Position numbers and translations under genes: made by a program. Positions 1-39,942 of a stretch of DNA of 39,942 nucleotides are shown in pieces. Source of the stretch: Candidatus Thorarchaeota archaeon (GTDB taxonomy: Archaea; Asgardarchaeota; Thorarchaeia; Thorarchaeales; Thorarchaeaceae); assembly GCA_029855935.1 (NCBI GenBank), contig JAGSHN010000006.1, positions 1 to 39,942 on the forward strand. Direction: 5' to 3'. The notes beneath the pieces were generated by a model. That model was not told where the DNA came from. It ran no database searches and saw only the letters and a list, made by a program, of their open reading frames with translations. The first letter of the stretch is position 1. Each line of letters begins with the position of its first letter.

Positions 1-189
1 CTGCAACACGTGCGCGCTATTGACATTTGCCATTTCACTTCTGGCACTCATTGCGACGATACTGTAGGAGCCTTCTCCGCTTGCTGACGGGGGCCGTCCA
101 TTACCCGTTTGGTACGGCAACTATTTAGGCCGCGCGACCAATCAGAGGCGTGACACACACAGGATAGTACGTGGCAAGGAGCTCATTTG
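1..189. other. Left-edge intergenic region
   Basis: No convincing complete gene lies here. A short minus-strand frame opening at about position 51 (MSARSEMANV...) runs off the window edge and could be the start of a divergent gene, but 17 codons are too few to judge. An AT-rich stretch CTATTTAGG near 121-129 could be a TATA element for the regulator at 190. An AAGGAG ribosome binding site sits at 176-181. Confidence 0.3.
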
Positions 190-678
190 ATGAATGACAT
201 TGGTTCCATCAGCAACGACGTGGTGCGGCTCTTTGAGAGGCTGGCAGGGTGGCTGGGCCTTGGTGCCAACACCGCACCCACTCTTGCAGTCCTGTTCTTC
301 GAGAAGTATCGCACTGGGAGAATGTTGAGTTCGGAAGAGCTTAGTCGCAGGACTGGCTATTCTCGTGCGGGAACGGGGATGGTCCTTGCGGAGCTGCTCG
401 ACGCCGGTGTTGTGTATCGCCAAAAGGACCCAGATCAGACAGGCAGGGGCCGAAAGAGGATATTGTATGCCGTCAATGGGGACTTTGCAACTCTGTTCGT
501 CCTTGGAATCAAGAGAATGACCGAGAGCCTCCGCAGTATGCGCGATCAGATTACTGAGTTGCTGAACAGCTCGCCCAATGAGGGTGGCCTTCTCAGAATG
601 CTCAGAGACCTGCACAGACGTGTCTGTGAGGGTATTGAATGCCTTGAGAGACTGCCGAAACTCCCGCCCGACAACTAG
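190..678 (+). CDS. GbsR/MarR-like winged-helix transcriptional regulator
   Basis: Small DNA-binding regulator of 162 aa. The middle (about residues 45-100) reads as a winged helix-turn-helix: a helix pair LSSEELSRRTGYSRAGTGMV, a second helix ending LLDAGVVY, then a basic wing (TGRGRKRILYAV). The C-terminal third is helical and amphipathic, as expected for a dimerisation region. This layout is typical of archaeal GbsR/MarR-type regulators; the ligand and target genes are unknown. A TTG lies just upstream in frame at 187, but the ATG at 190 is preferred because AAGGAG at 176-181 is 8 nt upstream of it. It converges with the membrane protein gene that ends at 767. Confidence 0.75.
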   Translation: MNDIGSISNDVVRLFERLAGWLGLGANTAPTLAVLFFEKYRTGRMLSSEELSRRTGYSRAGTGMVLAELLDAGVVYRQKDPDQTGRGRKRILYAVNGDFATLFVLGIKRMTESLRSMRDQITELLNSSPNEGGLLRMLRDLHRRVCEGIECLERLPKLPPDN

Positions 679-766
679 GCAGGGAGATCACTGTTCGACC
701 GTGACCTGTGAGAGCGAGAGAGAGGCCGACCGGAGAGGCCGGCCCCCACGTTCGATGAGGCTACCC

Positions 767-2266
767 TCACTCCTCTTCCTGTTCTTCGTTCTCGTGACCC
801 AGTCGCTTTCCACCCTTGAATCTACGACTCTCATCCACAACGAGCCGCTTCCTGTCTGGCGAGGAGAGTCTGTGACCAGGCCGCCCCCCAGGTATACCTG
901 TCGTGCGCTCGGTGGGCCATGCCTCACCCGGTCCCGGAGCGGCCTCCGCAATCTCCTCGTCAAAGGTCTCGGGTGTGATCGCCTCACCCGCCTCACGGGC
1001 ATGTTCCAGCACACGACGGGTCCGCTCCACAGTGAGATAGTATACCGAAGTGATGATTGCGGCGAGCGGGAATGCAATCAGCTTTGCTATATCCTGGAAT
1101 AGAAAGACCGTGTAGCTGGTCGCAGCGCTCCAGTTGAGCATATACCAGCCCCCCAGCAGGCTATTGGGCGCAGTGGCGGTGACCGCGATGATTGTGCTCA
1201 CATAGATGTAGCCACTCGCAAGGAAAAAGGTGACCAGAGGACCAAAGTCGCGGAGCCGCGCGCGCGTCTCTTCGACGACCTCGGTCATAGTGTGACCAAC
1301 ACCAGCAAGACCGTATGCGAGGAAGAACAGGGTCATCAGGACATCCTGAACCTCTATCACTGGAGCACCCGTCCGGCGTATCACGTTGAAGAGGAAATAT
1401 CCTGAGTACACACCGACGAACAGGACGAGCAACGAGATGTTGAGCGCAGCACCGCGTCCCGCATACCTGAGGTAGCTGATCAGTGAGACCAGCACAAACA
1501 GTGCAAGAAGGCCCATAGCCACTACCAGTGCATTCCAATGCATCAGTATATTGCCCACTGCGTTCGGAAACACTGCACTGACGGCAGTGCCCAGACCGAG
1601 GACATCATTCGGTATGAGAACAAGGGCGGCCAGGATCTCCGCACCAATCACGCCAATTCCCACAATCAATATGACAAAGCTCAGCACGGTGATGGCGACA
1701 GAGCCCTTCTTCGGCTCAGCAATCGTCGCCAGTCTGAGACTTGTCCGTGAGGAGAGATAGGCCTGAAACGCAATCCAGCCCACCCATCCGAAGATTGCAA
1801 AGAACAGCAGAGCCGACTCTCCAACCCCAATGGAGAGGAAGACGGCGACGGCAAACGAGATTGCCAGCCAAGCAGCTCCCTTAAGCTCATTGACCGGGCC
1901 ACGACCTCTGCGCGTTATCCACAGGCGGTCCAACCTCAGTCCCGTGAAGAGGGTGCCAAGCCCAAAGTAGATGGCACCTGTGGCGCCGACGTACACAAAG
2001 AATCCGACCAGCACGCGCTCAACTGATGTTCCGACAAAGAGTGTGATCAGCCAAGACACGAAGAGAGCAAGAAAGGTGGTCGCCACGAAGATCGTCGTAT
2101 AGGCGACGTATCTCTTGGTCTTGAACAGCACTCTCAGATCCGATACCATGTTTGACAAGATTGGTATCCGCAACTTCCATTCCTCCCTCACCTGTAGGCC
2201 CACGACTTCATTTAAGGTTTCTATGACTGGGTGTGGCGCCAAGATCATTCTAAGAATAGCCGCCAT
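767..2266 (-). CDS. Large polytopic membrane protein of unknown function
   Basis: 499 aa, dominated by roughly ten hydrophobic segments. The first (ATTFLALFVSWLITLFVG) starts near residue 62, and others are spread to about residue 415. The last ~80 residues are soluble and highly charged, acidic then basic, ending in EENEEQEEE-like sequence, so a cytoplasmic tail is likely. No transporter signature was recognised. The ATG at 2266 is supported by a TATA-like CTTAAGTATAC (2296-2306, minus strand) about 35 nt upstream, giving a very short leader. It is divergent from the 7TM/longin-like gene at 2512, and an inverted repeat lies between them. Function unknown; permease or envelope protein are both possible. 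Confidence 0.7.
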   Translation of the reverse strand: MAAILRMILAPHPVIETLNEVVGLQVREEWKLRIPILSNMVSDLRVLFKTKRYVAYTTIFVATTFLALFVSWLITLFVGTSVERVLVGFFVYVGATGAIYFGLGTLFTGLRLDRLWITRRGRGPVNELKGAAWLAISFAVAVFLSIGVGESALLFFAIFGWVGWIAFQAYLSSRTSLRLATIAEPKKGSVAITVLSFVILIVGIGVIGAEILAALVLIPNDVLGLGTAVSAVFPNAVGNILMHWNALVVAMGLLALFVLVSLISYLRYAGRGAALNISLLVLFVGVYSGYFLFNVIRRTGAPVIEVQDVLMTLFFLAYGLAGVGHTMTEVVEETRARLRDFGPLVTFFLASGYIYVSTIIAVTATAPNSLLGGWYMLNWSAATSYTVFLFQDIAKLIAFPLAAIITSVYYLTVERTRRVLEHAREAGEAITPETFDEEIAEAAPGPGEAWPTERTTGIPGGRPGHRLSSPDRKRLVVDESRRFKGGKRLGHENEEQEEE

Positions 2267-2294
2267 CTATGAAAAATCGAGCCTATGGGTTACA

Positions 2295-2307
2295 GGTATA
2301 CTTAAGA
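2295..2307 (-). promoter_or_regulatory. TATA-type promoter for the gene starting at 2266
   Basis: On the minus strand the sequence reads CTTAAGTATAC, an archaeal TATA-box-like element 30-40 nt upstream of the ATG at 2266. Transcription would start only about 10-15 nt before the start codon. Confidence 0.45.
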
Positions 2308-2356
2308 GCCGTTGCTCCCTGATGTGATGCGTGGCCAGGGCGAACGGAGGGCCTAG

Positions 2357-2371
2357 TTTTCGTAACGAAAA
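2357..2371. repeat. Perfect inverted repeat (7-1-7) in a divergent promoter region
   Basis: TTTTCGT-A-ACGAAAA is a perfect 15-nt palindrome between the divergent starts at 2266 and 2512. Size and position suit an operator for a dimeric repressor. Its binding protein is unknown. Confidence 0.45.
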
Positions 2372-2466
2372 TGCCCTCATTACACAAACTCCCCCCTCCT
2401 AACGACTTTCCCTCCGTCCCCTGACCACACCTCTTGAGGCGCACCGACCATGTCGGGGGGATGTCC

Positions 2467-2481
2467 ACATATAGTATAATT
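2467..2481 (+). promoter_or_regulatory. TATA-type promoter for the 7TM/longin-like gene
   Basis: ACATATAGTATAATT is a strong TATA-like element about 38 nt upstream of the ATG at 2512. It argues against the in-frame ATG at 2461 and TTG at 2434 being used as starts. Confidence 0.5.
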
Positions 2482-2511
2482 GGAATCATTCCGACTAGTG
2501 CGTGGGTCGCA

Positions 2512-3576
2512 ATGCAGAATCCAGAGCAAGTCCCTGTCCTGAGTGTTGCAGTTGTAGTGACAGCCGTTTCGCTGCTCGTGATCTACCGTGCAGCACTGCG
2601 CACCAGGAGAATTCCAGCGATATTCTACGCGGTCGCCATAACAGCATTCTCTGGAATGGCACTCGACCTGCTTCTCGATCAGACGTTCTTGCCGTTCAGG
2701 AGGCTCCGGATTATCATATCCGGGCAGACCCTATGGGCATCAAATTTGCTCCTCACAATCTTCATCATAGTAGGGTATCTGGCGTGGTACCTTGCCATCA
2801 TCTACTCGGAGTTCGAGCACCCACCGCGGCGCACATTTCTTGTCGCATTCCTTGCAGGGGGCGCACTGACCGCTGAGATAGAACGGGCAGAGTGGTCCCT
2901 GATGATACCTCTGACTCTCGAGATCACCGGATTCGCCATCCTCACTCTTGAGATAGCAAACTACGCGCGCAAGGTCATTCGAAACGTCAAGACTGTGGAG
3001 GAGAGAAAGAAGCTCGCAACGTACTTCGTCGGGTTCATCGTATGGATTATGGCAGGACCAGTAGGTGTCGTTGGCGATGTTCTCGACTATCTTGGCACGT
3101 GGATAAAGGTCCTGTGGGTCCTCCCATATTCGATAGGTCTGCTCCTGGTGTCGGTCAGCGTGGCACTCAATCCCAGGCTACTGTTCGTCAGCGAGGTCCG
3201 GGTCAGAGACTATCTTGTGCTCGACAACGAGGGAACACTCATCTTCACACACCGCTTCGTCGAGGACGAGACATCGACCGACATCGAACTCCTTGGTTCC
3301 GCGTTCTCCGGAATCATCTCATTGATGAAAGAGATGCTCTCTGCTGGGAGACCAATCAGCGGCATAGACCATGGAGATGCGAAGGTGATGATTGAGCGCG
3401 GACCGCAGACCACACATGTCCTCGTGGCGACACGCGAGACACCGTCGCTTCGCCAGGCACTGCGAAATCTAGTCTTGGAGTTCGAAGCAAACTTCCGCGA
3501 GGCTCTGCAGGAAGACAGGTCGCTCACCATAATGTTCGAGCCTTTTAGGGAACGGGTGACCGAGGTCCTTGGGTGA
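2512..3576 (+). CDS. Seven-transmembrane protein with C-terminal longin/roadblock-like domain
   Basis: 354 aa. Residues ~1-220 contain seven hydrophobic segments (first VPVLSVAVVVTAVSLLVIY; last LWVLPYSIGLLLVSVSVAL). They are followed by a soluble domain of ~110 residues starting RVRDYLVLDNEGTLIFTHRF. That pattern, a strand with 'DNEG' turn, a strand, a long helix and then paired strands (TTHVLVATRE) before a final helix, resembles the longin/roadblock folds common in Asgard proteins and in proteins that touch small GTPases. The architecture suggests a membrane sensor or a membrane anchor for a GTPase; this is inference. In-frame starts at 2434 (TTG) and 2461 (ATG) would add 26 or 17 residues, but the TATA element at 2467-2481 favours 2512. 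Confidence 0.65.
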   Translation: MQNPEQVPVLSVAVVVTAVSLLVIYRAALRTRRIPAIFYAVAITAFSGMALDLLLDQTFLPFRRLRIIISGQTLWASNLLLTIFIIVGYLAWYLAIIYSEFEHPPRRTFLVAFLAGGALTAEIERAEWSLMIPLTLEITGFAILTLEIANYARKVIRNVKTVEERKKLATYFVGFIVWIMAGPVGVVGDVLDYLGTWIKVLWVLPYSIGLLLVSVSVALNPRLLFVSEVRVRDYLVLDNEGTLIFTHRFVEDETSTDIELLGSAFSGIISLMKEMLSAGRPISGIDHGDAKVMIERGPQTTHVLVATRETPSLRQALRNLVLEFEANFREALQEDRSLTIMFEPFRERVTEVLG

Positions 3577-3755
3577 ACTGCGGGCTCGGTACAGATATCT
3601 GACGGGGATATTTCCTCGACGCTTGACTTGAGGGTAACACGTGTGAGTGGTAACACAATGACATTGAAGTGCAGGTTGTGAGACGATCCGCATGATCGCC
3701 CGGAGTGGGCTCTATGCCCACCGACCGCATAGAGAGAGCGCCACCACATACTCAC

Positions 3756-3775
3756 GGGCCGTCCTGTGACGGCCC
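3756..3775. terminator. Hairpin between convergent genes
   Basis: GGGCCGTC-CTGT-GACGGCCC is a perfect 8-bp stem with a 4-nt loop, lying between the stop of the 7TM gene (3576) and the stop of aspA (3816). It may help end transcription from either side. No clear T-run follows, so the role is uncertain. Confidence 0.4.
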
Positions 3776-3815
3776 ACTATCTGCTTGCTTCCTCAGCCAT
3801 CACCCCGTGCTGTGT

Positions 3816-5282
3816 TCACTGATGTTCACGTTCCCGGCGTTCTCTCTCGGCAATCTCGAACACGTCTTCTCTGGGTCGTGTCATTCTCGCAGGAGACAGC
3901 AGCTCGTCGAGCGTCCGCTCGTCCAGCAGGCCCTCCTCAAGGACTATCTCTCTGACAGGACGCCCAGTCTCAAGCGCCTTCTTCGCAATCCGCGAGGCAG
4001 CCTTGTAGCCAATGACGGGATTGAGTGCGGTCACAAGGCCGACGCTCCTGTACACAACCTCAAGGCCCTTCGGATTCGGCCCTATGCCCTTGATACATTT
4101 CTCCGTCAGGATGGGAATCGCGTTTCGCAGCAGCTTCAAGGCCTGGAAAAAGTTGTAGGCAATTAGCGGCTCGAAAGCGTTGAGTTCCAACTGGCCAGCT
4201 TGTGCTGCGAGCGTGATGACATTGTCGTGGCCCATCACCATATACGCACACTGAATCATCATCTCAGGGATGACGGGATTGATCTTGCCCGGCATTATCG
4301 AAGACCCCGGCTGAACTGCTGGTAGGACTATCTCGTGAAACCCTCCCACAGGACCACTGGACAGCAGAATGAGATCGTGGCAGATCTTGCTCAGGTTCGC
4401 TGCGAGTACTCTCAAAAGACCGGAGGCGTGAACGAACTCGTCGCTGTTCTGAGTGTCATCAATAAGATTCTCAGCCGTCACAAGGTCGTGAATGCCCGTC
4501 ACCTCACGCAGGTATTTCTGCGCTAGGCGGATATAGTGCGGGTCGGCGTTCAGAGACGTGCCAATGGCCGTTGCGCCTATGTTGTGAGTCTTTAGCACCT
4601 CACGTGCAGCACCAATTCGAAGAAGGTCGCGCTTCAGACAACCCGACCAGGCAGCGAACTCCTGCCCGAGCGTTATTGGAACCGCGTCCTGCATCTCGGT
4701 GCGACCCAGCTTGAGGACATCCTTGTACTCCTCAGCCTTGTCATCAAGAGCTACTATCAGCTGGCCGAGCACGTCAGAGAGTTCGTCGAGACCATATATG
4801 GTGGCAATCTTGATGGCAGTTGGATAGACATCATTGGTGCTCTGGGACATGTTCACGTGGTCGTTGGCGTTGATGGGCGACTGGGAGTTGCGCGGATAGC
4901 CAAGTATCTCGTTCGCACGTGATGCTATCACCTCGTTCGCGTTCATATTCGTCGAGGTGCCAGCACCGCCCTGAAAGACATCTACGCAGAACTGGTCGTG
5001 GAGCTTTCCCTCGATGATCTCGTCGCAGGCTTGAACAATGGCGTCTGCATAGTCCTCACGAAGGTGACCGAGGTCCTTGTTCGCCAGCGCGCACGCCTTC
5101 TTCACCATGGCAAGCGCCTTTACCAGCTTGGTATAGTTACTCAGCGGTACAAGAGAGACGCCAAAGTTCTCCACCGCTCTCAGCGTCTGGACACCCCAAT
5201 AGGCATCACGGGGGATCTTGCGTGTGCCCAGCAGGTCAGACTCTTCACGATAGTCGCCAGAGTTCTCAGTTGTCGTGTTCAT
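3816..5282 (-). CDS. aspA: Aspartate ammonia-lyase (aspartase)
   Basis: Catalyses L-aspartate to fumarate plus ammonia in the cytoplasm. The 488-aa protein belongs to the fumarase/aspartase superfamily. It carries the aspartase-type N-terminus (ESDLLGTRKIPRDAYWGVQT), the substrate loop QGGAGTSTNMNANEV, the HVNMSQSTNDVYPT helix, and the superfamily signature GSSIMPGKINPVIPE with the flexible catalytic-serine loop at about residues 326-340. The LLGTRxxPxDAYxGVxTLRAxENF start and the ASSGP/LNPxIGY segments match bacterial aspartase better than class II fumarase, though a fumarase role cannot be excluded. ATG at 5282 is chosen over an in-frame TTG at 5291 because GGAGG sits immediately upstream. 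Fumarate could feed central metabolism; aspartate is also the NadA co-pathway substrate. Confidence 0.88.
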   Translation of the reverse strand: MNTTTENSGDYREESDLLGTRKIPRDAYWGVQTLRAVENFGVSLVPLSNYTKLVKALAMVKKACALANKDLGHLREDYADAIVQACDEIIEGKLHDQFCVDVFQGGAGTSTNMNANEVIASRANEILGYPRNSQSPINANDHVNMSQSTNDVYPTAIKIATIYGLDELSDVLGQLIVALDDKAEEYKDVLKLGRTEMQDAVPITLGQEFAAWSGCLKRDLLRIGAAREVLKTHNIGATAIGTSLNADPHYIRLAQKYLREVTGIHDLVTAENLIDDTQNSDEFVHASGLLRVLAANLSKICHDLILLSSGPVGGFHEIVLPAVQPGSSIMPGKINPVIPEMMIQCAYMVMGHDNVITLAAQAGQLELNAFEPLIAYNFFQALKLLRNAIPILTEKCIKGIGPNPKGLEVVYRSVGLVTALNPVIGYKAASRIAKKALETGRPVREIVLEEGLLDERTLDELLSPARMTRPREDVFEIAERERREREHQ

Positions 5283-5456
5283 CGCCTCCAAGGCTTGGCT
5301 CTAGTAGTGCTACCAATCCGTTTTCAGCATATTGGCTGCAGCCTCGCAACTCGGACTGTGCGACGGCCAGCCTCGGTCTTCCTGCTGACAGCATAGTTTC
5401 CGGACTGCTCCCTTCCATAGTGAAACCTGCCAGCCAACAGTCTCGCTTGCGTTACT

Positions 5457-5475
5457 GAAAGGAAAAAGAAGGGGG
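5457..5475 (-). terminator. T-rich archaeal terminator
   Basis: On the minus strand a pyrimidine-rich run CCCCCTTCTTTTTCC lies about 20-30 nt past the stop of the surface protein gene at 5495. T-rich tracts of this kind end transcription in archaea. Confidence 0.4.
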
Positions 5476-5494
5476 AGAGGGGAGGAAAAGCCTC

Positions 5495-6400
5495 TCACCT
5501 CAAGAAGAGTCGCTTCACTATGAGAAGGATGACGACTATGCCCACCGCGCCAGCGGCCATCATGACTCCCGGCGACTGACCTAGAATATCCCCTACACCA
5601 GGGAGATGACCACCGCTCTCCTCCGTGGATGAGGTAGTCGTGGTCTCGGTCGTCGTCTCACCCGTTGTACCAGAGTGAGCAAAGGATATTGTGATTGTCT
5701 CCGAGACACTCCAATTGCCGCGTGTGTCATTGGCGTAGGCCTTGAAGCTGAGAATCTCACCATCAAGTACGGGACCGAGACTGCGGTAGTAGACCATGTT
5801 GGCCTCGTCGTACTCTAGGCTCACGTTCTCCCACGCGCCGCCGTTCCTCGACACCGAGAGAACGACGTACGAGACTCCACTAGGGTCACCGACAGCAAGG
5901 TAGGCAGTGACCTCATCCCCGGGAGACACATCGTCCGGAGCGTACCAGATCACTATCTCAGGACCTGTGCTGTCAGCAGCTGCTGTGACGTAGGAGAATG
6001 TCTCCGACTCACTCCAGTTGCCAAGGGTGTCATTCGCATACGCCTTGTACATCACCAACGTGCCCTCATCAGTGGTCGGCAGGGTGGACACATAGGCATC
6101 GCCCAGTAGCTCGGCCGTCTTGTTGACCCACGTCGAGCCGGCATCAATAGAGTATGACAGTATCACCGTGTCAACTCCATCAGCGTCCACAGCCGTTATG
6201 GACACAACGGGTATTTCCTCGTCTGTCGGCTGTTCTGGGTCAATGCTGACTGTGAGAGTCGGACCCGACTCATCGGCCGGTGTGTGACGCACCCAGACCG
6301 TGCCAATGCCCTCTGCAGTACCCGATGTGACCACACAAGGGACTGCAACGAGGAGAAAGAGGGATACAAGAATCAACACACTGCGTACCGTAGACTTCAT
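5495..6400 (-). CDS. Secreted, membrane-anchored Ig-like surface protein
   Basis: 301 aa with an N-terminal signal peptide (basic MKSTVRS, then VLILVSLFLLVAVPCVVTSG). Two Ig-like repeats follow, at about residues 45-135 and 145-245. Each ends with the near-identical motif KAYANDTxGNWSxSET. A Thr/Ser/Glu-rich linker (TTGETTTETTTTSSTEES) suits glycosylation outside the cell, and a C-terminal transmembrane helix (AAGAVGIVVILLIVKRLFLR) would anchor it. Paired Ig-like domains of this kind are common in archaeal cell-surface proteins. Several NxS/T sequons (NDT, NWS, NKT, NVS) are candidate N-glycosylation sites. Binding partner unknown. Confidence 0.8.
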   Translation of the reverse strand: MKSTVRSVLILVSLFLLVAVPCVVTSGTAEGIGTVWVRHTPADESGPTLTVSIDPEQPTDEEIPVVSITAVDADGVDTVILSYSIDAGSTWVNKTAELLGDAYVSTLPTTDEGTLVMYKAYANDTLGNWSESETFSYVTAAADSTGPEIVIWYAPDDVSPGDEVTAYLAVGDPSGVSYVVLSVSRNGGAWENVSLEYDEANMVYYRSLGPVLDGEILSFKAYANDTRGNWSVSETITISFAHSGTTGETTTETTTTSSTEESGGHLPGVGDILGQSPGVMMAAGAVGIVVILLIVKRLFLR

Positions 6401-6481
6401 TGCTATCGCCCCTGAACTTACAATGAAATCATTGGCGAGTGTTAGGTTTCAAAGTGGTAGTCCGGGGTCACCCCTATGCGT

Positions 6482-6494
6482 CTATATGTAAAAC
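6482..6494 (-). promoter_or_regulatory. Possible TATA box for the Ig-like surface protein
   Basis: The minus strand reads GTTTTACATATAGA, a good TATA element. It lies about 88 nt upstream of the ATG at 6400, so the transcript would have a leader near 60 nt. Confidence 0.35.
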
Positions 6495-6620
6495 TATCGC
6501 TGAGACACAATTCGGCTACACACCGCAGACTCTGCGCCAAGCTCCAGTGCGGAGAACAAGGCCGTGTGTCACTGCCACAAGACATTAAGAGGGCATCCTA
6601 TGGTATTGATGTGAACCGCG

Positions 6621-7109
6621 ATGAATGAAGACTCGACTGCAGATAGGTATCATCACGGTGGTTTCATCGCCAAGACAGACCTCAAGACGCTCAGAGAGGG
6701 GGCCAAGAAGGTCCTTGTCACCTTCCGCGAGTTCATTCTCGGAGAGGATGGCTGCCTTATCCCCTTCGACGGTGATCTCAAGATCGGACAGTCACTCGTC
6801 TTCCGCGAGGACATAGAACTGCTGCCCGCCGAGGTCATTGCGACCAAGATCGATGAAGACACGTGGTATATATTCGCAGCCACCGAGACCCCCGAGAGTG
6901 GCTTTCCGACCACAAGGGACGCGATGAAAGTCGCGGCGGCAGAGGAGAAGAAGGTGAGAATCCTCCACGAGTTTCTGACGGACCACAAGGACGCAGAGGT
7001 CAGCCATGTCGACGACTGGATGCCATCGAAGCGGATGGATGCAGCGCGCGTTCTCGCCATAATACGCAGCGTCACCGAGAGGTTCGATCGCTGTTTCGCC
7101 GAGGACTGA
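6621..7109 (+). CDS. Hypothetical soluble protein
   Basis: 162 aa, not recognised. The N-terminal two thirds alternate short strand-like and charged segments (KKVLVTFREFILGEDG, DTWYIFAATETPESG). The C-terminal third is helical and charged (AAAEEKKVRILHEFLTDHKD, DAARVLAIIRSVTERF). There is no signal peptide or membrane segment, so it should be cytoplasmic. The ATG at 6621 is the first in frame and an AT-rich patch (ACATTAAGA) lies about 35 nt upstream. It is divergent from the surface protein gene and precedes the signal peptidase gene by about 100 bp on the same strand; a functional link is not shown. Confidence 0.6.
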   Translation: MNEDSTADRYHHGGFIAKTDLKTLREGAKKVLVTFREFILGEDGCLIPFDGDLKIGQSLVFREDIELLPAEVIATKIDEDTWYIFAATETPESGFPTTRDAMKVAAAEEKKVRILHEFLTDHKDAEVSHVDDWMPSKRMDAARVLAIIRSVTERFDRCFAED

Positions 7110-7170
7110 GGCGCGCCGCGATGGTTGCAACCTAGGAGCAGCAAAGAGGGGACAAATCAGAGACGCGAAG

Positions 7171-7179
7171 TTTTATAGC
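7171..7179 (+). promoter_or_regulatory. TATA box for signal peptidase I
   Basis: TTTTATAGC lies about 38 nt upstream of the ATG at 7213, the usual archaeal spacing for a short-leader transcript. Confidence 0.55.
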
Positions 7180-7212
7180 AGCCGCTTGGGGGGACTCGGT
7201 CGGCGCTAGACC

Positions 7213-7812
7213 ATGCAACGTCTGAAGAGAGTCCTGAGATGGAATGAGCGGTCAGACACCGTCAAGACTGCCATTCTCGCCCTCATTGTGATTGGTGCCA
7301 CGTTCGGCGGGTACGGCGTCTTCATGGTCGCAATGGGGACCAGCACACCTCTTGTGGTCGTCACCAGTGAGTCGATGGTTCCCACGCTTCAGGTCGGCGA
7401 CCTGCTCGTGTTGCAGAGGCCAGCCGAGGATCAGATTCACGTGGGAGACATCATTGTCTACAATGCCGACTGGTTCTCCGGAGCGCCAATCGTCCACAGG
7501 GTTGTGCGGATACAGGAGATTGGCGGTACCAAGTATTTCTACACCAAGGGGGACAACAACGCGCTGGAGGACCCCTCGCCGTGTACCTACGATGACATAC
7601 TCGGTGTCGTGATACTCAGAGTACCGTACGTGGGCCAGATCAGCCTCGCTGTCCGTTCTCTACTGAGCACACCCATCGGTGTCGTGACCCTCATTGTTGT
7701 GTTCGGGCTGATACTCTTCGGTCCGGAGGTCTTCTGCGGCAGACAGGGAGACAAGCAGGATGGGCAGGAAGGAGTGCCAAACACAGAAGAGAACACAGGG
7801 GGACAGGGATAG
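7213..7812 (+). CDS. Signal peptidase I, archaeal/eukaryotic Sec11 type
   Basis: Membrane protease that removes signal peptides from secreted proteins on the outer face of the membrane. The 199-aa protein has an N-terminal transmembrane helix (ILALIVIGATFGGYGVFMVA, ~21-40). The nucleophile box TSESMVPTL follows (Ser54 before Met55), then VGDIIVYN, and VHRVV with His95 replacing the bacterial general-base Lys, as in Sec11/archaeal enzymes. TKGDNN (Asp114) completes the active-site set. A second hydrophobic helix (GVVTLIVVFGLILFG) near residue 160 leads to a short polar cytoplasmic tail. It would process the signal-peptide proteins encoded here, such as the Ig-like and beta-helix proteins. Confidence 0.9.
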   Translation: MQRLKRVLRWNERSDTVKTAILALIVIGATFGGYGVFMVAMGTSTPLVVVTSESMVPTLQVGDLLVLQRPAEDQIHVGDIIVYNADWFSGAPIVHRVVRIQEIGGTKYFYTKGDNNALEDPSPCTYDDILGVVILRVPYVGQISLAVRSLLSTPIGVVTLIVVFGLILFGPEVFCGRQGDKQDGQEGVPNTEENTGGQG

Positions 7813-7910
7813 ATCGGGACAGGCCCAGAATCTCTGATCTCGGCCGAACGTCGATGGAGTCATCCAGCATTGGCCGCACCCGAATTTCAGAGAGAAGACG
7901 GTGACGTTGA

Positions 7911-9191
7911 ATGGATGCCTCAGAGAACGTAGAGGCTCGCGTCGACGGTAGGCTCTGGCGCCTCTCGCTGCTCACGGTCATCAACAGGTTCGCGAACTCC
8001 TTCACCGTCGTCGTCCTGCCCCTCTATGCGTTGGCCATTGGAACAGACGAGGCCTTCTACGGCCTCATGACCTCGGCAGCAGGCTACGTGCAGTCAGGCG
8101 TGCTCTTTCCTGCAGGGACCCTCAGTGACAGGAGGGGCAGAGGGCTGGCTCTCCTCGCAGGTGGGCTCATTGGTGGCGTGGCACTGATACTGCTACCATT
8201 CGCGACGTCGCCTCTCATCGCGCTGTTGACCTATGCCCTCACGGGTGCAGGCACAGGACTGACCGCATCCTCACTGCGTACGCTAATTGCAGACTACACA
8301 GCTAGGGGGTACGACAGGACCAGGTCGTACGGCATTGTTGATACACTTGGGGTCCTCGTTGCAGTCGCTGGGCCCTTCATCGGCGGCTACATACTCGACC
8401 CGCGGATGTTTCCGTGGCTCAGCGAGGAGATGTCGAGGTTCGTAGTGGTATTCCTGATAATGGGGGCGTCCAAGGTCGTCGCAGGCTTTCTTGGACTGAG
8501 CACCGAGATGTGGCTGAGGAGTCACACCACTCAAGGAGACCCACTACCTCGTGCGTCGATCATTGAGCCTGAGCTCTCAGAGCCGCTGACCGAGGAAGAG
8601 CTCCGGCAGAGCCGTGAGATCACTCTACTCTTTGGTCTTGCTCAACTAGTGATGGGCTTCAGTTCGGGGATGGTCGTGCCATATCTCATACCGTGGGTGA
8701 ATGCAGCCTTCAGGCCTGATCCTTTCGTTCTCGGTATGTTGCCGTCGGTCGCCAACATCTCTCTTGCAACTGGTACCCTGTTCGTTGGGCTCACAAGTGA
8801 GAGAGCAGGTAAGATCAAGGTGGTCTTCCTCCTGTATCTCGCGACACCGTTTCTCACAATGGGCCTTGTCTATGCCCCAGCCTTCATCGTCATGGCCGTG
8901 TTCTTCATCAGCCGGATGTCAGTCGCAAACATGGTGCGGCCCGCGACAACGTCCCTCTTTATGGAGGGGGTGAGCACCCGCTACAGAGCGAGAGCCTGGG
9001 CTGTAACACGACTGATGTGGACCTTCTCAAGACAGACAGGCACTCTTCTCACGGCACTGTTGTTGACGCAGGGACTGTTTGGTGGAATCGTCGGGTTTGG
9101 CATCCTCGTCTTTCCCGTTGCGATGATGTTCTATCCGGTGTCTGTGCTACCAATGTGGATTGCAGTGAAACGGATGAGGTCGAGAGCGTAG
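7911..9191 (+). CDS. Major facilitator superfamily transporter
   Basis: 426 aa with about twelve transmembrane segments in two halves joined by a hydrophilic loop (about residues 205-240). The loop between TM2 and TM3 holds the MFS signature in the form GTLSDRRGRGLALLAGG, and the second half has the weaker LTSERAGKIKVV equivalent. The substrate cannot be read from sequence; the family includes drug, sugar and organic-acid carriers driven by ion gradients. The start ATG at 7911 is well supported by GGTGA at 7900-7904, 6 nt upstream, complementary to the archaeal 16S tail. It follows the signal peptidase gene by about 100 bp. Confidence 0.85.
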   Translation: MDASENVEARVDGRLWRLSLLTVINRFANSFTVVVLPLYALAIGTDEAFYGLMTSAAGYVQSGVLFPAGTLSDRRGRGLALLAGGLIGGVALILLPFATSPLIALLTYALTGAGTGLTASSLRTLIADYTARGYDRTRSYGIVDTLGVLVAVAGPFIGGYILDPRMFPWLSEEMSRFVVVFLIMGASKVVAGFLGLSTEMWLRSHTTQGDPLPRASIIEPELSEPLTEEELRQSREITLLFGLAQLVMGFSSGMVVPYLIPWVNAAFRPDPFVLGMLPSVANISLATGTLFVGLTSERAGKIKVVFLLYLATPFLTMGLVYAPAFIVMAVFFISRMSVANMVRPATTSLFMEGVSTRYRARAWAVTRLMWTFSRQTGTLLTALLLTQGLFGGIVGFGILVFPVAMMFYPVSVLPMWIAVKRMRSRA

Positions 9192-9336
9192 ACGCATCGG
9201 CACAACTCTCTTGCGGCCTTTGGCAGGGCAAGCAGTACTGGCGGCGACCGAGCGCGAGCCTGCCACTACGTTCCAGCAAGATTCATTATGTCAGACAGCC
9301 ACTCCCCCACAGACTCTGTTGTTGGGGTTTTGTGAC

Positions 9337-9984
9337 ATGAGAGTACCATCATCGAACCTCGAACTGCTGCCAAGACTCGTTGGTGCGGCCGTGTCCCTGG
9401 TCGCCGCGCTGTTGCTACTCCCCTACGGAGATGGTGTCTTTTCTGCACTGATGTTCATTCCTGCTACGGGAGTAGTGTGCCGCAGACGCGGAGAGACTCA
9501 AGGAGTCGTTTCCTCGAAAAAGGTCGCCCCAAGGACTCCCGTTGTTGAGGAGTGGACGCCAGAGGTTGAAGTACCTCGCGCGGAACTGGTGGAGCTCCCG
9601 ATAGAGACCATAGAGGGCATCGGCCCTGTGTACGGCAAGAGACTTCGGGAGGCTGGGATCGCCACTGTTCAGGACCTGCTGGCCTCAAGGCCAGATGACG
9701 TTGCAAAGATCTGCGATGTCAGCGAGGATGAGGCACAGCGGTGGATTGCAATGAGCCGGTTCTGTTGGCTGCAGAGCATCTCTGAGGAAGATGCCGAGGC
9801 TATTGTCTACGCGGCGGGCATCAGCACCCTGAAGGAGCTGGCCAACGCAGACCCGGAGAGGCTTCTCGCCGATGTCCGGGAGGGCGTCGAGCTTGGCCAC
9901 GTTCAAGTGCCAGAGGGATACGAGTTCACTCTTGAGATGGTCAAGAAATGGATTGATGAGGCGAAAGACCTCACTGAGGAGTGA
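9337..9984 (+). CDS. Membrane-anchored helix-hairpin-helix protein
   Basis: 215 aa. Two closely spaced hydrophobic segments (LVGAAVSLVAALLLLPYG and FSALMFIPATGVV, within residues 11-45) anchor the protein. A linker leads to tandem helix-hairpin-helix units: the first is ETIEGIGPVYGKRLREAG (about residue 88), followed by a second hairpin-like segment SISEEDAEAIVYAAG. HhH units of this type occur in RadA/DUF4332-like proteins and usually bind DNA backbones or proteins, so a membrane-tethered DNA or partner-binding role is possible. The ATG at 9337 is chosen because the earlier TTG (9211) would put 42 unlikely residues before the membrane segments. Confidence 0.6.
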   Translation: MRVPSSNLELLPRLVGAAVSLVAALLLLPYGDGVFSALMFIPATGVVCRRRGETQGVVSSKKVAPRTPVVEEWTPEVEVPRAELVELPIETIEGIGPVYGKRLREAGIATVQDLLASRPDDVAKICDVSEDEAQRWIAMSRFCWLQSISEEDAEAIVYAAGISTLKELANADPERLLADVREGVELGHVQVPEGYEFTLEMVKKWIDEAKDLTEE

Positions 9985-10130
9985 GTACAGCGGACGGGAC
10001 GGGGCGGAATGCCTCGTCCACCAATCTTTCTCAAGTTACTGTTGGTGTGTTCTAGGGTCGGAGTATAGTGCGCATCACAGCAGGGGCAGAGTACCTGTCA
10101 GGCGACTCTCCACACCCGACAGCGAAGCCC

Positions 10131-10137
10131 ATAAATA
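10131..10137 (+). promoter_or_regulatory. TATA box for the KBL-like gene
   Basis: ATAAATA after CCC lies about 70 nt upstream of the start at 10203, implying a leader near 40 nt that includes the GGTGA ribosome binding site at 10192-10196. Confidence 0.5.
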
Positions 10138-10202
10138 GGGACGCCATCCTCGCCGGAGTCGGTCGTGACGCCGTATCAGCGTCAGATAGATGGTGAATGA
10201 AT

Positions 10203-11393
10203 ATGAAACGCGATCCAATTGGCTGGATGAGGGTCGAGTACCAGAAACTGGTCGAGCAGAATCTCGACTGGAAGATTCGTGTTCTGCAGGGGCCGAGCAC
10301 CCCCATTGCGAAAGTTGATGGTGTGGATGTATTGATGCTCTGCACCAACAACTATCTCAACCTGACGAACCATCCCAGGCTCAAGGAGGCCGCCATCAAG
10401 GCCATTGAGAAGTACGGTACTGGCAGTGGCTCTGTTCGTGCCATCGCTGGTACGATGGACATCCACGTTGAGCTGGAACGAAGACTGGCGAAGTTCAAGG
10501 GTGCCGAGGCCTCGCTGGCCTATAGCGCAGGATTCACCGCGAACGAGGGCCTGATTCCGCAGCTCGTGCGTAAGGGCGATGCAATCGTCTCCGACGAGCT
10601 CAATCACGGTTCGATAATTGACGGTGTCAGGCTGACAAAGGCCGACCGGTACGTGTACGACCACTGCGACATGGGATCCCTTGAGCGCGTCCTCAATGAG
10701 GCAGAGAAGAAGAACCCCGAGCGAATTCTCATCATCACCGACGGTGTCTTCTCGATGGACGGCGACATTGCACCGCTCGACGAGATTGTCAAGCTCGGAC
10801 AGGAACACGGTGCGATGATCTATGTCGACGATGCCCACGGGGAGGCAGTCCTCGGAAAGGGCGGTCGCGGGATAGTCTCTCACTTCGGCCTGTCCCACGA
10901 CGAGGTCCACATCGAGATGGGCACCTTCTCCAAGGCCTTCGGTGTGATGGGCGGACATGTCTCCGGCAGTCAGGACATGGTCAACTATGCCTACAACAAG
11001 AGCCGTTCTTGGTTGCTGAGCGCTTCTCATCCGCCTGCCACGGCTGCAGCGTGCATCGCTGCCATCGATGTGCTCGAGACCGAGCCTGAGCACGTCAAGA
11101 CGCTCTGGGAGAACAGAGAATACTTCGTAAAGGGCGTCCAAGAGATGGGATATGACACTGGCAGGAGCCAGACACCCATCGTGCCCGTGATCGTCGGCGA
11201 GAGCTCCAAGGCTGTCGCCCTGAGCGATGGGCTGTACGGAGAGGGAATCCTCGCACTACCCATTGTGTATCCAATGGTGGCCAAGGACGCAGCCCGCATC
11301 CGCAACATCATGAACTCGGGTCTCACGAGAGAGCATCTTGACAGGGCCCTTGACGCCTACGAGAAGGTAGGAAAGAAGCTGGGGCTCATCTAG
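10203..11393 (+). CDS. kbl: 2-amino-3-ketobutyrate CoA ligase-like PLP enzyme (alpha-oxoamine synthase family)
   Basis: Fold-type I PLP enzyme, about 396 aa, of the family that includes glycine C-acetyltransferase (KBL), 8-amino-7-oxononanoate synthase and serine palmitoyltransferase. Visible landmarks: NNYLNLTNHPRLKEA near the N-terminus, SDELNHGSIIDGVRL (His135, stacks on PLP), YVDDAHGEAVLGKGGRGIV (Asp209/210 and His212) and GTFSKAFGVMGGHVSG with the Schiff-base Lys244. KBL, which joins with threonine dehydrogenase in threonine breakdown, is the favoured call, but family members are hard to separate and no biotin or threonine dehydrogenase gene is adjacent. ATG 10203 is preferred to ATG 10197 because GGTGA at 10192-10196 is 6 nt upstream. 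Confidence 0.82.
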   Translation: MKRDPIGWMRVEYQKLVEQNLDWKIRVLQGPSTPIAKVDGVDVLMLCTNNYLNLTNHPRLKEAAIKAIEKYGTGSGSVRAIAGTMDIHVELERRLAKFKGAEASLAYSAGFTANEGLIPQLVRKGDAIVSDELNHGSIIDGVRLTKADRYVYDHCDMGSLERVLNEAEKKNPERILIITDGVFSMDGDIAPLDEIVKLGQEHGAMIYVDDAHGEAVLGKGGRGIVSHFGLSHDEVHIEMGTFSKAFGVMGGHVSGSQDMVNYAYNKSRSWLLSASHPPATAAACIAAIDVLETEPEHVKTLWENREYFVKGVQEMGYDTGRSQTPIVPVIVGESSKAVALSDGLYGEGILALPIVYPMVAKDAARIRNIMNSGLTREHLDRALDAYEKVGKKLGLI

Positions 11394-11418
11394 TAGTGAG
11401 TAGTAGACTCAAGAGAGC

Positions 11419-11445
11419 GGGGAACGCCCATCTGGGTGTTCTCCC
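11419..11445 (+). terminator. Hairpin terminator after the KBL-like gene
   Basis: GGGGAACGCCCA-TC-TGGGTGTTCTCCC forms a long stem with one bulge, about 25 nt past the stop at 11393. A T-rich patch (CTTTTGTC) follows. Confidence 0.45.
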
Positions 11446-11614
11446 ATTCTGACTTTTGTCTTCATTGTGCTCTGGGTTGCGCACATCTACTCTGAACAGA
11501 GATCTTGCCATCCCACCGCGCAGGAACGCTCCTATGTGACGCATGTGCGAAGCCGCATCCTCTACACCGGGACTACTGTTGACACTTATCTACACATCTG
11601 CGGTATCTGGGGGT

Positions 11615-11839
11615 ATGACAGAACATCAGGACATGGCAAGTGTGCTGAGAGAGGCCGCCGAACGCAACACCAGGCTGAGATTCTTCTGCACAAACATGTC
11701 AATAATGGCCGAGGGAAGAGTGGCCTATGTCACCGAGGGAATCGTGGCACTCTACCATCGGGACGAAGAGGAGCCCGACGAGTTCCTGCGCCTCAACCAG
11801 ATAGTGAAGGTGCAGAAGCTCACCGAGCCGAGGTACTAG
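11615..11839 (+). CDS. Small hypothetical protein
   Basis: 74 aa and not recognised. After a short helix (ASVLREAAERN) it is a run of strand-like segments (TRLRFFCTNMSIM, GRVAYVTEGIVALYH, EFLRLNQIVKVQKL) separated by an acidic turn (RDEEEPDE). This resembles a small beta-barrel, such as an Sm-like fold, but no signature proves it. Start at 11615 is preceded closely by GGGGG; an ATG at 11633 is the alternative. It stands alone between the KBL-like gene and the convergent exchanger gene. Confidence 0.5.
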   Translation: MTEHQDMASVLREAAERNTRLRFFCTNMSIMAEGRVAYVTEGIVALYHRDEEEPDEFLRLNQIVKVQKLTEPRY

Positions 11840-11871
11840 ACCCGCAGGTTGTGGCAGCCGACTATCGTCGC

Positions 11872-13050
11872 TCAGTGACCGGGACCGATCGGCGTCAACG
11901 GGTATGTGCCCCACACAAGCAGGATGTAGAGCATCATCACAAAGACCGCTATCATAGCTACCGACTCGAGAACGTTGACCTTCGCATCATCTGTTATCGT
12001 CACTCGCAGAATGGACAGTGACGGGAACGCGAAGACCAAGAGTACGACTGAGAAGAGGTCGATTGGGAGAACTTGGGTGACTCCGAACACAAGCGCCACG
12101 ATCCCGCTGACTATCAGTGTATATCCGAAAATGACGAAGAAGACCTGCACAATGCCGCCAAAGGCGTTTGACAGAGCGACCTCAATCCTCTCCTTTCGGT
12201 GACTGCTGGCCACAATCACGTACTCAGGGGCTCCACCGAACAGGACAAGGAGCAGTGCGGCGTGGATGAAGTTGAGGTGCTGTACCTCTGTTGCCCACTC
12301 TGCGAAGCCGGCAAGCGCCTCTCCACCAATCAGCGCCCCAGCGGCGGCAACCAGCAGGGTCAGCGCAAGAGTCTTGGACGACATCCTGTGCTCCGGCACG
12401 TGACAGACCATACCCTCGTCAGAGGAGTCCGGCTCACATTTCCCGTAGTACTTTGTTATCCTGTAGAGGTAGGTGATGAAGACAGCCACAAGACAGAGCC
12501 CGAACATGATGAGCTCACCGGCATCGAGGCTCTGCGGCAGGACGGGGTTCGCTAGTGAGAAGACAAACAGCATCAGCATAGAGAGTCCCACTGAGAGACT
12601 GATGACGGCGCCCATAGCCAGGAGGTCGGAACCGACCCACGTGATGGCATCAGGCAACGTGAAGTTCCCCCGCTCGTCCTTTGGCAGTGCAAGTGTGTAC
12701 ACCGCGAAAACGAGAGAGTTCATGAATATGGTCGCCAGAGCGAGCACCCACGCCATCTCGAACTGGTGCGCCAGCAGTAGAAAGGTCAGGACAGAGAGCT
12801 CGGGAATCGTGCTTGCAAGACTGGCATAGATACCTGACACGTAGTCGGTGAGGTTCTTGTTCTGAGATATACCCTCTACAGAGATCACAAAGGCCTCGCT
12901 TGCACCAGCAATTACCATCACACCAGCCACAAGGTCGATGACACGCAGAACAGCGACAGGAAAGGCTGAAACGAATGTCTCGACACCCATCACAGCAAAC
13001 ACTACGGCAACGCCAATGACGTAGGACACCTGCCATGTCGCAGGACGCAT
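11872..13050 (-). CDS. CaCA-family sodium/calcium (cation) exchanger
   Basis: 392 aa with about eleven transmembrane segments in two inverted halves. It carries the two alpha-repeats of the Ca2+/cation antiporter superfamily. Repeat 1 is GASEAF plus ASLASTIPEL (Ser80-Glu84). Repeat 2 is FGGAPEYVIV plus VALSNAFGGIVQ. The paired acidic residues in these repeats coordinate the transported ion. A hydrophilic central loop (about residues 205-235, YYGKCEPDSSDEG...) separates the halves. It would move calcium or another cation across the membrane in exchange for sodium or protons. The ATG at 13050 is supported by a TATA element 40 nt upstream. Divergent from pyrophosphatase. Confidence 0.82.
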   Translation of the reverse strand: MRPATWQVSYVIGVAVVFAVMGVETFVSAFPVAVLRVIDLVAGVMVIAGASEAFVISVEGISQNKNLTDYVSGIYASLASTIPELSVLTFLLLAHQFEMAWVLALATIFMNSLVFAVYTLALPKDERGNFTLPDAITWVGSDLLAMGAVISLSVGLSMLMLFVFSLANPVLPQSLDAGELIMFGLCLVAVFITYLYRITKYYGKCEPDSSDEGMVCHVPEHRMSSKTLALTLLVAAAGALIGGEALAGFAEWATEVQHLNFIHAALLLVLFGGAPEYVIVASSHRKERIEVALSNAFGGIVQVFFVIFGYTLIVSGIVALVFGVTQVLPIDLFSVVLLVFAFPSLSILRVTITDDAKVNVLESVAMIAVFVMMLYILLVWGTYPLTPIGPGH

Positions 13051-13084
13051 TCAATCAGCACCCTCGCGGAGGCCCACCGGGAGG

Positions 13085-13097
13085 CCAGATAAAGATT
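13085..13097 (-). promoter_or_regulatory. TATA box for the cation exchanger
   Basis: The minus strand reads AATCTTTATCTGG, a TATA-type element about 40 nt upstream of the ATG at 13050. Confidence 0.45.
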
Positions 13098-13235
13098 GGG
13101 GACGGGGACTCCAATCCCGCGATTGGCCGTTGGGGAGTTGATACAGAGACGTATCTCTTCGCCGCGGGCGCACAACGGGTACTGACGGGAAGCCTCATTA
13201 GTCAAGCCGTTGTCGGGATACGCCGGGCAACACCT

Positions 13236-13760
13236 ATGGTCAACTATCTGAGAGACATTCCGCCCGGTCCGGACCCGCCTCGTGAGATCAACGTCGTCAT
13301 CGAGATGACGCGGGCCTCGAAGAACAAGTATGAGTACGACACCGAGCTGAACGTGTTCAGGCTGGACAGGGTCCTGTACACATTCGCGCCCTTCGACTAT
13401 GGATTCATCCCACGAACACTTGACCACGATGGCGACCCCCTAGACGTGGTCCTGTTCATCAACGAACCGACATTCACGTCGTGCCTCGTTCACGCACGTC
13501 CGATAGGCATCATGGAGATGGACGATAGTGGAAAGATTGACGACAAGATAATCGCAGTTTCCGTGAAGGACCCCTACTACCGCGACGTCAAGACCCTGAT
13601 GGATGTCCCTAGAAGCCTGATGGAGGAGCTGAGACACTTCTATGCAACATACAAGATTCAAGAGGGCGCCCACACGGAGGTGCGCAAGTTTAGGGAGCTG
13701 AAGGACGCCTACGACTCAATCAACAGATGCATCGAGGACTTCGAGAAGGCCAACAGATAG
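13236..13760 (+). CDS. ppa: Inorganic pyrophosphatase, family I
   Basis: Soluble cytoplasmic enzyme hydrolysing pyrophosphate to phosphate, which pulls biosynthetic reactions forward. The 174-aa protein has the family I landmarks: EINVVIEMTRASKNKYEYD, RVLYTFAPFDYGFIPRTL, the signature DHDGDPLDVV (Asp65, Asp67, Asp70 bind metals), and DDKIIAVSVKDPYY (Asp102/103, Lys104). Length fits the usual ~175 aa. The reading frame is open upstream to 13035, but that extension is unlike the family; the ATG at 13236 aligns with known starts (MVNYLRDIPPGP). Confidence 0.93.
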   Translation: MVNYLRDIPPGPDPPREINVVIEMTRASKNKYEYDTELNVFRLDRVLYTFAPFDYGFIPRTLDHDGDPLDVVLFINEPTFTSCLVHARPIGIMEMDDSGKIDDKIIAVSVKDPYYRDVKTLMDVPRSLMEELRHFYATYKIQEGAHTEVRKFRELKDAYDSINRCIEDFEKANR

Positions 13761-13786
13761 AGTTGGTTGCGGCCTGGTGACCATTC

Positions 13787-14809
13787 TCAGAGCACGTAGT
13801 CGAGCAGGGTCTCGACGTCCTCCGTCCGTTGCCGCGAGTACTCTACATACGTGGGATTGATGTCAATGCCGATGTAGTGCCGGCCCAGCTTCCTGGCTAC
13901 CGCAGTTGTGGTCCCGCTCCCAACGAAGGGATCGAGCACCACTCCGTCCGGGGGCGACAGCAACAGAATCAGCTGCGCGACGACAAACTCAGGAAATATC
14001 GCGGGATGACCCACGCCCTTGATCGTCTCAACGGGGCATTCGATGACATCCCTCTTGATGTGCTCCCCGCGGATACGGATGATGGTGAAGCCCTTTCGCT
14101 CCATCTGTATTGCTCTGCCCCCGCTCTGACCGCCAAAGGCCGGCGCGTGAATGCCACGTATCTTCATCCTGAACCCTGCTATCTCTCCCCGCCGCACCTC
14201 ATCAATGACCTGCTCCAACTCCCTTCGCGCCTGCGCCTTCTGCTCCTCGGACAGGTCGCTCCGCTCGATCAGTGACAAGTAGCGTGTGCCGAGCCGCCCG
14301 CCGTTCTTTGCCCGCTTTCGCAGCAAGCCGTGAAGAGCCATATACGCATCAAGGTTGTAGTAGTACTCATCCGATTTGACAAAGTCAAAGAATGGCTCGG
14401 TCGCGCTGACAAGGCGACGCCTGAACTGGCGGGGTGTCGGGTTCATCTTCACCCACGTTATCGTATTGATTAGCCTGACGGGCTGGGACTTGAGAACGGC
14501 CGTGGCGAATCGCCACGGGACCAGCAGGAGTGAGCCGTCCATGTATTTGTCGCCAAGGTTGAAGACTATGTGACCATCCTCCGTGAGGATTCGTACGCAC
14601 TCTGCGAAGACTGAGAGGAGCCGCTCGACATACTCGTCAAGAGAGTCCTCATTGCCAATCGCACCATCGACCCCATAGTCGCGTTGCTGATAGTACGGAG
14701 GTGATGTCAGAACAAGATTGACGCTGCGGTCTGGAATTCTCTGCAGCACAGTCAGACTATCACCGACCACGATACTATCCACAGGAAGGTCTTCAGAGTG
14801 GTTCACCAC
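13787..14809 (-). CDS. Beta-class DNA methyltransferase (likely N4-cytosine)
   Basis: SAM-dependent DNA amino-methyltransferase, 340 aa. Catalytic motif IV is TSPPYYQQRDYG (residues 35-46) near the N-terminus and the SAM-binding motif I is DPFVGSGTTTAVARKLGR (293-310) near the C-terminus, which is the beta order (IV before I). The SPPY form is typical of m4C enzymes, though some m6A enzymes carry it. GHPAIFPEFV just before motif I is also characteristic. The middle (about 125-260) is the likely target-recognition region. The start is a GTG at 14809 followed by another GTG. No nuclease is adjacent; the divergent neighbour is an ATPase with a nuclease-like tail. Confidence 0.85.
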   Translation of the reverse strand: MVNHSEDLPVDSIVVGDSLTVLQRIPDRSVNLVLTSPPYYQQRDYGVDGAIGNEDSLDEYVERLLSVFAECVRILTEDGHIVFNLGDKYMDGSLLLVPWRFATAVLKSQPVRLINTITWVKMNPTPRQFRRRLVSATEPFFDFVKSDEYYYNLDAYMALHGLLRKRAKNGGRLGTRYLSLIERSDLSEEQKAQARRELEQVIDEVRRGEIAGFRMKIRGIHAPAFGGQSGGRAIQMERKGFTIIRIRGEHIKRDVIECPVETIKGVGHPAIFPEFVVAQLILLLSPPDGVVLDPFVGSGTTTAVARKLGRHYIGIDINPTYVEYSRQRTEDVETLLDYVL

Positions 14810-14941
14810 TGTCTTGTCCGCCCTACTCTCTGGTGGGCGTCCGTCAAAGACGCGTCACTCATAAGTCATTGCCCCGGGTGGCACTAGAGGGGCAGCCCCA
14901 CATACAGTATGCTTATGTGTGGTAGGCAGATTAGTCTACTT

Positions 14942-16303
14942 ATGTTACCACATTTCGTCGACAGGGAACGCGAACTTGAGTTCCTTGAGTCAATTTATAG
15001 AGAGAGTGGATTCAACCTTGTAGTGCTGTATGGTAGGCGAAGAGTGGGCAAGACAGAGCTGATAAGGAAGTTCATAGAGAAAAAACGCGGCTGCTACGTA
15101 CTCCTGACCAATGAGAGCGTCAGAGAAAACCTGGGGTACGTCAAGGAGGGACTTGCCAAAGCGCTAGGCAAAGACCACTACAGAATCCTTGAAGTCGACA
15201 GCTTCTACCAGTTGTTCAGAGCAGTCGAGTTTGATGAGGACAGAATCATCATCGCACTCGACGAATTCCCCTATCTGCTTGAGCTGAACAGGGGCCTCCT
15301 CTCGACCTTTCAGAAGATCGTCGACGAGATACTGAGTAGAACAAACGTGATGTTGATTCTGTGCGGGTCGTCGATGTCGATGATGGAAAACGAGGTCCTT
15401 GGGTACCGAAGCCCCCTGTACGGAAGACGAGTCAGGGCCTGGAAGGTTCAGCCTTTCACTTTCGACACGGTATACTCAATCATCGGAGACATCGAAGAGG
15501 CCGCCAAGGTCTTTTTCACCTTTGGAAACATACCGTACTACCTGTCATTGTACGACCAACGCACATCGCTCGAGAAAAACATCAGAGAAACAATACTGAC
15601 AAAGGGTGCACCGCTGTATGACGAGCCCCTCATTCTCCTACGGCAGGAGTTCCGCCAAGCAAGGACGTACCAAGTCATTTTGAAGTACATCTCACTGGGA
15701 TATAGGTCATTGGGAAAGCTCTGCTCGGCGACCGGGATGGACAGGAGTAATCTGAGCAAGTACCTCTCGACTCTGATTGAGATGGGAATAGTGGAACACG
15801 TTCTCCCATTCGGAAGACGCCGCGGAGGAATATACGAGATCTCGGACCCCTTCGTCGACTTCTGGTTCCGGTACGTCGCTCCACATCGCAGTGCCCTTGA
15901 GATTGGAGATGTAGACACCGTCTTGGGCGCATTTCGTAGTGACCAAGATAGATACTTCGGCCATAGATTTGAGCGACTCGTGTTAGAATTGCTTGAGAGA
16001 AAGACATTTCCCGAGCTGGCGATGTACGGCGAGTTTTCTAGGTGGTGGCACAAGGGCGAAGAGATTGACATTGTCGGTCGTCGTGGTGACTCTCTCCTCT
16101 TGTGTGAGTGTAAGTGGGGGCAGAGAGTTGACGGAAAAGAGCTTCTCAACAGGCTGAGGGAAAAGGCCTCCTCTCTGCATTGGGACGAGGAGTTGGAATA
16201 CGCGCTGTTTGCAAGATCCTTCACGACTCGGCCTGAAGGTGCCCACGTCTACAGCTTCGGGGAGATCGAGGAGAGACTCTCGGCCGCCGCAAAACACGAT
16301 TGA
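14942..16303 (+). CDS. Archaeal ATPase with DUF234/PD-(D/E)XK-like C-terminus
   Basis: STAND/AAA-like ATPase of the archaeal ATPase_2 family, 453 aa. It starts with the family's hallmark FVDRERELEFLESIY, then Walker A YGRRRVGKTEL (residues 31-38) and Walker B IIIALDEFPYL (Asp107, Glu108). A winged helix follows (SLGKLCSATGMDRSNLSKYL... LIEMGIVEHV). The last ~100 residues match the DUF234 type: EEIDIVGRRGDSLLLCECKWG has Asp376, Glu389 and Lys391 in the spacing of a PD-(D/E)XK nuclease. Role unknown in general; such proteins are abundant and expanded in archaea and are sometimes linked to mobile DNA or defence. The start at 14942 is preferred over ATG 14909 or 14915 because an AT-rich element (CATACAGTATGC) lies about 35 nt upstream. 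Confidence 0.82.
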   Translation: MLPHFVDRERELEFLESIYRESGFNLVVLYGRRRVGKTELIRKFIEKKRGCYVLLTNESVRENLGYVKEGLAKALGKDHYRILEVDSFYQLFRAVEFDEDRIIIALDEFPYLLELNRGLLSTFQKIVDEILSRTNVMLILCGSSMSMMENEVLGYRSPLYGRRVRAWKVQPFTFDTVYSIIGDIEEAAKVFFTFGNIPYYLSLYDQRTSLEKNIRETILTKGAPLYDEPLILLRQEFRQARTYQVILKYISLGYRSLGKLCSATGMDRSNLSKYLSTLIEMGIVEHVLPFGRRRGGIYEISDPFVDFWFRYVAPHRSALEIGDVDTVLGAFRSDQDRYFGHRFERLVLELLERKTFPELAMYGEFSRWWHKGEEIDIVGRRGDSLLLCECKWGQRVDGKELLNRLREKASSLHWDEELEYALFARSFTTRPEGAHVYSFGEIEERLSAAAKHD

Positions 16304-16388
16304 TGCCGTCAGGTCTGCGGACCAGCGGCCCGGCGCATACCAGAATCATTTTCTGCGTAGAGACCAGTGCTCATTGCAGTGTGGGAGA

Positions 16389-18446
16389 ATGTCTGCTGGT
16401 ACGTGTAGGTCTTTGTCAGGTTCAAGCAGTGTGTGTCTAGTCATCGCAACGACTCTTCTCATCCTGCTAGTTGTCCCCCTATTTGCGCCGCTCATCGTAA
16501 CTCGGGACCCAAGACCCGTCATTGATGGAAATGCCCCGGCTCAACATATCTCATCGCGTATTGCACACAGAAGCCACTTTGCTGCCCAGTCGGATCCCAT
16601 TGAGATCGTTGGAAACGAGGACTTCCTGTTGCAGGGCTGGCCCGGCAACGGTACACCCGAGGACCCCTATGTCATCTCAGACCTCACGTTCTATCCTCAA
16701 GGTTTTGGCATCCGCGTCATCTCCACAGATGTCCACTTCGTAGTCCGCAACTGTACCTTCGCGGTCGGGGACGTCGGGCCCGCAATGGAGGGAATCGAGC
16801 TTGACCACGTTGTCGGAGCAAGGATTGAGAACTGCTCATTCGCAAACATCTGGACCAGCATATCAATTCAGTCCTCTCACAATATCACCATAGAGCAATG
16901 TGTTGTCGAGTCGGGTCTCGATGCGGTGACAGTGAAGGCCTCATACGACATCATTGTCACCAACATAGGCGTAAGTTGGGTGATCGGCCGTGGAGTCACA
17001 TTTGCGTCCTCAAGAGACTGCGAACTGTCGGACTCGTCCTTCGCCTACTGCGACCGTGGCCTCAACCTCGTCGAGAGTACAGACTGCGTCGTCACAGACA
17101 ATGCCTTCATCGGCTGCCAGATCACCATCACCGGGTCGCCCGACGAGTGGTCGCACACAATCATCGGCAACACCGTCGACTCTGAGCCACTAGGCTACTT
17201 CTGGAGACTGCACGACTCTCGGGTTGATGCTCGCGGTTACGGCGCGCTCATTCTCGCTGGGTGCAATAACGTCACAGTGGAGAACGGTGTGTGGTCGGGC
17301 AGGGTGACACCCCTGGTACTGGCATACTCAGTAGGGTGTGTTGTGAGGAACATCACTGCCATCCAGTCAGAGACAGCCGTCCTCCTCACAGCGGTCGAGA
17401 GAACGAGAGTAGAGGACCTCACGCTCTACGGCAACGCCATCGGGCTCCTTGTCAGGGAGTCGCGTGACGTAGTGGTGTCCAACGTGCGTGGCTACGGCAA
17501 TAGCCTGTCTGCACTCTCGGTGAGCCTCTCAAGACGCATTACAGTGTCAGAGATCTTGGCATATCACAACAGTGCCCACGGCGTGGAGGTCTGGGGCTGT
17601 AACGACACGATCGTTTCCGCGTCTATATCGTACGGCAACTCGTTCAGTGGCGTCTATCTCTACCAAGATGACAACGTCACCGTGAGGGACTGCGCCCTGT
17701 ACAACAATCGTGACAGGGGACTCACCATAGACCTGTCGACAGACTGCGGCGCCATCAGATGCTACTCCTACCGAAATCGCGATGGGATTGGGGTCATCCG
17801 CAGCGCTCGCACTCTTGTTGTGCAGAACGATGTTCACACGAACGTTCACAACGGCATCGAGGTCAGAGGCACCTATTATTGCACGATAGCGGCGAACAAC
17901 GTCTCGGACAACAAGGGTCTGGGCGTCTCTGTATCCGTGTCGTCGTTCGTCACAGTGGCCGGGAACATCATTGCCTACAACTCGGGGGGCAATGCCAGAG
18001 ACGATGGCTCCGACAATCAATGGGATGACGGGTACGGTGTCGGAAACCTGTGGTCAGACTACAATGGAACTGCTCCGTATCGTGTGCCAGGAATCGCCGA
18101 ATCGGTCGACCGGTTCCCAAGGGCGACAGATGCAGACGGCGATGGCCTCTCCGACTGGGAGGAGACAAACGTCTATGGTACGAATCCCGACAGTGCCGAC
18201 ACAGATGGTGATGGTGCCAGTGACAGAGATGAGATTATCCACGGCTTTGACCCGACAAACTCGACAGACGGCGCCCTCTATCACTACGCCCTCGATGCGC
18301 TCCTGCTGAGAGCATCTGCAGCTGCTCTCATACTCATTCCGATAGTTGGCCCTCGCCTGCGACGCAGGATCCCGAGCAGGGCGTCAGAGTCACCCGAGGT
18401 CGTCACCGACCCGGCTCCGCCAGAGTCCAATCCTCACAATGAATAG
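16389..18446 (+). CDS. Surface beta-helix (NosD-like) protein with Ca-binding repeats and C-terminal anchor
   Basis: 685 aa exported protein. An N-terminal hydrophobic segment (VCLVIATTLLILLVVPLFAPLIV) acts as signal or anchor. The segment FLLQGWPGNGTPEDPYVISD is the usual opening of archaeal NosD-like beta-helix proteins. About 450 residues of right-handed parallel beta-helix repeats follow (units such as NVTVENGVWSG, DIIVTNIGVSW, SFVTVAGNIIAYN). Next come two calcium-binding DxDxDGxxD loops (DADGDGLSDWEE and DTDGDGASDRDE). A C-terminal hydrophobic helix and a basic stretch (PRLRRRIPSR) end the protein. Likely carbohydrate-binding, adhesive or an S-layer-associated protein. ATG 16389 is chosen; upstream codons overlap the ATPase gene end. 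Confidence 0.8.
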   Translation: MSAGTCRSLSGSSSVCLVIATTLLILLVVPLFAPLIVTRDPRPVIDGNAPAQHISSRIAHRSHFAAQSDPIEIVGNEDFLLQGWPGNGTPEDPYVISDLTFYPQGFGIRVISTDVHFVVRNCTFAVGDVGPAMEGIELDHVVGARIENCSFANIWTSISIQSSHNITIEQCVVESGLDAVTVKASYDIIVTNIGVSWVIGRGVTFASSRDCELSDSSFAYCDRGLNLVESTDCVVTDNAFIGCQITITGSPDEWSHTIIGNTVDSEPLGYFWRLHDSRVDARGYGALILAGCNNVTVENGVWSGRVTPLVLAYSVGCVVRNITAIQSETAVLLTAVERTRVEDLTLYGNAIGLLVRESRDVVVSNVRGYGNSLSALSVSLSRRITVSEILAYHNSAHGVEVWGCNDTIVSASISYGNSFSGVYLYQDDNVTVRDCALYNNRDRGLTIDLSTDCGAIRCYSYRNRDGIGVIRSARTLVVQNDVHTNVHNGIEVRGTYYCTIAANNVSDNKGLGVSVSVSSFVTVAGNIIAYNSGGNARDDGSDNQWDDGYGVGNLWSDYNGTAPYRVPGIAESVDRFPRATDADGDGLSDWEETNVYGTNPDSADTDGDGASDRDEIIHGFDPTNSTDGALYHYALDALLLRASAAALILIPIVGPRLRRRIPSRASESPEVVTDPAPPESNPHNE

Positions 18447-18491
18447 ACGTTCCATCACGAGGCGGCCGTACTGAGTACCTGAACACAGAGG

Positions 18492-19931
18492 TCACAACTC
18501 GAGCTTCCACGTCGGACCATCCTTAGTGTCCGAGACCACTATGCCCATCTCCTTGAGGCGATGCCGGATCCTGTCAGCCGTAGCCCAGTCCTTTCTGGCT
18601 CGGGCCTCCTCACGCACCTCAAGAAGGAGAGTGATCAGACCCTCTATCTGTTGCGATGACTCCTCACCACCGGGCTGTCGGCCGCTCCCGGTCATATCGA
18701 GACCGAGGACGCCCAAGACCTCTGCTAGCGTTGCGTAGGCCCGACGTAGCACAGCCGTCTTCTGAGCGTCCTTCGTGTAGGTGTTGACCGCTCTCACAAA
18801 GGAGAATATCTCTGCCAGCGCGCCGGGTGTGTTGAAGTCGTCGTCCATCTCTCTCTGGAAACCCTCGACGAGCTTGTCAATGGCCTCAGCAAGTCTATCG
18901 TCAGCCTCCGTACGCCCACTGCCTCGCTTCTCCAAGATGGCAATCTTGCCTCTCAGTGTGTCGACAGCATTGCGCAGACGCTCCACTGACTGTGTGGCCT
19001 GCTGAAGAGCCTGGGTGTTGTAGTCGAGAGGTTGTCTGTAGTGTCCCGAGACGAGGAACAGGCGCACTGCCTGGTGGTCGAAGTTATCAAGTACCTCTCG
19101 GGCAGTCCTGAAGTTGCCGAGCGACTTGCTCATCTTGTCCGATTCGATTGTGAGAAAGCCGTTGTGAAGCCAGTACTTCACTGGTGTCTCGATGTCGTAT
19201 GCTGCGGACGACTGGGCTATCTCGTTCTCGTGGTGCGGAAAGATGAGGTCCTGTCCCCCGCCATGAATATCGAACGGAAGCCCAAGATAGTAAGCACCCA
19301 TCACCGAGCACTCAGCGTGCCAACCCGGCCTGCCGCGTCCCCACGGACTCTCCCACGACGGCTCGCCCGGCTTCTCGGCCTTCCAGAGGGCAAAGTCTCG
19401 TGGATCGGTCTTCTTCTCATCGACCTCCACTCGCGCGCCAGCAGAGAGCTCGTCGGGCGATATCTTCGAGAGCACACCGTAGTTGGGATGTTCGCTGACG
19501 TCGAAATACACATCACCATCCACCACATAGGCCCTACCGTTCTTGATGATCCTCTCAACCATATCGATGATGTCATCAATGTGCTCCGTGGCCCTCGGAT
19601 TGACCGTTGCAGGCTTGATGTTCAGCTCCTCTGCAATCCTGTAGTATTCGGCGATAAACCTCGCAGCAAGCTCCTGTACTGTTATGCCCTCCTCGTTGGC
19701 CCTGTTGATCATCTTGTCATCGACGTCGGTGAAGTTCGTGATGTATGTCACCCTGTAGCCCCGATACTCCAGATATCTGCGGATGGTATCGAAAACGACG
19801 AAGGACCTTGCGTTGCCGATGTGAGGATAGTCGTACACAGTTGGGCCACAGACGTACATCCTGACGTGGCCCTCCTCAAGCGGCACAAAGTCTTCTTTCG
19901 AACGGGTCAGCGTGTTATAGACTCGTATCAT
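18492..19931 (-). CDS. cysS: Cysteinyl-tRNA synthetase
   Basis: Class I synthetase charging tRNA-Cys, 479 aa, near the usual ~460. Visible: MYVCGPTVYDYPHIGNA with Zn ligand Cys28 and the HIGH-type motif HIGN (37-40); NFTDVDDKMI; GWHAECSVM (Cys208); FPHHENE (His233/234, Glu237, completing the Zn site); and the ATP-binding KMSKS (266-270). The C-terminal helical domain (NTYTKDAQKTAVLRRAY...) binds the anticodon. An in-frame ATG at 19982 exists, but a TATA box at 19963-19974 lies between the two and aligns only with a start at 19931 (MIRVYNTLTR). A tRNA-Cys gene is 0.6 kb away on the other strand. Confidence 0.95.
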   Translation of the reverse strand: MIRVYNTLTRSKEDFVPLEEGHVRMYVCGPTVYDYPHIGNARSFVVFDTIRRYLEYRGYRVTYITNFTDVDDKMINRANEEGITVQELAARFIAEYYRIAEELNIKPATVNPRATEHIDDIIDMVERIIKNGRAYVVDGDVYFDVSEHPNYGVLSKISPDELSAGARVEVDEKKTDPRDFALWKAEKPGEPSWESPWGRGRPGWHAECSVMGAYYLGLPFDIHGGGQDLIFPHHENEIAQSSAAYDIETPVKYWLHNGFLTIESDKMSKSLGNFRTAREVLDNFDHQAVRLFLVSGHYRQPLDYNTQALQQATQSVERLRNAVDTLRGKIAILEKRGSGRTEADDRLAEAIDKLVEGFQREMDDDFNTPGALAEIFSFVRAVNTYTKDAQKTAVLRRAYATLAEVLGVLGLDMTGSGRQPGGEESSQQIEGLITLLLEVREEARARKDWATADRIRHRLKEMGIVVSDTKDGPTWKLEL

Positions 19932-19962
19932 ACGGACTACCCGCACTGACACCCCTGTGAGT

Positions 19963-19974
19963 GCATAAAAAGGC
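19963..19974 (-). promoter_or_regulatory. TATA box for cysS
   Basis: The minus strand reads GCCTTTTTATGC, a strong TATA element about 37 nt upstream of the ATG at 19931. It rules out the upstream ATG at 19982. Confidence 0.6.
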
Positions 19975-20140
19975 GTCTGCAATTATTGCCTGCAACATAA
20001 CGACACACACTACGCATCCGACATTCAATGACTCCCTGAGGCCGCATGTCCATCCTGATGGCATTGATTGTCTGACCTAGACCTCCTCAGTCAACCTTAT
20101 GTGGACGATAACACGAGGGACTCAACGCTGGTGGTATTTG

Positions 20141-20428
20141 ATGAGGATCAAGGCCGTTCTACGTGACAGCGACATTCTGAGCATGACGCCGGGGAGCAGA
20201 GAACGAATAGAGGCCACGGCTCGCAAGAATGTCGGCCGGGTCGTCAATATGAACAGCCTGTTGAAGGTGATGGGGCTGAAGTTCTCAGACAGGCTACAGG
20301 CAATCAAGGTCATTGAGGATCTCGGGCTCAGCATTTGGCTGGCGAACGAGGGGGATCAGCACGTCATCTTCATCAGCGAGGGAGAGGCCCCCGACGAGCC
20401 GGACTTTGTGGGCTATCGCTGGTCGTGA
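20141..20428 (+). CDS. Small hypothetical protein
   Basis: 95 aa, not recognised. It is soluble, with a basic helical middle (GSRERIEATARKNVGRVVNM, then SDRLQAIKVIEDLGLSIWLA) and a final strand pair (QHVIFISEGEAPDEP). The frame opens at 20099, but the ATG at 20141 has GGTGG a few bases upstream and gives a compact start (MRIKAVLRDSDIL). An AT-rich patch CCTTATGTGG lies about 40 nt before it. It sits between cysS (divergent) and tRNA-Cys. Confidence 0.5.
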   Translation: MRIKAVLRDSDILSMTPGSRERIEATARKNVGRVVNMNSLLKVMGLKFSDRLQAIKVIEDLGLSIWLANEGDQHVIFISEGEAPDEPDFVGYRWS

Positions 20429-20524
20429 GGGCCCATTGCCGATTGCGGCCGGACTCGGGTAGAGCGGTACCGCCACATTGAAGACAGGAGGCCCGCCACC
20501 TATTCTGCGCAATATTGGCCGATA

Positions 20525-20535
20525 TCCTTAAAATC
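20525..20535 (+). promoter_or_regulatory. TATA (box A) promoter for tRNA-Cys
   Basis: TCCTTAAAATC sits about 35-40 nt upstream of the first base of the tRNA, the normal archaeal spacing for stable RNA promoters. Confidence 0.55.
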
Positions 20536-20566
20536 GAACCCGCGGGAAGATGGCTGTGTGAACAGA

Positions 20567-20641
20567 GCCGGTCTGGCGGAGTAGCTACGCGAGGGACTGC
20601 AGATCCCTTCTACAGGGGTGCAAATCCCCTGGCCGGCTCCA
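20567..20641 (+). tRNA. tRNA-Cys (GCA) with altered elbow
   Basis: Folds as a 72-nt cloverleaf followed by an encoded CCA. The acceptor stem is GCCGGTC paired with GGCCGGC (one G-U). The anticodon stem AGGGA/TCCCT holds loop CTGCAGA, so the anticodon is GCA (20599-20601). The T stem is AGGGG/CCCCT. The discriminator is U73, the identity base for Cys. There is no intron. The T loop is TGCAAAT rather than TTCAAAT (G55 instead of U55), and the D loop AGTAGCTA has A-G where G18-G19 is expected. The box A element upstream supports expression. cysS lies close by. Confidence 0.9.
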
Positions 20642-20807
20642 CTTCTTCTCCCCTCACTCGCCGGTGCTTCAGTGGTAGGCTTATCCTCACAGAGAACTGC
20701 ATCTAGCGTCTGGACACAGCATCCCCCGTCCACCCTCCAGACAGAGCGGCGCCACCTTCCGCAACAGAGATGTAGAAGGTGACACCGTATTTGCAGAGTG
20801 GTGCGAC

Positions 20808-23036
20808 ATGGCCGAGCGTGTTCCTGAGATTGCCTTGCGGATCGTGACGGGGCTACACGCTGCGCGGCCCGGGCCTGCTGATGAAGACAGGCAAGAGATG
20901 TACACTGCAATGGAGGCAGTACGCATTGCGGCTCTGACCGGTGCCATGAGACAACGGGAGGAGAGGCCGTGTGACAGGCCGCCTCGGGAGTTTGTCCGGT
21001 TGTCCCGTATGGCGCAGATGGCCGGAGTGAGAAGTCAGGCCGTCCTCAGTCTTGCGGCACAACTGCTTGGTTCAGTCCCGTTCGCCAAGATTGCAGAGAG
21101 AGTGCGGAAACTGTCTCCACGGGAGTTCACCTACCTGCTCGGTACTCTCCATTACTACGGTACGCACATACTGCCACATGGTGATGCGCGTCCCCAGACG
21201 CTGAAGGGTCTCGGGTCGTTCTACACGCCTCCGCACGTCGCTGACTTCATTGTGCAGCTCACAATCGCTCCATTGTGGTCACGCCAGGCACCACAGATCA
21301 TCACGGGTGACCAGGAGGCGCTCCAGCATATTCTCAGCCTGAGAGTGCTGGACCCGGCGTGCGGCCCAGGCGCGTTTCTCGTCTCTGTGCTGGAACAGTT
21401 CATCGACTGGCTCAAGTCCCTCTGTGACGAGCCCACCGTTCGAACCCTGGTCGATGAGATGGGCGGAGTCTCTGTCGTCGCAGGCAGGCTTGCGCGCAGG
21501 CTATACGGTGTGGACCTTGACTTGGGCGCCCTCGAGGTGGCTGCACAGAGCCTCTCCATTCTGACGAGCCGCAGCGTGACCGCAGACGAGATACTGACCA
21601 GGACACTGAGACAGGGTGATGCACTCATCTCAAGGCACGGTCTTGACGGGGAGAGGGACTACAGTCACCTTCTGAGTGATGACGACGACTGGGTTCCCTT
21701 TGAATGGCGGGAGGAGTTTCCCGATGTCCTCCGAGATGGCGATGGCTTCGACGTGATCGTGATGAACCCGCCCTACGAGCGTCTGAGGCCGAATGTGGCC
21801 GAATTCCTCAGGGAACGCCTGGCCCTACGGCGGGCGACCAGGGGCGGGCCGGAGTTTCGGGAACACCGAGAGAGGCTGTTCAGGCTCGTCCGGTACTTCA
21901 GACGGTCGGGCGACTACAGGTTCACAAACAGATACACCATCGACACACACAGGCTGTTCATCGAGCGATCCCTTCGACTACTTAGAAACGGTGGTAGACT
22001 GGGCGTTGTCGTGCCGACAAGCATCCTCGGCGACCTCTCGGCCAGGCCGCTCAGGGAGCATCTCCTGCTTGAGAACCGGGTGGAGACCATCATCGAGTTC
22101 CCAGAGCGCGCCAGGTTGTTTCCTGATGTCACGCAGGGCGTGACGGTACTCGTGGTGGAGAAGGGAAACACAACAGAGACTCTTGAGGTGTACTGCGGCC
22201 TTGAGAACACTAGACAGCACAATGAGGTCCGTCCGCTGCGGCTCTCAGTTGAAGACATATTCAGAGTGACGGGGAAGTCTCTCAAGGTCCCCTGCGTGGC
22301 ACCGAACTCCTGGGCCACTGTACTGACGATTCACAGACAGCCCCCAATGCGTTCCCTTCACGGCCTGCGAGTCCTGCGTGGCGAGCTCGATCTGACCCTC
22401 GATCGCGAGTTCATTACGCGGACGCCCACGGGAACGCCTCTTGTGCGTGGTTCGGCCATCGAAAGGTTCGTACTCCGACCGCCAGACGACGACAAGTCGG
22501 AGTGGGTCTTGCTTCAAGACTTCGTCGCCTCGCGCAGCGCCTCGTCTAGGACTAGCGACATCTCCCGCGTTCGAATTGCCTGTCAGCAGGTCTCGAACCG
22601 CTCTCAACGCTGGAGGCTCAAGTTCGCTCTCGTTCCGACAGGCTGCGTGCTCGCGAACAGTGTCAACTATGTCACTGTCAGCAACGACAACGAGGCCACG
22701 TTGCTCTATCTTCTCGGCGTGCTCAACTCCACTCTCCTGAACTGGAGATTCAAGATGACAAGTACGAACAACCACGTCTCGATTGCTGAGCTTCAAGATC
22801 TCCCCCTTGTTCCCCTGGACGGCGGCAAGGACAGAACGAGGGAGCTGGCGCAGAGACTCATTGCCGAGGTGAGGACGCTTCTCTCCGCCCCCGGTAGACC
22901 CATCCATACTCTCGATGCCGTTGTGTTTGCACTATACGGCCTGGATGACAGACAAGCGAGGGATGTGCTCGAGTGCGAGGGAGCGACCGAGGAAGAGACA
23001 GAAGCGGTGATGAACGAACTGCGCGGCCTCGTCTGA
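20808..23036 (+). CDS. N6-adenine DNA methyltransferase of the Eco57I/Alw26I-like type
   Basis: Gamma-class DNA methyltransferase, 742 aa. After a helical N-terminal ~130 residues come GSFYTPPHVADFIV (motif X), DPACGPGAFLVSVL (motif I, 182-195), LYGVDLDLGALEVA (motif II) and the catalytic VIVMNPPYERL (NPPY, 320-323). RLGVVVPTSILGD is motif VI. The last ~250 residues hold a TaqI-type target-recognition domain (LLYLLGVLNSTLLNWRF, TSTNNHVSIAELQDLPLVPL). The layout resembles modification subunits of the Alw26I/Eco31I/Esp3I family, which pair an m6A and an m5C enzyme. No PD-(D/E)XK or other nuclease motif was seen in it. It is followed by the C5-cytosine enzyme after 71 bp, so the two are probably co-transcribed. 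Confidence 0.85.
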   Translation: MAERVPEIALRIVTGLHAARPGPADEDRQEMYTAMEAVRIAALTGAMRQREERPCDRPPREFVRLSRMAQMAGVRSQAVLSLAAQLLGSVPFAKIAERVRKLSPREFTYLLGTLHYYGTHILPHGDARPQTLKGLGSFYTPPHVADFIVQLTIAPLWSRQAPQIITGDQEALQHILSLRVLDPACGPGAFLVSVLEQFIDWLKSLCDEPTVRTLVDEMGGVSVVAGRLARRLYGVDLDLGALEVAAQSLSILTSRSVTADEILTRTLRQGDALISRHGLDGERDYSHLLSDDDDWVPFEWREEFPDVLRDGDGFDVIVMNPPYERLRPNVAEFLRERLALRRATRGGPEFREHRERLFRLVRYFRRSGDYRFTNRYTIDTHRLFIERSLRLLRNGGRLGVVVPTSILGDLSARPLREHLLLENRVETIIEFPERARLFPDVTQGVTVLVVEKGNTTETLEVYCGLENTRQHNEVRPLRLSVEDIFRVTGKSLKVPCVAPNSWATVLTIHRQPPMRSLHGLRVLRGELDLTLDREFITRTPTGTPLVRGSAIERFVLRPPDDDKSEWVLLQDFVASRSASSRTSDISRVRIACQQVSNRSQRWRLKFALVPTGCVLANSVNYVTVSNDNEATLLYLLGVLNSTLLNWRFKMTSTNNHVSIAELQDLPLVPLDGGKDRTRELAQRLIAEVRTLLSAPGRPIHTLDAVVFALYGLDDRQARDVLECEGATEEETEAVMNELRGLV

Positions 23037-23107
23037 GGCACGGCGTATTGCGCTCGCAATGCAAGGGATGAAAGCCGTCTGCCCTGTGGCCAAGACGGGC
23101 CCGTACC

Positions 23108-24349
23108 ATGTACGAGATCAGTCGACAGGCGGCTTACGAGGGAATCCCCCTAAGGAACGAGCGCAGCGACCTGTTGTTCAACCACGTCGCCCCCTCACTC
23201 AGCGTTCTCGACCTTGAGATGGTGCGATCAATACCGCCTGGCGGTAACTGGAAAGACATCCCACTCGGCGTGGCAAGACGCTCAGCCCGCGTGATGAGAA
23301 TCCGTCAACGCGGAGGACGCACCACCTACTATGGGCGTCTACGGCCGGACATGCCGGCGTACACGATAAACACGTACTTCCACAGGCCGGGAAATGGAAC
23401 GTTCATACACTATGCTCAGGATCGTACGATCTCGTATCGCGAGGCGGCTAGACTTCAGTCATTTCCTGACGACTACGTCTTCGTCGGTCCTCGGAACTCT
23501 CTCACCCGGCAGATAGGCAATGCTGTACCGCCGCTGATGGCCTATGCAGTGGGACGCCAGCTTCAAAGGGGTCGGACTGTGGACCTATTCGCGGGAGCAG
23601 GCGGTCTGTCGGAGGGGCTCTCGTACGCGGGACACAGCGTGATTGCCGCGTTCGACCACGTCCCAGCAATGTGCACAACCTACGCGTTGAATCATCCGGA
23701 CACCCAGGTACGCTGCGTCGACCTCGCGACTGAAACGGACTACAGAGGTGTGCTGGAGGCGGTGAACGAGGCGCTGCGTGGTCGCACACTGACGCTGCTC
23801 GCGGGCGGTCCACCCTGCCAAGGATTCTCCACTGCGGGCCTATGGGACTCTCGGGACCCGCGAAATCGGCTCATCCGTGTGATGCTACAGGCTGCACAGG
23901 ATCTGAGTCCGCTGCAGGTCGTCATCGAGAATGTGACTGGTCTGAAGTGGATGCTCGGAGGACAGATACTTGGGATGATCATTGAACGCCTCACCCAGCT
24001 CGGCTACCACGTGACATGCGAAACGCTTCGGGCGGAGGAGTACGGTGTTCCTCAACGTCGAAGACGAGTGTTCATAGTGGCCACCGAGTCTCCCGACGGA
24101 TGGTCAAGGCCAGAGCCGTGCTTTGCGGCGGTCCCGCGCGGAGCCACCTCGGTTCACCACCTCGGCGACGGACACCTCGAACCTCCTGTCACGGTCGAAG
24201 AGGCGATTAGTGATCTGCCGGGCCTCGTTGCTGGGGGCGGTGCAGACATAGTAGAGTACAACCGTTCTGCCACGTGGTCAGCGTACCAATGCTACTCGCG
24301 TGGCAGCCTCAGCCCCGAACGCTTTCTCAGAATTCGCGGGGGCCTGTGA
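23108..24349 (+). CDS. Circularly permuted C5-cytosine DNA methyltransferase
   Basis: m5C methyltransferase, 413 aa, with every conserved motif present but in rotated order. Motif IX (ISYREAARLQSFPDDYVF, ~108-125) and X (QIGNAVPP, 135-142) come first. Then motif I (DLFAGAGGLSEG, 159-170), IV (GGPPCQGFS, catalytic Cys237), VI (VIENV, Glu274) and VIII (PQRRRR, 315-320) follow. The normal order is I-IV-VI-VIII-recognition region-IX-X. The cut falls inside the recognition region: the C-terminus ends SAYQCYSRGSLSPERFLRIR and the N-terminus resumes with LLFNHVAPSLS...PPGGNWKDIP, which normally follows it. All catalytic residues are kept, so it is probably active. Partner of the upstream m6A enzyme. 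Confidence 0.88.
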   Translation: MYEISRQAAYEGIPLRNERSDLLFNHVAPSLSVLDLEMVRSIPPGGNWKDIPLGVARRSARVMRIRQRGGRTTYYGRLRPDMPAYTINTYFHRPGNGTFIHYAQDRTISYREAARLQSFPDDYVFVGPRNSLTRQIGNAVPPLMAYAVGRQLQRGRTVDLFAGAGGLSEGLSYAGHSVIAAFDHVPAMCTTYALNHPDTQVRCVDLATETDYRGVLEAVNEALRGRTLTLLAGGPPCQGFSTAGLWDSRDPRNRLIRVMLQAAQDLSPLQVVIENVTGLKWMLGGQILGMIIERLTQLGYHVTCETLRAEEYGVPQRRRRVFIVATESPDGWSRPEPCFAAVPRGATSVHHLGDGHLEPPVTVEEAISDLPGLVAGGGADIVEYNRSATWSAYQCYSRGSLSPERFLRIRGGL

Positions 24350-24571
24350 CACTCTGGACAGCTGATCGCAAGGACACGTCTGCCAGATCTGGCGGCCACC
24401 TGACCAGACCAATGATCCCGGCAAGGGAAATGCCAGTCCCCCCTAGGCATTGCGGGACCCAATGACGCCGCATTGTCGAGATGTGTTCGTTATGAATAAC
24501 GATAAATTGGGAGGGGTAGCCACAGCGTTGTTGTCACTGCGGTCACTGAGCATTGGGACGGAGACACTGGC
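24350..24571. other. Intergenic region between the methyltransferase pair and the longin gene
   Basis: No gene seen. It holds the inverted repeat at 24487-24502 and an AT-rich CGATAAATTG (24500-24510) that may be a TATA element for the next gene. No copy of the tRNA-Cys 3' end was found here by eye. Confidence 0.4.
24487..24502. repeat. Perfect inverted repeat (7-2-7) upstream of the longin/winged-helix gene
   Basis: TCGTTAT-GA-ATAACGA is a perfect palindrome with 2-nt spacer, overlapping the probable promoter (GATAAATTG). It looks like an operator. Like the palindrome at 2357-2371 it has TCGT/ACGA half-site ends. Confidence 0.45.
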
Positions 24572-26269
24572 TTGATATCGTATGCAGCCCTCATGGACCT
24601 CCAAGGTCCGAAGACACTGGCGGAGCACTCGTTCGTCAAGAGACCTCCCGACCAGTCGTGGATAGACACAACGCTCGAACGCTTCTATGATAGGGTGGCC
24701 TCCGATGAGAGGGCGGACTTTGTTGAGGTCGGCGAAGAGCCACCGGAGGCCTGTGTGGCACGGGTAGATAGAACGTCGGTGGTTGTCGTCCTTGGCGATC
24801 AGTCAGGACTTGATGAGCACGATCTGCAGGGTGCCAAGGCCCTGCAGAAGGCTGTGAGCTGGCTCGCCGGCGATGGTTCAGTGCGTGCTGTCAGAGACGA
24901 CTTCAGCACTCTCGTCCGCAGGCACCTTGCACGTCCTGTGACATTCCTCGTCGTGACCCCTGACACGGTGGCAGGAGACAACCTCCCTGCGCGGGCGGTG
25001 TTGAATCTTGTCGGCGGGATTGGTCGTCAGACGGAGGAGCCCTTCGACGTTGGGCCCTACAGGGTCACCGTGATCCACAGGACATATGGGAATCTTGGCG
25101 TGTTCGTCGGCATTGAGAATCTCACAGGCTGTGCATTCGTGTCGAGCCCAGAGGTCGAGTTCTCGGAATACGATGCTGTCGTGGTCAACGCACGACGGAT
25201 GGGTCGTGTAGCGACAATGGTCATCCCCTGTTCTGACGACCAGCTGGAGAGAGCGCGCGAGCTTGAGGATCTGCTGGGAGTAGAGCTATGCGACTCAGTA
25301 TCAGAGAGTCCCACCGAGCTGGTACTGTCGATGATGAGCACAGCAATGCTCACGGACATGCATCCTGACCTGGCAAGAAGGAACTGGGTCATCGATGAGC
25401 GTCTCAAGGCCCTGGATGAAGCAGCAGAGGGTGCGCCGCGCGGGGGGCATCAGGCCTTCTTTGTCATCGACAGACTCACCGGCAAGCCCGTCTTCGCGTA
25501 CTACTATGAGGAACGCCAGAGCCTGATAGAACGGGTGCCGAACATCGTTGCTGCCGTCGCTTCCTTTGCCATGGGGGACCGGTCAGCTGAGAAGACATCT
25601 GTAGTCAGGACAGGGCAGTTCAACTACGTGACAATCGAGCATGGTAATCTTGTCTTCACTCTCGTGACGGCACACAGGACGGGGCTAGAAGAACTTCGCG
25701 AACGGTTCTCCACCCTCCCAGGTCTGTGGGACGAGGAGGGCCTAGATATCGATAATCCAGTCGCTCCAGACCCCTACGACTCGATTCCATTCACCCTCAA
25801 GCTGCTATCTCTGTTGCCGCCAAGGGACCTTCTCCCACGCACAGTCCCCGTCAGGGCCAGAGAACCAGCCTGGGAACGATTTAGAAACGAGCTCGTACGT
25901 GAGTTCCTAAAGACACTGTGGGCCAGTATCGACGGGGAGATTGATATCGGCCGGCTCACACAGGCCGCGGGCCTGCAGCTGGCTCTTGGTGGAATACATC
26001 TGCTCCACCGGCTGGGCGCTGTGAAACTGAGACTACGACTACGACCCGAGGATGTGCCCATCCTCTCAGGAGCGGTCCCACCGGACGTGCAGGCCGCGTA
26101 CTCGGAGCTGGACGATATCCTGAGGGAAATGAACGGTACACGGACGCTTGCGCAGATTGCAGAGAGCGTCAACATCGGAATCGATGTGCTCAACACGCTC
26201 GTCGTGCAACTCTATGAGCGCGGAGTCATCAGAATCAGGTTCGGTGATTCAGCCCAAAAAGCTTCATAG
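24572..26269 (+). CDS. Longin/roadblock-like protein with tandem C-terminal winged-helix-like repeats
   Basis: 565 aa, soluble. Residues ~60-240 form an unrecognised alpha/beta region (RTSVVVVLGDQSG, PVTFLVVTPDTV, GNLGVFVGIENLTG). Residues ~292-385 read as a longin/roadblock fold: HQAFFVIDRLTGKPVFAYYY, a long helix (IERVPNIVAAVASFA), then NYVTIEHGNLVFTLVT and a last helix. The C-terminus has two similar helical units, DGEIDIGRLTQAAGLQLALG...LGAVKLRL (~454-488) and NGTRTLAQIAESVNIGIDVL...RGVIRIRF (~521-557). The same pair of units ends the neighbouring GTPase, which strongly suggests a shared pathway. The start is TTG 24572 or ATG 24593. A regulator or effector of the GTPase is the best guess. 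Confidence 0.7.
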   Translation: MISYAALMDLQGPKTLAEHSFVKRPPDQSWIDTTLERFYDRVASDERADFVEVGEEPPEACVARVDRTSVVVVLGDQSGLDEHDLQGAKALQKAVSWLAGDGSVRAVRDDFSTLVRRHLARPVTFLVVTPDTVAGDNLPARAVLNLVGGIGRQTEEPFDVGPYRVTVIHRTYGNLGVFVGIENLTGCAFVSSPEVEFSEYDAVVVNARRMGRVATMVIPCSDDQLERARELEDLLGVELCDSVSESPTELVLSMMSTAMLTDMHPDLARRNWVIDERLKALDEAAEGAPRGGHQAFFVIDRLTGKPVFAYYYEERQSLIERVPNIVAAVASFAMGDRSAEKTSVVRTGQFNYVTIEHGNLVFTLVTAHRTGLEELRERFSTLPGLWDEEGLDIDNPVAPDPYDSIPFTLKLLSLLPPRDLLPRTVPVRAREPAWERFRNELVREFLKTLWASIDGEIDIGRLTQAAGLQLALGGIHLLHRLGAVKLRLRLRPEDVPILSGAVPPDVQAAYSELDDILREMNGTRTLAQIAESVNIGIDVLNTLVVQLYERGVIRIRFGDSAQKAS

Positions 26270-26349
26270 CCTTGTGCGCGAGCTGACATTACGGTTAGAA
26301 CGCACACAGAGTAGACATTATTAGGTCATATGGCGGAGCGGACCCCAGA

Positions 26350-28299
26350 ATGATACACAACGTGTTGCTCATCGACAGGAACACTGGAGAGATACTGGCC
26401 CGAGTCCGCTTCTGGAAGATCCCGTTCGACGAACATCACGTCAAGGAGTTCCTCATCGGATATGAGGACCTGCTCAATACAGAGGGTCTCGCCAAAGATA
26501 CCCCAATCTATGTCGGCGAGCACAAGGTGTTCCATCACACTGTCGGCGAGAACATGATACTGATCTTTGCGACTGACGGTCGTGACGAGGACCGCACGAT
26601 ACAGTACAAGGTCCGCGAGAGCGCTGCGCGAATCGAGACCGCACTGCGCGGTAACACAATGAGCTACATACGTGACAATCTCGATGACATCCTTGGCGAC
26701 CTCGTCTTCACGCACTTCAAGGTGTCCTTCGTGGGCCTTGGTGGCGTAGGCAAGAGCACGCTCCTCAGGCTGCTGTTCGGGAAGGAACCAGCACCCGGTG
26801 GCTACGTGCCGACGATAAATGTCGCCGTGGACTCCTCGGAGACAATTCAGTTCGGCACGTTCCTCGTCACCATATGGGACTTCGCCGGACAGGCCGTCTT
26901 CCACGACCTCTGGGGATTCTATTTCCAGGGCACCGATGTCATCTTCCTCGTCACAGACAGCAGCTTCAGAAATGTGATGCAGACCAAGACGCTGATGCGG
27001 AACATCCGCAAGGAGGCCCCTGCAGTCCCACTGTTCATAATTGCAAACAAGCAGGACCTGCCCGAGTCAATGCGCGCGGACAAGATACAGAGACTCCTCG
27101 GTGCGCCCACATTCCCGATGGTGGCCACCGACAAGTCTCGACGGGAGGAGTTCATCAGGTTCATGCTTGAGGTGGCAGCAAAGACCGTTGGAGTTGAGCT
27201 GCCAGACCGACCGCTCAGCGAGATGGTGACAGTACGCCGCAGGACAGAGGATGTCTTTCCAGATCAGGCTGCCCCACGACCCCCACAGCAGCGGGGCTTT
27301 GAGACCGTGCCCTACGAGGAGCCCTCACCGTCGGCCGGAGTGACACCGGCACAGAAACAACCCGCACAGGGAGAGGAGGCCGGGGTACAGGTAGCCAGTG
27401 AGGGTGAGGCTGGTGCTCAGGCCAGACCAACGCCCGTTGGCCCAACAGAGAGGGCGAAACTGCTACATCTCATACTGCTGGTACCACAGCACGGCATACC
27501 TCACATCGCGCTTGACCTCAACTACAGTGACGAGCAACCTGTCGAGGGTAACACGGTGGCGTCGCTGATCTCAGCACTTGACTCATTCTCGGGCATCGAT
27601 GCGGCTGCTGATGGGAGTGGCGCCAAGACCGACGCCCTTGAGACCATCCAGCACGAGGGCAACCTGATAATGGTGGAGAAGTCCCGACACTTCATCCTCG
27701 GGCTGACTGTAACCAACAATTCCGAGGAGGAGGAACAGCGGAAAATAATGGCAAGCATTCTAGTGGACCTTGAACAGAAGTATGCCGATGTCTGGGACAG
27801 CTGGGATGGGGATGCGTCTGTCTTCGAGCCCGCAGTATTTCAAATCCTGTCGCACTTCCCGCTGTGTGAGGTGGGCTTTGACTACCTCGTGAGGCCTCGT
27901 GAGGCCGGAAAGCCGTTGCCCTTCAAGAACCGCGAGGTGGGACGCGCACTGGTCACCGTCCAGAGCGCAGTCGACGGCTCGACGACTGTGGGTGGTCTTG
28001 TGCGTTCGATAGATCTCCCGCGCGAGGTCGTCATAGGTAGCCTTCAGATACTTGTCAAGTTCGACTGGATTGACTTTCAAGTGGAGATAGGTCCCAAGAC
28101 CATTCTGCGCAAGAAGCGTGACGTGGACTCTGAGTTGAGAAAGATCTACGGTGATGCCGTGGTCAAGTTCGTGGACCTGTGCGATGGTACACTCTCGCTT
28201 GAGGACGTTGTGCGCAAGATTCCCAATGTGAGTCTGTCGCCAATGAGATTCGTGGCCACGAAGCTGGTACTTGGCGGAATTCTTGAGATTGTCGCCTGA
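26350..28299 (+). CDS. Longin - Arf/Rag-like GTPase - longin - winged-helix fusion protein
   Basis: 649 aa. Residues 1-115 are a longin-like domain (MIHNVLLIDRNTGEILARVR...ENMILIFATDG). Residues ~120-285 are a small GTPase: P-loop GLGGVGKST (129-137), switch Thr155 (PTINV), G3 WDFAGQ (176-181, the Arf/Rag form), G4 NKQD (233-236) and a G5-like VATDK (258-262). A Pro/Glu-rich linker spans ~300-365. A second longin-like domain follows (LLHLILLVPQHGIPHIALDL...HFILGLTV, ~370-485). Two winged-helix-like units close the protein (DGSTTVGGLVRSIDLPREVV, ~542; DGTLSLEDVVRKIPN, ~612). In the switch II Gln position Gln181 is kept, so GTP hydrolysis is plausible. Fusion of small GTPases to longin/roadblock domains is a hallmark of Asgard eukaryotic-signature proteins. 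Confidence 0.85.
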   Translation: MIHNVLLIDRNTGEILARVRFWKIPFDEHHVKEFLIGYEDLLNTEGLAKDTPIYVGEHKVFHHTVGENMILIFATDGRDEDRTIQYKVRESAARIETALRGNTMSYIRDNLDDILGDLVFTHFKVSFVGLGGVGKSTLLRLLFGKEPAPGGYVPTINVAVDSSETIQFGTFLVTIWDFAGQAVFHDLWGFYFQGTDVIFLVTDSSFRNVMQTKTLMRNIRKEAPAVPLFIIANKQDLPESMRADKIQRLLGAPTFPMVATDKSRREEFIRFMLEVAAKTVGVELPDRPLSEMVTVRRRTEDVFPDQAAPRPPQQRGFETVPYEEPSPSAGVTPAQKQPAQGEEAGVQVASEGEAGAQARPTPVGPTERAKLLHLILLVPQHGIPHIALDLNYSDEQPVEGNTVASLISALDSFSGIDAAADGSGAKTDALETIQHEGNLIMVEKSRHFILGLTVTNNSEEEEQRKIMASILVDLEQKYADVWDSWDGDASVFEPAVFQILSHFPLCEVGFDYLVRPREAGKPLPFKNREVGRALVTVQSAVDGSTTVGGLVRSIDLPREVVIGSLQILVKFDWIDFQVEIGPKTILRKKRDVDSELRKIYGDAVVKFVDLCDGTLSLEDVVRKIPNVSLSPMRFVATKLVLGGILEIVA

Positions 28300-28315
28300 C
28301 GGCACGTGAGAACTG

Positions 28316-30478
28316 CTACAGGTCAAACACAAGCCTCTGGGAAGGCGCAGGGATCAACACGCCATCCGGAGCCCCTTGAGCCGGCGTGTGCACCATTATC
28401 TTCTTTGCCGTACAGGAGCGGATGAACTCTCCCAATCTTGATGAGGAGGAGTGGGCGCTGAGTCGGGCGTACTCGACGCGACAGAGATGTGGCTCAAAGC
28501 CATATAGCAGGTTCCAGCCTGGCGTACGCGGAGCAAGGTACCCGCACAGGATGACAGCCGCCTCGGGATTCTCGCGATGCTCCTCGAAATGCTGTTTTGC
28601 TGGTCCCCCGTTGAGCATCCCCCCGCCAGAGACAAGTATGTCCTCCCTCTCCAGCACAACCTTGTTCTTCTTTATCCCCTCCCAGGCGCCACTGAAGCCA
28701 GTCATCTTCGTGACCTTCTCCGCAAGGCCTGCGACGATTATGTTCCTCTCGGAAGAGGCACCAATCTGGTCCAGGATGGTCAGCATCTCCTGCGAGCGCC
28801 CGACAGCGAATGCTGGGATTATGATCGGACCGTAGTTATTGACTATGTCAGTGACCTGTCCGTAGACACGGACCCTGTCGAAGTCCTCGCGTCCCCAGTA
28901 CGTTCCGTCAAAGATGATGACATCAGTGTCTGTCGGCAGTGCCGCCCCAGGGAGGATTGCCGACGGATCGAGATTGAAGTCGCCAGTATACAGGATCCTG
29001 AAGCCCTCGACGTCTATGACGTACGCCACCGAGCCGGGCACGTGGCTGGCATCTATCGGTGTGACGACAATGCCTCCTCCCACCTCACTGCTCTTGCCGA
29101 CCTCAAGCTTCACGTGGTTCTTGATGACAGTGTCGATGTTCTTCTTCGTAAAGCGGGATATCAGGTCTCTCCTGTCGGATCTGCGCGGCGGACTGGGTGT
29201 GCCGACCGCGAGGGCATCCTCCAGCAGCATCTTCGTTATGGCCGCTGTCAGGCCGGTCGAGCACCATCTGCCATCATACTTGTCGTATAAGATGGGAAGC
29301 CCACCGACGTGGTCAAGATGAGCGTGCGAGATGAGGACAGAGTCGACCATGTCGACCTCGGGCTCCCAGCTGGGAATCTGCTGGTTCGCCACAGACAGCC
29401 CGAAGTCCAGAAGCACGCCCCCACAATCGGTCTTGATGATAATGCCGCTGTGACCAATCCTGGGCCCTCCAATGAAGAGTATCTCCACCCTCTTGGGTGC
29501 AGTGGAGTAGACAATGGCGGGCATCAGCTGCACGCGCATCTTGTCTGGTATCATCTCGAAGACGACGGGGTCAATCGCCTCCGGTGCTGGTGGCTGAGGA
29601 AGGTCCTGCAGTCTCACCGGGAGCACGTGACCGTCGTGTGACTTGAAGTCCTCACGGTCGTAGAGATCTCTGACCGCGTCAACCGCCGCCTCGATCGTCA
29701 TACCGGGAGACAGGACATCCTGCGCCTGCTGGGCCATCTGCTCTCTGAATATCCCGAGTATCTCTCTTGAGATCGCGTCCGGAAGCCACTCTCGCGTCAG
29801 GCTGCGGACCTGCTGGTAGGTGCGCCCCTGGAGCGCTTCCTCCAGATATGCTGTGTGTCTCTTCAGCACTGCCACGAACCGCAGGTCCTCATCAGCGAGA
29901 CAGGAGCTGATGTCAACCCCCATCTCCTCGCAGGGCTCCGCAAGATCCTCCGGCGACCACAGCGGAGCGCCAAGGAATTCAATCCATTCTCTCACGCGAG
30001 AGAGCAGCGCACGGCCAGTCAGACCGTCGGCGACTCCAAGCAGGATGACGGCGCGCCTGAGCCAGGTGTCCACGGCAGCACGCGGTAATGACGAATTCAG
30101 GGTGAGCCTGTAGGCGTGGCGCATCTCCTCGTCGGTGAACTCGCCCAGCAGAAAGCCGTAGACGATTAGCGAGGCGCCATCGATGTACGTCTTCGTTGTT
30201 AGCCCGGACAGAATACCACGGAGTAGACGGACATGCGCATCCTCGGCAACGACCTCCTCGGCGCCCTCAGGCATCTCGCCGTGCTGAGCGAACTTCAGAA
30301 TGGCGTAGGGCAGTACCACTCCAGACTCGCCCAGCAGACCAGTCTCCCCCTCGACAGCCTTGCCAGCTGACAGCCGCTCGGCGTCGGCAACAGCCTGTCG
30401 GAAGCGTTCTGCAACCAGTTCCGAGGAAATTCTGTCCGCAAAGACCATCGTGTCGACAGTCACGGAGTCGTCCGTCAT
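28316..30478 (-). CDS. Metallo-beta-lactamase/beta-CASP nuclease-like protein with large N-terminal domain
   Basis: 720 aa. The second half is an MBL/beta-CASP hydrolase (RNase J/CPSF73 superfamily): metal motif SHAHLDHVGG (His385, His387, Asp389, His390), ASHVPGS (His479) and LYTGDFN (Asp500). The beta-CASP motifs are FDGTYWGRED (A), ARLSAHSSS (His676, B) and IMVHTPAQG (His697, C). All metal ligands are present, so an active RNA- or DNA-processing enzyme is likely. Residues 1-~310 are helical, without recognised motifs, and replace the KH domains of archaeal CPSF homologues. Its ATG overlaps the stop of the NAD-kinase-like gene by 4 nt (ATGA), so translation of the two is coupled. Confidence 0.83.
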   Translation of the reverse strand: MTDDSVTVDTMVFADRISSELVAERFRQAVADAERLSAGKAVEGETGLLGESGVVLPYAILKFAQHGEMPEGAEEVVAEDAHVRLLRGILSGLTTKTYIDGASLIVYGFLLGEFTDEEMRHAYRLTLNSSLPRAAVDTWLRRAVILLGVADGLTGRALLSRVREWIEFLGAPLWSPEDLAEPCEEMGVDISSCLADEDLRFVAVLKRHTAYLEEALQGRTYQQVRSLTREWLPDAISREILGIFREQMAQQAQDVLSPGMTIEAAVDAVRDLYDREDFKSHDGHVLPVRLQDLPQPPAPEAIDPVVFEMIPDKMRVQLMPAIVYSTAPKRVEILFIGGPRIGHSGIIIKTDCGGVLLDFGLSVANQQIPSWEPEVDMVDSVLISHAHLDHVGGLPILYDKYDGRWCSTGLTAAITKMLLEDALAVGTPSPPRRSDRRDLISRFTKKNIDTVIKNHVKLEVGKSSEVGGGIVVTPIDASHVPGSVAYVIDVEGFRILYTGDFNLDPSAILPGAALPTDTDVIIFDGTYWGREDFDRVRVYGQVTDIVNNYGPIIIPAFAVGRSQEMLTILDQIGASSERNIIVAGLAEKVTKMTGFSGAWEGIKKNKVVLEREDILVSGGGMLNGGPAKQHFEEHRENPEAAVILCGYLAPRTPGWNLLYGFEPHLCRVEYARLSAHSSSSRLGEFIRSCTAKKIMVHTPAQGAPDGVLIPAPSQRLVFDL

Positions 30479-31590
30479 CGCCTCCTCACCTCTCTGCTCT
30501 TCTCTACGTTCGCCTTGCCTCCACCGCGTCTGTCGCGGTCGGTGACAATTCTGAATAGTCCCTGCCTACTATCGCGAAGCGACACGTGCCTCGTGACCAA
30601 GCCCTCAGAGATGAGCTTTGACAGTGCGTGCCGCACAGTGCGAGCAGGGAGCTTTGTCTCATTGACAATCTCCCTCTGTGTCATCACATCGTGATACTCC
30701 AGCACCTTGAGAACCAGTTTCGCACTCGGCGGGAGCGCACGTGCAGCTCCCGAATGCGCACGGACCTTTCTCTGCAGTCGTCCTCTGAGAGCAGCCACGC
30801 GTTCCTCCGCAAACTTCACAAAGACAGCATCGTGAGGGGAGCGCCTGACGATGATGGGGCCGCCGTCAGCCCCTACCCGTCGTTGACCGTCGAGCACTAT
30901 GTCTATGCCGACGGAGCTGCTCAGTTCGCGCAGCTCTACTGTCATGTCATCAGGCAACACAAGGGGTCTGCGCGCAGGGTTGGTGCTGTTGACAGGGATG
31001 ACAGTCAGGGCGTGAGTGGAGCCTAGGAGAACAGGGCCACCGACGCTCATCGAGTAGGCAGTACTACCGGTAGGCGTTGAGACTATCACGCCGTCGCTAC
31101 TGTCCCGCCAGAACTCCTCACCGTCAATGACGAGTGTGTAGTGCATTAGTGTTGCACTGCGTCGAGGAAAGATTGCGGCCTCGTTGAGGAGCGGAGGTGT
31201 CGTCCGCCGTGTCCCCACTCTGACGACTATCCTTGTGTGCCGCTCCTCGGTCCAGTCGTGATTCAACAGATCCGAGACTACCAGGTCGAAGTTGCGGACA
31301 TGGACATCGAAGAGGTATCCCTCCTGATCGACAGACGCCACTGGCAGCACTGCGACCTCTCTGCTGCCAAGGTCGAGAAGCGTGCGTAACAGTGTCCTGT
31401 CAGAACCAACAATTATGATGACATCGATATTCGCCTTCCGAAGACTGGATCCCTCTTCCTCACGACCGAGCAGTCGCGCCACGGCAGTATCGAGAACGAC
31501 CTCTGCATTCGCCTCCTCAAGGGCGCCTATGACCTCGAGTAGGTCACTGGTGGCGTTCTCGGTCGTGTCAGCAGTGATGCCCAGTCTCAT
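30475..31590 (-). CDS. NAD kinase-like protein fused to a C-terminal winged helix
   Basis: 371 aa. Residues 1-~275 match the NAD kinase (PpnK) fold: IIIVGSDRTLLRTLL at 58-72 stands where GGDGTLLR is expected, PLLNEAAIFPR holds the NE motif (Asn136-Glu137), and SSDGVIVSTPTGSTAYSMSVGGPVL (164-188) is the conserved NAD-binding segment. IDIVLDGQRRV is the C-terminal strand pair. The general-base Asp64 is kept, but both flanking glycines differ (Ser63, Arg65). Residues ~290-350 are a winged helix (PPSAKLVLKVLEYHDVMTQR...LPARTVRHALSKLISEGLVT). That makes it either an NADP-making enzyme with DNA-binding tail or a nucleotide-sensing regulator. It is divergent from nadA. Confidence 0.8.
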   Translation of the reverse strand: MRLGITADTTENATSDLLEVIGALEEANAEVVLDTAVARLLGREEEGSSLRKANIDVIIIVGSDRTLLRTLLDLGSREVAVLPVASVDQEGYLFDVHVRNFDLVVSDLLNHDWTEERHTRIVVRVGTRRTTPPLLNEAAIFPRRSATLMHYTLVIDGEEFWRDSSDGVIVSTPTGSTAYSMSVGGPVLLGSTHALTVIPVNSTNPARRPLVLPDDMTVELRELSSSVGIDIVLDGQRRVGADGGPIIVRRSPHDAVFVKFAEERVAALRGRLQRKVRAHSGAARALPPSAKLVLKVLEYHDVMTQREIVNETKLPARTVRHALSKLISEGLVTRHVSLRDSRQGLFRIVTDRDRRGGGKANVEKSREVRRR

Positions 31591-31637
31591 AGCCCGTCAA
31601 TCCGTTCTGCCTGGAATCCCTGTGTCAACACCACCCC

Positions 31638-31646
31638 TCTTAAATC
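31638..31646 (-). promoter_or_regulatory. Possible TATA box for the NAD-kinase-like operon
   Basis: The minus strand reads ATTTAAGAG, about 50 nt upstream of the ATG at 31590, implying a ~20-nt leader. Confidence 0.4.
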
Positions 31647-31715
31647 TAGACGACCAGAACACGGCAATTGTTGCCGCGCCCCTCAGCACTCCGCCTTTCT
31701 TGCCTGTAGAGACTT

Positions 31716-31725
31716 CGTTATAACT
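31716..31725 (+). promoter_or_regulatory. TATA box for nadA
   Basis: CGTTATAACT lies about 37 nt upstream of the ATG at 31758. The TATA core is itself palindromic (GTTATAAC). Confidence 0.5.
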
Positions 31726-31757
31726 GCAGGTTGAGTGCCGCGTCGGGGTGCAGTAAG

Positions 31758-32726
31758 ATGCCACAGGAGGAACTCAGCGACCTTCAGCGGCAGGTCCTCG
31801 AGCTGAAGCGACAGCGCAATGCGCTGATCCTCGCACACAACTACCAGCGATATGAGGTCCAGCAGATAGCGGACTTCGTTGGCGACTCTCTTCAGCTGGC
31901 TCGCAAGTCGGCAGAGGTCTCGGGCTTTGATATGATAGTCTTTGCCGGCGTGAAGTTCATGGCCGAGATGACTGCCATCCTCGCTGAGGGGACTCCCGTC
32001 TACATTCCATCGAGGGAGGCACTCTGCCCGCTGGCCGGCTGGATCGGTCCCGCAAAGGTGCGAGCCGCAAAGGAGAGACATCCCGGCGCCCCTGTCGTGG
32101 TGTACGTCAACACCACGGCCGCGACAAAGGCAGAATGCGACGCGATCTGTACATCTAGCAACGCGGTTGAGGTCGTGGAATCTCTTGGCGCCGAGACAGT
32201 GCTCTTCGGTCCGGACAAGAATCTTGCAGAGTACGTGCGCAGACAGACGGGTGTCAAGGTCATCGACATCGAACCGCTCGGCCACTGCTACGTCCACCAG
32301 CAGTTCAAGCTGGAGCACATTGAGAGGATGCGGGCACTTCACCCTGATGCCATAGTGATTGCTCATCCTGAGTGTCCGCCGGAGGTACAGGGTGCAGCGG
32401 ACATAATCGGGTCGACGGGCAAGATGGTCAAGATAGTCGCTGAGCCGCCTGAGAAGAAGTTCATAATCGCCACCGAGGTGGGCCTCGTAGAGCAATTGCA
32501 ACACGCCCATCCGGACAAGGTCATTCTACCCGCGTACGAGGGCGCCGTCTGCCGCCAGATGAAGAAGACTACGCTTGAGGGGATACTGCGCGTCCTCAGG
32601 GACCTTCCGCCAGAGAATCTCGTGACCGTGCCGGACGAGGTCAAAGATCGTGTACGCGAGGTCATTAATGCAATGAACGCTCTTCACTCCGCGGCAGAGT
32701 CCGCAGTCGTTGCTGCCGGAAAATAG
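31758..32726 (+). CDS. nadA: Quinolinate synthase A
   Basis: Makes quinolinate from iminoaspartate and dihydroxyacetone phosphate, the committed step of de novo NAD synthesis; a 4Fe-4S enzyme. The 322-aa protein starts MPQEELSDLQRQVLELK. It has ILAHNYQRYEVQQIADFVGDS, FAGVKFMAEMTAIL, and three cluster cysteines in their standard settings: REALCPLAG (Cys90), AHPECPPEV (Cys206) and GAVCRQMKK (Cys265). VYVNTTAATKAECD and ATEVGLVEQLQHAHP are also conserved. A TTG start at 31731 is possible, but the TATA at 31716-31725 fits only the ATG at 31758. No nadB or nadC is in the window. Divergent from the NAD-kinase-like gene, so the two may be co-regulated. Confidence 0.94.
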   Translation: MPQEELSDLQRQVLELKRQRNALILAHNYQRYEVQQIADFVGDSLQLARKSAEVSGFDMIVFAGVKFMAEMTAILAEGTPVYIPSREALCPLAGWIGPAKVRAAKERHPGAPVVVYVNTTAATKAECDAICTSSNAVEVVESLGAETVLFGPDKNLAEYVRRQTGVKVIDIEPLGHCYVHQQFKLEHIERMRALHPDAIVIAHPECPPEVQGAADIIGSTGKMVKIVAEPPEKKFIIATEVGLVEQLQHAHPDKVILPAYEGAVCRQMKKTTLEGILRVLRDLPPENLVTVPDEVKDRVREVINAMNALHSAAESAVVAAGK

Positions 32727-32736
32727 ACGAACTGCA

Positions 32737-33393
32737 TCATCGCACTGGCTCGATCAGCGCAGGAATTGCTGAGAGTTGCTTCACCACGATGCCTCTGTGA
32801 CCCGCCCTCCTGAAGTCCTCCTCCGTGAACATTCCCTCAAAAGCAATGAATCTGCAGTAGCCCTTTGCCCTCTCGTAGTCCCTCAGAGAGTCGCCAACAA
32901 AGATGACGTCACCGAGGGGGATTCGATGTCTGTCCCTCACATAGTTGAAGTGGTCAGCACCCTTCTCAAAGCCCGGTTCATAGCCCATTATGTCATCGAA
33001 CAGAGGGACCATATTACGTCGTCGGAAGTACTCCACAATCGTCGGACGGAATGTGGAGGATGACACGAAGAGTCTGATGCCCATCTCCCGGAGTTCGACC
33101 ACGGTCCTCACCGTGTCGGGAAACAACTCCTGATCATATATCCGCTCGACCTTCAGCCTCTCGAACTCGGCGACCGCCCTCTCGTTGAGCGGATTACCGG
33201 GAAAGTTGATCTCAATCTGCTGTTCAAAGGGCAGCCCCGTCGTCATCCGGTAGCGGTCAACGGCCTCACGGTAGTCAATTCCGTAGTACTTCATCATTAC
33301 TTTGACACCGAGTCGCTCGAGAAAGGGCATACTGTTTGCCAGGGTGCCGTCGAAGTCGAATATTATGGCCTTGCATTGAATCTTGCTGTCCAT
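32737..33393 (-). CDS. HAD-superfamily phosphatase (phosphoglycolate phosphatase-like)
   Basis: 218 aa. Motif I is AIIFDFDGTLANS (nucleophile Asp13, acid/base Asp15). A helical cap follows (about residues 20-85, EQQIEINFPGNPLNE). Motif II is LFVSSST, the Lys of motif III is in the YEPGFEKGADHF region, and motif IV is VIFVGDSLRDYERAK. This is subclass I with a helical cap, as in phosphoglycolate phosphatase and beta-phosphoglucomutase; the substrate cannot be told. The ATG at 33393 (MDSKIQCK) is preferred to one at 33423 because AGGT sits just upstream and the shorter form starts close to the first strand. Converges with nadA, 10 bp apart. Confidence 0.8.
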   Translation of the reverse strand: MDSKIQCKAIIFDFDGTLANSMPFLERLGVKVMMKYYGIDYREAVDRYRMTTGLPFEQQIEINFPGNPLNERAVAEFERLKVERIYDQELFPDTVRTVVELREMGIRLFVSSSTFRPTIVEYFRRRNMVPLFDDIMGYEPGFEKGADHFNYVRDRHRIPLGDVIFVGDSLRDYERAKGYCRFIAFEGMFTEEDFRRAGHRGIVVKQLSAIPALIEPVR

Positions 33394-33622
33394 CAGACCT
33401 ACCCTTCTTCTCGTATCGTCCACGTCACTGGTGAGGCCACTCGCTCACTCACGCACGGCTTAAGAGGATTTCTCCTGCGACAGATGGAACAGCTTGGCGT
33501 CTTGCACTGTCGAACTGCAATGGGAACACTCTGAGGAAGAGGGCCCGTGGACCGTGGCGCAAGAAGACGAATCGCCACGGGGGCTATCGCAGGAGAGAAC
33601 TTGGCGATACTGATTGCAGATG

Positions 33623-33826
33623 TCATATCGGCTCAGGAGGAGGACTCTCCGAGTCCAGCTCCTCGATACGACGCAAGATGTTTCTCTCCTGTTCCCTGAA
33701 CTCGCTCTCCTTAATCCTGCCACGCATGTATTCGAACCTCAGGTCACTGAGGGCCTTGACAAGTCGTTCCCGTTCCCTGTCCCTCTCGTTCCGCCGACCA
33801 CCGCCCTTTCGTCGTAGTAATGGCAT
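33623..33826 (-). CDS. Small, highly charged SHOCT-like protein
   Basis: 67 aa. A basic N-terminus (MPLLRRKGGGRRNERDRER) is followed by a helical hairpin: LVKALSDLRFEYMRGRIKES then EFREQERNILRRIEEL. The 'L..L...Y..G.I.E.EF......L' spacing matches the SHOCT short C-terminal domain, which is found at the ends of many proteins and probably mediates oligomerisation. The frame opens further upstream at 33901, but ATG 33826 gives a start that matches where the charged region begins. Function unknown. Confidence 0.5.
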   Translation of the reverse strand: MPLLRRKGGGRRNERDRERERLVKALSDLRFEYMRGRIKESEFREQERNILRRIEELDSESPPPEPI

Positions 33827-33901
33827 ATGTCTCACCCAATGGAACAGCGGTTCATCCATCACCAACTCGAACAATAAGCATTTCGCAAGACAAGGGCCCA
33901 T

Positions 33902-34679
33902 ATGGAAACGACCAGTGGGTGCTAGGAATGCTCCATCCGCGTTCAGACACCCCTCAACACTGAATCACAGCATTCACTTGTGTCGTCCACCAAGCACAAC
34001 AGTGAGTTCCGACGTCGTCGAAACGTCTACAGGGGAAGTCTCAAGACTCACATGGTCTAGGCCAGTCCATCCCACTCGGTCGGTTCTGGCGCCGCGCACT
34101 ACTCGCCCCCACCAGTCTCATTCGGATCCTAGACGACACGGACGTCGTAGATCTCACGTACGCCAGCCGTGCAAGGAGCGACCCTCCGAAACGACCACGT
34201 ATCCAGTGGGTCGCGAACGTGTTGTCACACCCCGCCATCGGATACGACAACATAGAGGCCCCTCTGGCGAACTCACTCGCAGAGAAGTCCTCCCAGGCAC
34301 ACACGATTCCAAGAACACATTCCCTCTGTGAACAACAGATGCGGCTGGTTTCAATGTCAGAGCAGCCTCCCAAGTCACTGGCCACGTGATACCTTCTACT
34401 CCAAAGAGATAGTTCGTGAATGCCCAAGCAGATATTCCCGTATTTCTCTCAGTCGACATTTTCTGCAATTGCTGTACGTCTTCAACGGGCATCATTCCAC
34501 GAACAATACAAGAACTATCTCATATCTAGTGAACCCGCGCTCGATTTCTCAAAGTACATCAGTGATAGAGCCAAGACAAGCACGCTGTGCTAGACATCTG
34601 GTGAGCTGGAGATTGGTTTCTCACGGTTCTCGTGTCTGATGCGATTCGATTGCATGCCTCAACATCTGCGATAGATATC
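33902..34679. other. Gene-poor transition region
   Basis: About 780 bp without a confident intact gene, at the point where composition shifts from the GC-rich chromosome to the more AT-rich island. Several overlapping frames are open on both strands, none convincing; the best is the decayed plus-strand frame described separately at 34006-34593. Confidence 0.5.
34006..34593 (+). pseudogene. Candidate decayed gene with two in-frame TGA codons
   Basis: One plus-strand frame stays open from 34006 to 34593 except for TGA at 34387-34389 and 34417-34419. It lacks a start codon near its 5' end. Parts read like protein: TSLIRILDDTDVVDLTYASR and VANVLSHPAIGYDNIEAPLA before the stops. An ATG-started 57-aa piece follows at 34420 (MPKQIFPYFSQSTFSAIAVR). 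Either this is a broken gene or the resemblance is chance in a GC-rich stretch, since minus-strand frames are also open here. The 57-aa frame could be an independent small gene. Confidence 0.28.
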
Positions 34680-35072
34680 CTATCCCACCACAACTATCAA
34701 CGGAGTCGACAAGAAGCCCAGGAATAGTGTAGACAGTAGACTATCTGGTATCATTAATGTTCTAATCATGCTCGCTCCGAGCCCGATTGCCTCTGACAGT
34801 ACTATGGACCATGGTGCTGTTTCAAAGAATCGTCTTCCAATTCCGTAGAACCCGCTCCCATAGCCGAATAGCAGCCAATAGAAGAATGGAAGTAGTACGC
34901 AGAATACCCAAACGTACACAAGCGGATCAAACGGATACTGTTGCATCACGTGAACGTATCTCCCGAGCGATTCTCGCGGTCCAGAGTCACCAGGGCGCCA
35001 TCGGTTAAGCACCGGCCTCAGGGTGACCGCCTTGGCGTGTAGACCGAAAACTGACGGAGTACGTAGCGACAC
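34680..35072 (-). CDS. Small membrane protein of the minus-strand island
   Basis: 130 aa from a GTG at 35072, or 88 aa from an ATG at 34946 (MQQYPFDPLVYVW). The C-terminal 88 residues hold three hydrophobic segments (VYVWVFCVLLPFFYWLLFG; a middle WSIVLSEAIGLGASMI; LLSTLFLGFLSTPLIVVVG). The first 42 residues are basic and less protein-like, so the shorter form is quite possible. Last gene of the run of minus-strand membrane genes, about 40 bp after the preceding one. No family recognised. Confidence 0.5.
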   Translation of the reverse strand: MSLRTPSVFGLHAKAVTLRPVLNRWRPGDSGPRESLGRYVHVMQQYPFDPLVYVWVFCVLLPFFYWLLFGYGSGFYGIGRRFFETAPWSIVLSEAIGLGASMIRTLMIPDSLLSTLFLGFLSTPLIVVVG

Positions 35073-35114
35073 TGCTCTCGCAACAGACTATGTGAGATGG
35101 TCTTGTATGTCTTG

Positions 35115-35681
35115 TCATTCTCTCACGGTCTCTCGCGCCTCTAGGTCTGAATACTCTGCCTCCAGCATATGTACGATTGTCCTTGCCTGAGCTCCCAACT
35201 CGTCCTCACGGTCTAGCAGCGACTGCAATACCTCCTCTGCTGTGTCATTGTGTCTACGAGCGGCAAGAAACATACTCTCAAGATGGTCGGTGAACACCTC
35301 CGTGTCCACGCCGCGGCCCTTCTCGTACGCGGCGACAATCGGGCTCACGGCGAATCTGTAGAAGGTGTTCCTGTATCCCTTCCCTATATGAACAAGTAGA
35401 ACATTCAGTATCACGAGAACGCCAGCCGCACCAAGAGTATGCAGAAACAAAGGAGCCCGCTGGAACATATGGTCAAGAAGATACTGGCCAAGATATCCGA
35501 CAACGAAACCCAGATTCATAGGTAGAGCAACAAGAGTGAGATAGGAGCGGAGGTGGCTACCACACAGGACCTGCCGCAGACGACCAGCATGTCTAGTTGT
35601 GTATTCATCACCCCAGAAGACATAGAGGTATCCAGCACCGAACCATCCTGCTATCAGAATCGCCAGCGGCAAGAAGATCAC
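35115..35681 (-). CDS. Membrane protein with cytosolic helical tail (paralogue of 37261-37782)
   Basis: 188 aa. Three to four hydrophobic segments (LPLAILIAGWFGAGYLYVFW; LVALPMNLGFVVGYLG; TLGAAGVLVILNVLLVHI) are followed by ~75 helical, charged residues (FTDHLESMFLAARRHNDTAE, LGAQARTIVHMLEAE). The TM3 and tail match the gene at 37261-37782: GAAGVLVILNV versus GAGGVTFAANV, and HLESMF versus HLEALV, with a shared G-x-x-x-x-x-V-H-x-x-L ending. The start is a GTG whose bases overlap the previous stop (GTGA), so it is translationally coupled to 35678-36301. Function unknown. Confidence 0.65.
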   Translation of the reverse strand: MIFLPLAILIAGWFGAGYLYVFWGDEYTTRHAGRLRQVLCGSHLRSYLTLVALPMNLGFVVGYLGQYLLDHMFQRAPLFLHTLGAAGVLVILNVLLVHIGKGYRNTFYRFAVSPIVAAYEKGRGVDTEVFTDHLESMFLAARRHNDTAEEVLQSLLDREDELGAQARTIVHMLEAEYSDLEARETVRE

Positions 35682-36301
35682 TGTTGTGCCTCCATATACT
35701 CTGTGATTGAGACCTCAAGATAGTGTATCCACACAAGCCACATAGAAACCGCGACAAAAAAGTTGAACGCCACACTGACAATTCCCCAGAGAAGTCGGGA
35801 ACGGTAATTCTCTCTGAATGCATCAAACAAGTTCGAAACGTGCCATAGAATTGGTGTTATGAGTGCAAACAGACCAAGTACTATTGAGCTTGACAGGGCC
35901 AGCGACAACCACATTCCCAGCAGTCCGACGACGAAACTGGCAGTAACTGTGCCTGCTTCATAGGCCATTAGAAGTGCCATCAACCAGTGACTTGAGAGTG
36001 CCAAATAGCCGACCATGATCGCCAGTTTTGTAGCAGGTTCAACGCTCATTGTTATGTAGGCGTCTACTACGCCCAGACTACCTGGCAATATGACACCCGA
36101 CCAGTAGAGAGTATTTTGAACAAAACCCTCAACAGCAGTCGCCTCGGCCACATATGCAGCCCACGAGAGTTTCTGTGCCTCTGTCATCTGATCGTCCACC
36201 AGCGTGTCAATCTCGCACTCCTCGATTCGAAAAGCAAACAGTAGGTCGACCGAAATGTGCAGAATAGCAGTGCCACCTGCGGGAGTAGTAGCTGTCAACA
36301 A
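35678..36301 (-). CDS. Multi-pass membrane protein
   Basis: 207 aa from a TTG at 36301; an ATG at 36187 (MTEAQKLSWAAYV) is a good alternative and would give 169 aa. Four hydrophobic segments follow: AIMVGYLALSSHWLMALLM; VTASFVVGLLGMWLSLALSS; IVLGLFALITPILWHVSNL; and WGIVSVAFNFFVAVSMWLVW. Between the third and fourth is a basic loop (FRENYRSR), so loops probably face the cytoplasm there. The stop overlaps the start of the next gene by 4 nt. No family recognised. Preceded by the repeat-containing fragment at 36332. Confidence 0.6.
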   Translation of the reverse strand: MLTATTPAGGTAILHISVDLLFAFRIEECEIDTLVDDQMTEAQKLSWAAYVAEATAVEGFVQNTLYWSGVILPGSLGVVDAYITMSVEPATKLAIMVGYLALSSHWLMALLMAYEAGTVTASFVVGLLGMWLSLALSSSIVLGLFALITPILWHVSNLFDAFRENYRSRLLWGIVSVAFNFFVAVSMWLVWIHYLEVSITEYMEAQQ

Positions 36302-36331
36302 GAGATGAGTGCGAGGCCACCAGCCCTCCCA

Positions 36332-36508
36332 CTATGTCACAATCTGCTGAAGCAAGGTCTGAATACTATCCAAGATTGACTGGACAGTTGGCGAAGGTTC
36401 GACCTCTACATAGTATCCGTCAACACTTCTGTCATAGGTCACTAGCTCATCCGGGTCCTGCGCGTTCGGGTCGTGTCTGTGCAGGTCTGCGACGACTCTG
36501 ATGTCATG
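36332..36508 (-). pseudogene. Gene fragment carrying repeat copy 1 (HDIRVVADLHRHDPNAQ)
   Basis: A minus-strand frame reads HDIRVVADLHRHDPNAQDPD, then a run ending SILDSIQTLLQQIVT and a stop at 36332-36334. The frame is open upstream to about 36556, but no ATG, GTG or TTG precedes the conserved part. It therefore looks like the 3' end of a truncated gene, or coding-like sequence created by duplication. It is the counterpart of the decayed gene at 39152-39445. Confidence 0.4.
36458..36505 (-). repeat. 48-bp direct repeat, copy 1
   Basis: Matches 39386-39433 at 45 of 48 positions in the same orientation, 2.9 kb apart; weaker similarity continues for about 15 bp further left (GCTCATCCGGGT versus GCTCGTTCGGGT). 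Confidence 0.75.
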
Positions 36509-36584
36509 CGATTGGCATACTTGCGAGGCCGTACGCGAAACATCGGTAGTCCTGAATCACCACGAACTGTCGCCCTGACAAGAT

Positions 36585-37280
36585 CTACCATATGGCGGCA
36601 AACAGGGCGACAAGAAGCGTAGCGGCCACAAGCACTATCAACACAAGTACAAAGGGCCCTGACGTGTTGGCTCGGCCTTGAGGTGCACCGGCCATTTCTC
36701 TCCCTGGGGGCGGGCTCTGGTCCCCGGGCTGGTGTGATGCTCTGGCACCACCGGGAGGTTGTCGCCGGGGAGGTTCCATCTCTGAACCTCTTCGCCATCT
36801 TCGATATGGGCTTGAATAGTACGTCCAGGCCATGAGACCAAATGCCGCTGCAAGATACGAGACGATACCACAGATGATACTGTCGGTCGCGAATGCTGGA
36901 TTCTCTTCGAACAAACGGTGGCCAAGGAGTACAGGATTGAGCAGCGCCCAGAAGATAATCGAGGCAATGCACACTATGGTGTTGAATGTAGAACAGTACA
37001 ACTCGTCCAGATAGCGAATGTCAGGACTACTCTGGTCGAACGAGAAGGCTGGTCTGAACTTCTTCCTCGAACTGAGAAAGCGAGCGAGTAACACCCCTCC
37101 AAGGAAAGAGAGAGCCCAGAGCATCACCGCATAGGCCTGAAACATAGGGTCCTCAAAGATCAACGCCATCCAGTCATCGCCCCACACCATGCCTCTAGAC
37201 AGCATATCACTGTATTCAGTCCTGACCATGTCAGATTCAAGTGAGTGAGTCCAGCGATCATCAGAGCAAGTCGTGCTCAC
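36585..37280 (-). CDS. Multi-pass membrane protein with Pro/Gly-rich cytosolic segment
   Basis: 231 aa from a GTG at 37280 (overlapping the preceding gene by 20 nt), or from ATG 37229 (MVRTEYSDMLSRG), which avoids the overlap. TM1 is YAVMLWALSFLGGVLLARFL. A basic/aromatic soluble loop follows (SSRKKFRPAFSFDQ). TM2 is TFNTIVCIASIIFWALLNPV and TM3 is SIICGIVSYLAAAFGLMAW. A strongly basic and Pro/Gly-rich stretch of ~55 residues comes next (RRWRRGSEMEPPRRQPPGGA). A final TM closes the protein (GPFVLVLIVLVAATLLVALF). The disordered linker between TM3 and TM4 resembles docking or surface-exposed linkers. No family recognised. Confidence 0.6.
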   Translation of the reverse strand: MSTTCSDDRWTHSLESDMVRTEYSDMLSRGMVWGDDWMALIFEDPMFQAYAVMLWALSFLGGVLLARFLSSRKKFRPAFSFDQSSPDIRYLDELYCSTFNTIVCIASIIFWALLNPVLLGHRLFEENPAFATDSIICGIVSYLAAAFGLMAWTYYSSPYRRWRRGSEMEPPRRQPPGGARASHQPGDQSPPPGREMAGAPQGRANTSGPFVLVLIVLVAATLLVALFAAIW

Positions 37281-37782
37281 TGAGAACTCGATGCACGGTT
37301 GCGCCCAACGAGTCTCCTCTCATCGCCAACTCCCGAAGCACAGAGAGAGCCCTTCGTGAGGAGTCCCTCTCAGGGTCACTCTGGATCTTCACGACTAGAG
37401 CCTCTAGATGTGCTCTTGGGTCTTCGGCCTCCTTGAGGTCTTGCAGGAGCCAGCGGCGTAGCAACCACGTGTCATCAGTCCTCATGCGCATCCATCGTAC
37501 CACGTTTGCGGCAAATGTAACACCTCCCGCGCCCCACGAGAGCAAAGTGATGACTGGATGTATGTATGCCTGGGTCAATTGAATCACTAGGTCTATCAGA
37601 GCTCCATAGAATATGCAGAAAGTAGTCAAATGCAGAAGAAGGCCCACCCAGAATGAAGAAAAGAGTCTAGTGCCAAGCCGCTGAGCAATCGAATGAAAAT
37701 GTTTCTGACTACTCGAAAAGTCGAGCAGAAGAACAATGATCCAAACAGTTCCAGACAGAAGAACAAACTCGATGATCTCCAT
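37261..37782 (-). CDS. Membrane protein with cytosolic helical tail (paralogue of 35115-35681)
   Basis: 173 aa. TM segments: IIEFVLLSGTVWIIVLLLDF near the N-terminus, SSFWVGLLLHLTTFCIFYGA, and a third (VITLLSWGAGGVTFAANVV). The cytosolic tail of ~70 residues is helical and charged (HLEALVVKIQSDPERDSSRR, LGATVHRVLSEHDLL). TM3 and tail align with the product of 35115-35681. The ATG at 37782 is preferred over an opening at 37809: a GGTGG motif lies about 8 nt upstream. It may share a transcript with the following gene at 37280, which it overlaps or nearly touches. Function unknown. Confidence 0.65.
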   Translation of the reverse strand: MEIIEFVLLSGTVWIIVLLLDFSSSQKHFHSIAQRLGTRLFSSFWVGLLLHLTTFCIFYGALIDLVIQLTQAYIHPVITLLSWGAGGVTFAANVVRWMRMRTDDTWLLRRWLLQDLKEAEDPRAHLEALVVKIQSDPERDSSRRALSVLRELAMRGDSLGATVHRVLSEHDLL

Positions 37783-38133
37783 ATTACCGCCACCACATCG
37801 CCAAGGCACAACTCAATGAGTGCATATGGTATAGAAACTTGATTGAACACGACATAGTAGACTGGTCAAGGTCCAGTCCAGTAGGCTGCAACACTACTGA
37901 CGACATCATTTTGAAGTCCCTCTGCGTCAATGAGAAGACTCTGTCTTTCTTTTCGGTATGACCATCATCCACCACAATCTTGCAGTCTTCCTGAAGGAGG
38001 ACTACAAGTACCCGGAACTCTGGTAGCCAGAGGAACTGTTCTATGGAAAAAAGTACACGTTGAACCAGGCTTTTGTAGCACCGATCCGCATATGCATCGC
38101 CGCAGAGAATTAGTATCACTGCCCGTTTCGGAA
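37783..38133 (-). other. Weak frame or non-coding gap in the membrane-protein island
   Basis: A 111-codon minus-strand frame (37784-38119, starting MILILCGDAYADRCYKSLVQ) fills most of this 350-bp gap. It is rich in Cys, His and Met, has no clear fold or membrane segment, and lacks an obvious ribosome binding site, so it is more likely chance or a remnant than a gene. A real small gene here cannot be excluded. Confidence 0.3.
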
Positions 38134-38649
38134 CTACAGGATTCCAATGGGCTCATCTGAAGGAGAATCATTTCTTTCTGTGTCATCCTCCATTCCAATA
38201 GTGCGTTCGTTGGTCTCGAAAAACAACTTCCACTTCATTCTTGTTCTTACTTCCTCCAGTTTGCTGAGAGAACTAAGCACTCGAACCAGCCCCAATGCAA
38301 AAGAGACCATATAGATGTGAAAAATGTGGAAAATCGGGAAGACAAGTCCGAGAGTCACGGTCAAGATATTCTCGATTGATTGGCCTATCAGAGCCCATGC
38401 GATTGCATATAGTATTGCCCAGCAGATTGCCCCGGATGAGAAGACCTTGAGGATGGGTCTTTGAAGTTCTGTCTCATACTGTGCCTTATCGGTCGATGAA
38501 TTCTCTACTATTCTTCTGAGGTCTTCTATTGGACCCCTTAGCTTCCACAATGGAAGTTCTGTGGCACCCAATACAGTGAGTGCAAAGAACAGGTTCTGTA
38601 CGACAAATTCGATTGTATTCTCCTGAAGCAACATATTTTCCTCCTGCAT
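38134..38649 (-). CDS. Multi-pass membrane protein
   Basis: 171 aa from ATG 38649, only 4 nt after the stop of the preceding gene, so the two are almost certainly one transcript. Hydrophobic segments: IEFVVQNLFFALTVLGATEL, then after a ~45-residue polar helical loop (RGPIEDLRRIVENSS, DKAQYETELQRP) SGAICWAILYAIAWALIG and ILTVTLGLVFPIFHIFHIYM. The C-terminal ~40 residues are basic then acidic (RTRMKWKLFFETNE, GMEDDTERNDSPSDE), so probably cytosolic. No family recognised. Confidence 0.62.
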   Translation of the reverse strand: MQEENMLLQENTIEFVVQNLFFALTVLGATELPLWKLRGPIEDLRRIVENSSTDKAQYETELQRPILKVFSSGAICWAILYAIAWALIGQSIENILTVTLGLVFPIFHIFHIYMVSFALGLVRVLSSLSKLEEVRTRMKWKLFFETNERTIGMEDDTERNDSPSDEPIGIL

Positions 38650-38653
38650 CTAG

Positions 38654-39064
38654 TCAATCTGGTACAACAATATCATGATAGTAGTCTATTCTACAAAGTA
38701 CGTATGCAAGAGATGTCAAAATGAAAAGGATTCTTGCGACACGTAAGACAGGGTTCCACGTGCCCACCTTTGTCATATCGGTGGCAAACAGAGCCAGATC
38801 AAATGCCCATCTGATGAAGGTAGTAGGCCATTTCTTGAGGGGGATTAGCAGATTCACTACTAGGGCGGCAAACGTGACAGCATAGAACTCTAAGATTTGA
38901 TCATGTGAAACTCCCAACGCCAGCGCAGATGTAGCTATCGCTTCTACGGCGGCAAAGAAAGCAAGCGAGAGCCCGGTTGCTACTCCACCCGCTCCAGCAC
39001 AGGCTACGAGTCCGGCCCCTGACGAGCGAAGTGTATCAAATGTGAACCATGCGAAAAACGCCAT
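38654..39064 (-). CDS. Small multi-pass membrane protein
   Basis: 136 aa. Hydrophobic segments: an Ala/Gly-rich N-terminal pair (SGAGLVACAGAGGVATGLSL, FFAAVEAIATSALALGVS), ILEFYAVTFAALVVNLLIPL, and VLRVARILFILTSLAYVL near the C-terminus. The loop KKWPTTFIRWAF is basic. ATG 39064 is the first in-frame start. It is followed within 4 nt by the next membrane gene. No family recognised. Confidence 0.58.
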   Translation of the reverse strand: MAFFAWFTFDTLRSSGAGLVACAGAGGVATGLSLAFFAAVEAIATSALALGVSHDQILEFYAVTFAALVVNLLIPLKKWPTTFIRWAFDLALFATDMTKVGTWNPVLRVARILFILTSLAYVLCRIDYYHDIVVPD

Positions 39065-39151
39065 GTTTCACAGTTTCAGAATTGAAACTAGACCTGAAAA
39101 TATCGAGAATACTATGTCCGGCATCGTCAAAGATGAAATCAGGAAATTGAA

Positions 39152-39445
39152 TCAGTCCTCTAGAATATCAACGACTATGCGCAAACTACCCAGAAGATTC
39201 ATTGCGAACTCGTAGACAACATCCCGTGCCAATCTGAGTAGTTCCACCACTAGCTCAGGCCATCCAATATTGAGGATTCAATCGCATTGACAGTACGCCC
39301 AAGAATTGTCAAGTGCAACTTCGGCTGTGGCTTCGTCAGCTTTGCCATTCAACGTTCCGTCAAATGCCACAGGCTCGTTCGGGTGCTGTGCGTTCGGGTC
39401 GTGTCTGTTCAGGTCTGCGACGACGCTGATGTCGTGGACCCTCAT
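39152..39445 (-). pseudogene. Decayed small gene carrying repeat copy 2 (HDISVVADLNRHDPNAQ)
   Basis: From an ATG at 39445 the minus strand reads MRVHDISVVADLNRHDPNAQ and continues for 55 codons to a TGA at 39278-39280. In the same frame it then runs for 41 more codons (ILNIGWPELVVELLRLARDV, ending SLRIVVDILED) to a TGA at 39152-39154. The second part reads as an amphipathic helix, much like the end of copy 1 (SILDSIQTLL). One mutation, for example TCA to TGA, would explain the break. A functional 55-aa product from the first part alone remains possible. Confidence 0.4.
39386..39433 (-). repeat. 48-bp direct repeat, copy 2
   Basis: Matches 36458-36505 at 45 of 48 positions. In the shared minus-strand frame, two of the three differences change the amino acid (Arg/Ser and His/Asn). 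Confidence 0.75.
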
Positions 39446-39500
39446 CTCTACGAGGGGATAGAAGTGGGCCCTACGGAGTTTGGCCCGGTGTTTCGATGTC

Positions 39501-39942
39501 TCACTCAGACGCAAAATACTCGTCCAGCAGTCCATCGCTAATCATCTCCTCAGCGTCTGCTGCTGCCCGGCATTTGATGGTGGGCCTCCGAATCCAGCAG
39601 TAGGCCCATGGAATGAGAATCACAAGAATGCCGACAGCAGCGTAACCTCCTATAGCATAGAAGAACAGAAAGGTCAGAACGTGGCCTGCGAACCTGATGG
39701 AGTCCACCACAACGTCATAGGCCAGTTGATGGTTGTTGTAGAGAGACAAACACCACTGTGCAAATCGAGACTCGCTTGCAATCATCTCGACACCATATCT
39801 CTCGCGCAGGTATTGTCTCTCCAGTGCACTATGAACGGGACTGCTGAGACAAGTGGACACGACAAGGAGCACTGCGGCAGGAATACCGAACTGTACAATG
39901 CCAGTCCCCCAGGCTGCCCAGTAGGTCTCCACAGTATTCCAA
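39501..39942 (-). CDS. Membrane protein, possibly partial at the window edge
   Basis: 143 aa if the GTG at 39932 is the start; the frame stays open to the window end, so the true start may lie outside. Hydrophobic segments: GIVQFGIPAAVLLVVSTCL near the N-terminus, then after a ~50-residue polar region (HSALERQYLRERYGVEMI, SLYNNHQLAYDVVV) VLTFLFFYAIGGYAAVG and VGILVILIPWAYCWIRRP. The C-terminal tail is acidic (ADAEEMISDGLLDEYFASE). It belongs by orientation and type to the island of small membrane proteins. No family recognised. Confidence 0.55.
   Translation of the reverse strand, partial: WNTVETYWAAWGTGIVQFGIPAAVLLVVSTCLSSPVHSALERQYLRERYGVEMIASESRFAQWCLSLYNNHQLAYDVVVDSIRFAGHVLTFLFFYAIGGYAAVGILVILIPWAYCWIRRPTIKCRAAADAEEMISDGLLDEYFASE

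Follow-up and report, generated by a model that had tools for sequence, protein, structure and literature searches.

Eukaryotic small GTPases are controlled by platforms built from longin and roadblock domains, and the Asgard archaea are the group nearest to the eukaryotes. The question raised by the present locus is whether an Asgard gene that appears to place a GTPase between two such domains encodes a genuine chain, to which GTPases its product belongs, and whether that product works alone or with a second protein. The DNA analysed, referred to here as the window, is one entire contig of 39,942 nucleotides from an Asgard archaeon (G000:C25). A first-pass annotation, made by reading the raw sequence, had divided the product of one open reading frame into a longin, an Arf/Rag-like GTPase, a second longin and tandem winged helices, and had regarded it as a self-contained unit. 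AlphaFold2 modelling, Pfam searches, broad family profiles and ortholog conservation established that the four-domain reading was right for every part, and the following features were assigned to the gene:

26350..28299, + strand: the whole four-part protein, an open reading frame with full-length orthologs throughout Thorarchaeia
26350..26706, + strand: N-terminal longin, residues 1-119
26707..27219, + strand: Arf-like GTPase domain, residues 120-290
26734..26757, + strand: P-loop GLGGVGKS, residues 129-136
26875..26892, + strand: switch II motif WDFAGQ, residues 176-181, with Gln at the catalytic position
27046..27057, + strand: guanine-specificity motif NKQD, residues 233-236
27220..27447, + strand: disordered linker, residues 291-366 (pLDDT <50)
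27448..27789, + strand: second longin, residues 367-480
27790..27921, + strand: connector, residues 481-524, from the AlphaFold2 model
27922..28119, + strand: winged helix 1, residues 525-590, with predicted helices at 528-540, 547-553 and 558-570 and a wing
28120..28296, + strand: winged helix 2, residues 591-649, from the AlphaFold2 model and profile comparison with the partner protein described below

The open reading frame begins with ATG and encodes 649 amino acids, in which the N-terminal longin is followed by an intact Arf-like GTPase, the disordered linker, the second longin and the two winged helices. This chain represents neither a frameshift nor a chance join, because full-length orthologs with 58-80% identity and a common start, (M/L)IHN, span Thorarchaeia. 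The full-length protein was present in 20 or more Thorarchaeia genomes and all full-length copies in our genome collection fell within the family of the window's genome, no intact four-part fusion being found in the other Asgard families of that collection. A search with the full alignment recovered relatives in 36 public loci, nearly all from records titled Candidatus Thorarchaeota, with two titled Lokiarchaeota and two titled 'archaeon'; no relative was recognised in viral contigs by peptide patterns. The GTPase is the most and the linker the least conserved part of the sequence. Promoter and terminator scans returned nothing above chance. A paralog on contig G000:C21 (L002, 1501-3321) shares the longin-GTPase front, with 41% identity over residues 1-308, and an acidic low-complexity tail of roughly 300 residues replaces the second longin and the winged helices in that protein.

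The domains that flank the GTPase were assigned by structure prediction and by profile comparison. An AlphaFold2 model computed from 21 orthologs (pTM 0.41), in which pLDDT was mostly 75-90 in both flanks and low in the GTPase switches and the linker, shows the order strand-strand-helix-strand-strand-strand-helix-helix at residues 1-118, the same order at residues 371-477, and two helical units with wings at approximately 525-649. In both flanks this predicted order of elements is that of a longin and not that of a roadblock, which begins with a helix. The window sequence of residues 1-119 alone gave no longin match, nor did a narrow profile of N-longin orthologs (A5) in Pfam or the PDB, this profile being too shallow, and an equally narrow profile of the C-terminal half (A3), also too shallow, produced one stray match. 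The N-longin family was widened by 17 diverse Asgard longin-GTPases to give a profile (A6) which, when compared with the PDB, retrieved AP-2 sigma first (E 0.002), AP-3 and AP-4 sigma, then VAMP7 (0.025), with MglB lower down. Single relatives of this family matched Pfam Fuz_longin_1 (6e-7) and Longin (4e-5), and the second longins of the GTPase protein and of its partner were in turn matched by the N-longin family profile (E 3e-4 and 3e-5, respectively). The winged helices matched HTH_47 weakly on their own sequence (0.004) and at 1.4e-8 within the wider family. The flanks, initially described as longin/roadblock-like, are therefore both longin-like, and the two winged-helix-like units proposed for the C-terminus were recovered.

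The core of the protein had been described as an intact GTPase of Arf/Rag type. All three motifs, GLGGVGKST, WDFAGQ and NKQD, occur in the protein, and all 21 full-length orthologs retain them, the P-loop as G....GK[ST] and the other two without variation, NKQD forming part of an invariant NKQDLPES. Pfam Arf matched residues 121-252 (4.4e-19) with 69 bits as compared to a curated cut-off of 22.3, while Roc, Ras and Gtr1_RagA scored 59.7, 48.1 and 21.8 bits, respectively. The last of these is borderline, with a cut-off of 22 for the whole protein and a score of 24 bits in the genome scan, and lies far below Arf, so that, of the two labels, Arf-like fits the core better. The domain is an Arf-like core and not an Arf, because the N-terminal amphipathic helix with myristoylation site typical of Arf is absent and, in the AlphaFold2 model, is replaced by the longin. 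In a tree of 43 GTPase domains the four-part proteins nest within a clade of Asgard longin-GTPases, with a support of 99/97 for their grouping with the nearest Thorarchaeia longin-GTPases, and Arf1 is the sister of that clade (92/82) on a long branch which renders its placement provisional. Separate groups are formed by the genome's own GTPases of MglA type (100/100) and Rab type (99/98), so labelled from their motifs. The core has many Asgard relatives and lies outside the MglA-type GTPases of its own genome, and MglA identity was rejected on that basis. The ancestor of the core was accordingly an Asgard longin-GTPase, to which a longin-winged-helix module was added at the C-terminus. This addition apparently took place in Thorarchaeia, since searches of other Asgard families did not yield the complete fusion, although the module is present there as a stand-alone protein or in other proteins.

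The suggestion that the protein is self-contained was not supported, as a collinear paralog whose GTPase domain has decayed normally lies immediately upstream of the gene. In the window this paralog, the partner, has the following features:

24572..26269, + strand: 565-residue partner, a collinear paralog with a degenerate GTPase domain
24572..24907, + strand: N-terminal longin of the partner, residues 1-112
24908..25432, + strand: probable pseudoGTPase region of the partner, residues 113-287
25436..25741, + strand: second longin of the partner, residues 289-390, from the AlphaFold2 model, with a weak Pfam Fuz_longin_1 match
25877..26245, + strand: tandem winged helices of the partner, residues 436-558, from the AlphaFold2 model, with an NPRL2 winged-helix profile match (E 0.02)

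The partner gene ends 80 bp ahead of the GTPase gene. The two proteins align end to end in hhalign (98.6%, E 1e-15), as compared to 0.15 for a full-length reversed control. When the parts were compared separately, the N-longins matched at 2e-6 (partner against residues 1-119 of the GTPase protein) and the winged helices at 1e-12, with E 1.3e-12 for the partner's pair against winged helix 1 of the GTPase protein; the middle regions (0.0085) and the C-longins (0.027) matched more weakly, yet better than reversed or shuffled controls (0.1-0.7, and 0.17-0.27 for the middle region). Independent evidence came from searching genomes with the partner profile, which in several of them matched the GTPase protein in its C-terminal half (~1e-13). 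In all 24 partner orthologs the middle region lacks a P-loop and DxxGQ and has no NKxD at the aligned site, and, as read from its sequence, the partner is probably a pseudoGTPase twin. Its collinearity with the GTPase protein suggests that the middle domain keeps the Ras fold; it could instead be another alpha/beta fold, because the region matches only weakly when taken alone and one stray match is a designed Rossmann protein.

The association of the two genes was determined in a survey of 36 loci, six of which start with the GTPase gene or shortly ahead of it, leaving 30 that could be assessed. The partner lies directly upstream of the GTPase gene, on the same strand and with a gap of about 80-175 bp, in 28 of these 30. 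Upstream sequence is present without a partner gene in L072 and L073, where the pair may not be obligate or the assemblies may have been rearranged. As a collinear, decayed paralog normally precedes the GTPase gene, the working unit is more likely to be a heterodimer. On contig G000:C11 (L003, 2-2064), a 294-residue longin-GTPase gene overlaps the end of an upstream 393-residue gene whose start reads as longin-like, a second instance in which a GTPase and a longin-like gene ahead of it are coupled.

The C-terminal halves of both proteins resemble NPRL2 and NPRL3. The longin-winged-helix half of the partner was modelled by AlphaFold2 (pLDDT 82, pTM 0.78) and compared by Foldseek with 350,542 PDB chains; ranks 1-8 were chains of GATOR1, KICSTOR-GATOR1 and SEA-complex entries (E 1e-6 to 1e-4, with low TM-scores of ~0.3), and these chains, unnamed in the table, we take to be NPRL2/NPRL3 (Npr2/Npr3) from the entry and the chain length. 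Below rank 8 followed the longins of AP sigma, Sec22b, VAMP7, LAMTOR and MON1-CCZ1. The full-length GTPase protein gave Rag complexes, together with chains from the GATOR1 entries named above, as its leading matches. When 17 diverse longin-winged-helix module sequences were combined into a profile (A7) and searched against 177,635 PDB sequences, NPRL2 came first (E 7e-4), over the connector and winged helix 1, and MON1A second (E 0.004), over the longin, and Pfam searches among members of the module family returned NPR2 (6e-4) and HTH_NPRL3 (8e-4), the NPRL matches by profile being modest. Across 119 Asgard genomes Pfam NPR2 gave sub-threshold matches only, with none in the window's own genome; the best of them is a 430-residue Thorarchaeia longin-winged-helix protein (L113, 892-2184).

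Like NPRL2/NPRL3 of GATOR1/SEACIT, which are its top profile and fold matches, the module comprises a longin followed by tandem winged helices and is present in two paralogous chains, the NPRL2 and NPRL3 chains likewise forming a pair, whereas here it is fused behind a longin-GTPase or a pseudoGTPase. Npr2 and Npr3 consist of a longin and a triad of winged helices (PMC3521125), and they pair through their longins (PMC8534245). As opposed to that triad, just two winged helices are present in the AlphaFold2 models of the Thorarchaeia proteins. No conserved arginine finger was found: a candidate position for the catalytic Arg, near the end of strand 3 of the partner's C-longin, is Arg in 19 of 24 orthologs, Gln in 4 and Lys in 1. 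Owing to the two winged helices, the lack of a strictly conserved arginine at the site checked and scores below the Pfam cut-offs, the module was not filed as NPRL2/3, although it looks like these proteins and may work like them. Tandem stand-alone longin-winged-helix proteins of 287 and 285 residues, encoded at L005 1339-3162 (G000:C15) and paired in many Thorarchaeia genomes, look like a free pair of NPRL2/NPRL3 type; no GTPase gene was recognised near this pair in the two genomes considered.

Upstream of the partner gene, the window contains two further conserved neighbours:

20808..23036, + strand: N6-adenine DNA methyltransferase gene (Pfam Eco57I, 4e-20)
23108..24349, + strand: C5-cytosine DNA methyltransferase gene (Pfam DNA_methylase, 2e-54)

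Both genes precede the partner, on the same strand and in conserved order, wherever the partner and enough sequence are present, with the C5 gene undetected in L083, and given enough upstream sequence the N6 gene keeps its place and strand except in L072 and L073. No endonuclease or restriction enzyme was identified beside the two methyltransferases, and class-wide conservation of such a pair (20808-24349, + strand) is unusual for a restriction system. A third DNA methyltransferase is encoded at 13787-14809 on the - strand (N6_N4_Mtase, 2.8e-44). Downstream of the GTPase gene and convergent with it lies another conserved neighbour, a metallo-beta-lactamase/beta-CASP gene (28316-30478, - strand), whose product has a 330-residue N-terminal part without a family match and scores about 1e-42 against the aCPSF1 model and 1e-40 against the Cas14 model, far below both cut-offs. 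An NAD kinase fused to a C-terminal winged helix is encoded at 30475-31590 (- strand) and recurs at about this position in many Thorarchaeia loci.

We consider it on balance probable that the gene product is the GTP-binding member of a switch made of two proteins, namely an active/pseudo GTPase heterodimer which carries its own longin regulators. The pairing of the GTPase protein with its partner is suggested by analogy and by gene linkage. In such a complex the longins would pair N-terminal with N-terminal and C-terminal with C-terminal, as in NPRL2/NPRL3 and MON1/CCZ1, and the winged-helix tails would contribute further contacts between the two chains. The sole nucleotide cycle would sit on the GTPase protein, with its rate of exchange or hydrolysis being set by the longin platform and the pseudoGTPase subunit, while the GTP state would alter the recruitment of effectors by the winged-helix end. 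Functionally, two chains would then do the work of Rag together with the NPRL2/NPRL3 core of GATOR1, and the linked DNA methyltransferases offer a lead to the signal or effector.

The conserved order of four genes on one strand across Thorarchaeia, methyltransferase-methyltransferase-partner-GTPase, is also what might be expected of a GTP-controlled regulator bound to DNA, in which the winged helices bind DNA, the longin-GTPase acts as a gate and the N6 and C5 methyltransferases belong to the same pathway, for example in marking or reading chromosome sites. The tails indeed give many weak matches to DNA-binding winged-helix families (TrmB, MarR and IclR); however, winged helices also act as protein-protein modules, as in NPRL2/3 and ESCRT-II, the module is closest in structure and sequence to NPRL2/3 and not to transcription factors, and in the window a gap of 222 bp separates the methyltransferases from the GTPase/partner pair. 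The sequence is acidic (pI 4.6-4.8) around the first winged helix of the GTPase protein and around the second of the partner, which argues against DNA binding, whereas it is mildly basic around the remaining two units, and for this reason charge, as calculated from the sequences, neither supports nor excludes DNA binding by the tails. We regard this explanation, the chief rival, as rather unlikely.

A homodimer, in which the protein's own two longins serve as built-in scaffold and regulator and the upstream gene is functionally unrelated, would account for the presence of every part within one chain and for the two loci, L072 and L073, that keep the GTPase gene without a linked partner, and homodimers have been modelled for Rag-like fusions of Asgard archaea (Tran et al., PMC10933270). 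The collinear paralogy of the upstream gene and its linkage across the group speak against such an arrangement, to which we assign a low probability. Lower still is the likelihood of a true Rag-type GTPase, that is a GTPase with a C-terminal roadblock, furnished with extra domains. In the whole-chain Foldseek search the first match was indeed a GATOR1-RAG chain with the length of RagA, and Rag complexes ranked high, but the domain behind the GTPase follows the longin and not the roadblock order in the AlphaFold2 model, and in the tree the core stands apart from those GTPases of its own genome that score best with Gtr1_RagA. Together with a borderline Gtr1_RagA score, just under its cut-off for the whole protein, as compared to the clear Arf match, this led us to reject Rag identity.

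The heterodimer that we favour shares elements with several known systems. Like the Rag GTPases (RagA-RagC, Gtr1-Gtr2), it would combine a GTPase with a C-terminal scaffold domain in a heterodimer of paralogs, but both Rags bind nucleotide and carry a roadblock, as opposed to the longin and Arf-like core found here. The longin GEFs MON1-CCZ1 and Fuzzy, in which longin pairs act as GTPase platforms and of which MON1A provided the second-best profile match, have several longins, no GTPase in the chain and no tandem winged helices. Bacterial MglA-MglB also couples a small GTPase to a regulator of the roadblock/longin class, although the core described here is outside the MglA-type group of its own genome. 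That GTPase and longin/roadblock parts are separate proteins, as had been pointed out in the first-pass annotation, holds for eukaryotes, but their fusion is not new to Asgard archaea, as longin-GTPase, GTPase-roadblock and longin-GTPase-roadblock fusions have been described from the MK-D1 genome (Tran et al. 2024, PMC10933270). The present protein resembles these in having an Arf/Rag-like GTPase directly behind a longin and, as in some of them, a second scaffold domain after the GTPase; it differs in that this second domain is a longin and not a roadblock and is followed by two winged helices, and in that the gene has a linked paralog with a dead GTPase. In MK-D1, GTPase genes are generally located outside operons with longin genes (PMC10933270), and an 'NPRL2-like longin domain' class has been listed for Asgard genomes (PMC9834061). 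Within the open-access literature we found no earlier description of a chain with this longin-GTPase-longin-winged-helix layout, nor of the linked pseudoGTPase twin, nor of the methyltransferase linkage. The relevance to trafficking control that had been proposed for the gene is one of analogy only, and a more specific pointer, to the NPRL2/NPRL3 part of GATOR1, comes from the winged-helix half.

The locus brings together a switch, its platforms and an NPRL2/3-like module in two adjacent genes that are conserved across one Asgard class, and as a two-protein system it would be far easier to express and solve than GATOR1-Rag-Ragulator. It makes testable the questions of whether longin-winged-helix regulators and GTPases began as one polypeptide, and whether one subunit was turned into a regulator by the loss of its nucleotide site. 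Tentatively, the pair may be an archaeal relative of the Rag-GATOR1 core, consisting of two Arf-like GTPases, one active and the other dead, that each carry an NPRL2/3-type module of their own. If so, and considered with the stand-alone pair in the same genomes, longin-winged-helix GTPase regulators would have arisen in Asgard archaea before TOR control, and would here be tied to a DNA-methylation gene cluster.
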